From a virus: a DNA stretch of 64,000 bases. Under the pieces are notes generated by a model. That model did not search any database and was not told the DNA's origin. It saw only the letters and a list, made by a program, of their open reading frames with translations. Position numbers and translations under genes: made by a program. The stretch lies in the IMG/VR virus record IMGVR_UViG_3300047553_000733, positions 38,185-102,184 of that record. One strand, 5' to 3'. Shown here piece by piece: positions 1 to 64,000 of the stretch (within the stretch, counting starts at the first letter, position 1; each line of letters opens with the position of its first letter).

Positions 1-1
1 C

Positions 2-328
2 AGTGATAAACTAAATGTAGTTATTACTGATAATGGCAAAGACATTGAAATGGCCGCACTAAGCGGTGGCGAAAAAGCACGTGTTAATGTCGCCACACTA
101 CTAGCAATACGTAAATTAATGCAAACACTTAGCAGTAGTAGAATTAATTTGCTTATTTTAGATGAAACAGTTGAAGCGCTTGATGTAGATGGCAAAGAAA
201 AACTAGTAGAAGTTTTGCTAAAAGAAGAACATCTTAACACATTTTTAGTATCACATGGATTTACACATCCATTGCTAGAAAAAGTAAATGTTGTAAAGCG
301 TGGAAATATCTCTAGTATAGAGGCATAA
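2..328 (+). CDS. SbcC/Rad50-like ATPase, C-terminal end (5' truncated by window)
   Basis: The reading frame is open from the first bases, so this is the end of a larger gene that starts upstream of the window. The visible part carries the ABC signature LSGGE, a Walker B strand (LLILDE) followed by a D-loop-like EALD, and a switch-region His in LVSHG. This order is the C-terminal half of the split ATPase of SbcC/Rad50/T4 gp46-type SMC proteins, which pair with an SbcD/gp47 nuclease in recombination and DNA-end processing. The ATG at 50 is internal and not the true start. The next gene begins 1 nt after the stop, suggesting one operon. The exact subfamily cannot be fixed from a fragment. Confidence 0.8.
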   Translation, partial: SDKLNVVITDNGKDIEMAALSGGEKARVNVATLLAIRKLMQTLSSSRINLLILDETVEALDVDGKEKLVEVLLKEEHLNTFLVSHGFTHPLLEKVNVVKRGNISSIEA

Positions 329-329
329 T

Positions 330-683
330 ATGATTAAAATAGAACAATTAAAAGATGGTGCTAAAGCCACTTACATTCGTGACGGTAAGCGCAGAGAAGT
401 ATACTTACATCACCTAATTACACATGACGAACTGGCAACTCTCGAAGTTACAGCAGGTACAGTTGTGTACAGTGTAGACGAAATGGAAATCTGTGAACGG
501 AGTGCACTTAGGCACAGTAATAACGAAACCAAGATTACCGAAGCCACAGCAACCACTGAACCCACATATGGCGAATCGGTGGCCCCTACCGCACCGCCTG
601 AGCGAAAGCTAACAGCTAAAGAAAAAGCAAAAGCTTTAAAACTAGCCGCTGAGCAGGCCCAAAACTCAGAACAAGCCGATTAA
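330..683 (+). CDS. Hypothetical protein with Ala/Lys-rich tail
   Basis: This 117-aa protein is not recognised. Its first ~60 residues look like a small beta-rich globular fold; residues ~60-95 are Thr/Pro/Glu-rich and probably disordered; the end (~95-117) is an Ala/Lys/Glu helix. No membrane segment or catalytic motif is visible. It lies between the SbcC-like gene (1-nt gap) and the nuclease gene, whose ATG shares its last base with this stop codon (TAATG), so the three are probably co-translated. An accessory role in recombination is inference from position only. Confidence 0.6.
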   Translation: MIKIEQLKDGAKATYIRDGKRREVYLHHLITHDELATLEVTAGTVVYSVDEMEICERSALRHSNNETKITEATATTEPTYGESVAPTAPPERKLTAKEKAKALKLAAEQAQNSEQAD

Positions 684-1135
684 TGGTAGATAGCAGAGCA
701 AAAGGTGCTCGCACAGAAACAGTTGCTAGAGATATGTTGCGTAAACATACCAAGCTAAGTTGGGAAAGAGTGCCAGGAAGTGGTGCTCTTGACCCTAAAC
801 ATCAGCTAAAGGGCGACTTGTACGTGCCTGGCATGACAAACTTATTTGCTGTAGAAGTAAAGGGTTATGCCGAGGATCACCTAACATCCCAAGTATTAAC
901 AGCAAAAAACCCACAACTTATTGAGTTTTGGAAACAGACATATAGACAAGCCTGTCAAGTAAATAAACATCCACTGCTAATCTTTAAATTTGACAGATCT
1001 AAGTTATTTGTTGCGTTTGAAGATTTACCTACTAGTAATTATAGATTTTTGTGTGTAAGTTGTGATGGGCATGAATTTTTTGTGGCGCTACTCGAAGATT
1101 GGCTTGAACACGAGAAAACACAATTTGTGTCTTGA
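683..1135 (+). CDS. PD-(D/E)XK nuclease, Holliday-junction-resolvase-like
   Basis: This 150-aa protein has the spacing of a PD-(D/E)XK nuclease core: Glu12 in an N-terminal helix (KGARTE), a loop GSGALD, Asp45 in KGDLYVPG, and the paired Glu58-x-Lys60 in VEVKGY. An N-terminal Glu followed by the SG...D...EVK layout is typical of small Hjc-like resolvases and related phage endonucleases. The start overlaps the previous stop (TAATG). Position between an SbcC-like gene and a flap exonuclease supports a role in recombination or branch resolution. A restriction-like or VRR-type nuclease cannot be excluded. Confidence 0.65.
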   Translation: MVDSRAKGARTETVARDMLRKHTKLSWERVPGSGALDPKHQLKGDLYVPGMTNLFAVEVKGYAEDHLTSQVLTAKNPQLIEFWKQTYRQACQVNKHPLLIFKFDRSKLFVAFEDLPTSNYRFLCVSCDGHEFFVALLEDWLEHEKTQFVS

Positions 1136-1160
1136 TTTTCTTAACTACTTGTAGTATAAT
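1132..1160 (+). promoter_or_regulatory. sigma70-type promoter for the exonuclease/dUTPase/RNR operon
   Basis: TTGATT (1132-1137) and TATAAT (1155-1160) are separated by exactly 17 nt. The -35 overlaps the end of the nuclease gene. Predicted initiation near 1167 leaves only about 7 nt before the ATG at 1174, and no Shine-Dalgarno is visible, so translation may be nearly leaderless or start at the second ATG at 1195. Confidence 0.65.
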
Positions 1161-1173
1161 AAAAGATTAAACA

Positions 1174-2022
1174 ATGTCAAAAACTTTTCAAACAATGCAA
1201 CAAACAGAAAATACACTACTAGTGGTTGATGCTTTAAACTTGGCTTTCCGATACAAACACAGCGGAGCAACTGACTTTGCAGAGGACTACCTGCGTACTG
1301 TGCAAAGTCTTAAAAAATCATATAAAGCTAGTAAGGTTATAATTGCCTGCGATCAAGGCAGTAGTCAGTATCGCAAAGAAATATATCCTGAATACAAACA
1401 AAATCGTAAAGATAAATTTGCTGAACAAACTGAGGCCGAAAAAGCACAGTTTGAAATTTTCTTTGAAGATTTTACAAAAACGCTAGAACATATTGAACAA
1501 AATACCGATTATCCTGTTATAAAGTTTCAAGGCGTAGAGGCTGACGATATTGCTGCGTATATTGTAAACAATAAACAAAACTTGCAAGTAGATAATATTT
1601 GGCTAATTAGTAGTGACAAGGATTGGGATTTATTAATTCAACCAAATGTCAGTAGATTTAGCTATGTTACACGCAAAGAAACTACAGTAGATAATTGGAG
1701 CACACACTATGACTTTAGTCCTGAGGACTACATTAGTATTAAGTGTCTTACAGGCGATTCTGGTGACAATGTCATTGGTGTGCCTGGTATTGGGCCTAAA
1801 CGTGCTCAGCAGTTGGTTGCTGAGTATGGTAGTACTTACGACATTATTGCTAGCATTCCTATTGCTAGTCGATACAAATATGTTCAAGCACTCAATGAAT
1901 CAAAAGAGCAACTCTTGCTCAACTATAAATTAATGGATTTAGTTACCTATGCACATGAAGCACTGGGTAGCGATAATTGTAAACAAATAGACGAAATATT
2001 GGAAATTTATGTCAACGATTGA
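1174..2022 (+). CDS. 5'-3' exonuclease / flap endonuclease (T5 D15-like)
   Basis: This 282-aa protein belongs to the FEN/5'-3' exonuclease superfamily that removes RNA primers and flaps. Visible metal-binding elements are Asp19 in LLVVDALN, the arginine/lysine patch around YRKEIYPEYKQNRK, GVEADDIAAY, the SSDKDW strand, and the helix-3-turn-helix GDSGDNVIGVPGIGPKRA that grips duplex DNA. Length fits phage single-domain members such as T5 D15. It starts just after a consensus-like promoter, and its end overlaps the dUTPase gene by 14 nt. The second Met (residue 8) is an alternative start, since neither has a clear Shine-Dalgarno. Confidence 0.92.
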   Translation: MSKTFQTMQQTENTLLVVDALNLAFRYKHSGATDFAEDYLRTVQSLKKSYKASKVIIACDQGSSQYRKEIYPEYKQNRKDKFAEQTEAEKAQFEIFFEDFTKTLEHIEQNTDYPVIKFQGVEADDIAAYIVNNKQNLQVDNIWLISSDKDWDLLIQPNVSRFSYVTRKETTVDNWSTHYDFSPEDYISIKCLTGDSGDNVIGVPGIGPKRAQQLVAEYGSTYDIIASIPIASRYKYVQALNESKEQLLLNYKLMDLVTYAHEALGSDNCKQIDEILEIYVND

Positions 2023-2506
2023 TACTGGTACTTATACTATTGCTACCTCAAATCTTAATAATTTTACATTTGGCCCATGTATTAGCTGCTTGGTTAGCCC
2101 AGGTGCTAAACTGCCACAACGAGCACACAGCACTGACGCAGGTGCAGACTTATTTGCTTGGTTTGAAGGCAACACACAGGAATATGAAATTTTTCCTGGT
2201 GAACAAAAAATGATTGATACTGGTATAGCAGTAAAAATTCCTAGAGGCTATGCTGGATTTGTATATAATAGATCGAGTCAAGGTAAAAAGGGAATTCAAA
2301 TCCCTCACAGTGTAGGCATTATTGATAGTGACTATCGTGGAACTATTAAGGTAATTTTGAAAAATTTGGGTGAAGACCCTTACAAAATTACACTAGGCGA
2401 TAGAATTGCACAACTGGTAATCCAAAAAGTAGAACTAGTAACATTTACTGATATTTGGAATGACACACAACGAGGTACTGGCGGTTTCGGCAGTACAGGA
2501 ACTTAA
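2009..2506 (+). CDS. dut: dUTP diphosphatase (trimeric dUTPase)
   Basis: All five motifs of the homotrimeric dUTPase are present in order: I AHSTDAGADL, II NRSSQGKKGI, III VGIIDSDYRG, IV GDRIAQLVI and V RGTGGFGSTG at the C-terminus. The enzyme hydrolyses dUTP to dUMP and pyrophosphate, which keeps uracil out of phage DNA and feeds dTMP synthesis. The N-terminus is about 20 residues longer than in minimal bacterial enzymes. The gene overlaps the exonuclease gene by 14 nt and precedes ribonucleotide reductase, giving a nucleotide-metabolism pair. Confidence 0.95.
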   Translation: MSTIDTGTYTIATSNLNNFTFGPCISCLVSPGAKLPQRAHSTDAGADLFAWFEGNTQEYEIFPGEQKMIDTGIAVKIPRGYAGFVYNRSSQGKKGIQIPHSVGIIDSDYRGTIKVILKNLGEDPYKITLGDRIAQLVIQKVELVTFTDIWNDTQRGTGGFGSTGT

Positions 2507-2518
2507 TTAAAGGATAAT

Positions 2519-4483
2519 ATGGCAGTTTCTACAAGAGCACAAGTCATCACACGTCGAACATATAACAGACCAGTTTCAGACGACGGTAAACAATTTGAAA
2601 CCTGGCAAGAAACTGTTGCCCGAGTTATTGATCATCAGCAGTGGTTGTGGGAACGAGCAGTAGGCCGTGACCTAAATGACAGCGAATATGGCGAACTGTA
2701 CGATCTAGAGCAGCTCATGCTAGACAGAAAAGTTAGCATGAGTGGCAGAACACTGTGGCTGGGCGGTACAGATGTAGCTAAGCATCGTGAAGCTAGCCAA
2801 TTTAATTGTAGCTTTACTGAAGTCGAAACAGTATATGATGTTGTCGACGTGTTATGGCTATTGCTGCAAGGTTGCGGAGTAGGATTTAAGCCAGTAGTTG
2901 GTACATTAAATGGCTTTTCAAAACCAATCAAAAATATAAAAGTAGTTCGTAGTACACGAACTGCAAAGGGCGGCAATGAAGAAAATGTGGAATATTGGGA
3001 GCCTGATACCAAGATTTGGACAATCCAGGTCGGAGATAGTGCAGAGGCTTGGGCAAAGTCTGTGGGCAAGTTGCTTGCGGGTAAGTATCCTGCTGATACT
3101 CTGGTACTTGATTTTTCACAGCTTAGACCTGCTGGGGAAAGGTTAAAGGGCTATGGATGGATTAGTAGCGGCGATGAGGCGATTAGTGTGGCTTATACTG
3201 CTATTGCCACCATTCTTAATGGCAGGGCTGATAGTCTCCTCACACGGATGGACATTCTGGATATTGTTAATCATCTTGGGACAATTCTTAGCAGCCGCAG
3301 AAGTGCTGAAATAGCACTTTTTGATTACGGGCAACCAGAGTGGGAAGAGTTTGCAGTAGCTAAAAAAGACTGGTGGTTATATAATAATAGTCATCGTCAA
3401 CAAAGTAATAATAGTCTAGTTTTCCAAGAAAAACCTACTAAGGGCGACTTAGAAAAGATTTTTAACTTGATGTTAGAGGCGGGCGGTAGTGAGCCGGGCT
3501 TTATCAATGCAGTAGAAGCCCGTCGTCGTGCACCTTGGTATAAAGGCGCTAATCCTTGTGTAGAAATTCTACTCGGAAATAAATCGTTCTGCAATCTTAC
3601 CGAAACTGATATTGCTAAGTTTAGGGGCGATACAGCTGGATTACATGAGGCAATCAGACTTGCAGCTCGTGCTAACTATCGTCAAACTTGTGTTAACCTA
3701 AAGGATGGTATTCTACAAGAAGCGTGGCACTTAAACAACTACTTTTTGCGTTTGTGCGGAGTGGGGTTGACGGGTATTGCTAAGCGTCCTGATATGACTG
3801 GATATGATTACGAATATCTTAAGCGTACAGCTACCGCAGCGGCAGTTGGTATGGCACAAGAACTTGGGCTACCAAGTCCCAAGAATATTACTTGTGTAAA
3901 ACCTAGCGGCACATTGAGTAAAATCATGGATACAACTGAAGGCGTGCACAAGCCGCTTGGCAAGTATATATTCAACAACGTACAATTTAGCAGATTTGAC
4001 CCAATCGTAGAAGTTGTTCGTGAAGCAGGTTATAAAGTTATTAATCATCCAACAGACCCTAGTGGCGTATTGATTACTTTTCCAGTTGAGTGGGCAGATG
4101 TACCATTCCATAAGGTTGCTGGTAAAGAAGTTAACTTAGACAGTGCAATCGAACAGCTAGAGAAGTACAAACTTATTCAAACCAGTTGGACTCAGCAAAA
4201 TACTAGCGTAACTATTAGTTATGATCCTAGCGAAGTGCCACAAATTATTGACTGGCTATTAGACAACTGGGATTGTTATGTCGGCGTTAGTTTTATTTAC
4301 AGAACTGATCCTACTAAAACAGCCAAAGACTTAGGGTATCTATATCTGCCACAAGAAGTTGTTGATGAGCAAACATATAGAGAGTATGTACAAAACTTAC
4401 GCCCAGTAGATCTTGAAATGGCAAATAGCTTTGACGAGATTATGGGTGAAGACTGTGCAACAGGAGCTTGTCCAATAAAATGA
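2519..4483 (+). CDS. nrdJ: Adenosylcobalamin-dependent (class II) ribonucleoside-triphosphate reductase
   Basis: This 654-aa protein reads as a monomeric class II RNR. Visible elements are the N-terminal redox Cys in FNCSF, the GCGVGF loop, the active-site NPCVE (radical Cys and Glu), its partner Cys in SFCNL, the phosphate-binding KPSGTLS, and a C-terminal shuttle CATGAC. Class II enzymes make deoxynucleotides with a 5'-deoxyadenosyl radical from coenzyme B12, need no small subunit, and work with or without oxygen. Length is close to the ~700-aa RTPR type. AAAGGAT upstream serves as ribosome site. The phage thus depends on host cobalamin; no cobalamin gene was seen here. Confidence 0.93.
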   Translation: MAVSTRAQVITRRTYNRPVSDDGKQFETWQETVARVIDHQQWLWERAVGRDLNDSEYGELYDLEQLMLDRKVSMSGRTLWLGGTDVAKHREASQFNCSFTEVETVYDVVDVLWLLLQGCGVGFKPVVGTLNGFSKPIKNIKVVRSTRTAKGGNEENVEYWEPDTKIWTIQVGDSAEAWAKSVGKLLAGKYPADTLVLDFSQLRPAGERLKGYGWISSGDEAISVAYTAIATILNGRADSLLTRMDILDIVNHLGTILSSRRSAEIALFDYGQPEWEEFAVAKKDWWLYNNSHRQQSNNSLVFQEKPTKGDLEKIFNLMLEAGGSEPGFINAVEARRRAPWYKGANPCVEILLGNKSFCNLTETDIAKFRGDTAGLHEAIRLAARANYRQTCVNLKDGILQEAWHLNNYFLRLCGVGLTGIAKRPDMTGYDYEYLKRTATAAAVGMAQELGLPSPKNITCVKPSGTLSKIMDTTEGVHKPLGKYIFNNVQFSRFDPIVEVVREAGYKVINHPTDPSGVLITFPVEWADVPFHKVAGKEVNLDSAIEQLEKYKLIQTSWTQQNTSVTISYDPSEVPQIIDWLLDNWDCYVGVSFIYRTDPTKTAKDLGYLYLPQEVVDEQTYREYVQNLRPVDLEMANSFDEIMGEDCATGACPIK

Positions 4484-4653
4484 CACAAGAAGATCCAAAA
4501 CAGAAAGTACTTAAACTTGAGTTAAATGTTGAGGAAATTAATACTGTACTAAGTGGGCTACAAGAATTACCTGCAAAAGTATGTAATCCATTAACTAACA
4601 AAATAGTTAAACAAGCACAACAACAGCTTCCACAAGAAGAAGTAGACAAATAA
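4480..4653 (+). CDS. Small hypothetical protein, translationally coupled to RNR
   Basis: I place the start at the ATG at 4480, which overlaps the RNR stop (ATGA), rather than the TTG at 4468; AGGAG lies at 4462-4466. The 57-aa product is charged, with a helical core (VEEINTVLSGLQELPAKV) and Gln-rich end, and has no membrane segment. Short proteins with a similar LxLxxxExNxxLxxLxxLP pattern are common and uncharacterised in phages. It is the last gene before the bidirectional terminator. No function can be assigned. Confidence 0.65.
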   Translation: MTQEDPKQKVLKLELNVEEINTVLSGLQELPAKVCNPLTNKIVKQAQQQLPQEEVDK

Positions 4654-4689
4654 AAAAGCCCCGATAACGCAAGTTATCGGGGCTTTTTT
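4652..4689. terminator. Bidirectional intrinsic terminator between convergent operons
   Basis: An 11-bp perfect stem (4658-4668 with 4673-4683) closes on a GCAA tetraloop of the stable GNRA class and is flanked by A6 on the left and T6 on the right, so it can end transcripts from both sides. It sits exactly where the rightward RNR operon meets the leftward PhoH operon, and its T-tract touches the stop codon of the leftward gene. Confidence 0.95.
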
Positions 4690-5327
4690 CATACTGGTGT
4701 ATCTAAATTACTATCTTCTTCATCCACAGTATCGCTACTGCCTTCTTCACTAATGTCTAGTTCGCTGAACACAGTAATTAATATATCTCTATACTCGGGA
4801 TCTACCATATGTAGATCTAGTAAATATACATCTAAGTGACCATTTCGTAGCAGCTGTGCATGGTACATAAACTGTCCAAATGCATCGTCTGACTCTGGAA
4901 TACTTTGATTGGCATAGTCTTCTAGCATTTGAGCAGCAGCTTGTAGTAACATATCTGGTACAATACTTTTAGTAATTTGTACTAGTTTTAAGGCCTTACC
5001 TTCACGCTCACGCATAATTTGATTACGTTTTGCACTGCTCCAACTATAACCACCATCTCCGCCCCATAAGTCCCAGGCTACACGACCTTTACTTGGAAAA
5101 CCCTCTTCTCCACTGTTAAAGCCAGTTGCACGCTTATCTACTTCATGGCGACTGAAAAAACTATACATTCTGAGTACAGTTGATACCGTTAGTGGATCAC
5201 GATCTTTTAGCTGATTTGCTCTGGCTAAGCCAACAAGTGTGCCGCCAGGTTTGCCTTCGTCTTTCCATTTTAGTGCTCGTTTAGCAGCACTGGCCATGCC
5301 ACTTGTTGGTTTATATGTCTTAGCCAT
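4689..5327 (-). CDS. Conserved phage protein with a DKR/LWGGD-type domain, function unknown
   Basis: The first ~105 of 212 residues carry a motif set I recall from many phage proteins, sometimes fused to XkdF-like protease or capsid-associated proteins: GMASAAKRALKWK, GGTLVGLARA, RMYSFFSRHEVDK, GEEGFPSKGRVAWDLWGGD. The function of this domain is unknown to me. The second half is acidic and helical and ends in a Glu/Asp-rich tail. GGAGAT lies 5-10 nt before the ATG. It follows phoH by 8 nt and ends at the shared terminator, so both are transcribed from the promoter at ~6060-6088. A virion or packaging role is only a guess. Confidence 0.6.
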   Translation of the reverse strand: MAKTYKPTSGMASAAKRALKWKDEGKPGGTLVGLARANQLKDRDPLTVSTVLRMYSFFSRHEVDKRATGFNSGEEGFPSKGRVAWDLWGGDGGYSWSSAKRNQIMREREGKALKLVQITKSIVPDMLLQAAAQMLEDYANQSIPESDDAFGQFMYHAQLLRNGHLDVYLLDLHMVDPEYRDILITVFSELDISEEGSSDTVDEEDSNLDTPV

Positions 5328-5335
5328 TTTATCTC

Positions 5336-6016
5336 CTAATTTCTATATGCTAAAATAATTTCTTTGCATAGCTTGCTGCGAACAATATCTTCGTCAACAA
5401 ATCTAACAATATCTACCCCTTGTATAGACCCTAATCTATTAACGGCATCTGTTAAACCGCTGTTGGGTATATCACACTGATCTGTATCACCACTGATAAT
5501 CATTTTGCAATTTTTGCCAATGCGTGATAAAATCATTTTCATCTCTTCTCGTGTAGCATTTTGTGCTTCGTCTAGCAAAACTACGCAATTATCAAAAGTA
5601 GTGCCGCGCATAAACCCTAGTGGTTTAGGCTCTATGTTTTTGTTTTTAAGTGCATACTCGTAAAAACCTTTGCCAAGACTTTTCGTAAAAATATTGTCAA
5701 AAGGTTCTAAATACGGAGCATACTTTTCCTCAAGTGTACCAGGTAAAAATCCTAAACCACGACCTGTTTCTATATTTGGCCTAGTTAGTATAATCTTCTG
5801 TATGCGTCTGTGAAATAATTCACTTGCTGCATAAAGTGCTGCTATATATGTTTTACCGGTACCTGCACTACCTACACCAAATATTATTTGATTTTCATGT
5901 ATTGCACGTAAATATTCGTGCTGAATATAGTTTAAAGGCTTTACTTCTTGAAATCCATATTCAACTGGATTATCTGGTGTATTATTTACTCGTCTTGCTT
6001 TTTTACCACTAGCCAT
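5336..6016 (-). CDS. phoH: PhoH-family ATPase
   Basis: A P-loop protein with Walker A GSAGTGKTY, Walker B VVLLDEAQNA, an SxI/sensor strand KMIISGDTDQCD and an arginine-finger region near FVDED. This matches the PhoH/PhoH2-like ATPases that are very frequent in aquatic phages and whose role remains unclear (RNA metabolism or phosphate stress have been proposed). I chose the ATG at 6016 over the TTG at 6028 because GAGGA sits 6-7 nt before it, giving 226 aa, close to the usual length. The gene stands directly behind a consensus promoter with an overlapping palindrome, so it may be tightly regulated. Confidence 0.92.
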   Translation of the reverse strand: MASGKKARRVNNTPDNPVEYGFQEVKPLNYIQHEYLRAIHENQIIFGVGSAGTGKTYIAALYAASELFHRRIQKIILTRPNIETGRGLGFLPGTLEEKYAPYLEPFDNIFTKSLGKGFYEYALKNKNIEPKPLGFMRGTTFDNCVVLLDEAQNATREEMKMILSRIGKNCKMIISGDTDQCDIPNSGLTDAVNRLGSIQGVDIVRFVDEDIVRSKLCKEIILAYRN

Positions 6017-6042
6017 AGAGTTCCTCAAAGGATTAATGAAAA

Positions 6043-6074
6043 GTGGTCTGCTAAGCTATATTATAGCAGACCAC
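6043..6074. repeat. 11-bp inverted repeat overlapping the phoH promoter (candidate operator)
   Basis: The arms 6043-6053 (GTGGTCTGCTA) and 6064-6074 are perfect reverse complements around a 10-nt spacer. On the minus strand the palindrome spans the -10 box and the likely transcription start of the phoH promoter, the usual place for a repressor operator. The alternative is a weak terminator for the upstream leftward operon, since TTTTC follows the stem on that strand. Confidence 0.6.
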
Positions 6075-6088
6075 CCAGCGTGTGTCAA
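6060..6088 (-). promoter_or_regulatory. Perfect-consensus sigma70 promoter for phoH
   Basis: On the minus strand TTGACA (6083-6088) and TATAAT (6060-6065) are separated by 17 nt, an exact match to the sigma70 consensus. Initiation near 6052-6054 would give a ~35-nt leader ending at the phoH ATG (6016). The leader contains the right arm of the 6043-6074 palindrome. Confidence 0.85.
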
Positions 6089-6095
6089 CTATAAA

Positions 6096-6338
6096 TTATT
6101 TTTTGGCTGGTTCTTTTTTAGCATCTTCTACTTTAGTACCTTCAAGCTTTTTATGTTGCTTGACTTCTTTGCAGTCTTGTTGAGGCTTACCGTCTTTACC
6201 TAACACTGGCTTACCGTCCTTGATTTTATCAATGCAGACTTTTTTAGTTTCTGGTGCACTTGCAGGTTTTGCAGGTTCTGCCGCTGTTGCTGCTGTTACC
6301 ATACCAAAACACAATAAAATTGTGGTTAATAGTTTCAT
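6096..6338 (-). CDS. Small secreted, Lys-rich protein
   Basis: This 80-aa product starts with a clear Sec signal peptide (MKLLTTILLCFGMVTAATAA), with cleavage likely after AATAA near residue 20. The mature ~60 residues are highly charged, rich in Lys, Pro and Asp, and hold two Cys (CIDKI..., QQDCKE) that could form one disulfide. No known domain is recognised. It ends just before the phoH promoter, making it the last gene of the 6.1-13 kb leftward group, next to membrane proteins. Periplasmic location is inferred from the signal peptide. Confidence 0.65.
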   Translation of the reverse strand: MKLLTTILLCFGMVTAATAAEPAKPASAPETKKVCIDKIKDGKPVLGKDGKPQQDCKEVKQHKKLEGTKVEDAKKEPAKK

Positions 6339-6347
6339 AAGTATCCT

Positions 6348-6803
6348 TTAAATTTCAGGAAAATATTGTTGTGGAGCCGGTTTTCCACCAAAACCTGTAG
6401 AAACCTGTGGTTGCATGCTTCTAGGTTCTTGATAAGCCATCGGCTGAGGCTGTTGATATTGTACTTGTTGAGTTGTAGTTGTAATTGTAGCTGGTTGTGG
6501 AGTATTGGCTACACCAGCCATTTTTTCTTGTCCACGGCTCCAAGCAGTAATACCTAATACTGCACCCATTGCCATATGGAATAATCCACCACCTTGCAGT
6601 GTTAATGGTGCCCATTGACGAAATGCATCATTTTGTACTGCTGTTTCCCAAAATTGTACGATGGTAAACATTATAGGAAAAAGAATAAAATCACTGGCAC
6701 ATACGCACATGTACATAACTGCCATCATTGGACGCCACTTCTTCTGAATCCAACTTTCTTCTTCTTTGGTTGGTTTATTATCGTCTTTTGTTTCTTCTGC
6801 CAT
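6348..6803 (-). CDS. Holin-like membrane protein
   Basis: This 151-aa protein has a charged N-terminus, then a WRP motif leading into a hydrophobic helix (~25-50) and a second helix (~70-88), followed by a Gln/Pro-rich hydrophilic tail. The KKWRPMM...PIMF start and WAPLTLQ segment resemble the 3-TM holins found in gene-transfer agents and many phages, as I remember them. Holins permeabilise the inner membrane to time lysis; endolysin and spanin genes lie 5-6 kb upstream in the same direction. The ATG overlaps the stop of the 40-aa gene before it. Other membrane genes nearby could be the holin instead. Confidence 0.5.
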   Translation of the reverse strand: MAEETKDDNKPTKEEESWIQKKWRPMMAVMYMCVCASDFILFPIMFTIVQFWETAVQNDAFRQWAPLTLQGGGLFHMAMGAVLGITAWSRGQEKMAGVANTPQPATITTTTQQVQYQQPQPMAYQEPRSMQPQVSTGFGGKPAPQQYFPEI

Positions 6804-6925
6804 TAGACATCCTTTTTACTAAATAGTCCTAGTGCTTTAGCTTTTATATTCTTTGCCCACTGTGGTTCTGGGAAGTGCCAACCAATAAGTGCACCTACTG
6901 CTAACCAAAAAATTGCTTCAATCAT
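6803..6925 (-). CDS. 40-aa single-span membrane protein
   Basis: This small gene reads from ATG at 6925 to TAA at 6805-6803 and encodes 40 aa: a hydrophobic segment (AIFWLAVGALIGW, residues ~4-16), then a WAKNIKAKALGLF amphipathic, basic end. Its stop shares one base with the ATG of the holin-like gene (TAATG), which argues for coupled expression. An AAGGAAAT ribosome site lies just upstream of its ATG. Similar short proteins with IGWxxPxPxWAK occur in other aquatic phages, as far as I recall. The function is unknown; a holin partner or antiholin is possible. Confidence 0.6.
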   Translation of the reverse strand: MIEAIFWLAVGALIGWHFPEPQWAKNIKAKALGLFSKKDV

Positions 6926-6935
6926 TTTAATTTCC

Positions 6936-7484
6936 TTATAATAATAGTGGAAGCCAAAGCCATACACCCTGACTCATTAACAATGCAGCCAATCCTCCTA
7001 CCACTATACTAGCCCAGTAAAGAGGCATACTAACTGCAAGAATACTGGCACTCAGTAGTACAATACTAATTTGAAAAGCACTACCTGCAAAAGTTAACCA
7101 CGGATTCTTTTTACGAATTTCATCGCGCTCTGCTTCTAGGGCTCTAGCCTTAATCATTAATTCCTTTTTGCCCTCGCCAGTTTGTGGGTCGCTCTCATAT
7201 CTATCAATTTTGGCTTGTAGTTTAGCTACTTTTTGAGGTTCTTTGCGAAATTCAGCATCTTCTTTTGCCATCTCTGCTAGTGTTTGCTTAATACTTTTTG
7301 CTTGATAAAAGGCCCAAGTATCGTTTGCTTTTATTGTATTGTTGAGCACCTTACTACTATTGCCACTACTAATATAAGTATTAATGGCCAGCAGAGCAGC
7401 AAGCACAGTGATAACCCATCCGGCTTTATCTTTGATTTTTGCTTCTCGTTCACTTCTACTAAGAGGTTTCTTTTCTTCTATCAT
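6936..7484 (-). CDS. DUF4337-like membrane protein
   Basis: This 182-aa protein has a TM helix at ~22-38, a charged coiled-coil middle (~45-125) and two hydrophobic segments at ~130-148 and ~155-180. The motif KANDTWAFYQAKSIKQ after the first helix is the hallmark of the DUF4337 family of bacterial and phage membrane proteins of unknown function. The soluble middle probably faces one side of the inner membrane with both ends anchored. It sits among other small membrane genes between the lysis block and phoH. A role in lysis control or superinfection exclusion would be speculation. Confidence 0.7.
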   Translation of the reverse strand: MIEEKKPLSRSEREAKIKDKAGWVITVLAALLAINTYISSGNSSKVLNNTIKANDTWAFYQAKSIKQTLAEMAKEDAEFRKEPQKVAKLQAKIDRYESDPQTGEGKKELMIKARALEAERDEIRKKNPWLTFAGSAFQISIVLLSASILAVSMPLYWASIVVGGLAALLMSQGVWLWLPLLL

Positions 7485-7494
7485 CTAGTACTCC

Positions 7495-7989
7495 TTAACG
7501 ACTGCAACCAACTTGGGAGCAATATTTAATTAATTCAACTGTGCCCCAAACCGCACCACTAGCCATAACTATAGTAAGAACAAAAATAAGTGCATATTCA
7601 AAATATTCTTGCATTTGCTGTTTTCGCTTTTTGGCTAACAATTGCTGCTTTTTAGCTTCTCTTGCAGCTTCAAGTTCCATTTGTTGAGCACGCAACTTAA
7701 TCTTATTCCAAACATCTACCTTACCAGCTTGCATAAAAAGTAGCTGTAGTTGTTTTTCAAACTGTTGTGCTTGGTCCAGTGCCATTTCTATTTGTATGGC
7801 TGCACCCATTGCACTTTTATTACCGCTGTTTTTAGCTTCTACTACGGCTTTTGTTGCTACACTTTTAGCGTCAAAGTATTTACCAAGTGCAGGACCTAAG
7901 GAGGCTACATCATCTACTGTGTGCTGTACCTTCTTTATAAAACTAACTGCTGCTTGTATACCTGCCAACGCTGTTATTGGATCTATCAT
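7495..7989 (-). CDS. Membrane-anchored helical protein, unknown function
   Basis: This 164-aa protein begins with MIDPITALAGIQAAVSFIKK, a helical region common in phage proteins of unknown role, followed by a long charged coiled-coil stretch (~75-130, rich in Gln, Lys, Arg) and a C-terminal TM helix (~132-152) with a short Cys-containing tail. This suggests a tail-anchored protein with most of its mass in the cytoplasm. Its ATG overlaps the stop of the preceding 61-aa gene at 7989. No enzymatic motif is seen. Confidence 0.6.
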   Translation of the reverse strand: MIDPITALAGIQAAVSFIKKVQHTVDDVASLGPALGKYFDAKSVATKAVVEAKNSGNKSAMGAAIQIEMALDQAQQFEKQLQLLFMQAGKVDVWNKIKLRAQQMELEAAREAKKQQLLAKKRKQQMQEYFEYALIFVLTIVMASGAVWGTVELIKYCSQVGCSR

Positions 7990-8174
7990 TATACCCCCAA
8001 TCTACAAATACTTTTATATAATCTGTTTGAACAGTTTTTCTCACGTCGCTCTAAACAAATTACTTTTCTATTAAATACATCACCCGTCCAAGCCCACTTA
8101 ATACACTCGTATATAGGTGGTTCTGGTAGTTTTGGAGGTTTTGTTAAGGCTATAAGTAATATAACTTCATACAT
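7989..8174 (-). CDS. Small Cys-containing protein, unknown function
   Basis: This 61-aa protein has a short hydrophobic N-terminus (MYEVILLIALT) followed by KPPKLPEPPIYECIKWAW and GDVFNRKVICLERR, with four Cys in all. The N-terminus could be a weak signal or an amphipathic anchor. I recall similarly built short proteins (hydrophobic start, Pro-rich stretch, YxCxxWxWxGDVxNRKVxC) in other aquatic phages, always uncharacterised. Both ends overlap the neighbouring genes by one base, so translation is likely coupled across three genes. Confidence 0.6.
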   Translation of the reverse strand: MYEVILLIALTKPPKLPEPPIYECIKWAWTGDVFNRKVICLERREKNCSNRLYKSICRLGV

Positions 8175-8752
8175 TACTTACCTGCCAGCGGATTGTCTAT
8201 AGCTTTTTGTATTTTACTATCAACTTCTTTTTTAAGCTGGTCCACTTCTTTGCTGATTTCTTTACGAGCATCTGCCATTTCTTTTCTTATGGACACTACC
8301 TCCGCTCTAGCTTTATCCAAATCTTCACGAATATCTTTTCGCGCTTGTCGCATCTCTTGTTCAGTTTCACGTTGCGCTAATTTAACACTACGCTCAACTT
8401 GTTCTGTTACTGATTCATTTCTGCGAATATCATTTTTTAAATCAGTTTTAATATCGCGAGTATAATCTGCCGCCTTAGAACTATTTTGCTCAATAACTGC
8501 TAGTCGTTTATCAAACTCGCTGAGATCAGGTGCTTCATAACTAGCAATTTTCTTTTTCATTCCCACATAGTCTTTGTAGATTTCAAAAGTTCCGTACAAC
8601 CCACCAAGGGCACTGCTAACTATTGTAAATGCAACCATTAATTTAGCTGGTGTAAACTCGTATCCACCTATGCTAATAACAGTATCTTTACTAGCATACT
8701 GTTTGGCAGCTGCCTCTAGTTTATCTACCTGCTTATTTAGATCTTCTGCCAT
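8174..8752 (-). CDS. Membrane-anchored coiled-coil protein
   Basis: This 192-aa protein has a hydrophilic start, one TM helix (~34-52, PAKLMVAFTIVSSALGG), then an almost continuous heptad-like coiled coil (~80-185) rich in Glu, Lys, Arg and Asp. It would protrude as a long helical rod from the inner membrane. Such proteins can act as spacers or bind envelope partners, but no family function is known to me. It is spaced 1 nt from the preceding secreted protein gene and overlaps the next by one base, so it belongs to the same membrane/secreted set. Confidence 0.6.
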   Translation of the reverse strand: MAEDLNKQVDKLEAAAKQYASKDTVISIGGYEFTPAKLMVAFTIVSSALGGLYGTFEIYKDYVGMKKKIASYEAPDLSEFDKRLAVIEQNSSKAADYTRDIKTDLKNDIRRNESVTEQVERSVKLAQRETEQEMRQARKDIREDLDKARAEVVSIRKEMADARKEISKEVDQLKKEVDSKIQKAIDNPLAGK

Positions 8753-8753
8753 A

Positions 8754-10538
8754 CTATCTCCTATATTGACTATCTACAAGTTCTTTGTGCCTAGCATCAC
8801 TGGCACCGCTAAGCCCTCGCATAGCTCGTTGATTGTCTACAGTAGTTTGACCACGATAAATTTCTGTAGACTTATAAAAGGGCACGTCTTGTAAAATTGC
8901 CATATAGGTTTCAAAACCTTGCGGCTGTCTAGCAATACTTGCTATACTAACTCCGCCAGCTAATTCGCTATCCTGTGCCTTTTGATTAATTGGTTTCGGT
9001 GGTGATTGATTACTAACATTATCTAAGTTAGGTATTGTGCCCAGAAATTTTTCTAGCGGATTGGTCGGCCCTATTACTTGTTTTTGCTCAGTGTTTATTT
9101 CAGGCAATAGGTCTATTTTTTGCTGCAGCGGTGTTGCAGCATATGTAGATTGAACAACAATACTTGATTGCTGTAATTGTTGTGGCGGGGGTACTAAAGA
9201 ATAAATACTGCTAGTTTGCTGCTGCTGTGATTGATCTACTAAAACAGGTAGTATAACTGTACTAACTACCTGTTGAGGTTCTACACTTTTTATCGTCACA
9301 GGTTGTGGTAAATTCTGAGAAAAACTTTCCACATTACTGCCGCCCGTACTTGCTAAACTAGTATTATTTCGCTGATTTTGATTGCTGGGCTGCAAGGAAA
9401 AATCTTGACGAATTGTATTTACAAAAGTTTGTTGTACACTAGTACTTTGCGAATTTTGTTGAATTTGCTGTTGTTCTTGTTGTTGCTGATTTTGTTTACT
9501 ACTAAAAGATTCTGCATCTTGTGTTGCTTTTTCAGCTTGTTTTGTAGCTTCTTGTATAGCTTGTTGAACTACTGAACGCTCTGTTCTACTAACCTGGGAC
9601 TGTACGCCAGTAATAATACTTAACAATGTACCAATGCTTGGTTGAGAGCTTTGTTTTTGAGTAACTTGTGGTGTAACTACAGCCATTACTGGAGTAGTAG
9701 TAGCTGTAACTGTAGCTGTGGCAGTAGTAGCCGTAGTTGTAGTTACTGGTTGTTGACCTACTGCACTAGTAACCACAGGTTCTGCAACTACTGTAGATTG
9801 TTGCGGGGTCGGGTCCGCTATTGCAATAGTTTTTGGTATTAATTTATTAAAAGCATCTAAATAACCGGGACAAGTTGGGGAGTACAGTGAGTTACTTACA
9901 CATGGATCAACACTGTACTTTAAGCTAAAGTTAATATTGTTTATTTCAGGACCATATGGGCCTGCCCAACCATTACTGTCACGACCAACAAAACCATAAG
10001 TTACATTTTTTAAGTCGTTGGCTATGAAAGGTGTTGTAAAAGTTTCACTAAAATTAAAAGTTGTCCAATTAAACTTATTAGTTAAATTGTAAGTATTATA
10101 GCTAACTACTTGATTATTTTGATTAGTAAAGTGAGTATAAGCATACAAGTAGTCAGTTTGTCCATTATCCCAGCCGTTACCATTTTTAGCAGTAAAACTA
10201 AAATTATAACCATTTACTCTTAAACCTGTGGCTGAAGGCAGGACACTAGCTACAGCTTGACTTTGGTATAGGTCCGTTTGGCCAAAAGAGAAATTTATAT
10301 TATTACCTGGTCGCACAATTGCATTTGGTCCGCAATATCCAGGATCACCCCACGTCCAGCATGTTAGACTGTTCTGATAAACGCCATTTGTCCAAGTACT
10401 TGGTCCACCTTGTTGCGTTTGTTGAACTATATTACCAGTAGTGTACTGTTGTCCAGGTACTAATTCTTGTGAATTAGAATAGCTTGAAGGCAACCATGCC
10501 AAGCAGAGCACCAAGACCCATTTTCTTATAAGTGTCAT
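8754..10538 (-). CDS. Secreted lectin-like protein with Gln-rich tail
   Basis: This 594-aa protein starts with a signal peptide (cleavage near residue 23). Residues ~30-215 form a beta-rich domain with many Trp/Tyr/Asn and paired Cys (SLTCWTWGDPGYCGP; CVSNSLYSPTCPG), resembling a jelly-roll carbohydrate-binding fold by composition only. Residues ~240-520 are low-complexity Gln/Ser/Thr/Val with coiled-coil stretches. The short end contains a conserved-looking EIYRGQTTVDN. Its ATG lies 65 nt inside the preceding gene in another frame. I recall paired genes like this and the next one in other aquatic phages. Export to the periplasm or cell surface is inferred. Confidence 0.6.
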   Translation of the reverse strand: MTLIRKWVLVLCLAWLPSSYSNSQELVPGQQYTTGNIVQQTQQGGPSTWTNGVYQNSLTCWTWGDPGYCGPNAIVRPGNNINFSFGQTDLYQSQAVASVLPSATGLRVNGYNFSFTAKNGNGWDNGQTDYLYAYTHFTNQNNQVVSYNTYNLTNKFNWTTFNFSETFTTPFIANDLKNVTYGFVGRDSNGWAGPYGPEINNINFSLKYSVDPCVSNSLYSPTCPGYLDAFNKLIPKTIAIADPTPQQSTVVAEPVVTSAVGQQPVTTTTATTATATVTATTTPVMAVVTPQVTQKQSSQPSIGTLLSIITGVQSQVSRTERSVVQQAIQEATKQAEKATQDAESFSSKQNQQQQEQQQIQQNSQSTSVQQTFVNTIRQDFSLQPSNQNQRNNTSLASTGGSNVESFSQNLPQPVTIKSVEPQQVVSTVILPVLVDQSQQQQTSSIYSLVPPPQQLQQSSIVVQSTYAATPLQQKIDLLPEINTEQKQVIGPTNPLEKFLGTIPNLDNVSNQSPPKPINQKAQDSELAGGVSIASIARQPQGFETYMAILQDVPFYKSTEIYRGQTTVDNQRAMRGLSGASDARHKELVDSQYRR

Positions 10539-11727
10539 CTAACTTCTCCTTTACTGGGCTAGGAATTTTCTCTGGATTCTGTTCCCATGCTAGCTTAGCT
10601 TGTTCACCGATTTTACCTTCATAAGGACAAGGAGTACCTGCTGCCATCATTGCATCCCAAACACGACGATCTTGACACATAGTAGCAACTGCTGCTACTT
10701 TCATACCCATATCAAATAGGGTTTTACTCAACTTTAGTCGCTCGCAGTTTAAATCACGAACTGTTCCACCACTGCTAACACCAAATATTTGTGTTTGTAC
10801 ACTGCCACTAGTACCTGTACTACATAGATCTTGATTACCACCACTTAACATACTTGGTGCAATTGCTGTTGCTGGTGGTTGTATTACTCGCTGCGTAACC
10901 TCACTAGTATTTTGATTTACATTGGTAACTGTGCCACTGTTAATATTTTGATTAACATTGGTATTTTGGTTTACATTATTATTAGTACTAGTGCTTGTAT
11001 TAATATTACGATTAGTCATATCACCAGTATTAATATTTGTATTAGTATTCTGATTAGTATTAGTACTTGTTGCCGTACTAGTATTAATATTGCGATTAGT
11101 CATATCGCCAGTATTAATATTATTGTTTGTACTAGTAGAATTACTGGTATTAATATTTCTGTATGTCATATCACCAGTATTAATATTGTTGTTTGTGTTT
11201 GTACTTGTACTTACATTATTGTTATTATAAGTCATTGTACCACTATTAACATTATAGTTAGTATTTGTACTAGTACTGGTGCTAGTATTAATATTGCGAT
11301 TAGTCATATCGCCAGTATTAACATTGTTGTTTTGATTAACATTGGTACTTGTACTAGTATTAACATTATTGTTATTGTTGGTCATTGTGCCAGTATTAAC
11401 ATTGTTGTTATTATAAGTCATTGTACCACTATTAACATTGTTGTTGTTAATAGTTTGTGTACCACTATTAATATTATTGTTTGTATTAACATTAGTACTT
11501 GTACTTGTACTCGTGTTATTATTATTGTTTGTGTTTGTACTATTAACAGTACTAGTACTTGTGTTAGTACTAGTACTAGTACTTGTGTTATTACTATTAA
11601 CAGTACTTGTACTAGTGCTAGTACTGTTAGTATCTACCAGTGTTTTGTTATCATAGGTAGTTGTAGTTTGCGCTAAGGCAGAACCTACAGCAAAGGTTAA
11701 TAATATTACCAAATTCTTTACTTGCAT
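10474..11727 (-). CDS. Secreted Asn/Thr/Ser-rich repeat protein
   Basis: This 417-aa protein has a signal peptide (AVGSALA cleavage near residue 19), then ~240 residues made almost only of Asn, Thr, Ser, Val, Ile and Gly in imperfect repeats with cores like NTGDMTNRNINTSTST and SGTMTYNNNNV. The C-terminal ~120 residues are a distinct Cys-containing domain (DLCSTGTSG...QIFGVSSG...DLNCERLKL...CQDRRVWDAM...GTPCPYEGKIG) followed by a hydrophobic last segment. The repeat region may form a beta-solenoid or flexible stalk. It is followed by the lectin-like gene with a 65-nt overlap, so the two are likely partners. Confidence 0.6.
   Translation of the reverse strand: MQVKNLVILLTFAVGSALAQTTTTYDNKTLVDTNSTSTSTSTVNSNNTSTSTSTNTSTSTVNSTNTNNNNNTSTSTSTNVNTNNNINSGTQTINNNNVNSGTMTYNNNNVNTGTMTNNNNNVNTSTSTNVNQNNNVNTGDMTNRNINTSTSTSTNTNYNVNSGTMTYNNNNVSTSTNTNNNINTGDMTYRNINTSNSTSTNNNINTGDMTNRNINTSTATSTNTNQNTNTNINTGDMTNRNINTSTSTNNNVNQNTNVNQNINSGTVTNVNQNTSEVTQRVIQPPATAIAPSMLSGGNQDLCSTGTSGSVQTQIFGVSSGGTVRDLNCERLKLSKTLFDMGMKVAAVATMCQDRRVWDAMMAAGTPCPYEGKIGEQAKLAWEQNPEKIPSPVKEKLDDTYKKMGLGALLGMVAFKLF
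10906..11640. repeat. Degenerate tandem repeats inside the Asn/Thr/Ser-rich gene
   Basis: Short units built from the plus-strand pattern GTATTAATATT...GATTAGTCATATCACCA recur about every 50-130 nt, with interspersed GTACTAGTACTTGTA blocks. They encode the N/T/S-rich repeats, vary in length and order, and keep the reading frame. They look like in-frame repeat expansion, not a CRISPR array: spacers are not unique and the repeats are imperfect. Confidence 0.75.
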
Positions 11728-11742
11728 TTCTGCCCCCTTTAT

Positions 11743-12357
11743 TTAAGCACCAAATACGTGTAGCGCGTGCTCGTAGTGTTTTTGTCTATCTTCTAATCCG
11801 ATAGTACCGCCGTTAATTCGTTTTGTTAATGTTACGATGTCACCACGATCTGCCCACTGATTTAGGTTATTTGTTTCCCAGAACCAGCATGCACTCTGTG
11901 CTGCACCCTCAAAAGTTTCCATATACTCACTAGCTTCTTCAGGGCTAATGCCTAAACTGGCTGCAAACCAGCTGTAATTGTCACGACCAGTTACCTGTAT
12001 TAATCCGCGACCACAAAACCTCCAACCATCTCCGCTGGCCTCATCACCATTGCCCATGCGATTAGCATATACTCTGTTAGCAATCCTTTGTGGCTGCTTT
12101 TCGTATTGCTGCGCCAATGCGTCCGTTTGAAAATACTTGGGAAAAGTTTTTCGTAGGGACTGCCACTTATAGTTTAGATTCTCTTTGATAAAAACAAAAT
12201 TACCCGACTCATGAGCACACTGTGCTAAAAAAGCTGCTAATCGTTGCGGAGTGTCAATTTGGTACTGCGGCAGCAATTGTTCCAGTGCATTGAACCAATA
12301 TTGTGTATACTGATTTTTAGGTATAATTTGTTGTAAGTGTTGTAATTCTAATTCCAC
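11743..12357 (-). CDS. Endolysin, glycoside hydrolase family 19
   Basis: This enzyme cleaves peptidoglycan glycan strands as a GH19 (chitinase-like) muramidase. Motifs are the first catalytic Glu in CAHESGNF, the second in IKENLNY, GRGLIQVTGRDNY, and the helical end TKRINGG. I place the start at GTG 12357, where TAG of the upstream spanin gene and GTG share a base (TAGTG) and AGGAG lies 8 nt upstream, giving 204 aa; the frame stays open to 12399. No signal peptide or cell-wall-binding domain is present, so release across the membrane needs a holin. The spanin genes precede it directly. Confidence 0.9.
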   Translation of the reverse strand: MELELQHLQQIIPKNQYTQYWFNALEQLLPQYQIDTPQRLAAFLAQCAHESGNFVFIKENLNYKWQSLRKTFPKYFQTDALAQQYEKQPQRIANRVYANRMGNGDEASGDGWRFCGRGLIQVTGRDNYSWFAASLGISPEEASEYMETFEGAAQSACWFWETNNLNQWADRGDIVTLTKRINGGTIGLEDRQKHYEHALHVFGA

Positions 12358-12617
12358 TACTTTAACTCCTTGTAAATATTTTGTTGTGTTTTGTACCACT
12401 CTTGCCAGCCATGTACTAACACACTACACTGATAGTGTTTTGTATAATTTTCTACAACTACTTTTGTTAAGTCTACTAAGCTGGCCTCTTTAGCTACTTC
12501 TTTAAGCTGCTCGCATTGTTGCATTAACACATCAGGTGCTTGCGGAAATTTTTGAGTAACTGGCACAGTAGTACTGCAACCAGTTAGTAGTAATAAAATA
12601 AGGACAATATACTTCAT
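12357..12617 (-). CDS. o-spanin-like outer-membrane lipoprotein (Rz1 type)
   Basis: This 86-aa protein has a short hydrophobic signal ending in a lipobox LLTGC, so the mature protein begins at Cys14 with an acylated N-terminus, followed by a Pro-containing linker and a helical region ending in a Trp-rich HGWQEWYKTQQNIYKEL. Size, lipobox and the position directly after an i-spanin-like gene (4-nt overlap) fit the outer-membrane half of a two-component spanin that fuses the two membranes at the end of lysis. The proline-rich segment is shorter than in lambda Rz1. Confidence 0.75.
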   Translation of the reverse strand: MKYIVLILLLLTGCSTTVPVTQKFPQAPDVLMQQCEQLKEVAKEASLVDLTKVVVENYTKHYQCSVLVHGWQEWYKTQQNIYKELK

Positions 12618-13045
12618 GGTTTTGCTGCCTTATTTATTGTGGTAACTACCTCATCAGGTAATTTAGGACATTGTTCAATATACTTGACTACTTCTTGATT
12701 TTTTACAACTTCACGGTCTATATACTTTATAATGTCTTCACCACGCTCTTTTACGATTTGTTTTTTAGTGATTACTTTTTCAACTATTTTAACATTTTCC
12801 TCAGCGCTTTTAGCTTCTAAAGTTTTTACTTGTAGTTCTAAGGCGTGTGTACGCTTACGCCATGCATCATCATTGGCCTGCATTCCTAGCATGTACACAC
12901 TTAAAAATACTATGGCTATAGACGCCCACTTAAAAGTGCTACTATATGGTAAAACCTTTAGTGTACTGGACACTAGATATAGTACAATGCCTAAAAAGAA
13001 AGTTAATTGAAATATCCACGAAGGTAAAAAATTAAATATCCACAC
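12614..13045 (-). CDS. i-spanin-like inner-membrane protein (Rz type)
   Basis: This 143-aa protein starts at GTG 13045, with GGAGG 7 nt upstream. It has two hydrophobic helices (~10-28 and ~38-55) and then a long periplasmic coiled coil containing KVITKKQIVKERGEDIIKYI, and a Cys near the end (EQCPKLPDEVV). The KxxxxRGxDIxxYxxxE pattern followed by a Cys is typical of phage i-spanins of the kind found in T4-like and aquatic phages. It overlaps the lipoprotein gene by 4 nt, completing a spanin pair, and precedes the endolysin gene. Confidence 0.75.
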   Translation of the reverse strand: MWIFNFLPSWIFQLTFFLGIVLYLVSSTLKVLPYSSTFKWASIAIVFLSVYMLGMQANDDAWRKRTHALELQVKTLEAKSAEENVKIVEKVITKKQIVKERGEDIIKYIDREVVKNQEVVKYIEQCPKLPDEVVTTINKAAKP

Positions 13046-13084
13046 TAAAATGCCTCCGGTAGTACTGAAAGTATTTCTTCCACG

Positions 13085-13774
13085 TCACTCCACCAATTCT
13101 GGAAATAAGTCTTTATGTATAAAATCATGTACCATTTCCTCTGTAAATCCTAAAGCCTGCAACACTTTAGGTGTGTGCGGGTTTTGTTTTTGTTGCTGAC
13201 AGTAAAAATTTTGGTGCTTGGTGTAGTTATACTCACGCACTAAGTCATCATAACTTTTAGGTGGTCTGCTATACATTATATTATCCAAGTAGTACACCAA
13301 CAACTCTTTACTTAAGTCTAATATTTCTACTAACTCAAACTCAGTATTAATGTTACCAGCTGCAACCATCTTATCACTAAATATCTTTTTAGCCCAGTCT
13401 GGCAGTACTCTAGGTTTTGACCACTCATAGCGGCTAACTTTATCACTAAAGTACTGATTAAACTTGTGCTCGGGATCAACAGGGCTAAAGTCTAAGAAAG
13501 CTCCTGTAACTTTATTTGGGCCAGCAACAAGGTCAAAACCAAATATTGGTGCACCGTCAAAAATATGCGGAAATACACATAGGTGCATCATCCACAGTTT
13601 CTTTGTTTCTGTAGCGTCTATTATGTCTAAGTGCATGCGTCTTGCAAGTGCACTACTATAAACTTGGTTAGTCCAGTTATAGGTGTTTGTTTCAGGCAGT
13701 AAAAAGGCCCGTGAGCTTAAAACTTTTTCAAGTTCTAGCGCATGGGCCTTTAACCTATTAAAGATTATACTCAT
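13085..13774 (-). CDS. Ferredoxin-dependent bilin reductase (PcyA/PebS/PcyX family)
   Basis: The family reduces biliverdin IXalpha to phycobilins with electrons from ferredoxin. The core reads RRMHLDIID...KLWMMHLCVFP...PIFGFDLVAGPNKVTGAFLDFSP, aligning by eye with Synechocystis PcyA. Numbered from the chosen ATG at 13774 (229 aa, AGGA 6 nt upstream), His48 matches PcyA His74, Asp50 replaces Glu76, His64 matches His88 and Asp81 matches Asp105. Retention of the His88 equivalent together with loss of the Glu suggests a PcyX-like enzyme rather than PcyA or PebS (PebS lacks that His), so phycoerythrobilin is a possible product. It overlaps the heme oxygenase gene by 17 nt, so substrate supply is coupled. 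No ferredoxin gene was seen in the window. Confidence 0.88.
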   Translation of the reverse strand: MSIIFNRLKAHALELEKVLSSRAFLLPETNTYNWTNQVYSSALARRMHLDIIDATETKKLWMMHLCVFPHIFDGAPIFGFDLVAGPNKVTGAFLDFSPVDPEHKFNQYFSDKVSRYEWSKPRVLPDWAKKIFSDKMVAAGNINTEFELVEILDLSKELLVYYLDNIMYSRPPKSYDDLVREYNYTKHQNFYCQQQKQNPHTPKVLQALGFTEEMVHDFIHKDLFPELVE

Positions 13775-14279
13775 CTGCAATCCTGCTAAACAGGTGCAAG
13801 GTTAACTCAAAGCATTTATTTGCTTCACTAGCCATGCTAACATCCAATTTAGTCCTTAATAGTTGTATTAATTCTTGACGATTTTGAAACTGGTACATTG
13901 CTCCGCTACCAGGTACTTTGCTTTTTATTATCTGACCACCGTATAAATCACCCATATGTTTGGTATATATGTGTGCCCATAAACCGTGATCAGTTAAACA
14001 CTTTACGTGTCTGCAGTATTCTGCGGTACTGTCAAATATAATTACTGGCTCGTCTAATTCCAGTAAGTCTTGCAGTATGTACTCACTGCGTTGTATGCCT
14101 GGCAAATCTTGTAACAAATGGTCTGCACAGTGCTCTAGTACTTGATATTGTAGCAACTGATTTGCTAAGTAAGTGGCGTATATGCCGCTAGTAATTTTTC
14201 CACCAAGTAGTAGTTGTGTAAACTTGTGATTTTCTGCAATTTCGTGGTTGTGATGTGTTAATTCTTTTAATGTTGACAT
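13758..14279 (-). CDS. Heme oxygenase (HO-1-like)
   Basis: This 173-aa protein opens with LKELTHHNHEIAENHKF, matching the N-terminal helix of heme oxygenases where the proximal heme ligand is His12 in xHxxAEN. GDLYGGQ at residues 110-116 is the distal-helix motif GDLSGGQ with Ser to Tyr. The enzyme opens heme to biliverdin IXalpha, CO and iron, using electrons from ferredoxin or another reductase. It is shorter than plant and cyanobacterial HO (~240 aa), as is usual for phage versions. It directly precedes the bilin reductase (17-nt overlap), so the pair converts heme to a phycobilin. Confidence 0.9.
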   Translation of the reverse strand: MSTLKELTHHNHEIAENHKFTQLLLGGKITSGIYATYLANQLLQYQVLEHCADHLLQDLPGIQRSEYILQDLLELDEPVIIFDSTAEYCRHVKCLTDHGLWAHIYTKHMGDLYGGQIIKSKVPGSGAMYQFQNRQELIQLLRTKLDVSMASEANKCFELTLHLFSRIADEYNL

Positions 14280-15127
14280 ACATACTCATGTGGTTGTATA
14301 AATTTATAGTCGCCTATAAGATTTGTTCGCAGCTTTGTTAAATCTGCTTTGCTATAGTATTGATACTTTCCGCGCAACTCGTTGGGCATATCAATCCTGT
14401 GCGAGTTATCTGTGTACAGTCTAGCAATTTCTAAAAAGCTTGTAGCTACACCAGACCCTAAATTGTAGATGCCTGGGTGTTTGTTGGTATAATTAACCAT
14501 GACGTTTACTACATCGTCAACGCACACAAAGTCTCGTAGTATTTTTTCACTGCCATGAAACAGTGTAACTATACCTTCCTGCTCAACCTGTTCTTTAAAC
14601 TTGCTGATTGGGCTTTGCTGTGCACCTTTGTGCTGTTCGCCACTGCCGTAGACATTGAATGGTCTGAATACCCAGGTATTTGGCATGCTGGCAACCACCT
14701 CACTCAACTGTTTGGACACTGCATACGGATTGAGTGGATCTAGCTTGTCAGTTTCACAGAATGTTTCGCTATTGCCATATACACTAGCGCTGCTTGTGTA
14801 TACCAGAGGTATTTGCTTCAGCTGACAAAATTCTGACCAGCTAAGGGTATGGGTATAGTTATAGTTAAGCAGTCGTTTGCCATCCGTTTCTGTGGTGCTG
14901 GAAATCCCGCCACAGTGAAATACCTTGCATATGTCCAGCTTTAGCAACTCAGTCCAGTTTATATTGTCTAAATCACGGTAGGCCAAAAACTTTAGTGTTT
15001 TTAGGGTCATCAACTTGCTGGCATCACTACAATCATCAACAATTAATATATTTTCTATGCCTTGCTTATTAAGCAACTTGACCAAGTTACTACCAATAAA
15101 ACCAGCACCGCCTGTTACGACATACAT
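14267..15127 (-). CDS. hldD: ADP-L-glycero-D-manno-heptose 6-epimerase-like SDR
   Basis: An extended short-chain dehydrogenase/reductase: GGAGFIGS nucleotide-binding loop (residues 6-13), TSSASVYG, and catalytic Tyr135/Lys139 in YAVSK. FHCGGISSTTETDGK, FRPFNVYG and YSKADLTKLR match HldD, which epimerises ADP-D-glycero- to ADP-L-glycero-D-manno-heptose for the LPS inner core. At 286 aa it is slightly shorter than the bacterial enzyme (~310). It lies downstream of HldE-like kinase and nucleotidyltransferase genes, a cupin and a HAD gene, each overlapping its neighbour, so the pathway is one transcription unit. Confidence 0.85.
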   Translation of the reverse strand: MYVVTGGAGFIGSNLVKLLNKQGIENILIVDDCSDASKLMTLKTLKFLAYRDLDNINWTELLKLDICKVFHCGGISSTTETDGKRLLNYNYTHTLSWSEFCQLKQIPLVYTSSASVYGNSETFCETDKLDPLNPYAVSKQLSEVVASMPNTWVFRPFNVYGSGEQHKGAQQSPISKFKEQVEQEGIVTLFHGSEKILRDFVCVDDVVNVMVNYTNKHPGIYNLGSGVATSFLEIARLYTDNSHRIDMPNELRGKYQYYSKADLTKLRTNLIGDYKFIQPHEYVCQH

Positions 15128-15417
15128 TGAAAATATTCCTTGTCACTGAGCGCTTTATCGTCTATGAATACATCATAGCTAGGCTTTTTCATATGTAATT
15201 TGGTGTATTTGCAACCCCACGCCTCAAGCTGCTGTTGTGTAAGTTTGGTATAGTCTTTGCCACTGTGACCGCCACGCGCAGTCCAGTAGTGAATCTCATG
15301 CCCACTATCAAACAACTGATTTATGTGCTCAATACGATTTGTGTAAGGTCTGGCCAACTTATAGTTGCCGTTTGTGTTTGTGCAAATAGTGCCGTCAATA
15401 TCAATATAGTAAATCAT
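15115..15417 (-). CDS. HAD-like phosphatase, sugar-phosphate type
   Basis: This 100-aa protein is a minimal HAD hydrolase: Asp6/Asp8 in YIDIDGT, a Thr/Arg motif in HYWTARGG, and acidic motif IV in YDVFIDDKA. It lacks a cap domain. Such small HAD proteins often sit in capsule or LPS-sugar operons and are candidates for the heptose-1,7-bisphosphate phosphatase step (GmhB role), but GmhB itself is larger and has a zinc loop not seen here. It overlaps both neighbours (13 and 4 nt). The substrate is uncertain; context favours a sugar phosphate. Confidence 0.75.
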   Translation of the reverse strand: MIYYIDIDGTICTNTNGNYKLARPYTNRIEHINQLFDSGHEIHYWTARGGHSGKDYTKLTQQQLEAWGCKYTKLHMKKPSYDVFIDDKALSDKEYFQCMS

Positions 15418-15770
15418 CGCTGACTGTCGCCGGGTTGAACTCTGTAATTATCCTCTACGCTGTCTGGAGTGCTCACCTCTAATACAGTGCCTGCCTCCAA
15501 ACAAATAATTCTGTGTGGTACTAGCTTGGCGTTGTGGTGTACCCCGCCTTCGCCAATGATCTTCTTATGCACTTCTGCTGTGTTGGTGTCAATAGTTTCA
15601 ATTTCGAACCTACCACTTAACACATACCAAGTTTCCACTTTTTTACTATGAAAGTGCATTGAAAACTTAGCACCTTGATTAAAGTTTAAAAACTTACTGC
15701 AGTAGTGATCGTTTGTAGCCCATATCAATTCACTGCCCCAGCCCTTTTTAACTAATCCCTCTAATCTCAT
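15414..15770 (-). CDS. Cupin-fold protein, phosphomannose-isomerase-like
   Basis: This 118-aa single-domain cupin has a complete metal set: His39 and His41 (HFH), Glu46 and His86 (VPHRI). The start KKGWGSELIWA and the HxH...E...H layout resemble the C-terminal cupin of type II mannose-6-phosphate isomerase and small cupins in nucleotide-heptose or capsule operons. It could isomerise or epimerise a sugar phosphate. It overlaps the HAD gene by 4 nt and the kinase gene by 23 nt. The exact reaction cannot be read from sequence. Confidence 0.75.
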   Translation of the reverse strand: MRLEGLVKKGWGSELIWATNDHYCSKFLNFNQGAKFSMHFHSKKVETWYVLSGRFEIETIDTNTAEVHKKIIGEGGVHHNAKLVPHRIICLEAGTVLEVSTPDSVEDNYRVQPGDSQR

Positions 15771-16551
15771 CTATTTCTTTCAGTTTAGGCGCGTATACGC
15801 CAACATGTTTTACTGTTATGCCTGCTGCTAAGTTAGCAAACTTAATTGCCTGTTGCATACTGTTTGTATTCAAATACTCAAACACTAGTGCGGATAAAAA
15901 TGTATCGCCTGCTCCGCATACGTCGGCTACTTGCACTGGATCACTGGAAAAGTACTCACCCAGATATGTAGTACCGCGGCCGCCCAGTGTAACAATAATA
16001 TTATTGCCTACAGTGTGTGCTTGATTGCGTTCGTGCTCATTAATTTTAATAAACACATTTGGCTTATCAAACTGTTGCAAGTCTGTTTTCTTGGTATCTA
16101 TGAATACTGGACAAGTGGCTTGATCTATAATTTCGTGTAGTAACTCATAGCTTACACAGCCCTTGTTGTAATCACTAACCACAATTGCGTTATATATGGG
16201 AGGTATTTTAGTTTCCAGCTCCAGCGGCTTGCTGTATGCGTCTTGATCTAGGCGCATTATGTGCTGACCACTTTTACTGTCAATAAATCTAGTTTTAACA
16301 CTGCCTGGCAGTGTAAGCAGCTCAACTGTGCAATCAAGTGCCTGCAAGTTCTCGCGAACATTGGCAGCCATGCCCGGCTTTTCCAGCTCTGTTTGTGGTA
16401 CAAATACTGGCACAGGTGCTTCAGGGCTCAGCCTGTTAATACTTCCAAAAACATACTTATCAACGCAAACGTCGCCGATTAATAAAATGTTCCAAGATTT
16501 GCGTTGTTGAGTCAGTAGTTGTTCTGCTATAAAATTCAAGTCGTTTTGCAT
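15748..16551 (-). CDS. PfkB-type heptose-7-phosphate kinase (HldE N-domain-like)
   Basis: This 267-aa ribokinase-fold protein has LLIGDVCVDKYVFG at the N-terminus, LSPEAPVPVF and the PGMAANV substrate loop, and the catalytic GAGDTF with Asp216. RLSPEAPVPV and GMAANV are specific to the RfaE/HldE kinase domain, which phosphorylates D-glycero-beta-D-manno-heptose 7-phosphate at O1. In most bacteria this is fused to the nucleotidyltransferase; here the two are separate genes with an unusually long 92-nt overlap. No strong Shine-Dalgarno precedes the ATG, so translation may depend on the upstream gene. Confidence 0.88.
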   Translation of the reverse strand: MQNDLNFIAEQLLTQQRKSWNILLIGDVCVDKYVFGSINRLSPEAPVPVFVPQTELEKPGMAANVRENLQALDCTVELLTLPGSVKTRFIDSKSGQHIMRLDQDAYSKPLELETKIPPIYNAIVVSDYNKGCVSYELLHEIIDQATCPVFIDTKKTDLQQFDKPNVFIKINEHERNQAHTVGNNIIVTLGGRGTTYLGEYFSSDPVQVADVCGAGDTFLSALVFEYLNTNSMQQAIKFANLAAGITVKHVGVYAPKLKEIDEIRGIS

Positions 16552-16867
16552 ATTCTGAACCGATTACAGGCTTGTTGCGATAGTCACTGCCTACAATCAT
16601 TATGTCTGGTCTATATTGTTTTACTAGTTGTGTTAGTTCTACATCACTGTCGAACACAACCACTTCATCAACCCAGCGTAAACTTTCTAATAGTTTTTTT
16701 CTGTTTTGTTGTGGATTTAGTGGTCTGTCCGCACCTTTTAACTTTGCAACCCTGTCATCAGAGTCGATACCTACAAGCAAAAAAGTACCTAAACTTGCCG
16801 CGTGCTGCAACAAGTTCAGGTGACTTGGATGTAAAACGTCAAAAGTGCCGTTTACAAATATTTTCAT
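16460..16867 (-). CDS. Heptose-1-phosphate adenylyltransferase-like protein (HldE C-domain-like)
   Basis: This 135-aa cytidylyltransferase-fold enzyme has NGTFDVLHPSHLNLL, with the HxxH nucleotide-binding pair at His13/His16, plus ADRPLNPQQNR and a late YSRTTTDST in place of the usual ISTT. This fits the RfaE2/HldE nucleotidyltransferase domain, which joins ADP to heptose 1-phosphate; glycerol-3-phosphate cytidylyltransferase is a related but less fitting option given the neighbours. It precedes the PfkB kinase gene with a 92-nt overlap and follows the carbamoyltransferase gene with 4 nt overlap. Confidence 0.85.
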   Translation of the reverse strand: MKIFVNGTFDVLHPSHLNLLQHAASLGTFLLVGIDSDDRVAKLKGADRPLNPQQNRKKLLESLRWVDEVVVFDSDVELTQLVKQYRPDIMIVGSDYRNKPVIGSEYAKRLEFYSRTTTDSTTQILEHFINRRRLR

Positions 16868-18645
16868 TGGTTTGCTATTGTTACCAGTTTACCATACTCT
16901 GGTAGATAAAGATATTCAATTTCGCTTTGTTGCAGTGTCCACAGTGCGTCTTCCAATGTTTCTACCAGCGGCTCTCCACCAAGGTTAAAGCTAGTATTGA
17001 ATATAATTGGTATTCCAGTTTGCTTTTTGAACTCACTAATTAGTGCGTAATAATGAGGATTCTCATTAGTGTTAACTGTCTGAATACGACAAGTTCCATC
17101 TACATGTATAATGCTAGGAATCTTATCCTCAACTCCAGGTTGGCAGTTAACCGCATACATCATATGCGGGCTTGAGTTCATGCCGCGTAAATCAAACCAC
17201 TGGTGCACATCTTCTTCTAAAATGCTACCTGCAAAAGGTCTAAAATATTCACGGTGCTTGATGCGGTTTACGTAATCTTTTCCGTCCACAAAAGTAGGGT
17301 CAAACATTAGTGAGCGGTTGCCCAGTGCTCTGGGGCCGTTTTCACTGCGACCTTGAAACATTGCAACAATATTCTTTTTACGCATTAGTTCTACAACTTT
17401 TGCATTATCGCAAGTTTCTACGGTACCACCATACTGCTCAGCAATAGCCTCTATTTGATCAGTATAATCATACTTTGGACCTAAGTAGATTTCTCGTGGA
17501 TGTGTTTCTGTGGCCTGTGTAAGTTGATGATAACCCCACAGTGCAACACCAATTGCTGTGCCGCCATCATTGCTAACTGGCTCAACATACAGCTCAACGC
17601 CTTCATCACGCAGTGTTTTTAAGTAGTAGTAGTTTGCAACACAGTTTAGGGCATATCCGCCACTAAGTACTACTTGTTTTTTACCTGTTAATTCTACTGC
17701 ACTCTTAATTAGCTGTAGTACCTGTGCTTGAGTTTGTGTTTGACAAGTATATGCTAAATCTCGCCTATTTTGACACTTGGTAACATCCTGATCTGTAATA
17801 GTTTGTAGTTCGGAGTACATTGATGCATTAACTATTGCACCGTTAGGATATCTAGGTATAATAACATTTCTGTCACTGATTGGGGCTACTTGTGAATCTA
17901 TAAATAGCTTGGGTATTTGTTCGTTTGATTTGCCATATGGAAATAATCCCATAGTTTTTCCAGCTTCAATAGAACTAAACCCACAATATTCTGTTACTGC
18001 TTCATATACTTTAGTAATACCAGCATTTCCACTTATAAACTCTATATGTGTGCCTTGCTCACCAAATTTTTCACTATTTTCGCTGTGGTTGTAGTGACCA
18101 ACAATTGGCTCTTTGCAACCCAAGTGTTTGTAAATAGTTTTAAAGTTTGCTGGATAGCTACAATCAAATACTGTTTCTGTTTCCCACAATATAACCTGTT
18201 GATTATCAAACATAGCTGGATACATCGTACCAGCTCCGTCAACAATAACTGCTACAGCATCGTTAAATCCACTGCGATAAAATGCAATTGCTGCATGAAT
18301 TTTATGGTGTGAATGGCTAAGATCAATTACTTGTGGATGATTTCGTAAGTCTGCTTTACGATCTATAAATCCCATTTTTCTGGCTAAACCAGTATAAACG
18401 TCGTCGCCAGTATAGTCTACTTTGCCTGCGGTATCATGCAGTGATTGTGTGTGCGATACAAATATAAAATCAAGCTTATCAGTATACTCTTTTACCTTCA
18501 TCATGGTGGCATAGGGACCACCATCATATTTTTGACGACTTAATCGTTCTTCTTCTAAGCTAAAAACAATTTTTCCGTCTTTTAATAGACAGGCACCAGC
18601 ATTGTGCCCTCTAGCAATTCCTAAAATATATCCTGTTTTATTCAT
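16864..18645 (-). CDS. NodU/CmcH-family carbamoyltransferase
   Basis: This 593-aa protein matches the two-part family: an ASKHA-like Kae1-type domain (YILGIARGHNAGACLL start, SHSHHKIHAA metal site, VIVDGAGT) and a C-terminal YrdC-like part with GRSENGPRALGNRSL, RPFAGSILEE and the end FNTSFNLGGEPLV. The family transfers carbamoyl from carbamoyl phosphate, via carbamoyl-AMP, to a hydroxyl of a sugar or antibiotic. Length is typical (~570-600). It lies between a GT9-like gene and heptose genes, so the natural substrate is probably a surface or nucleotide sugar; nucleobase modification is the alternative raised for phage members. Confidence 0.88.
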   Translation of the reverse strand: MNKTGYILGIARGHNAGACLLKDGKIVFSLEEERLSRQKYDGGPYATMMKVKEYTDKLDFIFVSHTQSLHDTAGKVDYTGDDVYTGLARKMGFIDRKADLRNHPQVIDLSHSHHKIHAAIAFYRSGFNDAVAVIVDGAGTMYPAMFDNQQVILWETETVFDCSYPANFKTIYKHLGCKEPIVGHYNHSENSEKFGEQGTHIEFISGNAGITKVYEAVTEYCGFSSIEAGKTMGLFPYGKSNEQIPKLFIDSQVAPISDRNVIIPRYPNGAIVNASMYSELQTITDQDVTKCQNRRDLAYTCQTQTQAQVLQLIKSAVELTGKKQVVLSGGYALNCVANYYYLKTLRDEGVELYVEPVSNDGGTAIGVALWGYHQLTQATETHPREIYLGPKYDYTDQIEAIAEQYGGTVETCDNAKVVELMRKKNIVAMFQGRSENGPRALGNRSLMFDPTFVDGKDYVNRIKHREYFRPFAGSILEEDVHQWFDLRGMNSSPHMMYAVNCQPGVEDKIPSIIHVDGTCRIQTVNTNENPHYYALISEFKKQTGIPIIFNTSFNLGGEPLVETLEDALWTLQQSEIEYLYLPEYGKLVTIANQ

Positions 18646-18651
18646 AAATAA

Positions 18652-19680
18652 TTATACTAAACTTGTTTTCTTTGCAAATGGTGGTATGGAGGCGTTGTGC
18701 TGGCAGCTATCAGTATGTACATGATTAGTTGCAACTAGCTCAGGTTTAGAATCTTTTTGTTTAGATTTACCTAGTTTATCAGTAACGCTCTTAATCATTT
18801 TATCAAAAGTTTTATCTTCCAAAACCATTAAGTACTCATTAGTTCTATCACTAACAAAATCCATAGTAATTCGTATTGGACTATAGATGCGCTTGTCTTT
18901 ACCATTATCTATAATAGTAAAATCCTTATTATCTGGATAACTAATGTTTTCAGGATAAGTGGCACCTATAACAACAGTTGCTGGTTTACTTAAGGCATGA
19001 GCATAGTGCTGTCCAACACTATCACAACCTAAAAAATAATCTGCTGCATTAATTATACCCATCCACTGCAGTAAATTCGCATTTGGTATTGCTGCAGCCA
19101 TTTGCTTATCTGTTGGTATTTCTACATTGGACATCATAATTACAGCATAATGTTTTCCGAGCTCTTCTACTGTTCTGTATACATCTCGTAACTCAAAACT
19201 ACGACCACTGGAATCAATTATAAAATTACCGTCTTTTTGTACACCGCTACCAAAAGGTTGAAATACTACAGCTTTTTGTTTACCTAACTGTGACTTTACT
19301 TGTGATACTAGTGTGTGCCCATACGCTTGGTCAACTTTATTTATCTGTAGATTAAATGGTTTGGTTGCTGGAATATCTTTTAAATCATTTATCAATATAT
19401 CAAATGCTTGGATTAAGTTGCACTTTTGATTAAAATATGCATTTAATCTATAAGGTTCAGGACTAATTATTTCTTTATCTTTTAATTTTTCTTCAAAAAG
19501 ACTTTTATGACCCATTGGCCATACATTATTACGCAATACAGGACTAGCTAAAAATATTTCGTTCCAGGCCTCTGCAACAATAACAACGTCTTGATCTATG
19601 TTTTGCTTATACCACTCTAATGCTGGAATAGCACAGAGTACTCTGCCTATTCCACCATTAATAAAAAATGCTTTTTTCAT
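18652..19680 (-). CDS. Glycosyltransferase family 9-like (heptosyltransferase-like)
   Basis: This 342-aa protein has a GT-B-like layout: FFINGGIGRVLCAIPAL near the start (cf. GD(x)xxxxP in heptosyltransferases), GKQKAVVFQPFGSG at mid-length, and the nucleotide-sugar site FLGCDSVGQHYAHALSKPATVVIG near 215-240, equal to the D-S-G-x-x-H-x-A region of GT9. GT9 enzymes add heptose from ADP-heptose to LPS core. The C-terminal ~40 residues are Lys/His-rich and extra. With the HldE/HldD-like genes just downstream, a phage-coded heptose transfer to host LPS or virion is a reasonable inference. Confidence 0.75.
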   Translation of the reverse strand: MKKAFFINGGIGRVLCAIPALEWYKQNIDQDVVIVAEAWNEIFLASPVLRNNVWPMGHKSLFEEKLKDKEIISPEPYRLNAYFNQKCNLIQAFDILINDLKDIPATKPFNLQINKVDQAYGHTLVSQVKSQLGKQKAVVFQPFGSGVQKDGNFIIDSSGRSFELRDVYRTVEELGKHYAVIMMSNVEIPTDKQMAAAIPNANLLQWMGIINAADYFLGCDSVGQHYAHALSKPATVVIGATYPENISYPDNKDFTIIDNGKDKRIYSPIRITMDFVSDRTNEYLMVLEDKTFDKMIKSVTDKLGKSKQKDSKPELVATNHVHTDSCQHNASIPPFAKKTSLV

Positions 19681-19718
19681 ATAGTTTCTGATGGTTTATT
19701 TTGGTAGTTAAAGATAAA

Positions 19719-19724
19719 ATTATA
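19719..19724 (-). promoter_or_regulatory. Extended -10 promoter for the GT9-to-heptose-to-bilin genes
   Basis: On the minus strand TATAAT (19719-19724) is preceded by TG one base upstream (TGGTATAAT), the extended -10 motif; the matching -35 position holds only TTTTAC. The 101-nt gap 19681-19781 contains nothing else clear, and the GT9 gene starts ~30 nt after the predicted initiation point. This would separate the auxiliary genes from the tail-fibre operon. Confidence 0.55.
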
Positions 19725-19781
19725 CCACAAGTTACTAAAAAAGTAAAATGTATTTTTAACTACGCTTAACCATATAATACC

Positions 19782-20222
19782 TTATTCTGCTGGTACTTCC
19801 GCTGGTGGCGGTGGCGTTGGTTCAGGCTCTGGAGGTATATTTGGTGGTACATAGTCTGGTGCAACTACTTTTGGTGGTTGAACTATATACTCTGTGTCAA
19901 ATACAAACTTTGCCTGCTCCTCGCTGTACTCTGAAGTTAGGTCGTTATAAGTTATAACTTCGTCAAATATTGCATCCATAGTGTCCGTAATAGGCAATAA
20001 ATCTTGTTGATAGAGTGCAATAAAAGCAAATAGTGGACTATCAGCAACTGTTAGCTCCTGATAGTAGTACATATTTTTAGGATCATTAACAAAATCTTCT
20101 GCATCAATTGCAATTTGATCAAACTTATTATCCAGGTTCATTCTGCAATAAAGCGTATCTGGTAAGTCTATATCAAAAGTTTTTGTTTGCTTGTCTGCAA
20201 TTAAATAAGTAATTGTTGTCAT
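19782..20222 (-). CDS. Hypothetical protein with Pro/Glu-rich C-terminus
   Basis: This 146-aa acidic protein is not recognised. Residues 1-110 appear globular, with many Asp/Tyr and a YxxELTVADSPLFAF segment; the last ~30 residues are a Pro/Glu/Ala linker (PEPEPTPPPPAE). It follows the two Cys-rich fibre-like genes at 10 nt and is the last gene of the tail-fibre operon, so it may be a small virion or chaperone protein. AAGGAAAT lies upstream of the ATG as a ribosome site. No membrane or signal segments. Confidence 0.55.
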   Translation of the reverse strand: MTTITYLIADKQTKTFDIDLPDTLYCRMNLDNKFDQIAIDAEDFVNDPKNMYYYQELTVADSPLFAFIALYQQDLLPITDTMDAIFDEVITYNDLTSEYSEEQAKFVFDTEYIVQPPKVVAPDYVPPNIPPEPEPTPPPPAEVPAE

Positions 20223-20231
20223 TATATTTCC

Positions 20232-21281
20232 TTATTTAAATGTTACTATTACTAGTCCAGCGCTACCACAAGCGCCATAGTTAGGGCCTTCATAACAACT
20301 AGACACATTACCTGGGCCGCCCAGTCCTGGTTTGCGGAATACATTATAGGCATTAGCACAGCATCCGCTATATTCATATCCACTAAATCCGCAACTGATT
20401 GCGCAAACTGTATGATTTGGCATTACAGTATAGTTCCACTGACACATATAACAAATGCTATTACCACACTGCGCTACTGCCCATACCAACGAAGGAATTT
20501 TTGCTTCTACAGCTATAGCATTACCGGAAGTAACTCCACCCACACATAAGCCATCATATCTGTATGTAGGCTTACTAAAGTAATTACTACACTGAAAATA
20601 ACCAGTACACGCCATTAAATTAGATTGACTAGTTGCGTAGTGATGGCCGTTGCTTGGGTAGTAGCATCTTGCACCAACACCACATAAATTACCATATCCA
20701 GTTAAACCACCACAGCTTAGTATACAAGTATCGTTACTGCCACACACAAAGCTATTACAACCATCATAGGCACAATAACTATAACAATTGTTTTGTGTGG
20801 TGGCTATACCGCCACCAGCACATAGCGTATACTGCTGGCCAGCCTGTACATTCATTAATACATAAGTATACTCGCCATTTCCACCACTTTGTGCAAAAGA
20901 GCAACAAGCGCCCCAGCTACACGCACTACCATTGCCGCCAGCACCCCAAATTTGAAACTGTGCCTGTGTAACGCCAGCTGGCACTGTCCATAAACAGCAG
21001 CAACCACCAGCGGTACTGTAATTCGTAGTTTCTCCAACAGTTATAACTCCAGCGGCACCAGTCATCAACTGATTTGGGCTAGGCAGATTGTACCCACCAT
21101 AAAAAGTAGTCCAGTTACGACGCACACCATTAGCAGCAGACAATGCTGCTGCTGCGTTGGTAGTTGCACTGTCTACTTGAGTTTTTAGCGTATTTAGGTC
21201 AGCATCTCCAAAGTCATTAGAATTATTAATTCTAATATTTTTCTTTACGGCCAACTCTAAAATATCATTAATTTTTGACAT
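20232..21281 (-). CDS. Cys-rich, Gly-rich tail-fibre-like protein (paralogue 1)
   Basis: This 349-aa protein has a short helical N-terminus (~1-50, ISSN-type coiled coil with AAAALSAANGV), then a glycine-rich beta domain opening with LWTVPAGVTQAQFQIWGAGG, a signature of Gly-rich phage fibre domains. About 27 Cys are scattered through the last 260 residues, far more than usual for a cytoplasmically made virion protein. The end AGLVIVTFK matches the other fibre C-termini of this type. It has a paralogue in the next gene upstream. It probably forms part of a receptor-binding fibre or tip. Confidence 0.65.
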   Translation of the reverse strand: MSKINDILELAVKKNIRINNSNDFGDADLNTLKTQVDSATTNAAAALSAANGVRRNWTTFYGGYNLPSPNQLMTGAAGVITVGETTNYSTAGGCCCLWTVPAGVTQAQFQIWGAGGNGSACSWGACCSFAQSGGNGEYTYVLMNVQAGQQYTLCAGGGIATTQNNCYSYCAYDGCNSFVCGSNDTCILSCGGLTGYGNLCGVGARCYYPSNGHHYATSQSNLMACTGYFQCSNYFSKPTYRYDGLCVGGVTSGNAIAVEAKIPSLVWAVAQCGNSICYMCQWNYTVMPNHTVCAISCGFSGYEYSGCCANAYNVFRKPGLGGPGNVSSCYEGPNYGACGSAGLVIVTFK

Positions 21282-21313
21282 TTTGTCTCCAAATTATATA
21301 TTTATATCTTAGA

Positions 21314-22354
21314 TTAGCACCAGCTAACCTTAACCATGCCCATACGGCCCCAATCACCACATAGTGAAGTACAGCCGCCAAATGCTACACTAGCCGTGCC
21401 ACCCATACCAGGGAATGTCCAAATTGGCGTACCATTTTGTGAATTTGTAGCTCCACAGCAAGCAGCTTGATAAAACGGGTTACAAGTTTGGCCATTATTA
21501 AACACAAGACAGCAGCAAGCTACTTGCGACTTACCGTCCACAGGACTTACTAGTGGAGGGTGAATATGGAACCCATAGATATTGGTATCCATGCAGGTTG
21601 CTCCATGTATACTATTATGACCAAAAGGTGTACCATAAAAAGTTACTTCTGTATCATTAAATACTGGAATACAGCCACAAGTTGCGCAACTATTATCATT
21701 ACAATAATAACTAGTACCACAAATACATCCACCACTGCTAGTGCAAGTAGGATTTTGCCAGCGGCAGCACATACTAGTACCGCAAAGCTGTGTTCTTTGT
21801 TGACACATTCTGCGAATAAGATTGTGACAACCACCATTTGCACAGAAATTGGTTAGCCCATATCCTGTTACTGATGATGGGCTACCTTGATATGTAGCAT
21901 TTAGTGTGCAGCACAGTCTGTTTGCATCTGCACAACCGGCTGTTAATACATACTGACAGCCAGGGGTTACGGGAATTATTGTGGTAGCATATGCGCCTGT
22001 TGCACCAAATGGTGCACCGCCACAACACATACCAGCACCACCTTGTGCCCCTGGGCCCCAGATTTCAAACTTTGCAAAGCTAACTCCGCTTGGAACAGTC
22101 CAAGTGCAGCTAGCTCCACATCGCTTAAAACTACTAGTATCACATACTTGCAGTGTACCAGTACACTGTGTTAAGTGCGGAAAAATACATTTCCAACACT
22201 CTGGATTACAGGCATGACAAGCCAGCACGTTTTTAATTGAAGTAAAAGTACCAGCTGCTGTAAAAGTAGCCTCGGCCATTGCACTAGTTGCAACGGCCTT
22301 GGCTTTTGTTCCGACAGCTAACAAACTGCCATTTAAATCTACTATATTAAACAT
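21314..22354 (-). CDS. Cys-rich, Gly-rich tail-fibre-like protein (paralogue 2)
   Basis: This 346-aa protein shares with its neighbour the CTWTVPSGVSFAKFEIWGPG opening of the glycine-rich domain and a similar end (GMVKVSWC). It carries about 37 Cys, including a dense N-terminal run (ACHACNPECWKC) not present in paralogue 1. The spacing of Cys pairs and His suggests metal-binding or disulfide-stabilised loops. It follows the 2075-aa fibre gene at 14 nt with a full AAGGAGG ribosome site, so all three are likely co-expressed. A receptor-binding or tip role is inferred. Confidence 0.65.
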   Translation of the reverse strand: MFNIVDLNGSLLAVGTKAKAVATSAMAEATFTAAGTFTSIKNVLACHACNPECWKCIFPHLTQCTGTLQVCDTSSFKRCGASCTWTVPSGVSFAKFEIWGPGAQGGAGMCCGGAPFGATGAYATTIIPVTPGCQYVLTAGCADANRLCCTLNATYQGSPSSVTGYGLTNFCANGGCHNLIRRMCQQRTQLCGTSMCCRWQNPTCTSSGGCICGTSYYCNDNSCATCGCIPVFNDTEVTFYGTPFGHNSIHGATCMDTNIYGFHIHPPLVSPVDGKSQVACCCLVFNNGQTCNPFYQAACCGATNSQNGTPIWTFPGMGGTASVAFGGCTSLCGDWGRMGMVKVSWC

Positions 22355-22368
22355 TTATTGCAGCCTCC

Positions 22369-25300
22369 TTAAGATAGTACTACTGAAGTAATCTGTAAAT
22401 TATTATTGTAATTTACAGTATATGTGCCATTTTTGTATCCTTGCGCATGAGTTTCAGTAATCTTATCTATTACCTTTATCGGTGCACTTACATATGTTGC
22501 AATTTGGCCTGAGGTTAGTGTTGGTGAAGTAGTAGGTATTGTTATACTGTTACTTGTTAACCAAGCACTAAATCCTGGTATAAACTGACTGTACGGTATT
22601 CCGTCAGCATTTGCTGGTAGTGTTACATTTTTATATGTAACTGCGTAAGTATAAGCATCCCATGTTGCGGCAGTTAAATAACCATTTGCATCATAAGTTG
22701 TACTTGCTCCACTTATGCCATTAGTATTAGTTAGTGTATTAACATAAGTTCTTACAGCATACTCAGTAGGTACAGCAGTATTACTGTTACCACTCATACT
22801 TGCATCACTACTAAATTCGTTAATAGTTTCACCAAGTTGAGCACCAATACTACCAAGTTTCAAGCTAGTCAAACCAGCCAAGTCGAAAGCGTTAGCGTTC
22901 AGTGTAGCACGTCCAGTTGCCTGGTCAATACGGAAATATTCACCTACACGGAAGTTACCGTCTTGGTCAGTACTTACATAGAATACGCGACCTGGGTATG
23001 CTTCGTCTGTTTCATTGCCCTGCGCAGCTGCTTGTGTTGGAGTACCTGGATAGTTAGTAGTACTAATACCACCTGTACCAATACTCAAGAAGTCATGACC
23101 AGTTAAACGAATCTGTGAATACTTACTGCGTAGCGTAACTGCTGTGCCACTTGCACTGCCAGTTGGTTTTTCTTGTGCTAGCACAACTACCAATTGACTT
23201 GTAGCATCTACATAGGTACCGGTTACACTTTGTACCACATAAGCAACTGCATCGCCAGCTAGTTGAATACTTTGACCAGGTTTCGGTGCCGCTGTTAGAT
23301 TGTTTAATACAAGTACAAAACCTTTTTGGCCTTCCAATGCACCCGCACTTACAGTACCTGTTCCACCACTAGTAAATGTCAGCGTATTACCAAGTGCAAA
23401 AGTACCAGTTGTAGCTTTCAAGTACACCTTATTGGCACTGTACTGTACATTAGTAACTATACCAGTAGCACCACTGCTGCTTGTACAAGTATCACCAACG
23501 TTAATAGTACCGCCCTGATAAACAAAGTTTAGTTGCTGACCAATTAGCGCACCTGTTACTGCTGTTTCGTTAACATCGAATCCTCTACTTACAGCACCCC
23601 AAGTACCATAACTATTGTTACCATTTAGTGCACGAATATGTCCACCACCAGTACTTGCGTATCCAAAGTAACAGTAGTAGGTAAAGCAACTTACAATCTC
23701 AGCCTTGCCACCATCCTTCATCCAGTAACCAATACCATTATCACTGATAACAGTAAAGCCGTGGAAGATCATGGTTTTTGCACCGGTTGCGTGTACAGTA
23801 CCGTCAACTAGCGCACCAATTAATCCACTACCAATTGCACTGCACTCCAGTACATAAGGAGATTTTGTAGTAATTGGGCTTGCAGGATTCAATCTTGCTA
23901 CAACACCACGAATAGTACTAGTTGTAATATCGCCAGGTGTTGCACCAGGAACCCAGCCAGTCATGCCAACAAACGTCATTTTATTAAGAATGCTGCCATT
24001 GCTCAATAACCACATTGTTGATTGATTGTTTGGCGTTACGCCATCGTCACTGTTACCGCTTGCAGGCTGTACAATTGTAGTACGCTGATTGTCGCCAACA
24101 ATGGCTACATTGGCTGGTACCGTTATTGGTAGTTGCTCACTGTATGTACCAGTTTTTACAAAAATTGTACTACCTGGTTCAGCTTGTTGGCAAGCATACT
24201 TGATACTTGCAAATGGTGTAGCTAAGTTGCTACCATTAACTGCTGTGTCCACACCGTGTGGGGCAACATAGTAAACTTTACTAGACTCTGTAGCACCAAG
24301 CCACAGTGCTGCTGTACCTGCCGAAGATATAGTAGGGGATCTACCAACCTTTGTGCCACCAGCATTTAGTGGTGCAGCATTTACCTGATTAGCTAGTAGG
24401 TCATAATAAAGGATATTATTACCCTGATTTGTACTTGGTACTGCTACAACTTCACCAGTGTTATTTAGCACCGAGAAGCCTACAAATTCATAGCTGTTAT
24501 ATGGTAGTCCGTAATCTTTTAGTTCTTTTATTTCCTGTGTAGCATACTGGAAAGCTTCGCGTATACTGTTGAATACGTAGCTGCTAGGTATTTTAATAAC
24601 ACGATCTGTGCTATTTGTTGCCACAAAATAAGTATTTGTAAACTTATTAGCAGGAATATTGTTTAAGTCAAATCCAGTTCCGGCGTTAACATAGTTATTA
24701 TATTGTGGAACTGGTGTTAGTGTTGTTGTAGCCGCAAAGCCAGTTGCACCGCCAGTATCTGTTGCAATAATATTTGCATAGCTGTAATGCTTGCCAGGGT
24801 CAACAATTGTAACGCCTAAAATACCGCTTGGTGTAGCTTGTATAGTAAATTGGGCTCCAGTACCTGGGGTACTGCTGTTAATTGTGGCTGTTGCGTATGT
24901 GTAGTTTGTACCAGGATTAGTAATTGACACGCTGCCAATACTATTACCCTCAGCAAGTGTAAGTGCAATTGCACCGTTTTGTGCATATTGATTAGCAGTT
25001 AGCTGAACAGTTGGTGTACTTGTGTAGTTTTTACCTGGATTGGTAACTGTTACACTGCCAATTGGGTAACCACTCAGTATAGGGTTAACTGTTGCTCCAG
25101 TACCACCACCACCACTAAATGTCATGGTTGCGTATGTGTAGCCATGTCCACCATTGGTGATTACCACATCAGTAACACCACCAGCAGTTACTTGCGCAGT
25201 TGCAGTAGCACCATGTCCGTCACCAGTAATGGTAACTGTTGGTGCACTGGTATAGCCACTACCCACATTGGTGATCTCATAGCCCTGAATAAAACTCTTT

Positions 25301-28300
25301 AGAGTATACGCAGTTGCTGTAGCACCAGTACCGTTACCAGTAATTGTTACGTTTGCGTAAGTATAGCCGCTACCGCCATTAGTAATGTCAATGTCAGTAA
25401 CTGCTCCGGCAACTATGGTTACTGTTGCTGTTGCACCAGTACCGTCACCAGTAATTGTTGCAGTTGCATTTGTATAGCCGCTGCCCAATGTATCCATGTG
25501 CACGTGTGCAACCGGTGTACCTGTGTTTAGCGTAATTGCAACTGTGGCACCTGTGCCACCTCCACCTACCACTGTACCAGTTACACTAGTATAACGGCTA
25601 CCTGCATTAGTAATTGCTGCGCTTGCAACGTTTTTACCTGGTGCTACTACTAGTGCCGCTGTTGCTCCAGTACCGTCACCACTTAGGGTAATGGTAGAGT
25701 CATTGGCATAGTTATAACCAGCATTAGTTAGTGTAATGCTTTGTAGTGGTGCACCTGCTAGTACAGGTGTAACTACTGCTCCAGTACCATCACCCTGCAC
25801 GCTTAATGTGGTAGATAAACCGCTATATCCGCTACCCTGGCTGGTAACTGTTACGCCACCAAGAACGCCAAGCTTATAGCTGAACTGTGCGTCGTCAAAG
25901 TCTGCAAGTTTCCAGGTAGAGCCTATTCTTGTTAAGAACTTGTTACCGGTTTTTACTGGTGCTGTAAATGTTAAGTCAGCATCACGTAATTCACCAGTTT
26001 TTGTGTTTGTGTATGTTGCTACGGCTGCACTGATCGGTGTTAAACCATAACCACTAATTACTTTAGCCTTTTCAGCACGCTTTAGTCTGACCAGTGTAGC
26101 ACCGTCCATACTAATGCCGTGGCGCTGATCTTCAACGCTTAGCGCACGACTATTGTTGCTGCTGCCATTTACTGCAGCTACATTTGCCGTTGTGGTCAGT
26201 ATAGCATCTGTGCGATTTGCTGAGCTGGTTAGTGTGCCGCCTTCAAAATAGAAGTAGTTGTATCCAGCAATGGTAGCGCTTTGTCTAGAGACTAGCGCAG
26301 TCTTTTCATAGCGTACACCGTTAATCCAGTAAACAAACTTTGTTTGTCCAGGAGCTGGGAATACTACTAAGGTTCTTGCGGCTGCGTTTGTTGAGTAGGC
26401 TGTTCCGCTGGCAAATATGCCATTTTCGCGAACAGTTACTGCACCTGTTTTGTCGATGCTATAAACGCGTGTACCGTTGTCGCTGTACTCAACAACACCG
26501 CGAGTATCTGGGTGCTCGTTGTCGAATCCAGTTGGATCCATTGTTGTATTAGTAACAGTAGAACCACTAATAACATCAAGTACACCGTCAACAGTTACAT
26601 TGCTCTTTACAGTTGTAAGAGCACCTGTTTTACCCAGTGTTAAGTTATTAGCTGCGCCAAATGCAGTTACTGTGGTAGCATTCTCATTAGCCAGGTTTAG
26701 TGTTGCAGCACTAACTGTAACATCGCCGCCATCAATGTTAACGTCACCGTCAACATCTAAGTTATTTTTAATGCGTGTTGTACCGGTTGTTGCACCGATA
26801 TTAACACTTGTAGCTGCACCAAATGCGTTAACTGTAGTTACTGTGGTGTTAGCAAGATTAAGGTTGTTACCGCTAACAGTAACATCGCCACCATCAATAT
26901 TCAAGTCACCGTCTACATCCAAGTTACCGCTGACACGAGTATTACCAAGTGTAGAAGTACCGTCTGTGTTAAGTGTAGAGCCGTTGGTAAGATTTAAGCT
27001 ACCACCACTAATATTAATAGTTGCACCATTTTGTGCTGTATAGCTAGCATTTACGCCGCTTGCAACTAGTGGACCACTGATGGTTCCGCCTGCTGCTGCA
27101 TTAATAAACTGGTCTACATAAGCTTTTGTAGCTGCGTGTAGTGGATCTGTTGGTGCTGCATACAGTGTAAGCATACCAAGCATAGCATCACCATCTTTAG
27201 ACAGGAAGCCTTCGGCACCAGTAGCAAAACTGGCCCAATTTGCATTTGTTCCACCAGCTGGGTTACTGCCACCAATTGTATCAACTGCAGCAATAAAAGA
27301 ACTAGCACCAGCCTTTACTACATCATCTTTGTAGTATTGTGTTGTACTGTTCCAAGTACCCATCCAACGAATACCACTGTTAAATTTCTGCCACTTGTTG
27401 GCAGCTAAGTCAGTGTTAAAGTCTACGGAAGCGTGTGGTAAAATGGAAATATAAGTATTGCCGCCATAGGTTACAACTTCATCAGTTGCATACTGTGTAG
27501 CAGTTGCCCATGTACCACGTAATTTGAATCCTGCAACAACCTTGTCCCAGGTAGCTGTAGTTGTTGGGTTAACACCCTGATTGTCAGCCTTTGAGCGATA
27601 TAGTGAACCGCCATAACCAACAATCTCATTGATTTTATATTCAGTACCGCTAGACCATACGCCTTGGTATGAAAAACCGCTACTGTATACTTGCCACTTA
27701 GTAGCATCAGTAGGTAAATTACCTGTTGTTACGCCAAGTGCAATATAAACATTGCCGCCGTAGCTAACAATATCGCCTTGGTAGTAGTTGGTAGCATTTA
27801 CGTATGTACCCTTGTAGCTATTACCAGCAGTTAACAGTTCCCAATTAGCTGCAACTGTAGGCAGTGTATTGGACTGTGTTAACTTTGAACGATAGATATT
27901 GTTACCGTACACAACAATATCATTTACATAATATTCTGTTACAGCACTGTAGTTACCAGTAAACTTAATACCACCAACATATAGTTCCCAGTAAGTTGTA
28001 TTACTAGGAGCATTGCCGGTAGTTTCTGTCTTGGCACGATAAATGTTAGCACCGTAGGCTACTAAGTCATTTGGTACATAGGCTGTAGCTTCGTTATAAA
28101 CGCTACGAGGGCTAACGCCCTCAACAAACCTATCCCAATATGCTGTAACTGTTGGTAAGTTATTTGTTCCGTCTTGTTTTGCAACATAGATAGATCCACC
28201 ATACTTAACAACGTCATTTTTCTGATAAGACGTTGTAGGAGAGTATGTACCTTCGTACTGAATACCATCCAAGAAACGTGACCAGTATGTGGCATTAGGA

Positions 28301-28596
28301 GGTGTAATATTAACAGAGTCTTTTATAGCGACATACACAACGCCGCCGTGTGCAACACCGTCACCAACTTTATAGTTGCCGGTTGTGCTAAAAGTACCCA
28401 AGAAGTTAAAACCTTCTACCATCAGGGCCCAATAAGCCGTGTCAGTAGGTAAGATTCCTGCTGTTTTTAATGCGTATGTATATACGTATACGTTACCACC
28501 ATACTTAACGATATCATTTGATTCGTATGTAGTGCTGGAACTCCACTGACCAGCGAAGTGGAAGCGTAATTTGCCTAGATCAATTAATTGACTCAT
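22369..28596 (-). CDS. Giant multidomain tail fibre (2075 aa)
   Basis: At least nine ~48-residue modules at the N-terminus (~1-470) share W..T.Y..NDIV.YGGN.Y, the pattern of CBM5/12-like chitin-binding modules. Residues ~490-720 contain repeated VDGDLNIDGGDVTVS strands, likely a triple beta-helix. Residues ~870-1330 hold many GSGYT.A..TI.GDGTGATAT repeats. Around residue 1440 YVAPHGVDTAVNGSNLATPF begins a pectin-lyase-like right-handed beta-helix. The C-terminus (~1880 on) holds short structural repeats. No catalytic site can be fixed. Such a protein would be a long host-binding fibre, possibly depolymerising. It overlaps nothing and is 1 nt from the next gene upstream. Confidence 0.8.
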   Translation of the reverse strand: MSQLIDLGKLRFHFAGQWSSSTTYESNDIVKYGGNVYVYTYALKTAGILPTDTAYWALMVEGFNFLGTFSTTGNYKVGDGVAHGGVVYVAIKDSVNITPPNATYWSRFLDGIQYEGTYSPTTSYQKNDVVKYGGSIYVAKQDGTNNLPTVTAYWDRFVEGVSPRSVYNEATAYVPNDLVAYGANIYRAKTETTGNAPSNTTYWELYVGGIKFTGNYSAVTEYYVNDIVVYGNNIYRSKLTQSNTLPTVAANWELLTAGNSYKGTYVNATNYYQGDIVSYGGNVYIALGVTTGNLPTDATKWQVYSSGFSYQGVWSSGTEYKINEIVGYGGSLYRSKADNQGVNPTTTATWDKVVAGFKLRGTWATATQYATDEVVTYGGNTYISILPHASVDFNTDLAANKWQKFNSGIRWMGTWNSTTQYYKDDVVKAGASSFIAAVDTIGGSNPAGGTNANWASFATGAEGFLSKDGDAMLGMLTLYAAPTDPLHAATKAYVDQFINAAAGGTISGPLVASGVNASYTAQNGATINISGGSLNLTNGSTLNTDGTSTLGNTRVSGNLDVDGDLNIDGGDVTVSGNNLNLANTTVTTVNAFGAATSVNIGATTGTTRIKNNLDVDGDVNIDGGDVTVSAATLNLANENATTVTAFGAANNLTLGKTGALTTVKSNVTVDGVLDVISGSTVTNTTMDPTGFDNEHPDTRGVVEYSDNGTRVYSIDKTGAVTVRENGIFASGTAYSTNAAARTLVVFPAPGQTKFVYWINGVRYEKTALVSRQSATIAGYNYFYFEGGTLTSSANRTDAILTTTANVAAVNGSSNNSRALSVEDQRHGISMDGATLVRLKRAEKAKVISGYGLTPISAAVATYTNTKTGELRDADLTFTAPVKTGNKFLTRIGSTWKLADFDDAQFSYKLGVLGGVTVTSQGSGYSGLSTTLSVQGDGTGAVVTPVLAGAPLQSITLTNAGYNYANDSTITLSGDGTGATAALVVAPGKNVASAAITNAGSRYTSVTGTVVGGGGTGATVAITLNTGTPVAHVHMDTLGSGYTNATATITGDGTGATATVTIVAGAVTDIDITNGGSGYTYANVTITGNGTGATATAYTLKSFIQGYEITNVGSGYTSAPTVTITGDGHGATATAQVTAGGVTDVVITNGGHGYTYATMTFSGGGGTGATVNPILSGYPIGSVTVTNPGKNYTSTPTVQLTANQYAQNGAIALTLAEGNSIGSVSITNPGTNYTYATATINSSTPGTGAQFTIQATPSGILGVTIVDPGKHYSYANIIATDTGGATGFAATTTLTPVPQYNNYVNAGTGFDLNNIPANKFTNTYFVATNSTDRVIKIPSSYVFNSIREAFQYATQEIKELKDYGLPYNSYEFVGFSVLNNTGEVVAVPSTNQGNNILYYDLLANQVNAAPLNAGGTKVGRSPTISSAGTAALWLGATESSKVYYVAPHGVDTAVNGSNLATPFASIKYACQQAEPGSTIFVKTGTYSEQLPITVPANVAIVGDNQRTTIVQPASGNSDDGVTPNNQSTMWLLSNGSILNKMTFVGMTGWVPGATPGDITTSTIRGVVARLNPASPITTKSPYVLECSAIGSGLIGALVDGTVHATGAKTMIFHGFTVISDNGIGYWMKDGGKAEIVSCFTYYCYFGYASTGGGHIRALNGNNSYGTWGAVSRGFDVNETAVTGALIGQQLNFVYQGGTINVGDTCTSSSGATGIVTNVQYSANKVYLKATTGTFALGNTLTFTSGGTGTVSAGALEGQKGFVLVLNNLTAAPKPGQSIQLAGDAVAYVVQSVTGTYVDATSQLVVVLAQEKPTGSASGTAVTLRSKYSQIRLTGHDFLSIGTGGISTTNYPGTPTQAAAQGNETDEAYPGRVFYVSTDQDGNFRVGEYFRIDQATGRATLNANAFDLAGLTSLKLGSIGAQLGETINEFSSDASMSGNSNTAVPTEYAVRTYVNTLTNTNGISGASTTYDANGYLTAATWDAYTYAVTYKNVTLPANADGIPYSQFIPGFSAWLTSNSITIPTTSPTLTSGQIATYVSAPIKVIDKITETHAQGYKNGTYTVNYNNNLQITSVVLS

Positions 28597-28597
28597 A

Positions 28598-28828
28598 TTA
28601 TATTAGCCTCATCAATAAGTGTCCTTTATTGCCCCACTCGAACCTTACGGTATCCTTTGTCCAAAACCACTGTTTGTAGTCGTACTTGTCGATTACACCA
28701 TCTTGTGGTAGTGAAACTGGGGTGTCCCCGTCTAAAATCTCTATATCTAAATTGCCAGTGTCAGGATTTAGACGAAATCCATAAAACACTTTGTCGACTA
28801 AATCTGTTCCGCTGTATAAGCCACTCAT
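28598..28828 (-). CDS. Small fibre-associated structural protein
   Basis: This 76-aa beta-rich protein (LVDKVFYGFRLNP, GNLDIEILDGDTPVSLP, YKQWFWTKDTVRFEW) has no membrane segment. Such a compact, Trp-rich product between fibre genes is probably a virion component, perhaps a fibre adaptor. Its ATG overlaps the preceding stop by one base (28828), and the giant fibre begins 1 nt after its stop, so expression is coupled to it. I know no named family. Confidence 0.55.
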   Translation of the reverse strand: MSGLYSGTDLVDKVFYGFRLNPDTGNLDIEILDGDTPVSLPQDGVIDKYDYKQWFWTKDTVRFEWGNKGHLLMRLI

Positions 28829-29148
28829 TATGCTACTCCTTGCAGTATTGAAAACACTGCATCAACACTACTGTCAACCGCAGCACTTACTACTAACTTA
28901 TCGCCAGCATCGAGTACTAACTTATTGCCCTTCATCAACTCAAAAGGCTCACCAGCATCTACTCGCCTATTCTTCTGTACATAAGTATCTGTTACACCTC
29001 GTCTAAGTACTAAGGTAATTGGAACTGTTGTACTTGTAAGGTTGGTTAGATTACAACCTATAACAATAGACTTTTCGGGCGCTGTAAAACTTATAACTTC
29101 TGTGGTACCAACGGCACGTGATATTGCATTTACAAATACTGTTGCCAT
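28828..29148 (-). CDS. Small virion protein, unknown function
   Basis: This 106-aa protein is nearly all beta strands (ISFTAPEKSIVIGCNLTNLT; PITLVLRRGVTDTYV; LDAGDKLVVSA), as for small decoration or fibre head proteins, and contains one Cys. Its spacing (1-nt overlap downstream, 3-nt gap upstream) fixes it inside the fibre operon. I recognise this general pattern from other aquatic siphovirus and myovirus fibre clusters but cannot name it. Confidence 0.55.
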   Translation of the reverse strand: MATVFVNAISRAVGTTEVISFTAPEKSIVIGCNLTNLTSTTVPITLVLRRGVTDTYVQKNRRVDAGEPFELMKGNKLVLDAGDKLVVSAAVDSSVDAVFSILQGVA

Positions 29149-29151
29149 ATT

Positions 29152-29382
29152 TTACCCCAGTGCTATTGCCATTACAATCGCCTTTTCTGTAGCAATTGTA
29201 TTGATTAGTGAATCAATACCACCACCACCAGCTGTAATGTTATTAACGGTGCCGTCATGCTTTTTATAGTATAGCGCACCGTCTTTATAGTTAATTGCTA
29301 GTTCGCCAAACTCTAAGTCTTGTGGTTGAGGGACCTTGCCAGCCACATCACTACGTTTTAATTTAAGTACTGGTTCTGCCAT
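29152..29382 (-). CDS. Short fibre/HOC-like N-terminal-motif protein
   Basis: This 76-aa protein consists of the motif LKRSDVAGKVPQPQDLEFGE followed by LAINYKDGALYYKKHDG, the classic start of many phage tail fibre and head-fibre proteins, and then a short helix. The usual downstream shaft is absent, so it is a stand-alone attachment domain or a trimming of a longer fibre. It precedes the next small gene by 3 nt. It may anchor other fibre chains in trans. Confidence 0.6.
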   Translation of the reverse strand: MAEPVLKLKRSDVAGKVPQPQDLEFGELAINYKDGALYYKKHDGTVNNITAGGGGIDSLINTIATEKAIVMAIALG

Positions 29383-29397
29383 AAGGCCCTCCTAATA

Positions 29398-30729
29398 TTA
29401 ATAAGTGCCACAGTCTACTTGGGTTAGCTCAACACTACCATTTGTAACTGTAAATTGTGTAGCTACAAAACTAGCTAGGCCTTTAATTAGTGTGGTGGCT
29501 GTTGGAATTACTGTTTGTGTTACCGCAGTAACCAAACCCTTGCCATTAACTGTTAGGGTAGGTACTGTTATGCTATCACCAAAACTGCCAACATTGCTGT
29601 TTACAGTTGCCAGTGTAATTGCTGCGCTAACATTTGCACTACCATCAACTGCTGTTAGTGTTGCTGTTGCATCACCAGTTAAGCTTAAGTTACGGGCTGT
29701 TTGCCACTTTGTAGCAGTATCTGCATTTCCACGCAAGTTACCAAATACTTGTGCAACTGTTAGGTCTTTGTTCATTGACCAACGATCATCACCACTGTTA
29801 TAGGTAAAAGTAGCTGGCGTTGCTGGTCCCATAATTGTCAAACCACCACCATCAGCCATTGCTGCACTAGTAGCGTCCTTGGCCAGCTCAATATTCTTAT
29901 CACCAATCGCAACTGTTGTACTATTTACAGTGGTTACTGTGCCAAGTACTGTTAGGTTACCTGTGATACTAGCATTACCATCAATATTGATGTTAGCTGC
30001 TGTAATGTCATTACTGTACAGTGCACCGTTAACAGTTACGTCGTTAAATGTAACGTTGCTGGTTGGTGCAAGTGCTTGTGGTAAGTTAATTGTAATTGTG
30101 TTGTTAGTTACTGTGGTTAGTACGCCTACGCCACCAGCGACTGTTAGTGTATCTGTTAATAAACTGACTGTATCAGTACCAGTATTACCTGCTACACTTA
30201 AATTTGTTGCAACGTTTACTGTGCCAGCAGCTGTTAATCTACCTTTAGCATCCACAGTAAAAGTAGGAATTTCTGTTGCGCTGCCGTAATTGCCGGCCGT
30301 TACTCCACTGTTGGCCAAAGTTAATGCTGCGCTTACATTCTGACTACCATCTACACTGCTCAGAGTAGCTGTAGCATCGCCAGTTAACTGCAAATTTCGT
30401 GGATTGAGCCACTTTGTAGCAGTATCGGCATTGCCGATTAGTGCAGCAGTAATATTGCGTGCTGTAAAATCGCCGTTTGTATCACGCTTTACTAGTGTGC
30501 CGACTACATTTAAATTAGTGGCAGCATCTACCATATCTGTGTAACGCTTACCACCAATAATAATGTGATTTACTGCGTTACCAGCAGTTTCAGTACCCAT
30601 ACCAATGTATAGTCTGTCACCGCCATTCGAACCATTATCGGAGAGAGCACTATAAGCTAGTTCACCTGCAGCTAATACCGCTGGATTACCGCTTAACTCA
30701 CTGCGTTTAATTCTTAATAATGAACCCAT
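29398..30729 (-). CDS. Tail fibre protein with repeated shaft modules
   Basis: This 443-aa protein starts with the fibre head motif [20 protein letters not shown] and has two copies of a GNADTATKW...[28 protein letters not shown] module (near 105-140 and 340-375), typical of trimeric T4 gp34/gp37-like and other tail-fibre shafts. The middle contains [18 protein letters not shown] strands as in the giant fibre. The C-terminus has no recognisable chaperone domain. It lies between small fibre genes and follows a 12-nt gap. Confidence 0.75.
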
Positions 30730-30741
30730 ATCGTGTCCCCT

Positions 30742-31008
30742 TTAAAACTGACCTGCTTCAAAAATTTGTTTTTCAAGCAAGTTAGTTGCTATCCATTTCT
30801 GAGTACTGACATTATATACCAGTATCCCGCCATCTTGTAGTTGTGTTAAGTCAACATCAGCACTATTAGTTATGCTAGCAACGCTTGGTGGAGGCATCAT
30901 GCCTGTTACTACCACTGTCGCTTTTTTATCATCAACTACAACATTTTGAACTTCTTGCCGTTGTACAACGGTGCTATTATTTGACTCTACTACAACTACA
31001 TCTGTCAT
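30742..31008 (-). CDS. Small structural protein, unknown function
   Basis: This 88-aa protein begins with a Val-rich, charged section (VVVVESNNSTVVQRQEV) and ends with ITNSADVDLTQLQDGGILVY followed by KWIATNLLE, the phrase found at many fibre head ends (DGxxLVYNxxTxKWxAxxxLxxQxxxxG). This suggests a fibre-head-like linker that was split off. It overlaps the next upstream gene by 4 nt. No enzymatic motif is seen. Confidence 0.6.
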   Translation of the reverse strand: MTDVVVVESNNSTVVQRQEVQNVVVDDKKATVVVTGMMPPPSVASITNSADVDLTQLQDGGILVYNVSTQKWIATNLLEKQIFEAGQF

Positions 31009-31595
31009 CTTGTAATCTCCGGCACTAGTGTTAAGTTGCCAACAAGAAATGGTACTACATTGTTGCCATTATATAACTCTAGACTGTATACTGCAGTGGT
31101 AAAGTTAAACTGACTGGTAACATTTCCTAAGATGGTAATTGTGATTGTTTTGTAAGTATTGTCTAAAATAATTTGTCCTGCTGCACTAGTTGCTTCGTAT
31201 ATAGTGGTTGGACTATCCACAGTTTCGCGAATCTGCATTCTGGCGCTGTAGGTGCTCAAATCTACTGCATCATTATACTCTACTACACCACCACTAGTAT
31301 ACTGAGTATACTGTAAGCTATTTACTTGATTCAGTGTAATTGTATTTGCAGTGGTTGCTGTAGCTACGTGGTAGTTATCGCCTAGAGTATTGATTTCCTT
31401 CATGCCACCGGCACCAACCACTTTAAATCGCCATAAATTTGGCATAACATGATTTTGACTGGTAGTGATTACGCAAGGTGCTGCTTTAGAAATATTCTGT
31501 ATGGGTACATAAACTTTTGTTTGTGTTTCCCATCTATAGACTTCTTGAAATGTGCTACCCTGGTAAATTTTGTAATTAATCTTAGCTGGTTGCAT
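31005..31595 (-). CDS. Putative baseplate/fibre-adaptor protein
   Basis: This 196-aa beta-rich protein has KIYQGSTFQEVYRWET near the start and YSLELYNGNNVVPFLVGNLT near the end, a layout (Y.LEL...G....ll.G.l.l.peiT) shared with phage upper-baseplate or fibre-adaptor proteins. It overlaps both the 88-aa gene (4 nt) and the coiled-coil gene (14 nt). A role in joining fibres to the tail tip is inferred from sequence style and context only. Confidence 0.55.
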   Translation of the reverse strand: MQPAKINYKIYQGSTFQEVYRWETQTKVYVPIQNISKAAPCVITTSQNHVMPNLWRFKVVGAGGMKEINTLGDNYHVATATTANTITLNQVNSLQYTQYTSGGVVEYNDAVDLSTYSARMQIRETVDSPTTIYEATSAAGQIILDNTYKTITITILGNVTSQFNFTTAVYSLELYNGNNVVPFLVGNLTLVPEITR

Positions 31596-31923
31596 TCTGA
31601 GTTACCTTTATCTTTCTAACAGCAGCAACTTTTTTAAATGCATTTAACTCATTAGTTAGTGCTACAACTTCAGTTTGTAGCTTATCATTTTCTATACATA
31701 ACTGACGAAGTTGAGCATTTAATTGAATTATTTCTTGCTGCAGTTTGTTTAATTCAGTGCTCAGCACAGTATTCTGCGCACTCATGCGTTCCAACTCTTG
31801 GTGCATTAGTTTCATAATGCCGTCGCCTGTTTCAGACAGGCGCCAATCTTGTGTTAGCTTTTTAATACTAAATGCTAGTACTATTACTGCTAATGCAATC
31901 ATTAAAATAGCGTCATAGGCCAT
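31582..31923 (-). CDS. Membrane-anchored coiled-coil protein at start of fibre operon
   Basis: From the chosen ATG at 31923 this encodes 113 aa with an N-terminal TM helix (DAILMIALAVIVLAFS), then a coiled coil of Gln/Leu/Asn heptads (~40-95) and a basic end. I prefer 31923 over the ATG at 31941 because GGAGG lies 11 nt upstream of it, inside the longer reading. It is the first gene after the promoter at 32066-32094. TM plus coiled coil would suit a membrane protein rather than a virion part, which is odd for a gene leading a fibre operon. Confidence 0.6.
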   Translation of the reverse strand: MAYDAILMIALAVIVLAFSIKKLTQDWRLSETGDGIMKLMHQELERMSAQNTVLSTELNKLQQEIIQLNAQLRQLCIENDKLQTEVVALTNELNAFKKVAAVRKIKVTQNATS

Positions 31924-31941
31924 AGTGCTATTTACCTCCAT

Positions 31942-32064
31942 AGTTCATATCTACTCTATTAGCAGTAATACGAATACTTTTCAAAGTTATATTCGGCTTT
32001 TATATGCTTTCTGCGGCTTCCAGACTTGTTCATAATTTTTGCTGACCGCCAGTACAATTTGATA
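31942..32064 (-). other. Leader region of the fibre operon (~120 nt)
   Basis: Between the promoter and the first gene lies an untranslated leader of about 130 nt. It can encode a 24-aa basic peptide on the minus strand (ATG 32033 to TAA 31959) but this lacks a ribosome site, so I do not call it a gene. No strong hairpin is seen within it. Confidence 0.4.
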
Positions 32065-32065
32065 T

Positions 32066-32094
32066 ATTATACCATAAGGGCAGAGTGTTGTCAA
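32066..32094 (-). promoter_or_regulatory. Perfect-consensus sigma70 promoter for the tail-fibre operon
   Basis: On the minus strand TTGACA (32089-32094) and TATAAT (32066-32071) are 17 nt apart. The site lies just after the terminator of the upstream 1143-aa gene, so the fibre operon (31923 down to 19782) starts a new transcript here. Confidence 0.88.
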
Positions 32095-32100
32095 TGCAAA

Positions 32101-32136
32101 AAAATACCCTGCCCACCAATTTGGACAGGGTATTTT
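32101..32136 (-). terminator. Intrinsic terminator after the tail-tip operon
   Basis: An 11-bp arm 32101-32111 pairs with 32126-32136, extended by CC/GG with one bulged base, and is followed on the minus strand by a T-run (plus-strand A-run 32097-32104). It follows the stop of the 1143-aa gene by ~18 nt and precedes the consensus promoter. Confidence 0.88.
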
Positions 32137-32153
32137 TAAAGCATAATATTCAA

Positions 32154-35100
32154 CTATGCACCACCACCGTAGTCTGTAAACTTATAGTAATAGAATGTAA
32201 GAGTTCTATAACTAGCAGGATAACTGGCATCTTGACCCGGAAATGTTGCTGTTAAAGTATAATAACCTTCTGGAACATATGGTCTAATGTTTGTTCCAAA
32301 GTTAAAACTAGCTATTCCTGATGCATCAATAGTACCATTTGCTGAAGCACCTACTGCGGCAGGGCCCGCAGTAATAGTCCAAGTTATATTAGAATTTGGT
32401 TTTGCATCGTAAACATAAAAATTACTATCATATGGTAAGGCTGCTTGATTATCATAGTAAACTGATGGGGATACATAAGGATAATACTGTTGTACATAAC
32501 CGCAGCTAAGACTATTACTTTGCACTGTTTGGCTGTAGGTGCCGCCGCGACCATTCCAGTAGTTTTGCATTAGGTTAACACCACTGCAATACTGTCCACC
32601 ACTTGCTGTGCCATAATCCCAAAATACTTGTACTGTAGTACTTCTTATGTGATTATTATGTGGAAATCTAATCCACAATCGTTTAGTACGTTGGTCACTA
32701 CTAAACGAGCTGCCAGTAACTCCAGGATTAATAAAGCTGCCGTTCTCGTCCGTACTTACTCCAGTACCTGGCCATGTTGTTGGTTGAGGGTCACCATCAT
32801 TTAAAATTGAATATTCAAATGGTTCATTAGGTTTAGCGTTACTAATTATAACATATGCTGCTTCTGACAAGGATACTCGATTGTCTACAAAACCATTATT
32901 ATACGAATCTTGGTTGGTTATAATAACAGTCTCATTATAATCAACATATCCGCAATATGTACTATTATACTCTAGTACGCTAGTATATGTACCGCCAGTA
33001 CCATTATGGTAGTTCTGGTACTTAGTATACTGGTTAGCACCAGTACCACAGTATGGTCCACCACTAGGAGTTCCTGCTGCGGGATATTGACTAGTATCAT
33101 TAATTGTAATATCTACATAAGCTTTTACCGGGCCGCTAGTACTGCCACTTTTTAAGTAGAAGCCTATTACTTCTGTACCTTCAGTAATTTGATCGTTCTT
33201 AAAAAATATTTGAAAATATACTGTAGTAGTGTTTGTTTCATCACCATAGTTAGTAAAGCTGCCAGAAGCTATTTGCCCTTGATACTGAAAACCGTTGCCA
33301 TCATTGTAGTCAATATTAATGTACTCTATATCGTTTAAAGTTATGTTAGTGCCACCAACTATCCAGTAAACTACAGTTCCATATGGTACTCCAGCTACAG
33401 TTGCTGTAAGTGTAGTTCCGCTACCCTCATTAACTGTAAGTGGTGATGCAGTCACATTATAACTTGCTTGAAGTTGCGAAGTGTCATTAATAGTAATTGT
33501 AGCGCTGGTAGCTTTTACAGTACCGCCAGTACCATTTATTCTAACCTGTGCTTGAAAAGTTTCTGCACCCTCATTAATACTGTTATCAGCAGTAGGAGTT
33601 ACGCTAAAACTTCCGGCATTATTATTGATAGTAAAACTACCACTACTGGTGCCAAAATCCCCAGCATTACTAACTGTCCAGTATAGGGTAGTGCCGTTTG
33701 GTACATTGGTAGTTGCAACATTAAAAATTAGTGCACTACCTTCGTTTACACTGGTAGCACTGCCTGCAGCTGCAACACTGTACGTTGCAGCTTGTGTAAC
33801 AGTTATAGTATTAGTAGTTCGCCAATGTTTGCTTGTACCAAACCTAACCCACATCTTCCAATTTCCTGCGCCGCCGAAATCAGCACCTGTAGGACTAGGG
33901 TTATAGTACTCACCATTTTCATCTAAGTAAACTGTTCCTGGTGACAGTGTTGACTTAAAATCGTTTGTAAAATAATCAATTATATCATTGTTTGTATAAG
34001 TAGCAGGTGCTATTACATATCGAACAGTATCATATGGCTGACCACCATAAAAATGAACTGCAGTTGTTTCATCTGTGGCAATGTTGGCAGGATTTATACT
34101 TACTACTTCATTATATGGTGTAGATATTTCTACTATAGGTATTTGTATAGAGGCCAGATCTCCTTCATCGTCATAAACTCTGAATGTTATTGTATCATTT
34201 TCATTATAAACATAATCTTGCAGTGTTTTAATATCTGTGGAGGCAACGCCGTTACTTATTATGAAAGTACCGAACGGAGAACTTTCTAAATCGCCGCCCT
34301 GCAATCCATCTATAATCCAGGGTACTTGTGAACCATTTTGCAAACCAACTGTGGTAAGAGTAACACGTACTGCTTGCCCCTCTTCAATACTATTGGCACT
34401 TTTTGTAAGTGAATAACTAACATAATCATTTATCTGAAAACTTATGCTTGCAGCTTGGTTATTTAGCGTTAAACTTGCTGACTCTGTGCCTTCCATGCTG
34501 CCATCATTTACTGCATAAAAAGTATAAGTTGCCTGATTAGTATTAATTATAAAGTTACCGGTTAGTGTATTAGTACTAAAATCACTAGCCGTAATTCCTG
34601 TACCAGTTATGGTAAATGGAACTACAGTACCGTTATCTAAACCTGAAGTTGTAAGCGTAAACGTTATGGGAAATCCGCTCTCACCTTCATTTATACTAGT
34701 TCTGTCAGCTGTTAAAACATATCCAACAGGCAGTCCAGGAAAGTTATAGCCTTGGTATAGCGGCGTTTTATCAACAACTATTAAGTTTTGAATACCCACT
34801 GTACCAGCATTAAGTATTTTTGGTGGTGGATTACCTAATCCAGCATTCGTATAAATAGCGGGCGGATTACTAGTGTATACTGTATTTCCAACTCTGGAAA
34901 AAACTGTTGGTGATACTATTGCATTACTGCCAAGGAAACCACCGTTAGTATAGCCCAACACTACATTTGGAAAAACAAAGGCTGGGTTTGCTGGTAAAAA
35001 TCCACTTATATCATTTGGATACGCATCTACCCCAGGACCTACAAAATTTATGTTATCAGGTATTTGTATTTGTGGATATTGATATATCTGCAAGTGACGT

Positions 35101-35585
35101 TTGGTTGAGTCAAACATACACTCACCCTGACTATTAAATAATTGAGCCCCGTATCCGCTACCAGGAATTATTGGATCTATAGCAAATGCATATACTTCAG
35201 GGAAGTCTGCCGCAACTGGTACTGCGTCAATAGGCACATAGGCAACTATATCTATGTAGCCATATCCTGGGCTAGGTGCTGCTAGTGAATAAGGTTTTTC
35301 CAAATAGTACCAAATATTCTTATTACTGCTTGGTAAGGTAATAGCTGGAAACGTAGTTTTATCTGTAGGCATACTATAGCGTAGTCGGTAGACTTTCCAG
35401 GTTCCTACACGACTTGCAGTATATGCTCCATAACCCCAAAAGACACTTATATTTAGTCTAGGGTATTCTGCGGTAATATTAGTTACACCTAATACTTGTG
35501 ACTGGCTATGAAACCATGGTTTCAAATTATTATCGTCAATAATAGTTTGGTTGTTGTCGTTATAAAATTTAAATCCAAAAGTCAT
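32154..35585 (-). CDS. Large tail protein with repeated Calx-beta-like domains (1143 aa)
   Basis: Residues ~1-290 are a unique beta-rich head domain starting GFKFYNDNNQTIIDDNN, similar in style to small tail-tip proteins of the next gene. From ~290 on, four repeats open with Y.L.A....NEGE...FTLTT..L.NGT.VP, contain a D/N-rich loop and end in ...A.I.IND, which matches the Calx-beta-like repeat of adhesins and phage fibres. The last ~330 residues carry two near-copies with a GTGGTYT/GRGGTYS...NS.YCGYV... motif. It is the last gene of the tail operon, so it is likely a tip-attached fibre. No catalytic site is recognised. Confidence 0.7.
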   Translation of the reverse strand: MTFGFKFYNDNNQTIIDDNNLKPWFHSQSQVLGVTNITAEYPRLNISVFWGYGAYTASRVGTWKVYRLRYSMPTDKTTFPAITLPSSNKNIWYYLEKPYSLAAPSPGYGYIDIVAYVPIDAVPVAADFPEVYAFAIDPIIPGSGYGAQLFNSQGECMFDSTKRHLQIYQYPQIQIPDNINFVGPGVDAYPNDISGFLPANPAFVFPNVVLGYTNGGFLGSNAIVSPTVFSRVGNTVYTSNPPAIYTNAGLGNPPPKILNAGTVGIQNLIVVDKTPLYQGYNFPGLPVGYVLTADRTSINEGESGFPITFTLTTSGLDNGTVVPFTITGTGITASDFSTNTLTGNFIINTNQATYTFYAVNDGSMEGTESASLTLNNQAASISFQINDYVSYSLTKSANSIEEGQAVRVTLTTVGLQNGSQVPWIIDGLQGGDLESSPFGTFIISNGVASTDIKTLQDYVYNENDTITFRVYDDEGDLASIQIPIVEISTPYNEVVSINPANIATDETTAVHFYGGQPYDTVRYVIAPATYTNNDIIDYFTNDFKSTLSPGTVYLDENGEYYNPSPTGADFGGAGNWKMWVRFGTSKHWRTTNTITVTQAATYSVAAAGSATSVNEGSALIFNVATTNVPNGTTLYWTVSNAGDFGTSSGSFTINNNAGSFSVTPTADNSINEGAETFQAQVRINGTGGTVKATSATITINDTSQLQASYNVTASPLTVNEGSGTTLTATVAGVPYGTVVYWIVGGTNITLNDIEYINIDYNDGNGFQYQGQIASGSFTNYGDETNTTTVYFQIFFKNDQITEGTEVIGFYLKSGSTSGPVKAYVDITINDTSQYPAAGTPSGGPYCGTGANQYTKYQNYHNGTGGTYTSVLEYNSTYCGYVDYNETVIITNQDSYNNGFVDNRVSLSEAAYVIISNAKPNEPFEYSILNDGDPQPTTWPGTGVSTDENGSFINPGVTGSSFSSDQRTKRLWIRFPHNNHIRSTTVQVFWDYGTASGGQYCSGVNLMQNYWNGRGGTYSQTVQSNSLSCGYVQQYYPYVSPSVYYDNQAALPYDSNFYVYDAKPNSNITWTITAGPAAVGASANGTIDASGIASFNFGTNIRPYVPEGYYTLTATFPGQDASYPASYRTLTFYYYKFTDYGGGA

Positions 35586-35902
35586 TTTGCCAACACCATT
35601 AAAACTGTAGGATTATTAAGACTGCCTGGTAAGGTTGCTCCCACGCTTTCCCACTCTGAATAAACTACACGATTATAAACAATTCTTTTAAAAGTACTAT
35701 TATCTGTAACAACCTCATAAGTATGGTTTCCACTCTGTAGTGGTACAAATGTTAAAGTCATTGGCACAACATAACTTGGTAAATAAATTATACCGCTTGT
35801 ATTTGGTGGAAATACCGCAAATTGCACAAATACACCACCCTGACTAGTACTGTCAAAGGCGGTGTTACCATACTCATCTGCTATTTTCATTCCATATGCC
35901 AT
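35582..35902 (-). CDS. Small tail-tip protein (DUF6453-like)
   Basis: This 106-aa protein starts MAYGMKIADEYGNTAFDSTS, the same GFK/GMK...DE.GN...FDS signature found at the start of the large neighbour, suggesting a shared fold. It is all-beta with no membrane segment, and I recall similar small tail-tip proteins in marine phages. It overlaps the 1143-aa gene by 4 nt and shares one base with the preceding gene, so the three are coupled. Assembly at the tail tip is inferred from order after the J-like protein. Confidence 0.6.
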   Translation of the reverse strand: MAYGMKIADEYGNTAFDSTSQGGVFVQFAVFPPNTSGIIYLPSYVVPMTLTFVPLQSGNHTYEVVTDNSTFKRIVYNRVVYSEWESVGATLPGSLNNPTVLMVLAK

Positions 35903-38900
35903 TATGCTTGTCCTGCTGGTGAGCTTAAGTTACCAATTACCACACGGCGTACTCCAGTGTCGTACACTTCAATCTTATTCTCGAATAGTTTCATGTAGGT
36001 ACTACCACTAGTATTACCTAGTCTTAATTGATTTGCATATATTGAGTTTGTGGTTATTTTTCCACCATCTATTGTTGTAACATTACTAAGTGTATTAGTA
36101 GCATAATTACCTGCAGCATTATTTACTGCCGTACTTGCGGCAGTAGTTGCGATACTAGTAGCTGTAGTGGAGGTTACATACTGATTATTTGTAAAGGTAA
36201 CCAATCCGTCAAAATTTTGGTGTGTAAATGGTGAGCTAATGGTGACTGTTTGGGCACCACCATACTCTGTTTCTTGTACACTATACCTTACAGCCCACAA
36301 GCTTACGCCATTATTAGGAGATGGTGCTGTAAATGTTGTATCCCAACCACTAGTAACACTACTAAAATTTCCTGTACTAAAATTATATCCGCTGGCACTG
36401 ACTGGGCCGGGTGCGCTGCCTTGGGCTGTGCCGTAGTATAAGAATCCGGTTGCATTTCTTAGTGGTAATCCAGCCTCACCGCTTACGCGCACAGGCTGCT
36501 GCCAAGTCCAAGTACTACTACCAGCGGCTTTAGTACCAAAAGTAGTCCACACAGGCCCAGTGCCAGGAGTACCAGCAATAGTATCATACCAACCAATAGG
36601 TGGATTCGCAGTACCGGCACCAGGAGGATTTGGCAAATCGCTGCTACGAATATACGCCTGTGCTGTACTACTTCCGCTAGTACCATCAATGCCTTCTACA
36701 CGATAAGGCACATTCCAAGTATAAACTTTTGATCCATTTATTGCAGTTACTACTGTAGCATCAGAAGCCCATAGTGGATAGTTGGGATTAGCAGTAGTAG
36801 CTTCTGCAACAGTTGCATACCAAAATTGCGGTGGACTAGTAGTAGTACTAGTTGCTATACCTGGTTGCGTAGCCCATCGTTGATATACTGTGGTTACACC
36901 ATTGCCTGGCGCACCAGGCTGTCCTGTTGCACCGTCTTTAGTTTTAGTTATGGTTAGGGTTTTATCTACAGTTACTGTAGTAGTTCCAGGCACGCTTATG
37001 GTAGCTCTATAAGTGCAGCTTCCTGAGGAAGTACCTGTAAAAGCGCTTACAGTTATTGTTCCAGCAGCATCAATAGTACTAGTTATACCAGTTTCTGTAC
37101 CGGCGACTTTACTAAAAGATATATTGCTGGTTACTTGTTGTGCACCCCTAAAGACTAAAAAGTTAGTAGTAATAGGAAGTTGTCCACTGTAAATTACTCC
37201 GTCTTTATCTGCTTGCAGAGTTTGATTTTCATTTACTAGTCCAGCACTAATGCTGTCATCACCTTCTTGTACACTGTATACAGTAAATATATCCTGTGCA
37301 GTTATTCCACCACTGCCACTTACCACACACTTGATTAGCTTTGATGCAGTAGGTGCAAAAGCACTCACTATAAATTCACTGCCAACTTGTCCAGACTGTA
37401 GGACATTATCCACATACCAAGCGTACTGTGCTCCAGGAATATTTAAAACCTGTGCACTTAGCTCTATGCTTGGTGTGTTATAAGCAGTGCTGTTTTTCAA
37501 TCTAACAAAAGCTAGTCCAGGGTCTGCGGTTATGTTTACCACAGGCGCACTTGAGCCATCTATTACTTTATTAAATCTAATTATTCTGTAAACTGTTTCG
37601 GTGCCAATTGTAAAATTAATTTTAAAGCTGGCGTAGCTGGTAGTTATACCAGTAACAGTTATTTTACCTGTGGTAGTATTAACAGCAGGATTGGCAAAAG
37701 TTACACCAACCACTTCCACAATATTATAAGTTATTTGGTTGCTTGGTATAATTTCGGAACCGCGTACAACTGTGGTATTAATTTCTAGTGGAAACTGTGA
37801 GGGGTCGGGTACGTTATTACTATCACAAGAAATTGGTGTATTTTCAGGAGTTGCAGCAGCAGCTAGCACACTACTACCTTCTTGTAGGTAGTATAGTGTA
37901 TGCTCATCAAATAGAGTTATTGGTTCCTGCTGAGCGTTTTGACCAGTTACGTCTACTCTTATCTCTTTACTTGCTACATTTGTGAATTTATTAATACGCA
38001 GTGTATTAGTAGTTTGGCCAGTTTGTACCAGGCCCTCTATGCGCCAAACGTACTGTGGATTGAGCACATTAGATGTACTTGCGACTACATCTATATAGGC
38101 AGGGCTAGTAGCAGTTTCTGGCTGGTTTGCTGGTCGTACAAATGCTAGTGCGGCAGAGCGTAATGTTACCTGTGGCGCACTTGCTCCAGTTATACCCTGT
38201 TTACTTTTCGAAAATTTTTGTTTTACTACTCTGGAACCAATTGCTCCAGACTTTGTTCTCCACTCCACGGTGTAGGCAATTTCTGCAGTATCTGCAGTCA
38301 TGTTTGCATGTTGTGGGAATGCTATACTATAACTAGTATAAACAGGCTGATCTTCGGCAACTATTCCAGTTGCGTCAATATTTGTAATTCTCCACGTACC
38401 GCTAGAGTATGGACTATTTATATCAACAGCAAGTTTATCTCCGCCTTCATAAACTTCTATAACGGTGCCTGTTTCTAGGTACTCGGTTGGATCTACTAAA
38501 CCATCCTCGTCTGCTTGTAGTTGCACAACAGGATTATCAACGTCAATGGTAATGCTATCAGTACCATTATCCAGCCTCAGTATAGTATCTTCGTCATATA
38601 CATTACCAATTTGTGCTCTAACAACGGCATACTTGACTTCATTGCTTACATGAAACTGTTGCCTAGATATGGTAATTGTGTTATTATTTTGAGTAAATAG
38701 TGGATTGGATGAGGTAATTTCTGTACCATCAGCTCTATAAGCTTTAACTGTAAAGGTAGCAGTACCAGTTAAATTAGTTAGATTAGCAGTTGCAACTACT
38801 TGAGCAGTTTCTGCTAGTGTAGCACCAGCATCTCTATACAAGAAATTATCAGGAACCATTACTAAGCGAATTTGTGGTGCGTCCTGACCAATACCGTTTA

Positions 38901-39507
38901 TAATGTTCCAATCGCGTAGAACTTCTATACCGTCATAAACTGCTTTAAATGTAATTTTACCAGCAGTAGCAGTGCCTGTCCAACCAGTGGCTGTAAATAC
39001 GCCAGTAGTAGGATTTATAGTTGCCTGTATACCATTACTCGCACTATTTGCTACTACGCTGTACACTGGGCCGTTTCCAGTTACTTCTTGACTAACGTTC
39101 CATACTCTAAAAGTGCCTGTTGCATATTGCCAATCTGGAGCCCCAGTTGTTGCGCTACGGGCTAAATAGTGTGGATCATTGGTTAGTTCGCCATAAACCC
39201 TTGTGAATTCATCATAGGTCTTTATCGCTACCTGATTAGAAATTGTGTATACGCTTGGATCTATCCTACTTATAAAAGCATATCTAATATAGTATTGTGT
39301 ATTGGTTTCTAAATTATCAATACTAATAGACGAGCCAACCCCAAACTCAATTGGGGTGACTGTTTGCGGATTAAAATTTACAGTAGTACTATACCAAACT
39401 TTTATACCCAGTAAGTCGTCGCGTACATCACTGGTACGTATAGTATCGTATCTTGTAGTGTATAATAAATGTATGCGTCTAATACCTGGGTATATAGTTA
39501 CTGACAT
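35902..39507 (-). CDS. Central tail fibre, FN3/Ig-like repeats with gpJ-type C-terminus
   Basis: This 1201-aa protein begins with an FN3-like segment (~1-100: GLKVWYSTT...TQYYIRYAFIS), followed by Ig-like repeats (~300-850) alternating with ...P.V.L.A..LAFVR...N. A short collagen-like GATGQPGAPGNG occurs near residue 868. The C-terminus reads ANQLRLGNTSGSTYMKLFEN...GVRRVVIGNLS, the ending of many lambda gpJ-like host-specificity proteins (DUF1983-like). It follows the K/I/J fusion gene at 9 nt. It seems that the J protein of this phage is split into two chains. Confidence 0.75.
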   Translation of the reverse strand: MSVTIYPGIRRIHLLYTTRYDTIRTSDVRDDLLGIKVWYSTTVNFNPQTVTPIEFGVGSSISIDNLETNTQYYIRYAFISRIDPSVYTISNQVAIKTYDEFTRVYGELTNDPHYLARSATTGAPDWQYATGTFRVWNVSQEVTGNGPVYSVVANSASNGIQATINPTTGVFTATGWTGTATAGKITFKAVYDGIEVLRDWNIINGIGQDAPQIRLVMVPDNFLYRDAGATLAETAQVVATANLTNLTGTATFTVKAYRADGTEITSSNPLFTQNNNTITISRQQFHVSNEVKYAVVRAQIGNVYDEDTILRLDNGTDSITIDVDNPVVQLQADEDGLVDPTEYLETGTVIEVYEGGDKLAVDINSPYSSGTWRITNIDATGIVAEDQPVYTSYSIAFPQHANMTADTAEIAYTVEWRTKSGAIGSRVVKQKFSKSKQGITGASAPQVTLRSAALAFVRPANQPETATSPAYIDVVASTSNVLNPQYVWRIEGLVQTGQTTNTLRINKFTNVASKEIRVDVTGQNAQQEPITLFDEHTLYYLQEGSSVLAAAATPENTPISCDSNNVPDPSQFPLEINTTVVRGSEIIPSNQITYNIVEVVGVTFANPAVNTTTGKITVTGITTSYASFKINFTIGTETVYRIIRFNKVIDGSSAPVVNITADPGLAFVRLKNSTAYNTPSIELSAQVLNIPGAQYAWYVDNVLQSGQVGSEFIVSAFAPTASKLIKCVVSGSGGITAQDIFTVYSVQEGDDSISAGLVNENQTLQADKDGVIYSGQLPITTNFLVFRGAQQVTSNISFSKVAGTETGITSTIDAAGTITVSAFTGTSSGSCTYRATISVPGTTTVTVDKTLTITKTKDGATGQPGAPGNGVTTVYQRWATQPGIATSTTTSPPQFWYATVAEATTANPNYPLWASDATVVTAINGSKVYTWNVPYRVEGIDGTSGSSTAQAYIRSSDLPNPPGAGTANPPIGWYDTIAGTPGTGPVWTTFGTKAAGSSTWTWQQPVRVSGEAGLPLRNATGFLYYGTAQGSAPGPVSASGYNFSTGNFSSVTSGWDTTFTAPSPNNGVSLWAVRYSVQETEYGGAQTVTISSPFTHQNFDGLVTFTNNQYVTSTTATSIATTAASTAVNNAAGNYATNTLSNVTTIDGGKITTNSIYANQLRLGNTSGSTYMKLFENKIEVYDTGVRRVVIGNLSSPAGQA

Positions 39508-39516
39508 AGTTATCCC

Positions 39517-42500
39517 TTACGTAATTGTTGTAACTACTAAAGTGCCCAATACGCTTTCGGCACTATATTCGTTATTTCTGTTCATAGTTCTGCAGGCTAC
39601 CCTATAAGTAACGCCTGCCTGAGAAATTCTGGGAGCAGGTAAATCTAACAAGTTAAACCTTGCTTCCGCCGCACTTTTAATAACTTTGATATTATTAGTA
39701 GTGTTTGGCTCAATTTCCCAGAAATCTTCTACGCCTGTATCTTTGTATAGTCTGTATTCAAAAGTTTGGAAATCTTGTGGTCGCACATATGTTTGTGGTA
39801 CTTTGGCAACTATATACGTATTTTCTAAATCCATTTCTAGTAGTGGTGTTGTTGGATCTAATCCGGCTGAGCCAGCAACAAATGCCTTGCTGACACTCCA
39901 GCTACCAAAAATAGTATTGTCATTATTTGTATATCTTGCTCTAACCTTGTACATTCTACCAGTTTCTAGTCCAGTAAATGTTATACTGCTAGACTGTTTG
40001 TCTGCATATAGAAGTGTACCTGGACTAGTATCACTAAAAGTTTGATCACTACGTATCATTTCAAACTGTACTCGCTGAGCATGCACACTTAATCCGGTGG
40101 CATTCGTAAAGTTTAGCAGGGCAGTTGTTTGATATGTGCCAGTAGATATTTGCTGACTAGTGTCTCTGGTACTGGTAATTTTTCCAATCAGTGGTACGCC
40201 AACAATAGTATTCTGCACAACTCCAGAACTAGCTATTCCAGTGTTTGATCTGTGACCTAATTCATTATCCAAATCTGCAGTATATATTTCAGGGCTATAG
40301 TCTGTTAAGGTAAGTCTTGCTGTTAAGTTATTTCCCGGTTCAACTGATAAAACTATGAGTTCTTGTGACTCTAAGTTTTCAGCTCCCAGCATAACCAAAT
40401 TATCTACTGCTACATTGCTAGGTATACTTTCTACTACAGTAATTGTAGAGTAATATCCGGCAGTAGTTATTCTTGCAAGTGTAAGATAAACACTACCACT
40501 TCCAGCAGTTGTAGTAATATCGTTAGTTCTTATTCTTATCTTATAATTAGCTGCAGGACTAGGGTTTGCATCTAATAATATATCTTCTGTTAGTGTAATT
40601 GTTTTAGTGGTTGTATTGGCTGCTTTAATACGTGCACTTCCAAGACCCCACATAGGTATATCGTGTGTAACCTTTACTAAGTCGCCGCGATTACACACTA
40701 AATATTCAAAATCAGTATTTAGTGTATAAGTTTCTGGTCTTAGCTTTAACTGTGCAAGGTGCCACTTTGCTAGATGTTCTGCCTGTGCAATATTTGTAAC
40801 GCCAGGTAAATTCAGTTCTTCAAATATTTCTGCACCAAGTTTACCATTTCCAGCAGTAGCAGCATATCCATAGTTATAAACATATACTTCTTCTGCCTGA
40901 TAAGCATTGTGCTCATTTTGTATAGTCATACGAAATGCGTGCGGAAGTCTTGGTAATGTTTTTGTAGCTTCAAATCCCCAACTATTATGTGGTGTAAAGT
41001 GTTGAACACTGTGTGCTCTAGGTTTATCTATTATTACACTCCACTTGCCATCTACGAATATAGGGCTTGCTTTTCCGGCAGCACATATGTCTCGTAATGT
41101 ATCCATAATACTTTGAGTACTTGTTATTACAGCATTATAACTTAGTATAGGCATATTTTTTGTTGGCGTTATGGGATTACAAAAATTATGCCACTCAATC
41201 ATTTTATTAACATCTACATGTTGGCTAATTTGTTGATATACACTAGTACTCTCTATATCAGCTAGTCTATATGCATTTGCTGGATGCATTAGTACATACA
41301 AGAATAAACTTGCTGGATTATTAGTGGCGCGGAATTTCCAAGAATTAGTTGACCTATCCCAATCCCAGGCAACTGTTTGCACCAGTGCATTTATTCCATC
41401 TACATTACCATTTGCCTTACTAGTACTTTGTACTTTTATGGCTGTTCTTGCTAATCTGCCACGAGGTAGTTCTCGTATTGGCGGCGAAGTACTATCATAA
41501 CATACTGCATTACTAAGAGTTACAGTATCATAGTATCTATATTCGCTGGTAGATAGCTCCTCTACTTCTGGTGTTACTCTACGTGCACGTAGCTTATATC
41601 TTCCTCTTGGTAATCCACTTATTTTATATACATAGTTAAATGGATCTTTTCTTTTATGAAAACTACCAACTCCACCTATAGTAAATATAGTTTGTGGGCT
41701 AGAAGGGGTGTTTAATCCGGCATTTGGTGTATAAGTAATACGTACCGCAACACCTGCTTTTCCGCCCTTAGTATCCTGAGCTTTTATTCTTAGTGGATAA
41801 GTGCCTGCAACAAAATACTCACTATTAACCATTACATTGCTATAGCTTTCTTCTACTAAATCAGAAACTAATGGTCTATTATCTAGAGTTATTTGTGCTG
41901 TATCATCAACACTTGCTTCAAAATCATAGAATCCTGTATAGGGTAAAGTTACTTGTACAGTTACATCCATGCTAGTGCCGGCACCATTAGCACCAATCCA
42001 TACACCGTTGGATTTTAATAGATCCGACCATTTATAGTATGGTGGGGCTTCAATAGCGTTTGGTACTGTAAGCGGACTTGTTTCCCAAATAGTTTGTTTT
42101 CCGGTATTAGTACCTGTTGGAGCAGTGGTTGGGTAATAGGTACCGCCAGTTACTTTTACTCGAACTTCTCCACTTTTTTGTGGAGAATTATCTTCTCCAA
42201 AATATCCTACTACTATGTCTTCGTAGCTTGCCTGTAAACCATAATATCCTGATTGGCCAGATAAATAATTTACAGTATAAGAGGGTAGTATACCTTCATT
42301 AGAGCTAATGCATATACGATATAATTTTATATAGCCGGCCGGTATTTCAGGTAATCTTTTATAAGTATTATTAATACCTAATAAACTATTATAATTGCCA
42401 CTTCTAAATGTTTCTTGTAGTGTGGCATTTGGCTCATCAAGCGGTGACAGAGTAGAAGCACCACTAAAAGATCGTATAATTCCGCCAGGACCTAAACAAA

Positions 42501-44079
42501 TTTCAAACCATTTATATCCTGGAGCAGTTATTGTGCTGTATCCCTCAGCAGTATCACCATAATAAGTAATTGCAGGACTCTTTAATACTTCGCTATATGC
42601 GGTTACTGATACACTCCCTCCACCAGGATTAAGTGCTGGGGTTGCTTGCCAGTCATTAGTACTTGTAGAGTACGGAGCTACTTGTAACTCTACACTGCAA
42701 GTTGTTTCGCTAACATCTCCCGCTCCATCACCCTTGGACTTGATTCTGCGCATTCCAGCTGGAAAACTAAAAGCTACATCTATGGAAGTGCCTTGCTGTA
42801 CAAACGATATTTCTGACCAAGGGTTTTCTTGTGTAACCCCCGGCTCAGTAAATCCCAAAGTATTTTTAAGTTCAATATTTTTATATACTTGTTCTATGTC
42901 TGTTGGATAGTATTCATTGAATAGCTTTATTTGTGTGGCATCTTCAGCAGGACTGCCCTTCAATGTAATTGGATATGTTGGGGTTGCAGCCAAATCACTG
43001 TAGTAGCTATCCTTTAAATTACTTGCACCAACACAAATATCTTCAACCTCTAGTGGGCCAAATCCCCAAATAATTAACATATTTAAAATGTTGGTGGTAG
43101 TATTGGTCTCAATGTATGGTACTGCTCCTAATAGTCCTACATATCTTACTCTGCCAAGTACAATAGGTATTGCTCCCAGTCTATTTGACTGATTGCTTGA
43201 ACCATTAAATAAATTTAATTGATTTGGCTGCCCAGGATCTTTGCCAGCATCTGGTGGTCTAACTGGCGCAATAGCATTTACTAAAGCCATGCCAGCCATA
43301 GTAATCGCCATTTGTGCAGCTGCAGTATATGCTGCTATTGTGGCCGCACTTGCTCCTGAAGGGGCGAGCGCAGCCCCGATTTGTGGTCCAAAATATACAG
43401 AAGCAACTACTACTGCGAATATAAGTAGTAATCTAGTAGTACTGCGACCTTGTGCAATTGTTCTATAACTAACTTGCTGGCCCTCACGCAGTACTGTTGT
43501 ACTCCACTCTGATTCTTTAATAGGCACACCATCAACCATTAATACTAATCGCTTAGATAGTTTTTCACTGATTTGATATTTGTGGTGTAAAAACTTTACC
43601 AAATCTGTTAGTGTAGTACCTGCTGCCGTCCAATCAGTTAACTTTTGAATACGTAGTGGGTGTGGAGCACCAGTAACATTTACTTCGCCAGAAGTGTGTC
43701 TGTATGTAAAATACCCAGACAGTCTACGCTTCCATAGTGGATTGTTAAGAGACTCAATAACGCTGTCTTGTCCATCACGTGCATGTAGAAATTTGCTATC
43801 GCCTGCATATATACCTATATGTGCAGGCTCATTGTATATATTAAATAGACAAAGATCGCCAATTTCTGGCTTTCGTACTTCGCTCCAGCTATCCTTATGA
43901 TACTGTATAAGTTTAGTAACTTGCTCATCCCAACTACCAGTATACAGATCACTATAGTCTGGCAATTCGATATTGAGTTCTTGTTTATAAAATAAACGAG
44001 CTAATCCCCAGCAATCTACGCCGCTGGTAGTACGACCATTTTCCTGGTATGGTAAACCAATGTACTTATCAAAATTCAT
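39517..44079 (-). CDS. Fused tail-tip protein: NlpC/P60 peptidase + gpI-like + gpJ-like (1520 aa)
   Basis: Residues 1-~125 are an NlpC/P60 peptidase equal to lambda gpK, with catalytic Cys23 (GVDCWGLAR), His87 (EPAHIGIYAG) and His99. Residues ~135-290 match gpI: a ubiquitin-like part, then a hydrophobic/Gly-Ala segment. From ~300 to the end it is J-like: GAIPIVLGRVRYVGLLGA, FGPLEVEDICVGASNL, and hub domains. Lambda encodes these as three genes. The peptidase could cut host peptidoglycan during entry. The gene overlaps the L-like gene by one base and is followed by the second half of J. Confidence 0.88.
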   Translation of the reverse strand: MNFDKYIGLPYQENGRTTSGVDCWGLARLFYKQELNIELPDYSDLYTGSWDEQVTKLIQYHKDSWSEVRKPEIGDLCLFNIYNEPAHIGIYAGDSKFLHARDGQDSVIESLNNPLWKRRLSGYFTYRHTSGEVNVTGAPHPLRIQKLTDWTAAGTTLTDLVKFLHHKYQISEKLSKRLVLMVDGVPIKESEWSTTVLREGQQVSYRTIAQGRSTTRLLLIFAVVVASVYFGPQIGAALAPSGASAATIAAYTAAAQMAITMAGMALVNAIAPVRPPDAGKDPGQPNQLNLFNGSSNQSNRLGAIPIVLGRVRYVGLLGAVPYIETNTTTNILNMLIIWGFGPLEVEDICVGASNLKDSYYSDLAATPTYPITLKGSPAEDATQIKLFNEYYPTDIEQVYKNIELKNTLGFTEPGVTQENPWSEISFVQQGTSIDVAFSFPAGMRRIKSKGDGAGDVSETTCSVELQVAPYSTSTNDWQATPALNPGGGSVSVTAYSEVLKSPAITYYGDTAEGYSTITAPGYKWFEICLGPGGIIRSFSGASTLSPLDEPNATLQETFRSGNYNSLLGINNTYKRLPEIPAGYIKLYRICISSNEGILPSYTVNYLSGQSGYYGLQASYEDIVVGYFGEDNSPQKSGEVRVKVTGGTYYPTTAPTGTNTGKQTIWETSPLTVPNAIEAPPYYKWSDLLKSNGVWIGANGAGTSMDVTVQVTLPYTGFYDFEASVDDTAQITLDNRPLVSDLVEESYSNVMVNSEYFVAGTYPLRIKAQDTKGGKAGVAVRITYTPNAGLNTPSSPQTIFTIGGVGSFHKRKDPFNYVYKISGLPRGRYKLRARRVTPEVEELSTSEYRYYDTVTLSNAVCYDSTSPPIRELPRGRLARTAIKVQSTSKANGNVDGINALVQTVAWDWDRSTNSWKFRATNNPASLFLYVLMHPANAYRLADIESTSVYQQISQHVDVNKMIEWHNFCNPITPTKNMPILSYNAVITSTQSIMDTLRDICAAGKASPIFVDGKWSVIIDKPRAHSVQHFTPHNSWGFEATKTLPRLPHAFRMTIQNEHNAYQAEEVYVYNYGYAATAGNGKLGAEIFEELNLPGVTNIAQAEHLAKWHLAQLKLRPETYTLNTDFEYLVCNRGDLVKVTHDIPMWGLGSARIKAANTTTKTITLTEDILLDANPSPAANYKIRIRTNDITTTAGSGSVYLTLARITTAGYYSTITVVESIPSNVAVDNLVMLGAENLESQELIVLSVEPGNNLTARLTLTDYSPEIYTADLDNELGHRSNTGIASSGVVQNTIVGVPLIGKITSTRDTSQQISTGTYQTTALLNFTNATGLSVHAQRVQFEMIRSDQTFSDTSPGTLLYADKQSSSITFTGLETGRMYKVRARYTNNDNTIFGSWSVSKAFVAGSAGLDPTTPLLEMDLENTYIVAKVPQTYVRPQDFQTFEYRLYKDTGVEDFWEIEPNTTNNIKVIKSAAEARFNLLDLPAPRISQAGVTYRVACRTMNRNNEYSAESVLGTLVVTTIT

Positions 44080-44606
44080 CAGAATAGTCCTGGAAAATAG
44101 TTTGGAGTAAAATTATAGCACGGAAAAGGTTCGCGCGTATAATCAATCATGTCTAGAGTCAGGGTAATTTGGCTAGAGGTATAAGTAGCATTAGTTATAA
44201 AAAATCCTGGAAAGCTGGCTTCTACATATTCCGGATTACTTGCTAAAATTAACTCTAAGTTTACTTGTGTAGGATTTGTTAAGTGATCGCGTATTAACTG
44301 TATAGCTTCCGTTGTAACATAGTTTAAAACTATGTTACAACGCCCTACACCGGCATCCTCTTCGCTTGGAAGCGTAATCTCCAGTGGCAAAAAAACATAA
44401 TTATTGCCTCGACTAGTTACACCATATACAACCTCATCATCTGTAGTTAGCGAATTTAGTCTCTGAATATAGCTATCAGCCAGCCTAATTGGTGCATTAG
44501 GCTGGCTAGGATTTTGTATAGTTAATAGTGTGATAAGTTGTTCATCTGTTTCACTAGAGAACATAGCCTTAATAGCTGCAGGACTAAGTTTCGTTAATCT
44601 ACTCAT
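44079..44606 (-). CDS. Minor tail protein, DUF1833 (gpL-like position)
   Basis: This 175-aa protein has LLTIQNPSQPNAPIRLADSY and FLPLEITLPSEEDAGVGRCNIVLNYVTTEAI, the pattern of the DUF1833 phage family, which takes the place of the zinc/iron-sulfur gpL in many siphoviruses. The lambda L protein caps the tape measure near the tip; the same role is inferred here from order: M-like, this, K. The overlaps are 4 nt upstream and 1 nt downstream. Two Cys are present (GRCNI, FPCYN), not a four-Cys cluster as in lambda L. Confidence 0.78.
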   Translation of the reverse strand: MSRLTKLSPAAIKAMFSSETDEQLITLLTIQNPSQPNAPIRLADSYIQRLNSLTTDDEVVYGVTSRGNNYVFLPLEITLPSEEDAGVGRCNIVLNYVTTEAIQLIRDHLTNPTQVNLELILASNPEYVEASFPGFFITNATYTSSQITLTLDMIDYTREPFPCYNFTPNYFPGLF

Positions 44607-44971
44607 GGTAATATTTCAAAAGTAATTTGTGTTTGCCAATAACCAGGTGCAAGATACTGCAGTTTAAAAAACTCACCATCTTGCTGTGGAACTATACGCA
44701 CCTCAACGGTGCTGTATAGTCTTGGATGCGTAAATGTAAATCGTTTTGTTCCGCGAAGAGTTTGTGTTACAAAAGTTTCCAGATCTTGCGTATTCTGCGT
44801 AGTCATAATAAAACTCAACTGCATTGTGCTAGGCCTACGGCTGCGAACCCGTTGTTTTGCTGGGCCCGCATCAGTTTGAGTTCTAAGTATATTTACACCT
44901 ACTGATTCGCTAAATCCTTTTTGTGGAGTTTGTGGAAATCCGTTTACTGTAGGCCAACTAGGAATTGCCAT
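44603..44971 (-). CDS. Minor tail protein, gpM-like
   Basis: This 122-aa protein opens with WPTVNGFPQTPQKGFSES and has RPSTMQLSFIMTTQNTQDLE and RFTFTHPRL, the style of tail-tip M-like or DUF2460-like proteins that bind the tape measure end. It directly follows the tape measure gene (3 nt) and overlaps the L-like gene by 4 nt, the order of lambda H-M-L. The exact family is not certain but the position makes the assignment likely. Confidence 0.72.
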   Translation of the reverse strand: MAIPSWPTVNGFPQTPQKGFSESVGVNILRTQTDAGPAKQRVRSRRPSTMQLSFIMTTQNTQDLETFVTQTLRGTKRFTFTHPRLYSTVEVRIVPQQDGEFFKLQYLAPGYWQTQITFEILP

Positions 44972-44974
44972 GTA

Positions 44975-47900
44975 TTATCTCCTTGTTACTGATGGTTTAG
45001 TCATAAAGTTTCCGCTAATAGCTTGTTGCATAGGACTATTTTTACGACCTACTTCTCCTGCTACCATCTCGCCCACTATAATTTCAATCTTGCGATCACC
45101 GCGACTATCCACTGTTTCACGGGCTTCAGCTTTTTCACCACTGAAGTTATTTACAATAACTTCTACTTTATTACCTTGTGGCTTTGCCATTACACCGAGG
45201 TTACCCTCACTGTCCCTGCGTAGCGGCATAATAGCTTCTGGACCTGCTTCGCCCATTAAACCAGTTCCACGAGCAAATTTAAACAGTGTAGGATTTGTTA
45301 CTACGCTATTAGTAAACATTCCACCTTTAGCAAACTTTTCTACACCATATTCAAATGCTCCGCCTGTTGCACCTGTATATACTATACCAGCAGCATTACC
45401 ACTAGGTCCAGTTACCTTAGTAATATTTGCATTTGGTCCTGCTCCGGCCCCTACCATGCTAGTTAAAAATCCTATTATACCTTTAGCCCCACCTGCGGCA
45501 CTATAGGCTAATAGGGCCTGCTGTTGCAGCTCATATCGTATTAACCCTTCGATCATACTATCAATCATACTCTTAAAGCTAAGTTTACCAGTTTTGGCAA
45601 AGTCTACAATAGCATCAGCCATACCACTAAAAGCATTGCGGAATACTTGGTCATATGCTTGAACTCTACTGGTTAGTTGCGATTGTATTTGAAGTACTTC
45701 TAATCTTCCTTGTTTGGCTTGATCGATAGTTTGTAGATTTAGCTGCAGTACTTCATATAATGCCTGCGCTTCTTTTTGGTAGTCTGCTATTGCATCTTCT
45801 GTAAAGTTAGCTGCTGAAAGTTTTTGGGCAATTGCAAGTATTTGTAAATCATACTGTTTCTTTGCATCAAAGTTTGCTTTTTCTGCTTCTTTTACTGCCG
45901 CTATGCCCTCTAATTTAAGTTGCTGAGTTCTTAACTCATCTTCTGTATATGCAAATAATTGAGCGCGTACACCAAGAATGTCTTGTTGATTTTTTAGAAC
46001 TTGTTGGTCTTTTGCAGACTGTGCTTCTTGAATAGCATACTGCATCTCCATATTTTTTCTAACTCTACTGTAGTAGTTAGCTACCTCAGCTTGACGCTGT
46101 TGTTCTTTTAATATTTCTTGCTCAAGTTTTTGTTGCGCTTGTAGTGCTTTTATTATATCTTCTTTTGCTGCTTTATTCTTAAGTAAAGCATACCAAGTAT
46201 CCAGCGTTGCGGAAGTTATTCCATCTTTTTCAATCTGTGCTATTCTATCTGTAATACCGGATATTTCATCACGTATTACTTTGGTTGCCGCAGTTTGATT
46301 ACGCTCTTGCTGTTCAGTTTGTAACAACTGACGCTGTTTAATCTCTGTATCGCTCAGTATATCTCTGGCACCTAACTTAATTTCTGTTAGTTGTAATTCG
46401 AGATCTTTTTGTTTATTTAAGTCTGCTATACGTTGATTATCGCGGATACGAATCTGTTCTTGTTTTTGTATAAACTCATTCTGATCTACGGCCCTACTTT
46501 GCATATCCAGCTGCACGTTTTTGGCTGCAGTACCTCTACGAGCACTCTGCAGTTGCAGTAGGGCTGCTTCTGTTTGTGGCTCAATATTAGCAGTAGTCAT
46601 TGCACTGCCATCACTGCGAAGTCCTAGTTTACCTAATCCGCCTACTGCACCAAGCTCTTCGGCACGCTTAAGTAGCTGATTAATAAACTTACCTTCAGAT
46701 TCGGTTGAACCACCACGCGCATCCGCTTCTTTCTGTAATTGAGTAGCTTGATCAAATGCTAATCTAGCTTCAGCTAGAGTATTATTTTTAATCATTGTCT
46801 CAATTAACTTAGCTGTTTCGTTTAGCTCTTCGCGTCTTAGTTTAATACTTTCGCGCTCTAAACTAGCTTGTGCAGTTACTATCTCAGGACCACTTAATCC
46901 CTGTAGCAGATTCTTCTGTAAATCAATTATACCTTGTCTAAATGCACGATCTGCAGCACCTTGGATTAACTTATAGCCTGCCCTGATGCTATCATTACCA
47001 ATTTTGATAATCGCATTTTGCATATCCTGCATTTTATTTCTAACGCTGGCCATATCTTCTCTGGCTTGGCGCTCTACTTCTTTTGCGGCATTTAGCTGCT
47101 GTGTATATTGAGTTGTGTCCACGCCTCTAGCGCGAACATTTATTTTATCTTGTAAGGCTTGCAGACGGTCCACTTCCAGTTTTGCGTCCATCAGCTTTTG
47201 TTCGCCACGAACTAAAACTTTTTCTACTTCTGGCAACTGTTGAGCCATTTGTTTTAATTGGACTACCGCTTCGGGGCTTACTAATGCTAAAGATTTTGGA
47301 TCTTTTATTGCTTCTTTAATTGCTGCAATACTGGTTTTTGCATCTTGGGCAGCCAGTTTGAAGTCTATACCTAGCTTTATTAAGCTTTCGCCAAATTTAA
47401 CCATTGGATCAGTAACTGCTAAGCTTTGAATTAGCTTCTCGGCTTCGGTATTAGCACCCTTCATACTTTCGGCAAATTTTTGAGCATCCTCTCCGGCCTT
47501 AACTACGGCATTACGCTGTTCTAAAAATACTGTTGCTGCATTTTCTGCTAATTTAACAGCACCTTTTCTTCCAGATTTTTTAAGAGCTTTTTCAATACCA
47601 GCTTCTGTTAAATCTTCTGTAGAGAGTATACTTGTTAATTTTTCTTTAATAGCTTCTCGTGCAGGGCCTTCAGGTATTTGTGCTAGTTGTTGTGTTAAGT
47701 TGCCGCTAATTGTAGATGTTAAATCTTGAAATGCGCTTTTAACGCCAGGGGTTATTTCCAATATTCCCTCAAAAAGTGTATCCACCCAACCTGCTTTTTT
47801 CTCAGCAGCTGTAAAAGCACTGGTTACTTCATCAATATTTGATGCAAGCTCTCTAAATACATTTGCTCTAGCTGCTAGAGACGCTGTGGTAATTGCGTCG

Positions 47901-49693
47901 CCATAGTTATTTAAAGTACGAATACTAGTTTTAACAGTATCGTTACTAGCTTTTACAGCAGTATTAAAAATATCCATTTCTTTAGCATTTTTGCTAAATT
48001 GTGCTCGCATAACTGCGGCTATGCCTACTACTATTCCTATTGCTGCACCTACATTTCCAAGAGCACTTAATACCATGCCTACCGAAGTTGCAGCTGCAGC
48101 CATTGTACCTACAAATCTAGTTCTAAACTTATTAATACCGCCCATCTCTGTAGATTTTCTAACTTCCTCATTTAGCTTTGACATTGCATAAATAAATCCG
48201 CCAGTTTCTGTGTTGGCTCCTACTTGAGACAGTATATTTAGTCTTTCTGCACGAGCACCAGCATTTGCACTGATTCTGTTTCGTATCATTTCGCCAAAAC
48301 TTGCACGTTTAGCTTGATTTTCTTGTTGTTCATAAGCTTTTGTTAGCAAATTTTGTTCTTTTGTTAGATTACTAGTTGCATCTTTTAGTGCCTTTAATTT
48401 TTCTGCATAAGCTATAGAATCTACAGTTGCTTGTTTCTGTAAACCGCGAATTTGAGATTGAGCACGTTCCATATCTTTTGGATCCTGTCCAAAAGTTCCG
48501 GCAGCAGTTGCAGCTATTGTTTTAGTAGTGCGTAAGTTGTTATCTTTTTGATATTTTAACAAGTCTTGTGTGGCTTGTTTTACACGATTCTTAGCTTCGC
48601 CTAAATTCTTTTCTAATTCTGGAATGTTTAACTTTATTGCGCTCTGCTGCGTAAATTTGGCACCAAAAGCCTCGTTAATTTCTTTGGCTTTTTCTTTTGC
48701 CAATGTTGCAGATTTTACAAGCTCACTACGCCAGCTAACTAATGCCGGTATTGCCATAGTGGTTAGCTTAGAGGCAACTAGCCCGAGAGCTACAGTTAAT
48801 AATCCAGTATTATTTGATAGTAAATCGACAAGAGGTGTCAAAAACTTATTTATTAGCTCTAATCCAGCAGTAGCCAAATTCCTAATACTAGCTTCTAGTT
48901 TTTGATATGGGTTTGCATCTAATTGCAGTTTGCCGAACTTGTCTCTGGCTTCTGCAAGTACCGCATTAGCAAAAGCCTGACGACGTTCAAAATCTGTTAG
49001 TGTGGCTGCGCTCTTGCCAAGCTTTAGTGCATACTGTTCTGTAGCCGGTCCAATTTTAGTAAATAAACCAAGTTCATCTAATAGTTCAGGCTCTAGCTTA
49101 GTAATACCGCGTGTTAAACGACTAATAGCGTCGGTCATGTCTAGGCCAAGTGCCTGTGAAGCAGTTTTTGCATACTGACCGATTTCAATAATTTGCTTAC
49201 TCGTTAAGCCGGCTGCACTTGCTTTTGCTACTGTAGTCATTGCTTCACGCAGACTAATTGCATTATCAGTAGCTGCTACTAGTCTTTGGCTTAGTGAACC
49301 AAGAGCAACACCACTTGCAGCACCTAGCTGATCTAGTCCTTTAATCATATTTGTAGTATTGGCGGCCTCTTTTAGAGCATTAAAAGCAGCGCTTACCGCA
49401 AATAAGTTAGCAGCAACAGTTGCGTATACGCGTACTAATCCGCCCAAGCCTTGAGCTTGGTTTGCAAAGTCTCTGGCGCCTGCACCAGTTGTACCCATGC
49501 TGCCACGAGCACGGCCGTACTCAGTACCCTCACCGCGAGGTTGCATACGCGCAGCTGGGCGTAGTGCTTTCTCTGCACTGCGGGCGGCTGCGCTAAGATT
49601 TTGATTTAATTCTTTGGCTTCTTGATTTCTTTGCTTCAAGCTACCACTACTGTCGCTGACTGTTAAGTCTACATTAACTGTATTTCCTGCCAT
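44975..49693 (-). CDS. Tape measure protein (1572 aa)
   Basis: The protein is largely helical, with long charged coiled-coil stretches (e.g. ~340-430, ~840-1290), a Gly/Ala-rich hydrophobic region (~100-160 and ~535-565, GTMAAAATSVGMVLSALGNVG) and a C-terminal GGMFTNSVVTNPTLFKF...LMGEAGPEAIMPLRR, the ending found in most siphovirus tape measures. It sets tail length and helps DNA entry. By the usual ~1.5 Angstrom per residue this predicts a tail of roughly 230-240 nm (inference). It is the first gene after its own consensus promoter, separated from the chaperone genes by a terminator. Confidence 0.9.
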   Translation of the reverse strand: MAGNTVNVDLTVSDSSGSLKQRNQEAKELNQNLSAAARSAEKALRPAARMQPRGEGTEYGRARGSMGTTGAGARDFANQAQGLGGLVRVYATVAANLFAVSAAFNALKEAANTTNMIKGLDQLGAASGVALGSLSQRLVAATDNAISLREAMTTVAKASAAGLTSKQIIEIGQYAKTASQALGLDMTDAISRLTRGITKLEPELLDELGLFTKIGPATEQYALKLGKSAATLTDFERRQAFANAVLAEARDKFGKLQLDANPYQKLEASIRNLATAGLELINKFLTPLVDLLSNNTGLLTVALGLVASKLTTMAIPALVSWRSELVKSATLAKEKAKEINEAFGAKFTQQSAIKLNIPELEKNLGEAKNRVKQATQDLLKYQKDNNLRTTKTIAATAAGTFGQDPKDMERAQSQIRGLQKQATVDSIAYAEKLKALKDATSNLTKEQNLLTKAYEQQENQAKRASFGEMIRNRISANAGARAERLNILSQVGANTETGGFIYAMSKLNEEVRKSTEMGGINKFRTRFVGTMAAAATSVGMVLSALGNVGAAIGIVVGIAAVMRAQFSKNAKEMDIFNTAVKASNDTVKTSIRTLNNYGDAITTASLAARANVFRELASNIDEVTSAFTAAEKKAGWVDTLFEGILEITPGVKSAFQDLTSTISGNLTQQLAQIPEGPAREAIKEKLTSILSTEDLTEAGIEKALKKSGRKGAVKLAENAATVFLEQRNAVVKAGEDAQKFAESMKGANTEAEKLIQSLAVTDPMVKFGESLIKLGIDFKLAAQDAKTSIAAIKEAIKDPKSLALVSPEAVVQLKQMAQQLPEVEKVLVRGEQKLMDAKLEVDRLQALQDKINVRARGVDTTQYTQQLNAAKEVERQAREDMASVRNKMQDMQNAIIKIGNDSIRAGYKLIQGAADRAFRQGIIDLQKNLLQGLSGPEIVTAQASLERESIKLRREELNETAKLIETMIKNNTLAEARLAFDQATQLQKEADARGGSTESEGKFINQLLKRAEELGAVGGLGKLGLRSDGSAMTTANIEPQTEAALLQLQSARRGTAAKNVQLDMQSRAVDQNEFIQKQEQIRIRDNQRIADLNKQKDLELQLTEIKLGARDILSDTEIKQRQLLQTEQQERNQTAATKVIRDEISGITDRIAQIEKDGITSATLDTWYALLKNKAAKEDIIKALQAQQKLEQEILKEQQRQAEVANYYSRVRKNMEMQYAIQEAQSAKDQQVLKNQQDILGVRAQLFAYTEDELRTQQLKLEGIAAVKEAEKANFDAKKQYDLQILAIAQKLSAANFTEDAIADYQKEAQALYEVLQLNLQTIDQAKQGRLEVLQIQSQLTSRVQAYDQVFRNAFSGMADAIVDFAKTGKLSFKSMIDSMIEGLIRYELQQQALLAYSAAGGAKGIIGFLTSMVGAGAGPNANITKVTGPSGNAAGIVYTGATGGAFEYGVEKFAKGGMFTNSVVTNPTLFKFARGTGLMGEAGPEAIMPLRRDSEGNLGVMAKPQGNKVEVIVNNFSGEKAEARETVDSRGDRKIEIIVGEMVAGEVGRKNSPMQQAISGNFMTKPSVTRR

Positions 49694-49738
49694 AGATGCT
49701 CCTTGGCCTCTCTAAACTGAGATAATTTGTTTGCTACC

Positions 49739-49767
49739 ATTATATCACTGTGGCCTATAATTGTCAA
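49739..49767 (-). promoter_or_regulatory. Perfect-consensus sigma70 promoter for the tape measure/tail-tip operon
   Basis: On the minus strand TTGACA (49762-49767) and TATAAT (49739-49744) are 17 nt apart, preceded by TGA rather than a strict TGn at the extended -10. It lies right after the terminator of the chaperone genes and ~45 nt before the tape measure ATG (49693), which is preceded by AAGGAG. Confidence 0.88.
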
Positions 49768-49788
49768 ACCAAAAAATTTTTAGCAATA

Positions 49789-49821
49789 AAAAACCCGCTA
49801 GTTTTTACTTAGCGGGTTTTT
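49789..49821 (-). terminator. Intrinsic terminator after the tail chaperone genes
   Basis: A 12-bp stem (49789-49800 with 49810-49821) with a 9-nt loop is flanked by A- and T-runs on both sides. The right arm overlaps the last codons of the 112-aa chaperone gene on the minus strand. It closes the terminase-to-chaperone unit. Confidence 0.9.
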
Positions 49822-50143
49822 CTTGTTGTTTTTGCTTTCTAATCTCGTCAATTCTAACTTGGTCAATAACATGTATTAATTCCAAGTAAAACCTTCTGTC
49901 ACAACGAGCAATATCATAAGCATCAAATAATTCAAAGATACCATTGATATTCTTGCCTAGATAATTTCCTCCCACAAACTCCCACTCGTCTCTCAGTATT
50001 CTGTAAATACTTAGTGCGGTTTGTGCTTCCAGTGGAAAATCATCAAATTCTACAGGTATTTCACTGTCGACTGGTTCCGAGCCCAACTGCTCGCACATAT
50101 CAAAATATTGCTCCTTGGTCATACCCACAGAAGCATTTTGCAT
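49805..50143 (-). CDS. Tail assembly chaperone, T-like frame
   Basis: The second reading frame of the G/G-T chaperone pair. It can be read from its own ATG (50143, 112 aa) but is open upstream through the end of the first gene, so its main product is probably a -1 frameshift fusion of about 260 aa beginning at 50586. The sequence is acidic (SEPVDSEIPVEFDDFPLEAQ) and ends KPAK, with helical content. In lambda, gpG and gpG-T guide tape measure and tube assembly and are absent from the virion. A terminator overlaps the end of the frame. Confidence 0.8.
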   Translation of the reverse strand: MQNASVGMTKEQYFDMCEQLGSEPVDSEIPVEFDDFPLEAQTALSIYRILRDEWEFVGGNYLGKNINGIFELFDAYDIARCDRRFYLELIHVIDQVRIDEIRKQKQQEKPAK

Positions 50144-50172
50144 ATAGCTAACTAGTTGATCTTTAACTAGAA

Positions 50173-50586
50173 TCAGTTGTTCTTCGAGAAGTTTCCCAGG
50201 TCATTTACCTTTTCACTAACAAAACTATCAAAGTCGCTGCTGTTTTTCATCAGCATTAGTGCGTTTTCTTTGCTGTATGCAAGCTCATCTTCAGGATCAA
50301 ACTGAGATACATCAACAGGTACTAACAAGTTGATATATTTGAATTTTAAACCTTTCCAGCCTTTAATAGCTGCGTCAACGTATAGTTCCAAGAAAAGATC
50401 TTCATTGAATTCTTCTTGTGTTTGACGGCCTTTGAAGGTAGTTTTAGTAGATTTCTTTCGCAAGTTAATTAAGCCATCACGACTTAGGTAATTAATTTCC
50501 AGTTTAAATTCTGGAAATCCTGGAAATTCTACTTCAATTGTTTTGCTTGGTACTAGTAATGTTTTTAGGCTAATCTCTTGTGCCAT
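50173..50586 (-). CDS. Tail assembly chaperone, G-like
   Basis: This 137-aa protein follows the tail tube gene and precedes the tape measure gene, the position of lambda G. KTLLVPSKTIEVEFPGFPEF and a Lys-rich helix (LRKKSTKTTFKGRQTQEEF) are in the general style of tail chaperones, followed by a helical end. The slippery heptamer GGGAAAC lies 7 codons before its stop, and a -1 slip there extends it into the T-like frame. A strong terminator lies upstream of the gene, so part of the transcription may end there. Confidence 0.85.
   Translation of the reverse strand: MAQEISLKTLLVPSKTIEVEFPGFPEFKLEINYLSRDGLINLRKKSTKTTFKGRQTQEEFNEDLFLELYVDAAIKGWKGLKFKYINLLVPVDVSQFDPEDELAYSKENALMLMKNSSDFDSFVSEKVNDLGNFSKNN
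50191..50197 (-). promoter_or_regulatory. -1 programmed ribosomal frameshift site (GGGAAAC)
   Basis: On the minus strand the heptamer G GGA AAC sits in the correct zero-frame phase (residues Leu-Gly-Asn, codons CTG GGA AAC). It follows the X XXY YYZ rule and is nearly identical to lambda's GGGAAAG. After the slip the frame is AAA CTT CTC GAA, which runs open through the T-like gene to 49805. Predicted fusion length is ~260 aa (131 + 129). Confidence 0.88.
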
Positions 50587-50612
50587 TTTTGTCCTTGATT
50601 TAACTAAAAAGT

Positions 50613-50636
50613 GGTGCCGGAGATCAGCCCGGCACC
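50613..50636 (-). terminator. Terminator after the major tail tube gene
   Basis: An 8-bp GC-rich stem (50613-50620 with 50629-50636, loop 8 nt) is followed on the minus strand by ACTTTTTAG. It lies between the tail tube stop (50654) and the chaperone start (50586), so it may end or thin transcripts after the high-copy tube gene. Confidence 0.8.
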
Positions 50637-50653
50637 TGCTGTAAGTTCACAGC

Positions 50654-51820
50654 TTAAACTGTTGCGTGATATTCGATACTGATTTCATTAGCTGCATCAA
50701 TATCGAAGTCTGAACCAGTAAAGCCCTGTCCGTTGAATGTAATTGTTGTACTAATAACTTGTTCAGTATTAACTGTAGGAATCTGCAACATAGCTGCTGG
50801 AATCTTTAAGTCAACGTGTGTGCCACTAGCGCCGCCCATTTGAATATTGATAGCATAGTCTGGATCAATTTCATTTGCTGCATTTGCAATCAAGCCACTT
50901 AACAATCCACCAGTAGCTGTAGCACCACTACGTAGATAAGCTGTTAGCGTACCTGTAACACTACGTGTACCTGTGAAATAGGTAATTGGTAGGTTAACAA
51001 CGCCCAAGTTTGCTGGTGTTAAGTACGTTAAGTTGTTACTAAGCGTAATATTGCCGCCGGTGATAGGTACTGTAAAATCACTGCCTGTAAAGTCATTAAT
51101 TGTATTATTGACTTGTAGTACTGTTAACTTGTTAGTAATATACTTGGCTACAGTATTCTTCTCTTTGGCATCGTTTGTGCCAGTTGCTAGGTCACCGCTT
51201 GCGCTTGTAAGTGGTACTTGTGCGCTAGCTGGAGTACCTGCTTTAATATCTAGCTGGCGAATAGTACTACCCTTACCTGCCCACTGAATTGCTGCGATTG
51301 CATCAATTCCGAAGTCGATAGTGGCTGTATCTAGTGCACAGTTATCTAGCACGTATGCTAAGTCATCAAATATGATGATTAGGCCAAATGCTTGTAGCTG
51401 GTGCTTGTTACTCTGTGCAACACTTAGTGTAGCAGGAGTACCATTGGTCCATGCAGCATTTGCTGTACCAATTGCAATACTACCAGCAAAAGCATTCCAT
51501 AAATATGCTTCTTCAGCAGTAACATTACTGCCGTTATTATATGGACGTAAGTAAGTACTGAAACTAAAGTCTAGCGGCTCTAGTGCTGTGTTGAAACTGC
51601 GTTGACCACGAGCGGGTGCTTCTCCAGCTTCGTTTAGTGTAACAGTGTCAATTGTTGTGTTTTGACTAAAGGTCATGCCTTCCAATACCTGGATTTCAAA
51701 AGTATTGGTTTCGCTGAATAAGTGGTTGGTGTCTTTTAGTGCACCAGCTCTTACACGACCTTGGCTATCTACGTTGGTAGTAAAGAAAACTCTACTATTA
51801 CGAATTAAATTAACTGCCAT
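50654..51820 (-). CDS. Major tail tube protein
   Basis: This 388-aa protein matches the tail tube family by position (after the tail terminator, before the chaperones) and by sequence: MAVNLIRNSRVFFTTNVDS start, TFEIQVLEGMTFSQNTT and DFSFSTYLRPY, typical of long siphovirus tube proteins in this lineage. A Gly/Ala/Thr-rich insert near ~110-240 may form an outer decoration domain. The 3' part has a repeating VNLPITYFTGTRSV/VNTEQVISTTITFNG beta pattern. Tail tube is the most abundant tail protein; hairpins sit on both sides of the gene. The 72-nt upstream gap contains no clear promoter. Confidence 0.82.
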   Translation of the reverse strand: MAVNLIRNSRVFFTTNVDSQGRVRAGALKDTNHLFSETNTFEIQVLEGMTFSQNTTIDTVTLNEAGEAPARGQRSFNTALEPLDFSFSTYLRPYNNGSNVTAEEAYLWNAFAGSIAIGTANAAWTNGTPATLSVAQSNKHQLQAFGLIIIFDDLAYVLDNCALDTATIDFGIDAIAAIQWAGKGSTIRQLDIKAGTPASAQVPLTSASGDLATGTNDAKEKNTVAKYITNKLTVLQVNNTINDFTGSDFTVPITGGNITLSNNLTYLTPANLGVVNLPITYFTGTRSVTGTLTAYLRSGATATGGLLSGLIANAANEIDPDYAINIQMGGASGTHVDLKIPAAMLQIPTVNTEQVISTTITFNGQGFTGSDFDIDAANEISIEYHATV

Positions 51821-51871
51821 AGTTATTCCTTTTTAATTTATAACTTTGAGCACCTTTACTAGACTATTATC

Positions 51872-51909
51872 TGCGCTAGTGCACTTGAGTTATTAAAGTG
51901 CGTAGCGCA
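51872..51909 (-). other. 13-bp interrupted hairpin before the tail tube gene
   Basis: The arms TGCGCTA (51872-51878) with 51903-51909 and GCACTT (51881-51886) with 51896-51901 form a two-part stem with an asymmetric internal loop and a 9-nt apical loop. It overlaps the stop codon of the tail terminator gene. It is not followed by a T-run, so it may act as an RNA processing or stabilising site for the tube mRNA rather than a terminator. Confidence 0.6.
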
Positions 51910-52330
51910 CTTCTAAGTTAATTTCGCCAACGCCATATGGAGCCAGCAAACCTTCGTCAGTAGTAATACTCTGGATTAAAATTTCAGTTGTTTCCAGGCT
52001 ATTGACCACATCATATTGTAGTACGCGATTCTGATCTATGCACAGCTCTAAGTCGTCCAATAAGTCCTCTAGCTGTTCTTGTGCACTATCTTCGCTTTGT
52101 ACATAAACTTTTACACATACTTGCAACACGCCCCAGGTAAATTGGCTGGGCAGGTAGTCGCGTGTTTCACTACCTGGATGGATATAAACACACGGGAAAT
52201 CCTGTACTTCATCCCAAAATTTTAGTTTAGCAAAACTGTTTTGGAATATGTTAGTTTTATATTGTCCCGTGCCGTCTATTTCTTTGAATTTTTCACTCAA
52301 TGCTTTGACTATACTAGTTCGTCTGCTCAT
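51893..52330 (-). CDS. Tail terminator (tail completion) protein
   Basis: This 145-aa protein has the layout of lambda gpU/HK97 gp10-type tail terminators: an N-terminal helix (IVKALSEKFKEI), DFPCVYIHPGSETRDYLPSQF with a beta hairpin, and QVCVKVYVQSEDSAQEQLEDLLDDLELCI, ending in IQSITTDEGLLAPYGVGEINLEVRYAL. The function is to cap the tail tube and join it to the head connector. It overlaps the next upstream gene by 4 nt and carries a hairpin at its end. Confidence 0.75.
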   Translation of the reverse strand: MSRRTSIVKALSEKFKEIDGTGQYKTNIFQNSFAKLKFWDEVQDFPCVYIHPGSETRDYLPSQFTWGVLQVCVKVYVQSEDSAQEQLEDLLDDLELCIDQNRVLQYDVVNSLETTEILIQSITTDEGLLAPYGVGEINLEVRYAL

Positions 52331-53910
52331 ACTAATACTGCCCTCATCCTGTTAGCAACTTGCGGCTGCATAATTTCTCTGATAGATTTACTGATTAGCA
52401 GTTTAGGATCTCGACTTCTAGGTATCTCCTGTCTACCACCTTGACTAAAAGTTGCATATGGATTTTTCATGTAAGTATAAAAGGCAGTTATCATGCCTTG
52501 TCTGCTTTCACTAAGTCGTTCTACTCTTACGCTTTCAGCAAACCTGCCGGTACGTAGATTGAGTATATCACGACGATTACCGGTACCCATATTACGCTTG
52601 ACTTGCTCTACTAGACTTCCATCTAAAATCTTCTGTAAGCTAGTAATATTAGAAACTTGCTTAATTGCGGCTGATTTAACTGCAACAGTTTTTGCCACCT
52701 TATTCTTTTTAACAGACTGTTTTACTTTGTCAACTGCCTGTTTAAAATCTTTTGCAACCTTACTTATATTAATAATTTCTTTGTGCTTAGTAATAATAGG
52801 TCTAGGTTTGACTTTAGTTTTTGTTTCTTTTGCTGCCGCGCCTGTTTTTATAATACTGGCTATAGATTTACCTATGCCATCTTTTATAGTAACAGAACCT
52901 GGTGCATTTATTAAATTGTTAGCTAAAAAATTTGCATTTTTAACTATTTGATCGTATATTCCTTGCTGCTTTAGCGGCTCTTTTAATTCTTGCGCTTTTT
53001 GCAGTATAACATCTACTACAGGCTGTAAGGATTGTATTAGCTTTTTAATAGCTTCTTGCGTAACTCCAGTTTCGCCTTTTCCGGCAGCTTGTATTAAATT
53101 ATTTAAATACTTACCTGTTTGCTGAAGTAATCTTCCTGCGGCCTCGTTATCGGCTGTAAACTGTAGTTCAGTTATTAACCTAGGATTCTCTCCCAATGCA
53201 TACTTAGTAGCATCTATAAATACTTGAGATTCAGTTACCAGATTACTGGTTAAGTAGTCTGCATCTAATACAGCTTTTAAAATAGAGTCCAGTGCTTGTA
53301 GTGCTTGCGGATCTTCTAGTCCTGGCATGCTGACTGTGAAGTCTCTGTATGTGGCCTCTACACTCGTACTGGTTTTTGCAGTTACGCCCAGGGCCACTTT
53401 TAGCTTTAGAAAGAATATACCGGCAAGGTGTCCTGACTGTACATTTTCTCTGATGTTATCTATTACAGATTTAGGTACTTGTTTTAAATTACTACTAATA
53501 TAATCTATGAAGTAGTTTTTTAATGTATCTTGTGGTACATTCTCTAATCTTATATCCGTTACAGAGTATTCAGATACTTTGGCTCTTTTTTCGTTTTCTA
53601 TGTAACTAACGAAATCAAAGAAAAACTCAGGACTATTTAAGAAGTTGGCAACTATTTGTTTAACATTACTTTCTTCCATAGTTTCCACTATTCTTTTAGA
53701 TAGTGCTGACATGCCGTCTATAGTTAAACTGGAAGTATGGTAATCTGATGCTTCAAACTTTTTTCTTAAATCTTTTGTGCCAGGTACTTCTTTAAATATT
53801 TGTTTTCTAGTCTTGCCTTTGAAACTGGCTAAGTCTATTTTATTAGAGCCGTCACCATAAATGTCCAGAATACGCTGACGAAGTATTGGTGAAAATTGTG
53901 CTACACTCAT
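52327..53910 (-). CDS. Large head-tail joining protein with gp10-like C-terminus (527 aa)
   Basis: Position between the head-tail adaptor and the tail terminator is that of HK97 gp10/lambda FII-Z. The last ~100 residues (LNLRTGRFAESVRVERLSES...PYATFSQGGRQEIPRSRDP) fit this kind of ~120-aa protein. The N-terminal ~400 residues are an extra Lys/Gln-rich helical part, including ~365-415 with a highly basic stretch, and are not recognised. The whole protein is far larger than the usual family member. It overlaps both neighbours by 4 nt. The extra domain could stay in the head or act in DNA end binding (inference). Confidence 0.6.
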   Translation of the reverse strand: MSVAQFSPILRQRILDIYGDGSNKIDLASFKGKTRKQIFKEVPGTKDLRKKFEASDYHTSSLTIDGMSALSKRIVETMEESNVKQIVANFLNSPEFFFDFVSYIENEKRAKVSEYSVTDIRLENVPQDTLKNYFIDYISSNLKQVPKSVIDNIRENVQSGHLAGIFFLKLKVALGVTAKTSTSVEATYRDFTVSMPGLEDPQALQALDSILKAVLDADYLTSNLVTESQVFIDATKYALGENPRLITELQFTADNEAAGRLLQQTGKYLNNLIQAAGKGETGVTQEAIKKLIQSLQPVVDVILQKAQELKEPLKQQGIYDQIVKNANFLANNLINAPGSVTIKDGIGKSIASIIKTGAAAKETKTKVKPRPIITKHKEIINISKVAKDFKQAVDKVKQSVKKNKVAKTVAVKSAAIKQVSNITSLQKILDGSLVEQVKRNMGTGNRRDILNLRTGRFAESVRVERLSESRQGMITAFYTYMKNPYATFSQGGRQEIPRSRDPKLLISKSIREIMQPQVANRMRAVLV

Positions 53911-54473
53911 GTATAATCCGCAACATACTGGTCAAATATACGCTTAATATGTGCTGGTAAGTTTGTAGTGCTTACATATTCAATTTGTACACTATTTGTA
54001 CCAGGTGCCTTACTACTGTGTATTGCACCATCATTTTTTCTGTAGTAGGTGAGCAAATCTAACACTGCTAACTTTAGATCTGGTGGTACTACTTCGTAAC
54101 CTGCAAAGTAAGTAACTTTGTATCCGTTAATCAGTTCTGGCCAAACTCCTGTCGCGTGTAGTGATACTATATTATCACCATCCTGAACCCAGTCGCTAAA
54201 CTTAGTTAGCTTGCTGTAGGTTTGCCCGTAATTTGTACTGCGTTCAACACTAATCACTTGTGTAACTGGTGTTTCTTTTAGTATTAGGTTTTGATGACCG
54301 CCCTTGAATAGCTCAATCTTTGCTTCATCAAAGTAGTCTACAAAAGTTCGCTTGCAATATGTTTTTACTAATTGCGAAACTTTTGGTATTAAAAAATCAA
54401 TCTCTGCATCATGGTTAGTGCTATTGATGCCAGCATATGTTTTATATTCTTGTTTAGTAACTAAATCTGCCAT
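53907..54473 (-). CDS. Head-tail connector (HK97 gp6-like adaptor)
   Basis: This 188-aa protein starts with an all-helical part (TKQEYKTYAGINSTNHDAEIDFLIPKVSQLVKTYCKR) typical of the gp6/gp15-like adaptor that binds the portal, followed by a beta part (NLILKETPVTQVISVERS...VTYFAGYEVVPPDLKLAVLDLLTYY) with the conserved G-Y-x-x-P-x-D-[LI]-K motif. It lies directly downstream of the capsid gene, after two competing hairpins, and before the head-tail joining gene (4-nt overlap). Confidence 0.82.
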   Translation of the reverse strand: MADLVTKQEYKTYAGINSTNHDAEIDFLIPKVSQLVKTYCKRTFVDYFDEAKIELFKGGHQNLILKETPVTQVISVERSTNYGQTYSKLTKFSDWVQDGDNIVSLHATGVWPELINGYKVTYFAGYEVVPPDLKLAVLDLLTYYRKNDGAIHSSKAPGTNSVQIEYVSTTNLPAHIKRIFDQYVADYT

Positions 54474-54484
54474 CGACTAGCCCT

Positions 54485-54545
54485 CCTGTCTTTTAACTGG
54501 ACTCAAAGAATCCAGTTAAAAGACAGGGATCATGAGATCCCTGTC
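54485..54545 (-). terminator. Two mutually exclusive hairpins after the capsid gene
   Basis: In the leftward transcript the first hairpin is 54522-54531 paired with 54536-54545 (10 bp, 4-nt loop, followed by TTTT), a terminator. The second is 54485-54501 paired with 54511-54527 (17 bp, 9-nt loop). They share 54522-54527 and cannot form together. This arrangement fits partial termination or attenuation between capsid and head-completion genes. Confidence 0.75.
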
Positions 54546-54554
54546 CAAATAACA

Positions 54555-56477
54555 TTAAGCTACGTAACGAATAGCGCTGACGCCAGCACCGTTGTTAGTT
54601 GTAACTTGTGTTAGACCTGTGCGTAGGCTTGCAACCATTACACGGCGTTGTGTTTCAACTAGGTCGTCTGTGTCAACACGTAGACCACGCTGATTACCAA
54701 CTAAGAAGTTGGCTGGGTTGAAAGCAATACATGCTACTTCACCAGCGGCCTTGCTAGCAAACTCAGCACTTACTAGTACTGGGCTGTTTGCAACTGTACC
54801 GATTTGTCCGGTCAAGAATGTAGCTTGTGTGCCAACCTTGTCCATTGTCTGGAAGTTAGCGTCGTCTAGTAGGTCGTAGTAACCTTCTGTAGAAACAACG
54901 TAGATAACTTCGCTTGGATCAAGACCCCATGCACCTAGATCACGGCGAGCTGCACGTAGTGAGTTAACTGTTAGCTTGTCAGCATTGCTGATATCAAGTG
55001 TAACTGCGCTTGTTGCGTCATAAGAAGCTAGACCCTTAACAGGATCGGCACCTGCACCAGCACCTAGGCTGAATGCCTTATCAACTGCGCGAGCAACACG
55101 GCGAACCATGGCGTCACGAACAACAGGCATAATTGCTAACAAAGCGTCTTCTTCCTCTTCGAAAGCGACATACTCGTTTGTAGCAACCTTGTATGCGTTC
55201 AAGGTGATTTCCTTTAGGGCGTGTGTAGCATTGCCACCTGTGCTACCACTTGTACCGAACTGGTTGTTCTGTACCCAAGTTGCCATGCCAGCCTCTGGAT
55301 TTACAGGGATAGTCATAACATTGGTTTGCATGTTAATTGCACGTAGTGTTGGAGCAATCACTAAACGACGGCGAACTTCATTTTCCATTTGCAGGCTAAC
55401 TTCTAGTTCCCATGTGGCGCTAGGTACGTGTGCACCATACTTTTGAACCATTTGATTACCAAACTTGGTGCTCTCTAGGCTCTTGCCACTCATCTTAGCT
55501 AGCAGAACTGCCTTTTCTTTGTCGGCATATTGCATTTCGGTCTTGTTGTCACCAAATTGCATGCGGCTCTTTTGAATAGCTTCTAGTTCAGTAGCTTTTT
55601 CCTTAAGAGCAGCTTCAAGACCTTCTAGGGCCTTCTTGCTGTCAGCACGTTCTGCTTCTAGACGCTTCTCGACTTCGGCCAGTAGCTTGTCAGCACCAGT
55701 TTCTGTAGGAGTAACGGCAGCAACAGCGGCCTTAATACGAGCTTGTAGCTCGGCTTCTGCTTTTTCTTGAGCAGCCTTTTCTTGAGCGGCTTTTTCTTGA
55801 GCTTCAATCAAAGCCTTGGCTGTTTGTTCAGCAGCCTTAGCAGCAGCATCAGCTAGCAGCTTCTCTAAATCTTTTGGATCCATATCCCATTCCTTTTTAA
55901 TGTCGCTCTTTGCTTCCGTTGAGGATTCTAGCCCTTTAGCTGACTCGCTGCCGGGTGCAAATTGCTGTTTATACAAACTATATTCCTCGTCAGTATCAAA
56001 TGACTTGGCTAAATTAAACAATGTGTTTTGATTTGCTGGCACTGACACGACAGAAATTTCATGTAGTTCCAAATCTTTAACTAAGAAAACCTCGGCTGCT
56101 GTATTGTATTCCGCATCTTTGATCCGGAACCCAATACTAAAGGCACTCAACACGCCCTTTTTAATCAGCTTGTACACATCGCCTGCAGCATCAGTAATAT
56201 TGGCTTTAATCCACAAACCTTTGCTATCGACTTTATGTTCTACCATTTTGCCTACCGGCATCGTATGATTATGATAGGCGAGAATAACAGGATTCTTTAA
56301 ATAATCTGTTAGTCCCTTTTCCCAAACGCCAGTTGGGACTACGTCTCCGTGTCTGTCTTTGTCGTTGGTACTAGCATAACCTTCAATCATTATGCTCTGA
56401 TCTTCATCATCTTCTTTGGGTAGTGCTTTGGCAGTAAATTTACTGTTAAAGTAAAGTATTTTATCTTTTTCTACCAT
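54555..56477 (-). CDS. Fused prohead protease and major capsid protein (640 aa)
   Basis: Residues 1-~160 are an S78-type HK97 prohead protease: catalytic His69 (AYHNH), Ser114 (SAFSIGF) and Glu140 (ELHEISVVSVPAN). Residues ~195-315 are a charged Ala/Glu/Lys coiled coil, like the HK97 delta scaffold. Residues ~330-640 are a HK97-fold capsid (TNVMTIPVNPEAGMATWV, VRDAMVRRVARAVDKAF, IAFNPANFLVGNQRGL). All three functions lie in one chain. The cut site that would free the capsid is expected between ~315 and ~330 (inference). A Gly/Ser pair replaces the longer E-loop at residues ~400. Confidence 0.92.
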   Translation of the reverse strand: MVEKDKILYFNSKFTAKALPKEDDEDQSIMIEGYASTNDKDRHGDVVPTGVWEKGLTDYLKNPVILAYHNHTMPVGKMVEHKVDSKGLWIKANITDAAGDVYKLIKKGVLSAFSIGFRIKDAEYNTAAEVFLVKDLELHEISVVSVPANQNTLFNLAKSFDTDEEYSLYKQQFAPGSESAKGLESSTEAKSDIKKEWDMDPKDLEKLLADAAAKAAEQTAKALIEAQEKAAQEKAAQEKAEAELQARIKAAVAAVTPTETGADKLLAEVEKRLEAERADSKKALEGLEAALKEKATELEAIQKSRMQFGDNKTEMQYADKEKAVLLAKMSGKSLESTKFGNQMVQKYGAHVPSATWELEVSLQMENEVRRRLVIAPTLRAINMQTNVMTIPVNPEAGMATWVQNNQFGTSGSTGGNATHALKEITLNAYKVATNEYVAFEEEEDALLAIMPVVRDAMVRRVARAVDKAFSLGAGAGADPVKGLASYDATSAVTLDISNADKLTVNSLRAARRDLGAWGLDPSEVIYVVSTEGYYDLLDDANFQTMDKVGTQATFLTGQIGTVANSPVLVSAEFASKAAGEVACIAFNPANFLVGNQRGLRVDTDDLVETQRRVMVASLRTGLTQVTTNNGAGVSAIRYVA

Positions 56478-56486
56478 AATACTCCT

Positions 56487-57665
56487 TTATTGCTGTGGTC
56501 TCCCACCTTGCGATGGATCAGCAGCGCTACCAGCAATATTGGCTGGTATTCTTAAATCGTCATGACCATCAATTGCATCATAACGTAACTCTTTTCTGGC
56601 TTCGTTTGGAGTGATAACGCCACCATTAACTAGCGAAGCATGGTACTGCGCTATGTCTTTAAGTTCTGGCTGTAATGCACTAACATTGCTTGTAATTGGT
56701 TCCACATCATATCCGAAGTATCGTTCGATACTAGACACGTACTTGCGTACAGCTGGAATAATTGTTTCCAAGTAAAATAAACGCAAATTAGGGGAAATGT
56801 TAGCATTGTTACCACCCATTAATAGAATAGGCGGTACGCCCACTGCAGTCATAATCTTTTCGCTATGGGTTTTAATCGACTGATCAAAATCCATTTCTTT
56901 AAAGCTTGCGTCAGTAATATTGTGAGGTTTTAAGCCACTATCCAAAATAATTGGACGCTTACCACCATTTTTAGTTGAATATTTTTGTAGCCAGTAGTTG
57001 ATTGTTTTTTCTTTTGCTATTTGTGATAGAGTGTTGTCCGATGTTAACACTAAACCAAATACAGCACCGTTATCAAAGAATTGCTCTTGAAACTGCTGCA
57101 TGCTGTATAAAATTTTTACGCTGCGCTCGGCTGCTTCCAGGCGCGAAGCTCCGCGATAGATACTCTCGCTGCTAGTATCACGGAAGTAAAATACTTCAGA
57201 TTCTTTAAAGTCTACTATACCATTGTACTTAAAACCTTTGATAAAAGTTTTAGTATCGGTAATAATTTCTACGCTTTCTGCTGGTAAGTGGTACAGGAAT
57301 GTACCGTCAAAATGCACAAATGCATTGCCTTCCAACAACAAGTCAGTAAAAATGCACTGACGAAATTCCAGTGCACTTTGATAAGGATTAGGGCGAAAGT
57401 TAAGTAGAGTGTTTAAGGTTTTTTGACGTAAACCACCAACTACTCCATCGTGTACCTTATCCTTGATATCGTAGTCTAGCGAAGCAGCTGCGTTTACAAC
57501 CATGCTGACACTACGATTTACAGATTCTAATTTTTTAAATGCCTGACGATAAGTAATCAACTTGGCTTCGCTGCCTAAGTTACTACCCTCGCCTTGTGCA
57601 ATACGTTCTTGTGCTGGATTCAATTTCTCGACCAGCCAATGACGCATATTTGTTACCATGCCCAT
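56487..57665 (-). CDS. Portal protein (HK97 family)
   Basis: This 392-aa protein has the HK97-type portal layout: VNRSVSMVVNAAASLDYDIKD near the start, LLNFRPNPYQSALEFRQCIFTDLLLEGNAFVHF, VFYFRDTSSESIYRGASRLEAAE, and IMTAVGVPPILLMGGNNANISPNLRLFYLETIIP. GVPP is the characteristic wing/stem loop. The C-terminus ends in a Pro/Gly/Gln-rich tail. Length fits. Twelve copies form the DNA gate at the capsid vertex. It sits 9 nt from the capsid fusion gene and 10 nt from the HNH gene. Confidence 0.92.
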   Translation of the reverse strand: MGMVTNMRHWLVEKLNPAQERIAQGEGSNLGSEAKLITYRQAFKKLESVNRSVSMVVNAAASLDYDIKDKVHDGVVGGLRQKTLNTLLNFRPNPYQSALEFRQCIFTDLLLEGNAFVHFDGTFLYHLPAESVEIITDTKTFIKGFKYNGIVDFKESEVFYFRDTSSESIYRGASRLEAAERSVKILYSMQQFQEQFFDNGAVFGLVLTSDNTLSQIAKEKTINYWLQKYSTKNGGKRPIILDSGLKPHNITDASFKEMDFDQSIKTHSEKIMTAVGVPPILLMGGNNANISPNLRLFYLETIIPAVRKYVSSIERYFGYDVEPITSNVSALQPELKDIAQYHASLVNGGVITPNEARKELRYDAIDGHDDLRIPANIAGSAADPSQGGRPQQ

Positions 57666-57675
57666 GTGCTACCCC

Positions 57676-58104
57676 TTAGCAAAATTCGCTGAAGTGGCTG
57701 CCATAGCTTGGGGTTTTGATTACTTCACCACTAACGTGTTTTTCGCGCTGTAGTTGGATCCAGCGAGCCTGCTTTGGTTCGCTACCAGGTTGCGGCGTTT
57801 TACCGTAAACTCCGTGTAGTTGTACATGATGCCGGTTGCATAGGGTATACACCTGATCATATATTTCCACGCGATGTTGTTCAATAAACTCATCACGAAC
57901 AGCTAAAATACCCTCGTCAGTGCTAATGTCATAGCCTTGAGCCTGTGCCCACCGTTCCAGCAGTACAGTTATTGAATGTAGGTGATGCAGTTCTAAATCT
58001 TGTTGGCTGCCACAAATAAAACAAGTTGTTTGTTTTTCATAGGCCGATTTAGCCCTATCACGCACCCACTTTACAGGTATGCGTTTATTTGTATTTTTTG
58101 CCAC
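57676..58104 (-). CDS. HNH endonuclease next to terminase
   Basis: This 142-aa HNH nuclease has a CxxC zinc pair (TTCFICGSQ), the first catalytic ELHHLHS, and the second zinc/His part YTLCNRHHVQLHGVYG. In HK97-type phages an HNH protein (gp74) is needed for terminase cutting at cos, and the placement here between terminase and portal fits that role. A homing endonuclease is less likely because the gene is in place in the operon and is not inserted in another gene. A consensus promoter lies just upstream. Confidence 0.85.
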   Translation of the reverse strand: MAKNTNKRIPVKWVRDRAKSAYEKQTTCFICGSQQDLELHHLHSITVLLERWAQAQGYDISTDEGILAVRDEFIEQHRVEIYDQVYTLCNRHHVQLHGVYGKTPQPGSEPKQARWIQLQREKHVSGEVIKTPSYGSHFSEFC

Positions 58105-58136
58105 AGCTGCCCTTACCTACATAAACGGATACATGT

Positions 58137-58165
58137 ATTATACACCAACAGCACTACTATGTCAA
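58137..58165 (-). promoter_or_regulatory. Perfect-consensus sigma70 promoter for HNH/portal/capsid genes
   Basis: On the minus strand TTGACA (58160-58165) and TATAAT (58137-58142) are 17 nt apart, in the gap between the terminase large subunit and HNH genes. It begins a transcript for the portal and capsid genes separate from the terminase unit. Confidence 0.88.
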
Positions 58166-58183
58166 TACTAATTTTTGTGGTAC

Positions 58184-59485
58184 CTATACAACATAGGTGT
58201 AAAGGGCGTATCGCAACGCATCAGCCATGTGCGAATAATCGTCGTGTTTTGGTCGTTCACGCTGCAGACCTTCACGATCATCCCAGCGATACTGGTCCAA
58301 CATAGCTAGCACATGCTTGCAGTCACTGTGTATAACTAGTCTGCCTTGCTGGATTAACGTTTGCAGGTAGGCAATACCGGGCAGCACATCTTTTTTAGCT
58401 TTTGTTGTTGCTAAATCATACTGGTAGGCAAGGTCGCTTGAAAACTGTGCGGCTGCCGAGTCAATAAATATGGTCTCTACACCCCACTCTTGACACATCG
58501 CCTGAAAATCTTTGGCGTGCTCGGCGGTGGTCCGCTCCGACTCCTGATAGTCACGAACAACGTAGAACTTGTCACTCTCAAAGTGGTAGCCAACTACCAC
58601 AAAAGCAGTATGATCGCGATATCCAGGGTCACAACCAGCAATAAACTCGCAACGACGATGCTCCAACACATCACTGGGTAGCTCCTCAACGACATTATCC
58701 TCGCGCAGTTCGTAGATTTGACCAGCATAGCTGGTAAAGCTAGCCAAGTACTCTTGCTCAAACTCTGCTTTTGACATACTGCGGCGCGCTTCCTGCACGT
58801 CCGACTCGGCCATCCTGGTATTTTCACTGTAGTCCGCCTGTAGCGATACCCACTCCGGAAACGCTTCGTCAAAGCCGCGATTCCAAAATTGACTAAACCA
58901 GTTCAACTTACCGCGAGGTGTACTAATAAAGATAGCTTTTGCAGTGGGCTTGTCCAGGGTAGGACGTAGTGCTACATTGAAAGCAGCCTCGCCTCCCTCT
59001 CCAAGAGCGGCCTCGTCGAATATGATGAGATCATAGCTGCGTCCAACAGTACTGTCAACGGTACTGAGCGAACCCATGCGTATAGTGCTGCCGTTAGATA
59101 ATTCAATAATCTTGTCTTTAAGGTTGTCACGCGTAACTTCCAAGTCAAAGTGTTTTATTAACCGTCTTTGCAGTTCAAATGAAATTGAACTCAAGTTGTA
59201 GTTTGGCGAAATGATAAGCACATTCGAGTTGGGTACAAGTGTTACTAGTTGACCAATCACGTTAGCAATGTAAGTTTTGCCTAGGCGACGGGCAAGTGCG
59301 GCGCAAATAAAACGGTACTTGGGGTCATTAACTGCATTGATTAAGGCAATTTGCGGACGATTAATGGTGTCGTAAATGCCTAAGAGTTTTAAGTAGTTGT
59401 CGATCGGCAGTTTGATAAATCGTTTGTCACTGGGAAAGTCTACTATGTGGTCGCGCTCAACATCCGGTCTTGAAATGGTTAACAT
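58184..59485 (-). CDS. terL: Terminase large subunit
   Basis: This 433-aa protein has a packaging ATPase domain with a Walker A-like ALARRLGKT (residues 63-71), a Walker B LIIFDEAAL, and a coupling-type STPRGKLNW, followed by an RNase H-like nuclease with acidic positions in AGCDPGYRDHTAFVVV, IFIDSAAAQFSSD and DDYSHMADALRYALY. It translocates and cuts DNA concatemers. The ATG is 1 base overlapped with the small subunit stop at 59485. Length is typical of HK97-like systems. Confidence 0.95.
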   Translation of the reverse strand: MLTISRPDVERDHIVDFPSDKRFIKLPIDNYLKLLGIYDTINRPQIALINAVNDPKYRFICAALARRLGKTYIANVIGQLVTLVPNSNVLIISPNYNLSSISFELQRRLIKHFDLEVTRDNLKDKIIELSNGSTIRMGSLSTVDSTVGRSYDLIIFDEAALGEGGEAAFNVALRPTLDKPTAKAIFISTPRGKLNWFSQFWNRGFDEAFPEWVSLQADYSENTRMAESDVQEARRSMSKAEFEQEYLASFTSYAGQIYELREDNVVEELPSDVLEHRRCEFIAGCDPGYRDHTAFVVVGYHFESDKFYVVRDYQESERTTAEHAKDFQAMCQEWGVETIFIDSAAAQFSSDLAYQYDLATTKAKKDVLPGIAYLQTLIQQGRLVIHSDCKHVLAMLDQYRWDDREGLQRERPKHDDYSHMADALRYALYTYVV

Positions 59486-59961
59486 TAAATACCTTCACCT
59501 GTCATTAAGCGCTGCACAAGCTGTGCGTACTTGCTACCCTCCAAGCCCTCATTGATCTGCACATTTACCTGCTTTTGTGGTCCCGACACCTGATTACGTG
59601 CTTTTTCCAGTTGAATCTCGCGGTCCAACATGTCCATTGACATTTTGTGTGACATTTGTAGTAGGTCGGCAATGTCCTTGCTGGATCCAACGCCAGACTC
59701 CTCCAGCTCCTGAAACTTTTGCTTGATAAGTGCGTCCATTGCACGACGCATAAGGAATCGGTTGTTGTAGCCCATGTCGTGAAACACCATGTCAATATAC
59801 TGCTTGACCTCACGGCGATCCAGGTAGTTGGTTACCAGTTCAGGGTCAATGTCCAGTTCGTGTGCAACTTTGCGGGCGTCTTGAAGTTGCAAGTATGCAT
59901 TGGCTACCTCAAGTGCCTCAGGGCTGATCTTTAGGGTCTCGGCCGGTAGGTGTGTTGTCAT
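59485..59961 (-). CDS. terS: Terminase small subunit
   Basis: This 158-aa protein, directly upstream of the large subunit with a one-base overlap, has an N-terminal helix-turn-helix-like segment (VANAYLQLQDARKVAHELDIDPELVTNYLDR), then a central coiled coil (MRRAMDALIKQKFQELEESG and MSMDMLDREIQLEKAR) that would make the oligomeric ring, and a C-terminal tail (GSKYAQLVQRLM) that binds the large subunit. The function is recognition of the packaging site. It overlaps the zinc-binding protein gene by 44 nt. Confidence 0.85.
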   Translation of the reverse strand: MTTHLPAETLKISPEALEVANAYLQLQDARKVAHELDIDPELVTNYLDRREVKQYIDMVFHDMGYNNRFLMRRAMDALIKQKFQELEESGVGSSKDIADLLQMSHKMSMDMLDREIQLEKARNQVSGPQKQVNVQINEGLEGSKYAQLVQRLMTGEGI

Positions 59962-60208
59962 CTGTATCCTCTACATACTGATAAAATTTTTGTTCTTGGT
60001 AGGTGAGTGTATGTTTGTGGCTGCGTCTGGGATTACCGCAGATAACACACTTTGGATTGCCACAGTCTAGGGCATGGTGCTTGTTGTAGTAATGCTTGCT
60101 TGTGTCCTCTATGCCATGCAGTTTAGCTATTTTTTGTTGTTCTAATTGTTTGCACTGGCTTTTATGTATACGGGAACTATGCTTGGTTTTGTGATCTTGA
60201 GCACTCAT
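59918..60208 (-). CDS. Small zinc-binding-like phage protein
   Basis: This 96-aa protein has a basic His-rich start and a Cys/His cluster HHALDCGNPKCVICGNPRRSHKH near residues 44-66 (three Cys and several His), which likely binds zinc, and then a QEQKFYQYVED helix. I recall small proteins with CGNPxCxxCGNPR near packaging or HNH genes in other phages but cannot assign a function. AGGAG sits ahead of the ATG. Its end overlaps the terminase small subunit start by 44 nt in a different frame. Confidence 0.65.
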   Translation of the reverse strand: MSAQDHKTKHSSRIHKSQCKQLEQQKIAKLHGIEDTSKHYYNKHHALDCGNPKCVICGNPRRSHKHTLTYQEQKFYQYVEDTDDNTPTGRDPKDQP

Positions 60209-60231
60209 TTTTTACACTCCTGTTTTGTACG

Positions 60232-60260
60232 ATTATAGCAGTTTGGGTATTTTTTAGCAA
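60232..60260 (-). promoter_or_regulatory. sigma70-like promoter for the terminase operon
   Basis: On the minus strand TTGCTA (60255-60260) and TATAAT (60232-60237) are 17 nt apart. It lies ~20-25 nt upstream of the 96-aa gene (ATG at 60208). Confidence 0.75.
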
Positions 60261-60447
60261 GTGCTAATTTTGGCACCTTAGTGGTTTTAGAAAAATCCCA
60301 TACAGGCCGCGTGTGAGGGGGTTGTGTGAGTATTCAACTTTTGATAGTCTTATAACCCCCCTATATTGTACCATATCTTTTTATTTTGTCAAGTAGTTCA
60401 TCATTGATTTTTTCTATTATATTTATGTATGCGATAGAAAAATACTA
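60241..60447. other. Divergent control region between the leftward and rightward arms
   Basis: About 210 nt without a gene. It holds a leftward promoter at 60365-60392 with a G-run leader that can pair GGGGGTT with AACCCCC further along, and two CTCACAC direct repeats flanking AACCCCC on the minus strand. The rightward promoter at 60448-60476 begins the other arm. No conserved origin motif or gene was recognised. Confidence 0.5.
60365..60392 (-). promoter_or_regulatory. Leftward sigma70-type promoter in the control region
   Basis: On the minus strand TTGACA (60387-60392) and TACAAT (60365-60370) are 16 nt apart, with TGG before the -10 (extended -10). Its transcript would begin with a G-rich leader and run 150 nt before the next promoter and gene, so it may make a leader RNA or a small RNA. 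Confidence 0.65.
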
Positions 60448-60476
60448 TTGGCAATTGTTATTTGTTGTGCTATACT
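60448..60476 (+). promoter_or_regulatory. Rightward sigma70-type promoter
   Basis: TTGGCA (60448-60453) and TATACT (60471-60476) are 17 nt apart. Initiation near 60483 gives a ~24-nt leader with AGGAAAGGA before the ATG at 60507. Confidence 0.75.
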
Positions 60477-60506
60477 AGAGGTTCACTGTTAGGAAAGGAA
60501 ATCGAA

Positions 60507-60830
60507 ATGACTGCAAAGACTGTAAACTATACCCCTGAGCAAACTCTTAGCATGATCGCTGATTATCAGGCTGGCGTTAGCGTTGAGAAAATTGCTAGCG
60601 ATATGGGTAAGACTGTGCGTAGCGTGGTAGCTAAACTCTCACGGGAGAAAGTATATCAGGCTAAGGCTTATGTTAGCAAAACTGGAGAGAAGCCTATTAA
60701 GAAGGATGTTCACGCTGACTTCATTGGCTCTGCCCTAGGCTTGTCTGAGAATGATGTAGATTCTCTGACTAAGGCAAATAAAACTGCACTCGCTAAGATT
60801 GCGGATTTTATCAGGGCTGAGAAATCCTGA
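60507..60830 (+). CDS. Small DNA-binding-like protein (HTH)
   Basis: From ATG 60507, preceded by AGGAAAGGA, this gives 107 aa. Residues ~8-45 (YTPEQTLSMIADYQAGVSVE...KTVRSVVAKLSREK) fit a helix-turn-helix: a helix, a turn at AGVSVEKIASDMGKT and a recognition-like helix. This resembles small phage proteins with a 'TPEQTxxmvxxYxxGxsvexIAxxxgkSvRSvxaKLsRxgvY' pattern that I recall from T4-like and other phages. The C-terminal half (LSENDVDSLTKANKTALAKIADFI) is helical. A regulatory role for the right arm is plausible but inferred. The frame extends to 60462, but the leader upstream of 60507 is the promoter. Confidence 0.7.
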   Translation: MTAKTVNYTPEQTLSMIADYQAGVSVEKIASDMGKTVRSVVAKLSREKVYQAKAYVSKTGEKPIKKDVHADFIGSALGLSENDVDSLTKANKTALAKIADFIRAEKS

Positions 60831-60835
60831 TACAA

Positions 60836-60857
60836 TGTAGGGGCTTATGCCCCTACA
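60836..60857 (+). terminator. Hairpin after the HTH-like gene
   Basis: A perfect 9-bp stem (TGTAGGGGC at 60836-60844 with 60849-60857, TTAT loop) directly follows the stop of the HTH-like gene and sits one base before the next -35 box. It lacks a T-run, so it may be a weak terminator or an RNA-end stabiliser. Confidence 0.55.
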
Positions 60858-60858
60858 C

Positions 60859-60887
60859 TTGACAGGGCTATTGCACTGTGATATAAT
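60859..60887 (+). promoter_or_regulatory. Perfect-consensus sigma70 promoter for the SprT-like gene pair
   Basis: TTGACA (60859-60864) and TATAAT (60882-60887) are 17 nt apart. Initiation near 60894 gives a leader with AAGGAAAT before the small membrane ORF at 60913. Confidence 0.9.
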
Positions 60888-60912
60888 ATAGGCATACTTT
60901 AAGGAAATCAAA

Positions 60913-61011
60913 ATGAACAAATATGACATCGAATTTTGGGCTTATATAATTGGCCTTAAAGCAATTCTTATAGGATTGTTCTTTTTGTATGCTTACTATG
61001 TTACAATGTGA
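60913..61011 (+). CDS. 32-aa membrane miniprotein
   Basis: ATG 60913 to TGA 61009-61011 encodes 32 aa, of which residues ~9-28 (WAYIIGLKAILIGLFFLYAYY) are one hydrophobic span. AAGGA lies 8 nt before the ATG and a perfect promoter precedes it, so it is a real candidate despite its size. The next gene's start is near its stop (GTG 61008 / ATG 61014), suggesting coupling. No homologue is known to me. Confidence 0.6.
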   Translation: MNKYDIEFWAYIIGLKAILIGLFFLYAYYVTM

Positions 61012-61013
61012 CT

Positions 61014-61346
61014 ATGAACAATCTATATAGCTACATTAAGTATCTTGGGCTAAAGAAGCCAGTTAACCTACGCATTATTACTCGTAAGAATAAATATGCT
61101 GAGGCAGAATATGAACCTGAGTATTCTGACAAAACAGGTAGGCTCAAAGAACATAAGATTACTATTTTCTATAAAGAAATTACTAGGGGTTTAGATACTC
61201 TGATTGCACATGAGCTAATCCATGCATGGCAAGAGGAGAATAAGAAACAAGAAACCCACGGCAAATATTTTAAGAAATATGCCCGTAAAATGGAAAAGGA
61301 CTTTAATCTTACTGAGATTTATATAGAAGGGGTTGACGAAGAATAA
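61014..61346 (+). CDS. SprT-like zinc metalloprotease
   Basis: A 110-aa protein with the metalloprotease motif HELIHAWQ (HExxH, preceded by TLIAHE) and a third ligand region HGKYFKKYARKME, the core of the SprT/Spartan family. In this family His-Glu-x-x-His binds zinc and the family cleaves proteins, in eukaryotes DNA-protein crosslinks. No zinc-ribbon tail as in SprT is present, so this is a minimal version. I take the ATG at 61014; the GTG at 61008 overlapping the previous stop is the alternative. Two phage-family functions (DNA-protein crosslink repair or virion maturation) remain possible. Confidence 0.82.
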   Translation: MNNLYSYIKYLGLKKPVNLRIITRKNKYAEAEYEPEYSDKTGRLKEHKITIFYKEITRGLDTLIAHELIHAWQEENKKQETHGKYFKKYARKMEKDFNLTEIYIEGVDEE

Positions 61347-61354
61347 TCCCCGCA

Positions 61355-61438
61355 CTGTTGCTTTTTTGCAACAGGGCGCCATTTTACTATAGTAAAATGG
61401 GAGGTGTCAATAGGGATAAACCCCTATGTTGTATTTTA
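61355..61438. repeat. Three-copy palindrome/promoter element, copy A
   Basis: It contains a 7-bp hairpin (61355-61361/61368-61374, T6 loop), then GGCGCC next to a perfect 22-bp palindrome (61379-61400, arms of 11), then GTGTCAATAGGG and CCCCTATGTTGTATTTTA. On the minus strand TTGACA (61405-61410) is 18 nt from TAAAAT (61381-61386) inside the palindrome. Copies B and C (61916-62012 and 62784-62872) share the frame. Confidence 0.85.
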
Positions 61439-61447
61439 GCACAAGCT

Positions 61448-61475
61448 ATTGCATGGTCGGTTTTTTGTGTATAAT
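61448..61475 (+). promoter_or_regulatory. Rightward promoter for the 47-aa gene
   Basis: TATAAT at 61470-61475 is preceded at 16 nt by ATTGCA (61448-61453). The stretch TGGTCGGTTTTTTGTG between them matches the spacer of the promoter at 62879-62906 almost exactly (TGGTCGATTTTTTGTG). Confidence 0.7.
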
Positions 61476-61499
61476 GGACACATAGACAGGAGAACAGAA

Positions 61500-61643
61500 A
61501 TGTGGCTTAGACTTCAAATAGCAATTGCAGTTGCTCGCAAACTGATGCAAGTTACGGGCATGGGTATGCATGATGCTTCCCGAATTGTAGGAAACAGATA
61601 TAATGTAGACTCCGCGCAAGTTTATCGCGCACTAACTCACTGA
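61500..61643 (+). CDS. 47-aa basic protein
   Basis: I take the ATG at 61500 (CAGGAGAACAGAA before it) rather than the frame's earlier start at 61449, which lies inside the promoter. The 47-aa product is basic and helical (WLRLQIAIAVARKLMQVTGMGMHDASRIVGNRYNVDSAQVYRAL), possibly an amphipathic helix pair like a tiny HTH. No family is recognised. The following gene starts 7 nt later. Confidence 0.6.
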   Translation: MWLRLQIAIAVARKLMQVTGMGMHDASRIVGNRYNVDSAQVYRALTH

Positions 61644-61650
61644 GGAAATT

Positions 61651-61911
61651 ATGGAATACACTTTTGTCGAACGCGAAGTTTCTGATTTGCACAAGGATGC
61701 ATATGGATTCCGTCCAAGCTATGACTTTTGGCGTGAATGGGAATTGTCGGATAATGATGGCAAGCAAGCCATTTGGGATGGCATGATTGATTCGCTTGAA
61801 TCTGATGAGGCTGATCCTGGGGATATGGATGGCGATCACGCTAGCGCATTGGCTAGCGCAGGTTGGGGTACTGATGAGGATTATGGATACGATAGCATAG
61901 ACTCATGGTAA
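61651..61911 (+). CDS. Acidic hypothetical protein
   Basis: This 86-aa protein is strongly acidic (more than 20 Asp/Glu), with an aromatic middle (SYDFWREWELSDNDG) and an Asp/Gly/Ser-rich end (GWGTDEDYGYDSIDSW). The acid composition recalls DNA-mimic proteins such as anti-restriction Ocr, but nothing specific supports that. It follows the 47-aa gene by 7 nt, so it is in the same unit, and copy B of the palindrome element lies directly after its stop. Confidence 0.6.
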   Translation: MEYTFVEREVSDLHKDAYGFRPSYDFWREWELSDNDGKQAIWDGMIDSLESDEADPGDMDGDHASALASAGWGTDEDYGYDSIDSW

Positions 61912-61915
61912 CCAC

Positions 61916-62012
61916 AATAACCCCACAATCTGTGGGGTTATTGGCGCCAAAATTATAACATATAATTTTGGCCCGTGTCAATAGGTACTTTCCCCTATGT
62001 TGTATTTTTGCA
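61916..62012. repeat. Three-copy palindrome/promoter element, copy B
   Basis: It has a 12-bp hairpin (61916-61927/61931-61942, ATC loop), GGCGCC, an 11-bp inverted repeat with 3-nt spacer (61947-61957/61961-61971), GTGTCAATAGG and CCCCTATGTTGTATTTTTGCA. On the minus strand TTGACA (61976-61981) is 18 nt from TATAAT (61952-61957). The palindrome arms differ in sequence from copies A and C yet stay complementary. Confidence 0.85.
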
Positions 62013-62031
62013 TATTAGGGTTTGTCCTAGG

Positions 62032-62059
62032 TTGACAGGTTCGCGCATACCGCTATAAT
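62032..62059 (+). promoter_or_regulatory. Consensus sigma70 promoter for the 41-aa gene (leaderless)
   Basis: TTGACA (62032-62037) and TATAAT (62054-62059) are 16 nt apart. The ATG at 62066 falls at the expected start point, 7 nt after the -10, so the mRNA may have no leader. Confidence 0.8.
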
Positions 62060-62065
62060 TGAGGC

Positions 62066-62191
62066 ATGAAAACAGAAAACTACACACAAAAACAGATTGC
62101 AGAATTTGCAGAATTTTGCAAGCGTCACGGCTTGACATTTGCAAATATGATCGAGTATAATTCGGCATTGGCTCAATATTTTTCGGAGTAA
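62066..62191 (+). CDS. 41-aa protein, possibly leaderless mRNA
   Basis: ATG 62066 to TAA 62189-62191 encodes 41 aa, with an amphipathic helical pattern (YTQKQIAEFAEFCKRHGLTFANMIEYNSALAQYFSE) and one Cys. Its ATG sits at the predicted transcription start. No family is recognised. The 157-aa HAD gene follows after 4 nt, so both probably share the transcript. Confidence 0.55.
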   Translation: MKTENYTQKQIAEFAEFCKRHGLTFANMIEYNSALAQYFSE

Positions 62192-62195
62192 TTAC

Positions 62196-62669
62196 ATGAT
62201 TTCAAGGATTGCAATATATGACATGGATGGCACAATCGTTTGTTCTCTGCATCGGTATCGCACAATTGCTGATGCCAATGGTGAGCGTATTGACCTCAAT
62301 TATTGGCGCGAAAATGAATATCGCGCGGGTTCTGATTCTCTGCTACCCCTTGCCGAAAATTACAAGCGAGACTTGGCAGATGCTAGCTGTTTTGTCGTTA
62401 TCGCTACTGCCCGCGTTATGCGTGCCCCTGATTATGCATTTGTTACTGAGAAACTAGGCGATCCTGATTATATTATTTCCCGTCCTGATGGTGAAACTAT
62501 TTCAGGCGGTACATTAAAAATTAATGGTTTGCGTAAGGTTTTCGAGATGTTGCCTAATGTAAATCGTGATAATTGCGTGTTTTACGAAGATAATGTAAGC
62601 TATCTAAAATCAGTTTGCGATTATTTCAATATTCGCGGTGTTTATATTCCAAGCAAACAGGGGCATTAA
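62196..62669 (+). CDS. HAD-superfamily phosphatase
   Basis: This 157-aa protein has the HAD motifs: IYDMDGT (nucleophile and acid Asp, residues 8 and 10), a Thr-containing strand VVIATARV, and the acidic loop YEDNVSYL near residue 128. The cap is small. It is close in size and order to the 3'-phosphatase half of polynucleotide kinase and to other phage HAD phosphatases; no kinase domain is present. The substrate is unknown, with end-repair or nucleotide cleanup possible given the phage DNA genes nearby. Confidence 0.75.
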   Translation: MISRIAIYDMDGTIVCSLHRYRTIADANGERIDLNYWRENEYRAGSDSLLPLAENYKRDLADASCFVVIATARVMRAPDYAFVTEKLGDPDYIISRPDGETISGGTLKINGLRKVFEMLPNVNRDNCVFYEDNVSYLKSVCDYFNIRGVYIPSKQGH

Positions 62670-62671
62670 TT

Positions 62672-62761
62672 ATGACTGAGGTTATTATGTGGTTTTTGGG
62701 TTTTATTATATTTTTTGCGGTTTACTTTATATTGGAATCGTGGTATATAAGCCGCGACTAA
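62672..62761 (+). CDS. 29-aa single-span membrane miniprotein
   Basis: ATG 62672 to TAA 62759-62761 encodes 29 aa, nearly all one hydrophobic span (MWFLGFIIFFAVYFIL) with a charged end (ESWYISRD). It starts 2 nt after the HAD stop, so coupled translation is plausible. There is no independent ribosome site, so a chance frame is possible. The parS sequence begins immediately after its stop. Confidence 0.5.
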   Translation: MTEVIMWFLGFIIFFAVYFILESWYISRD

Positions 62762-62777
62762 TGTTTCACGTGAAACA
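62762..62777. promoter_or_regulatory. Perfect bacterial parS (ParB-binding) sequence
   Basis: The 16-bp palindrome TGTTTCACGTGAAACA is the exact consensus of the chromosomal parS centromere site bound by ParB/Spo0J across most bacteria. It lies in the short gap after the 29-aa gene and just before copy C of the palindrome element. No second perfect copy and no ParA/ParB gene was noticed in the window. Random occurrence of a given 16-mer in 64 kb is roughly 1 in 67,000. Confidence 0.9.
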
Positions 62778-62783
62778 AGCCCA

Positions 62784-62872
62784 CTGTTGTTTTAAAACAA
62801 CAGGGGCGCCAATTATACTAGTATAATTGGGCGCGTGTCAATAGGTGTTTTCCCCTATGTTGTATTTTTGCA
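62784..62872. repeat. Three-copy palindrome/promoter element, copy C
   Basis: It has a perfect 20-bp palindrome (62784-62803), GGCGCC, a perfect 22-bp palindrome (62809-62830, arms of 11), GTGTCAATAGG and CCCCTATGTTGTATTTTTGCA. On the minus strand TTGACA (62836-62841) is 18 nt from TATAAT (62812-62817). It follows the parS site by 6 nt. Confidence 0.85.
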
Positions 62873-62878
62873 CTGGGC

Positions 62879-62906
62879 TTGTCATGGTCGATTTTTTGTG
62901 TATAAT
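62879..62906 (+). promoter_or_regulatory. sigma70-like promoter for the exonuclease gene
   Basis: TTGTCA (62879-62884) and TATAAT (62901-62906) are 16 nt apart; the spacer TGGTCGATTTTTTGTG is shared with the promoter at 61448-61475. The gene's ATG (62938) follows ~25 nt after initiation, without a strong Shine-Dalgarno. Confidence 0.78.
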
Positions 62907-62937
62907 ACAAACTGTTTTCAACTTACGGACTTAATAA

Positions 62938-63636
62938 ATGTCACGCAAACAATATTTTGCCATTCTCGATACTGAAACAACCATTAATGATACTGTTGCA
63001 GATTTTGCAATTGTTATTTGTGATCGCAATGGTAATATTTATAACCAATGCGCGGTTTTGGTTCACGGGCATTATGATGCAATGGAATTATTCCACGATA
63101 AACAATCTAATGACATTTGGGGTTATGCTGGTTTGCAAAAACGCAAAGCGCAATATTCTGCTATGCTAGAATCTGGCGTCCGTATGCTTGCTTCAGTTAA
63201 TGCAATTAATAAATGGATTAATCAAGCCATTGGCAAATATAATCCTACACTTACTGCATATAATCTCGCGTTCGATGTTGCAAAATGTGCCAATACTGGT
63301 ATTGATTTGACTGGTTTTAATAATCGTTTTTGTTTGTGGCAAGCCTCTGTAGGTAATATTTGCAATACTAAAAAGTATCGTCAATTTGCCCTCGATAATC
63401 ACCTATTTAATAATGTGAGCAAGCATGGCAATATGACATTCAAAACCAATGCCGAAACTGTTTGCGGGTTTATTAATAATAATCTTATTGATGAGCCGCA
63501 TACTGCCCTTGAAGATGCGCGAGATTTTGAATTGCCGATTTTGACTAATATTATCAAAAAACGCGATTGGCAATCTAAGATTATGGCTTATGACTGGCAA
63601 AAATTTCAGGTAAAAAATCATTATGTCGCACGTTAA
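62938..63636 (+). CDS. DEDDh 3'-5' exonuclease (DnaQ-like)
   Basis: This 232-aa protein has ExoI ILDTETT, ExoII TAYNLAFD and ExoIII EPHTALEDARDFE (His and Asp 5 apart), the DEDDh pattern of DnaQ/epsilon-type proofreading and RNase T-like exonucleases. It is a stand-alone protein, so it may proofread, trim DNA or RNA ends, or degrade host nucleic acids. The middle holds several Cys (KCANTG, FCLWQ, ICNTKK, VCGF). The small ORF after it overlaps its end by 14 nt. Confidence 0.9.
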   Translation: MSRKQYFAILDTETTINDTVADFAIVICDRNGNIYNQCAVLVHGHYDAMELFHDKQSNDIWGYAGLQKRKAQYSAMLESGVRMLASVNAINKWINQAIGKYNPTLTAYNLAFDVAKCANTGIDLTGFNNRFCLWQASVGNICNTKKYRQFALDNHLFNNVSKHGNMTFKTNAETVCGFINNNLIDEPHTALEDARDFELPILTNIIKKRDWQSKIMAYDWQKFQVKNHYVAR

Positions 63637-63763
63637 TATTAATCGGATTATGTGGATTATTCTCTTGCTATTGTTTTTTTACAACGGCAAGAGATATGAT
63701 ATTGACGATCATTATGAAATGCCGTATAATATCCATATTACGGCAGATTTAATTGTTAGGTGA
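63623..63763 (+). CDS. 46-aa membrane-anchored miniprotein
   Basis: ATG 63623 to TGA 63761-63763 encodes 46 aa with a hydrophobic span (IMWIILLLLFFYN, residues ~9-21) and an acidic/basic C-terminus. It overlaps the exonuclease by 14 nt. The downstream half contains a promoter for the next gene, so codons at 34-44 double as promoter bases. No clear ribosome site is seen, so confidence is modest. Confidence 0.5.
   Translation: MSHVNINRIMWIILLLLFFYNGKRYDIDDHYEMPYNIHITADLIVR
63702..63730 (+). promoter_or_regulatory. sigma70-like promoter inside the 46-aa ORF
   Basis: TTGACG (63702-63707) and TATAAT (63725-63730) are 17 nt apart, placing initiation near 63737, ~32 nt before the PQ-loop gene ATG (63769). 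Confidence 0.75.
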
Positions 63764-63768
63764 TTATC

Positions 63769-64000
63769 ATGGAAATGTTAGGTTGGCTGGGTTCTATATT
63801 ATTGGCATTTTGCGGATTACCGCAAGCCATAGAATCCTACAAAACAAAATCCAGCGATGGATTAACTTGGGGTTTTATTGCAATGTGGTTTATTGGCGAA
63901 ATATTTACATTTATTTATATTTTGCCTAAAATGGATTTGCCCCTAATGTTTAATTACACTGCAAATATTATTTTTCTTTCCATTATTATTTATTTTAAAC
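63769..64000 (+). CDS. PQ-loop (SemiSWEET-like) membrane protein, 3' truncated by window
   Basis: The visible 77 residues contain three hydrophobic helices and the PQ motif: LGWLGSILLAFCGLPQAIES, then KTKSSDGLTWGFIAMWFIGE and a third span. LPQ at the end of helix 1 followed by a KS..GLS/T..F loop is the signature of the PQ-loop/SWEET-like family, in which half-size bacterial members (SemiSWEET) dimerise to move small sugars. The gene runs off the window. The sequence alone does not tell the substrate. Confidence 0.75.
   Translation, partial: MEMLGWLGSILLAFCGLPQAIESYKTKSSDGLTWGFIAMWFIGEIFTFIYILPKMDLPLMFNYTANIIFLSIIIYFK

Follow-up and report, generated by a model that had tools for sequence, protein, structure and literature searches.

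Intergenic Palindromic Elements of a T5-Like Phage Clade Read as Antisense Promoters with a Self-Complementary -10 Region

In the stretch of phage DNA analysed here (the window, 64,000 nucleotides), three related intergenic elements each read on the minus strand as TTGACA-N18-TATAAT (TAAAAT in copy 1), followed by GGCGCC and then by a hairpin. With a -35 TTGACA and a -10 TATAAT separated by 16–18 bp, the family has the geometry of sigma-70 promoters, and it is very probable that the elements are such promoters pointing left, in opposition to the flanking genes, all of which run rightward. The promoter was missed in the sequence-only reading that first described the elements; the palindrome of that description is, judged by its letters, a predicted -10 hexamer together with a self-complementary copy in the spacer. 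The most likely role, to which we give about an even chance, is cis-antisense repression or transcriptional interference of a block of genes resembling the pre-early block of T5, the block being assigned to a terminal-repeat/pre-early region by its position only.

Layout of the Three Copies in the Window

The copies were confirmed where they had first been reported, at 61355–61438, 61916–62012, and 62784–62872, and a repeat finder groups all of them as one family. Their right-hand core, CCCCTATGTTGTATTTT, has exactly three matches in the 64 kb with up to three mismatches allowed, all of them exact, against 0.48 expected, which is far from chance. The full joined core occurs three times in the whole 102-kb record, with 0 occurrences of reversed controls. 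The order of parts common to all three copies is hairpin, GGCGCC, palindrome, and core; the choice between TATAAT and TAAAAT, the 0–4 bases from the -10 to GG, and the loop vary. Within GTGTCAA lies TTGACA, the -35 hexamer belonging to this leftward promoter; in palindromic copies it is always 18 bp from the -10. The individual features, with the basis of each assignment in brackets, are as follows.

61355–61374, minus strand: copy 1, hairpin 1, CTGTTGC-tttttt-GCAACAG, which would form the 5′ end of a leftward transcript (sequence and relatives)
61375–61380, minus strand: copy 1, GGCGCC, the expected discriminator/start region (sequence)
61379–61400, no strand: copy 1, palindrome CCATTTTACTATAGTAAAATGG, 10-bp arms (sequence)
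61381–61386, minus strand: copy 1, leftward -10 TAAAAT, within the left arm (promoter scan)
61405–61410, minus strand: copy 1, leftward -35 TTGACA, spacer 18 (promoter scan)
61410–61427, no strand: copy 1, dyad ATAGGG-ataaac-CCCTAT adjoining the -35, then GTTGTATTTT (sequence)
61449–61475, plus strand: rightward gene promoter TTGCAT..TATAAT, with weak -35 and spacing (sequence)
61915–61943, minus strand: copy 2, hairpin 1, CAATAACCCCACA-atc-TGTGGGGTTATTG (sequence)
61943–61948, minus strand: copy 2, GGCGCC (sequence)
61946–61972, no strand: copy 2, palindrome GCCAAAATTATA-aca-TATAATTTTGGC, 12-bp arms (sequence)
61952–61957, minus strand: copy 2, leftward -10 TATAAT (promoter scan)
61976–61981, minus strand: copy 2, leftward -35 TTGACA, spacer 18 (promoter scan)
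61981–61998, no strand: copy 2, dyad ATAGG..CCTAT, then GTTGTATTTTTGCA (sequence)
62032–62059, plus strand: rightward gene promoter TTGACA-N16-TATAAT (promoter scan)
62784–62803, minus strand: copy 3, hairpin 1, perfect palindrome CTGTTGTTTTAAAACAACAG (sequence)
62805–62810, minus strand: copy 3, GGCGCC (sequence)
62809–62830, no strand: copy 3, palindrome CCAATTATACTAGTATAATTGG (sequence)
62812–62817, minus strand: copy 3, leftward -10 TATAAT (promoter scan)
62836–62841, minus strand: copy 3, leftward -35 TTGACA, spacer 18 (promoter scan)
62841–62858, no strand: copy 3, dyad ATAGG..CCTAT, then GTTGTATTTTTGCA (sequence)
62879–62906, plus strand: rightward gene promoter TTGTCA-N16-TATAAT (promoter scan)

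The element extends beyond these three sites: the genome of the phage has seven exact promoters of the type, four of which lie just past the window end (755, 1305, 1541, and 3197 of G000, the same sequence as L167; a pattern match at 1539 was counted as the same site as 1541). On a circular record, which gene continuity suggests, these four would share one gene cluster with the three window copies; an end repeat of the record was looked for and none was found.

The sequence TGTTTCACGTGAAACA (window 62762–62777), which we take to be a perfect consensus parS (ParB-binding) site, adjoins copy 3 and occurs once in the genome. Its 14-bp core is also found next to an element in two related contigs, L010 and L008, and is not found in 14 other related contigs, T5, or the Vibrio T5-like phage VspSw_1.

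Promoter Geometry and Strand Bias

GGCGC was used as the anchor in 20 cluster regions; these were picked for holding matches, and the weight therefore rests on the difference between the strands and on the break in the distribution rather than on the totals. Of 204 anchored antisense-strand sites, 134 show a promoter with no more than two mismatches among the 12 consensus bases (91 of the 134 are exact), three further sites have three or four mismatches, and the remainder have at least five. On the gene strand of the same regions, such a promoter is present at one of 236 GGCGC-anchored sites, and exact 12/12 promoters of any kind number 98 antisense vs. 8 sense. Many copies were fetched by patterns containing part of the promoter, which by itself produces the conservation of TTGACA in those sets, but neither the asymmetry of the strands nor the gap from two to five mismatches. 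When the core was the only query and the left side was unconstrained, 86 non-redundant copies were obtained, of which 57 have TATAAT and 14 have TAAAAT at 16–18 bp, the control for the 57 being an exact -10 match in ~0.3% of shuffled left sides.

Full-consensus TTGACA-N17-TATAAT also stands before ordinary genes of the phage (window 49739, 32066, 6060, 58137 (minus), and 60882 (plus)), and one polymerase would therefore be expected to recognise these and the antisense copies alike. What sets the antisense copies apart from the ordinary gene promoters is GGCGC at the start region. An array of full-consensus promoters is notable because, according to a recent paper, the full consensus is adopted by no natural Esigma70 promoter (PMC12464699).

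The same perfection could serve another end, with the promoter acting as a dock or roadblock at which a tightly bound polymerase is rarely released, blocks upstream read-through, and insulates units, the RNA being irrelevant. This is the chief rival of antisense repression, although a fairly unlikely one. It would be favoured by full consensus hexamers, often with an extended -10, by the GC-rich start, and by hairpin sequences that vary between copies and hence give no common RNA product, as well as by the reported absence of the full consensus from natural Esigma70 promoters and the escape limitation of the T5 N25 promoter (PMC12464699). However, the consensus promoters before real genes of the same phage look functional, and a gene-strand terminator lies just upstream in only 29 of 108 copies, as called by our own heuristics, so many of the sites are not tidy unit ends.

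Distribution and Genomic Setting

The phage is T5-like, with a TerL ~50% identical to those of Vibrio T5-like phages and 48% identical to that of T5, and it encodes an HK97-type protease-capsid protein. In IMG/VR, the exact core is present in 35 stretches and a shorter core in at least 119, copy counts here being counts of sequences and not of independent events. A pattern combining the promoter with GCGC is matched in 18 long metagenomic contigs, two to ten times in each and always on one strand, with 0 matches for the backwards control. The array is present in all 17 TerL-bearing contigs, that of the phage itself included; the other 16 TerL sequences are 63–81% identical to that of the window, and all 107 matches in the 17 contigs lie on the TerL strand, 1.3–13 kb upstream of TerL. 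Contig G004, with two pattern matches but neither TerL nor a paralogue of the small protein described below, was treated as unrelated. The genes of the block run opposite to the promoters, and our heuristic gene calls place co-directional genes on both sides of 104 of the 134 copies, which leaves the earlier statement that the element is found only between right-arm genes nearly right.

A search for the same pattern in T5 and VspSw_1 found none, and phage records searched by blastn gave no match. The exact core was also unmatched in genome_contigs, and therefore no host link could be drawn. The counterpart in T5, matched by position only, is the terminal repeat, which carries the injection stop signal as well as the pre-early genes.

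A strand-specific array in one region, with hairpins near the RNA start and repeat-rich boundary copies, might also be expected if leftward short RNAs primed DNA replication or marked an origin; against this, two to ten copies are scattered over several kb between genes, and we regard such a function as highly improbable. T5 nicks carry GCGC, and an interpretation of the elements as nick sites was set aside because they sit in one block only.

The Self-Complementary -10 Region

Arm lengths in 189 non-redundant promoters are bimodal, with 98 promoters having arms of at most 5 bp and 91 having arms of 8–12 bp; shuffled spacers reach 8-bp arms in ~0.06% of cases. The spacer is exactly 18 in all 91 palindromic copies, though the arm length and the register relative to the -10 vary (five registers in total). 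The 98 copies without a full palindrome keep the promoter, with a spacer mostly of 17, and include 14 near-palindromes with one or two mismatches (4% in shuffles), nine of which have a spacer of 18. Arm variants comprise TATAAT/ATTATA, TAAAAT/ATTTTA, outer A/T stretches of differing length, and CG and TA variants. Covariation beats all 500 shuffles and every slid control in two registers; as the palindrome rows were selected as palindromic, the percentage paired is circular and covariation partly so, whereas this circularity touches neither the constancy of the spacer nor the bimodality of the arm lengths.

Selection on pairing, as originally proposed, is thus supported by sequence comparison for the palindromic class; among the relatives, the pairing is kept in about half of the copies, and the other half lack the palindrome yet keep the promoter, so that the refuting outcome named with the proposal, broken pairing in relatives, applies to that half. 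Two further parts of that proposal do not stand. The arms do not change almost wholly, since in one of them the complement of a -10 hexamer, either ATTATA or ATTTTA, is always present, and the selection is not independent of a fixed base sequence, as one arm corresponds to the -10, and the flank to the -35, of a consensus promoter. With an inverted copy of the -10 in the 18-bp spacer, the -10 region can, by its sequence, pair with itself.

In 61 of the 91 palindromic copies, the loop provides an extended -10 (TGn) for the antisense strand; on the gene strand, TGn accompanies the mirror -10 in one of 73. The polarity of the structure is therefore leftward, since TGn adjoins the antisense -10 and hardly ever the mirror -10. 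A bidirectional promoter was rejected, as the mirror -10 has neither a -35 nor TGn on the gene strand.

Quasi-palindromes are subject to template-switch correction, and the palindrome might accordingly be unselected, with template switching in replication perfecting imperfect inverted repeats and the promoter cassette spreading by recombination. The three window copies, with nearly identical cores and different arms, would be in line with this. Template switching could keep the arms alike, but it would not fix the spacer length at 18 throughout the palindromic class, and it leaves unexplained both TGn in the loop on one strand only and the single orientation of 107 matches out of 107; we hold this origin to be very unlikely. 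Another conceivable, if unlikely, function is that of a self-folding switch, in which the inverted copy would let supercoiling or single-strandedness fold the -10 away, with the array timing the shut-off of the first genes.

The Hairpin and the Dyad

The hairpin that had been noted before each copy is found at the same place across the relatives; of the 91 palindromic copies, 69 have a perfect stem of at least 7 bp no farther than 55 nt from GCGC, against 1.8% in shuffles. It usually begins a few bases from GCGCC, and its sequence varies from copy to copy; an outer stem (CCC/GGG, CCG/CGG, CCCG/CGGG) is present in window copy 3 and in the matching sites of L010 and L008. Rfam covariance models gave no match at the three window copies. 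An intrinsic terminator was rejected as the main identity, as hairpin 1 is followed by at least four T in the next 7 nt leftward in only 29% of the palindromic copies, although a minority of the hairpins may terminate. An antisense-strand terminator within 80 nt was called by our own detector in 13 of 108 copies, and with the 5′ hairpin so rarely a leftward terminator, antisense transcription could run on.

Two or three adjacent inverted repeats, with arms that are variable and mostly paired, would also be compatible with a structural element, in which the hairpins work as RNA in rightward read-through (as a 3′-end stabiliser or in processing) or as a DNA cruciform, the promoter being secondary. 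This is quite unlikely in our estimation: half of the copies lack a palindrome and retain TTGACA-N17-TATAAT-GGCGC, a spacer of exactly 18 in 91 of 91 copies is unexpected for an RNA hairpin, and no U-run was found trailing the palindrome. G-U bias, a mark of an RNA hairpin, was checked in the imperfect palindromes, with few cases and a mixed outcome.

The dyad next to the -35, mostly TAGG..CCTA with variable inner arms, is present in 77% of the copies of the TA-TTGACA class, a frequency that in the retrieved sets is partly by construction. Lying against the -35, it is plausible as a putative operator.

Small DNA-Binding Paralogues

Candidate regulators of the array, judged from sequence and location, are small DNA-binding proteins, one of which is encoded in the window.

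60507–60830, plus strand: small protein with two predicted helix-turn-helix units, PHROG 'DNA binding'/'D5-like'

There are four paralogues in this genome (window 60507–60830 and L167 912–1238, 1856–2164, and 3318–3641 (minus)) and two to five in each related genome, where they mostly lie within the array or next to it. They are present in all 17 TerL-bearing contigs and were not found in T5, VspSw_1, or the unrelated contig G004. The AlphaFold model of the small protein contains two helix-turn-helix units; a Foldseek search with this model gave no significant match, nor did a search for the protein in phage records. Its nearest named relatives are the GcrA proteins, although the similarity is weak (PDB profile match 5yiu, E 0.012), and membership in GcrA was rejected, with scores of 15.6–17.6 bits for Pfam PF07750, below the gathering score of 26.9.

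Proposed Role in Antisense Interference

In the mechanism that we favour, host RNA polymerase would start at the leftward promoter, with the transcription start expected at GGCGCC and the hairpin at the 5′ end of the RNA, and would run backwards into the gene before it, entering at the 3′ end; the expression of that gene would be lowered by collision, by antisense RNA, or by both. We infer that the promoters fire and that, as an array, they would damp or shut off the gene block together, the timing and control possibly being exerted via the small DNA-binding paralogues. Interference or antisense repression is judged most likely on the strength of a synthetic part with this layout, in which the 3′ end of a gene is followed by a terminator and then an antisense promoter. 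Repression by that part scales with the strength of the promoter and is lost if the terminator halts antisense transcription as well (PMC4731013). In the phages, the promoters likewise stand at the 3′ end of a gene and point into it (104 of 134 copies, by heuristic gene calls), and a strong immediate antisense terminator is uncommon (the 13 of 108 copies given above). The palindromic core of about half the copies suggests a built-in brake on the facing genes. Several points count against this mechanism: it leaves the palindromic -10 and the hairpin abutting the start unexplained, Rho may act on the untranslated antisense RNA, and fully consensus promoters can release polymerase slowly.

Comparison with Known Systems

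Taken singly, extended -10 elements, palindromes in promoters, and antisense promoters all have precedents, and natural antisense promoters are usually regarded as scattered and weak. The lambda antisense promoters pAQ and pRE, which need the activator CII and have poor hexamers, are similar to the elements as phage promoters opposed to early genes, whereas here the hexamers are consensus and the copies many. The rrn P1 promoters have TATAAT and then a GCGCC discriminator, as does the element, which differs from them in being without rRNA.

The layout, as read from sequence, resembles that of the parts of Brophy and Voigt 2016, in which a constitutive promoter stands behind a gene, at its 3′ end, and faces back into it, the repression in those parts being proportional to promoter strength (PMC4731013). 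Those parts are engineered, whereas the elements are natural, are repeated 2–10 times per gene block, and have a palindromic -10 and a 5′ hairpin. The T5 promoter classes differ mainly by the discriminator, which is ATATT in early promoters, and the switch between T5 gene classes is stated to be unknown (PMC7472727). The elements would share with T5 early promoters the use of host sigma-70 RNA polymerase and a class set by the discriminator, but they carry GGCGC instead of ATATT and face genes instead of driving them, and T5 itself lacks the pattern. The bidirectional promoters of Warman et al. (PMC12825309) also have a symmetrical -10 region; here, unlike there, the genes have separate promoters and the mirror -10 is without a -35 or TGn.

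In the open-access literature, no account was found of near-consensus antisense promoters, self-complementary in the -10, that form an ordered array throughout a clade. A whole phage clade keeps such a one-direction array of near-perfect antisense promoters in the gaps of one gene block, which allows the idea of antisense interference as a designed tier of gene control in phages to be put to the test, and the many natural palindromic -10 variants can be used to ask whether DNA folding gates a promoter.

The Block Border and the Terminase Junction

The right border of the block contains ~1 kb without convincing genes (L167 2165–3190), with promoters and a strong terminator. A noncoding RNA or a counterpart of the T5 injection stop signal is possible in this stretch, for which Rfam gave no credible match. 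A second promoter class near the border, at L167 1541 and 3197 as well as in border copies elsewhere, has CACTG or GGTTTTGCACTG before the -10, often with TTTAGGGTCAG upstream.

At the divergent junction with the terminase genes, the relatives have 28 core copies between a leftward and a rightward gene; among those listed, the copies are without GGCGCC, palindrome, or hairpin of the element type. The window has a comparison site of this kind.

60365–60392, minus strand: leftward promoter TTGACA-N16-TACAAT before the terminase operon, at the divergent junction, without GGCGCC or palindrome

Both in the window (60290–60400) and at the junction in the relatives, a conserved leader lies between the terminase promoter and TerS. 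On the terminase strand of the relatives it reads GGGCGGTTATTAGACTAT ... GCCCCCCGACACGGCC, and it is possibly a structured late leader RNA.

Follow-up and report, generated by a model that had tools for sequence, protein, structure and literature searches.

The place and manner in which a bacterial chromosome is held and folded are set by the CTP-bound clamps of ParB together with ParA and SMC. ParB-CTP loads at the centromere site parS, closes and slides (PMC12704722). The same 16-bp parS sequence is found on the chromosome of Bacillus subtilis and on chromosome 1 of both Vibrio cholerae and Burkholderia cenocepacia. Chromosome 1 of V. cholerae has three such 16-bp sites, each a target of its ParB (PMC6238139). 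Systematic SPR imaging of ParBc1 from B. cenocepacia established that binding survives changes only at positions 1-16 and 5-12 of the palindrome, symmetric changes at 8-9 abolishing it (PMC5450999). Centromere-like sites on phage DNA are known from the partition loci of P1 and mycobacteriophage RedRock, which encode their own ParA and ParB for prophage maintenance, the private site of RedRock being made of repeats of an 8-bp motif (PMC7157519). An engineered lambda with parS has also been used as an artificial reporter in Escherichia coli; CFP-ParB loads on the injected phage genome, gathering there within ten minutes of infection, and forms foci (PMC13190303). In T5 the DNA that enters the cell first is a terminal repeat of about 8% of the genome, which bears the pre-early genes (PMC7472727). 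No natural host-type parS on a phage was found in the published literature searched, which excluded most subscription papers and preprints.

The 16-mer examined here is read as a functional orphan parS that would load the host chromosomal ParB on the early DNA of a T5-like phage devoid of Par proteins, and from sequence comparisons this reading is given a probability of about 0.74. The site is identical in sequence to the chromosomal ones and further resembles them in that its variants in phages fall mostly at positions tolerated by ParB (PMC5450999) and in that one to several sites are clustered within a few kilobases. Unlike them, it is located on a lytic-type phage genome without parA or parB in cis, and it adjoins the terminase within early DNA instead of being near a chromosomal origin. 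It shares with P1 and RedRock a centromere-like site on phage DNA, but it is the universal host sequence and the phage has no Par proteins of its own (PMC7157519). In contrast to lambda-parS it occurs naturally, and it would be served by the ParB of the host itself (PMC13190303).

The analysis was performed on a stretch of 64,000 nt (the window) of a virus record of 102,184 bases. Chromosomal-type parS follows the consensus TGTTTCACGTGAAACA or TGTTNCACGTGAAACA; an exact TGTTTCACGTGAAACA, a perfect 16-bp palindrome with no strand, occurs at positions 62762-62777, in agreement with the preliminary description of this DNA. From base composition (39.7% GC) the chance expectation for the 16-mer is 2.4e-5 per 64-kb window, that is, about one in 41,000 windows; the site is rare, as previously claimed, although less so than the one in 67,000 given at that time. 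The window contains no second copy within 3 mismatches, and the site is the sole exact copy in the entire record. In the whole record there was likewise no match to ParB_N (PF02195), HTH_ParB (PF17762) or AAA_31/ParA (PF13614), and a complete ParABS partition system, with parA and parB on the same replicon, is absent from it. No Rfam family was found.

The site is intergenic, its first base directly following the TAA of a 29-codon ORF (62672-62761, + strand) for a membrane peptide, which is present but diverged in the relatives L124-L127. It stands beside an intergenic block occurring in three copies (61380-61441, 61951-62012 and 62811-62872), a placement that the preliminary description had recognized. 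A strong hairpin (62779-62807, no strand; -18 kcal/mol, z -4.4) is situated between parS and the third copy, the promoter block; L124-L127 keep its fold and differ in its sequence. Two sigma70-type promoters were assigned by consensus match only: a perfect TTGACA-18-TATAAT (62812-62841, - strand) that points back to parS, against the genes, and a TTGTCA-16-TATAAT (11/12; 62879-62906, + strand) upstream of a 232-aa gene (phrog_20187; 62938-63636, + strand). The latter gene, exonuclease-like by eye only, served as a query for relatives. On the other side of parS lies the gene of a HAD-type phosphatase (62196-62669, + strand), a relative of the pre-early deoxynucleoside-5'-monophosphatase (dmp) of T5-like phages. 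A PQ-loop (SemiSWEET-like) membrane protein, also of the early region and conserved in the clade, is encoded at 63760-64000 (+ strand) and continues past the window end. Each of the three blocks bears a near-perfect antisense TTGACA-18-TATAAT promoter with a strong hairpin at the block start, and promoters with 11-12 of the 12 consensus bases in 80 clade loci numbered 457 in antisense vs 181 in sense orientation.

By its related terminase and its architecture the phage is T5-like (Demerecviridae-type). The terminase large subunit (58184-59485, - strand) is about 50% identical, over 98% of its length, to those of the T5-like Vibrio Demerecviridae, and about 20 tRNA genes occur in the record. 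As to the host, a weak clue comes from a short contig in the bin of a Methylococcaceae MAG, on which the terminase is 67% identical. In the window, parS is found some 3 kb past the terminase and next to the deoxynucleotidase-like gene, the arrangement of dmp beside the terminase that characterizes a T5-type terminal repeat. The dmp of Vibrio phage phi 3 (KP280063), a T5-like phage of V. cholerae, gave a weak hit to the HAD gene of the window (E 0.001, 33% over 81 aa) and better ones, to E 1e-18, to the homologs of that gene in the relatives. A1 and A2 of phi 3 gave no tblastn match in the window or in the relatives. No second copy of a repeat was seen in the record, which is incomplete, classed as linear and ends about 1.2 kb past parS. 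Since the terminase-side position and the dmp-like neighbor are common to the window and to the first-step-transfer DNA of T5, whose terminal repeat enters first, the window parS is probably located on first-entering DNA, judging by synteny.

Relatives were collected from IMG/VR with the 232-aa gene (84) and with the terminase (542), 80 of each were kept, and the resulting clade sample consisted of 115 non-redundant loci (1.18 Mb). In 14 of these loci parS occurred within 1 mismatch at 21 sites, 13 of them exact, whereas 839 control palindromes of the same composition averaged 0.02 sites in the 115 loci, with a maximum of 3 and none exact. All the clade sites are in gaps of a single segment of about 4 kb beside the terminase: 3' of dmp in the window, L124-127, L176, L182, L196, L215, L216, L240, L253 and L272; 5' of dmp in L193, L240, L248, L255, L260 and L266; and after the 232-aa gene in L193, L196, L240 and L253. 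L240 carries four exact sites, each at a different transcription unit. Scans of the whole records of 50 longer relative contigs detected parS in four, none outside the 4-kb segment, and a reversed-pattern control gave 0 matches in the same contigs.

The site is unevenly distributed: the gene tree shows at least five changes and a close relative, L128, has none, indicating that parS was gained and lost; the site must also be dispensable, as most relatives do without it. Among the window and its nearest relatives (L124-L127), 15 of the 16 parS columns are invariant and the sequence varies in membrane peptide, hairpin and promoters alike, so that the conservation test proposed with the preliminary description came out in favor of the site. 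A constant 16-mer amid diverged flanks is expected of a site read by a sequence-specific protein, but not of an RNA stem. Where relatives lack parS (L129, L133, L144 and others), its slot, some 150-300 bases 5' of the 232-aa gene, holds hairpins that are repeated and have GAATACTCAGG or GAATACTTTTG as their loop.

Cultured T5-like phages carry the site as well. In phi 3 an exact parS (2934) separates the pre-early genes A1 and A2, and TGTTTCACGTGGAACA (1 mismatch) lies beside dmp at 821; both are within its annotated terminal repeat of 7,769 bp and recur at 109190 and 111303. In JSF10 both places are kept, and the central CG is altered in each by one and the same change relative to phi 3. In these two phages parS is thus accompanied by dmp, A1 and A2, the last two being undetected in the window clade. 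Ten other cultured T5-like phages (of Vibrio, Aeromonas, Proteus, Klebsiella and Salmonella), six of which are Vibrio phages, showed no parS within 2 mismatches, and the enterobacterial ones tested differ in this from the window phage.

In a wider comparison, beyond the clade of the window, 286 out of 50,697 phage records contained exact parS, at about 412 sites in all, in comparison with 1 and 0 records for two control palindromes of the same composition, one of them with the same CACGTG centre. The carriers include Listeria P100-like, Lactobacillus and Bacillus phages (among the latter B103 and Chedec 11, of B. subtilis), Roseobacter phage DSS3P8, phages of Gordonia, Microbacterium and Arthrobacter, microviruses and inoviruses. 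In IMG/VR at least 120 stretches contained the exact site vs 11 and 9 for the control palindromes, which were near chance; host contamination may contribute to these counts and is not an issue for cultured phages. ParB_N was above cut-off in none of 24 parS-bearing records tested and was absent at that cut-off from 47 of 50 further parS-bearing IMG/VR contigs, many of which are fragments. No enterobacterial phage appears among the approximately 110 parS-bearing phage records listed; to our knowledge, Enterobacterales hosts have no chromosomal ParABS. It seems rather probable, on these comparisons, that many independent phage lineages without ParB, lytic ones included, convergently acquired the canonical parS, often in early or first-injected DNA, so that host ParB would coat the incoming genome and handle it like a host origin.

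Several of these phages bear more than one site. The 5.9-kb genome of the filamentous bajarodino virus 6 (PQ006149, Inoviridae; L303) has six exact parS, the first four of which follow a gene immediately or at a short distance. Five exact sites each lie within about 0.9 kb in the viral contigs L017 (2657-3444) and L044 (10535-11462), where ParB_N was not found, and four are present at 29256-30261, in 1 kb of intergenic DNA among small genes, in Bacillus phage vB_BcoS-136 (160 kb, without ParB_N; L298).

The spectrum of variants agrees in most part with the known tolerance of ParB. Thirty-three viral sites differ from parS by one mismatch, among them related copies that are not fully independent; the change is at positions 1/16 in 8, at 5/12 in 16 (all T to C) and at 8/9 in 9, and never at positions 2, 3, 4, 6 or 7 (0/33). 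Hence 24 of the 33 are changed where ParB tolerates it. The 8/9 class is not accounted for by the SPR study, whose palindromic probes had symmetric changes only (PMC5450999). To this class belongs the variant with a CACATG centre, TGTTTCACATGAAACA, common in the clade and in JSF10 (L125, L126, L127, L176, L253, L272 and L295, the last being JSF10). Its orientation relative to the genes is constant in the clade and JSF10, which is unexplained for a symmetric ParB dimer. Restriction avoidance of CACGTG was considered as the origin of this variant and found unsupported, as JSF10 still has 5 CACGTG sites; phi 3 has 10 (7 with the repeat counted once).

Other explanations of the site concern either a different use of ParB or no ParB at all. 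In the former group, parS could be an operator from which host ParB spreads over early promoters, especially the antisense promoter 35 bp away, repressing or timing them. In keeping with it, transcription from a near-perfect antisense TTGACA-18-TATAAT promoter would reach 22 of 27 sites (with some overlap between loci) 33-68 bp past the -10, several transcription units of a single phage (L240) each have parS, and ParB of Pseudomonas aeruginosa at an inserted parS lowered the expression of adjacent genes (PMC7022226). However, the antisense promoter and the hairpin are present in blocks with and without parS, the context of the phi 3 sites differs, and the orphan parS of unrelated phages have other neighboring genes than in the T5-like clade, so that this role is considered possible but unlikely. 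Replicated phage genomes might alternatively act as a decoy that draws ParB from the host origin and disturbs host segregation. The doubling of the repeat in each phi 3 genome and the fitted number of ParB on the V. cholerae chromosome, only about 50 (PMC6238139), would suit such a titration, but one or two sites per repeat are few and the effect would come late. Early destruction of the host chromosome is established for infection by T5. If T5-like phages in general, this clade included, behave alike, titration would be pointless, and this explanation is regarded as improbable.

Among the explanations without ParB, the resemblance to parS could be a coincidence in an RNA hairpin that stabilizes 3' ends or forms part of a terminator. 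The sequence is indeed palindromic and a stop codon often directly precedes it (in the window, L124 and phi 3 site 1; an adjacent stop triplet was found at 25 of 146 IMG/VR sites). Nevertheless, its RNA fold is weak (-4.7 kcal/mol, z -1.3), the window site has no T-run and only 20 of the 146 sites have one beside them, a palindrome with the same loop and composition is not enriched, and the sites of L193 and L196 are located beyond a terminator-like hairpin. Variants at position 5 break the stem yet fit the tolerance of ParB, and the stem of parS is constant while the true hairpin beside it varies freely. The terminator or RNA-hairpin reading was rejected on the weak fold, the missing T-run and the constant stem amid diverged flanks, and is held to be very improbable, in line with the earlier remark that the site is not simply a terminator. 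Lastly, the 16-mer could be bound by a phage-encoded protein unrelated to ParB, or be a product of chance or assembly. Most genes of the phage have no assigned function, leaving room for such a protein, but the occurrence of a sequence identical to the bacterial parS in phages that infect many groups of hosts, the tolerance spectrum and the matched-control counts make this the least credible of all.

The comparison with relatives and other phages strongly favors a parS that would recruit host ParB, as proposed in the preliminary description, with two corrections: the "phage arm" is likely the terminal-repeat or first-injected region of a T5-like phage, and the site that stands alone in the window has up to four or five counterparts in relatives. 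According to the orphan parS reading, host ParB-CTP would load at the phage site, close into a clamp and slide along the early region for several kilobases. The incoming DNA would thereby be coated with protein as the host replication origin normally is, and ParB with its partners ParA and SMC could bind, position or condense it as early as the first minutes of infection. Tethering or condensation via ParA or SMC is the most likely use of the site, followed by control of early promoters and, in third place, titration. We infer ParB binding and spreading at the phage parS, its terminal-repeat location in the present phage and the benefit to the phage.

If virulent phages do carry orphan parS, the host segregation machinery would be used from the first minutes of infection without any part of it being encoded by the phage, and the convergent occurrence of the site would constitute a general and so far undescribed phage-host interface. 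ParB would gain a role in phage infection, and a natural system would become available for watching its loading on injected DNA. A single-line search of a genome, for the exact 16-mer in the absence of parB, would then indicate a host dependence that phage annotation apparently does not score. The orphan parS reading also accounts for a class of palindromes left blank by annotation. Elsewhere in the window, a Nol-like carbamoyltransferase (phrog_1601; 16864-18645, - strand) is encoded, probably a moron gene for DNA or sugar modification.
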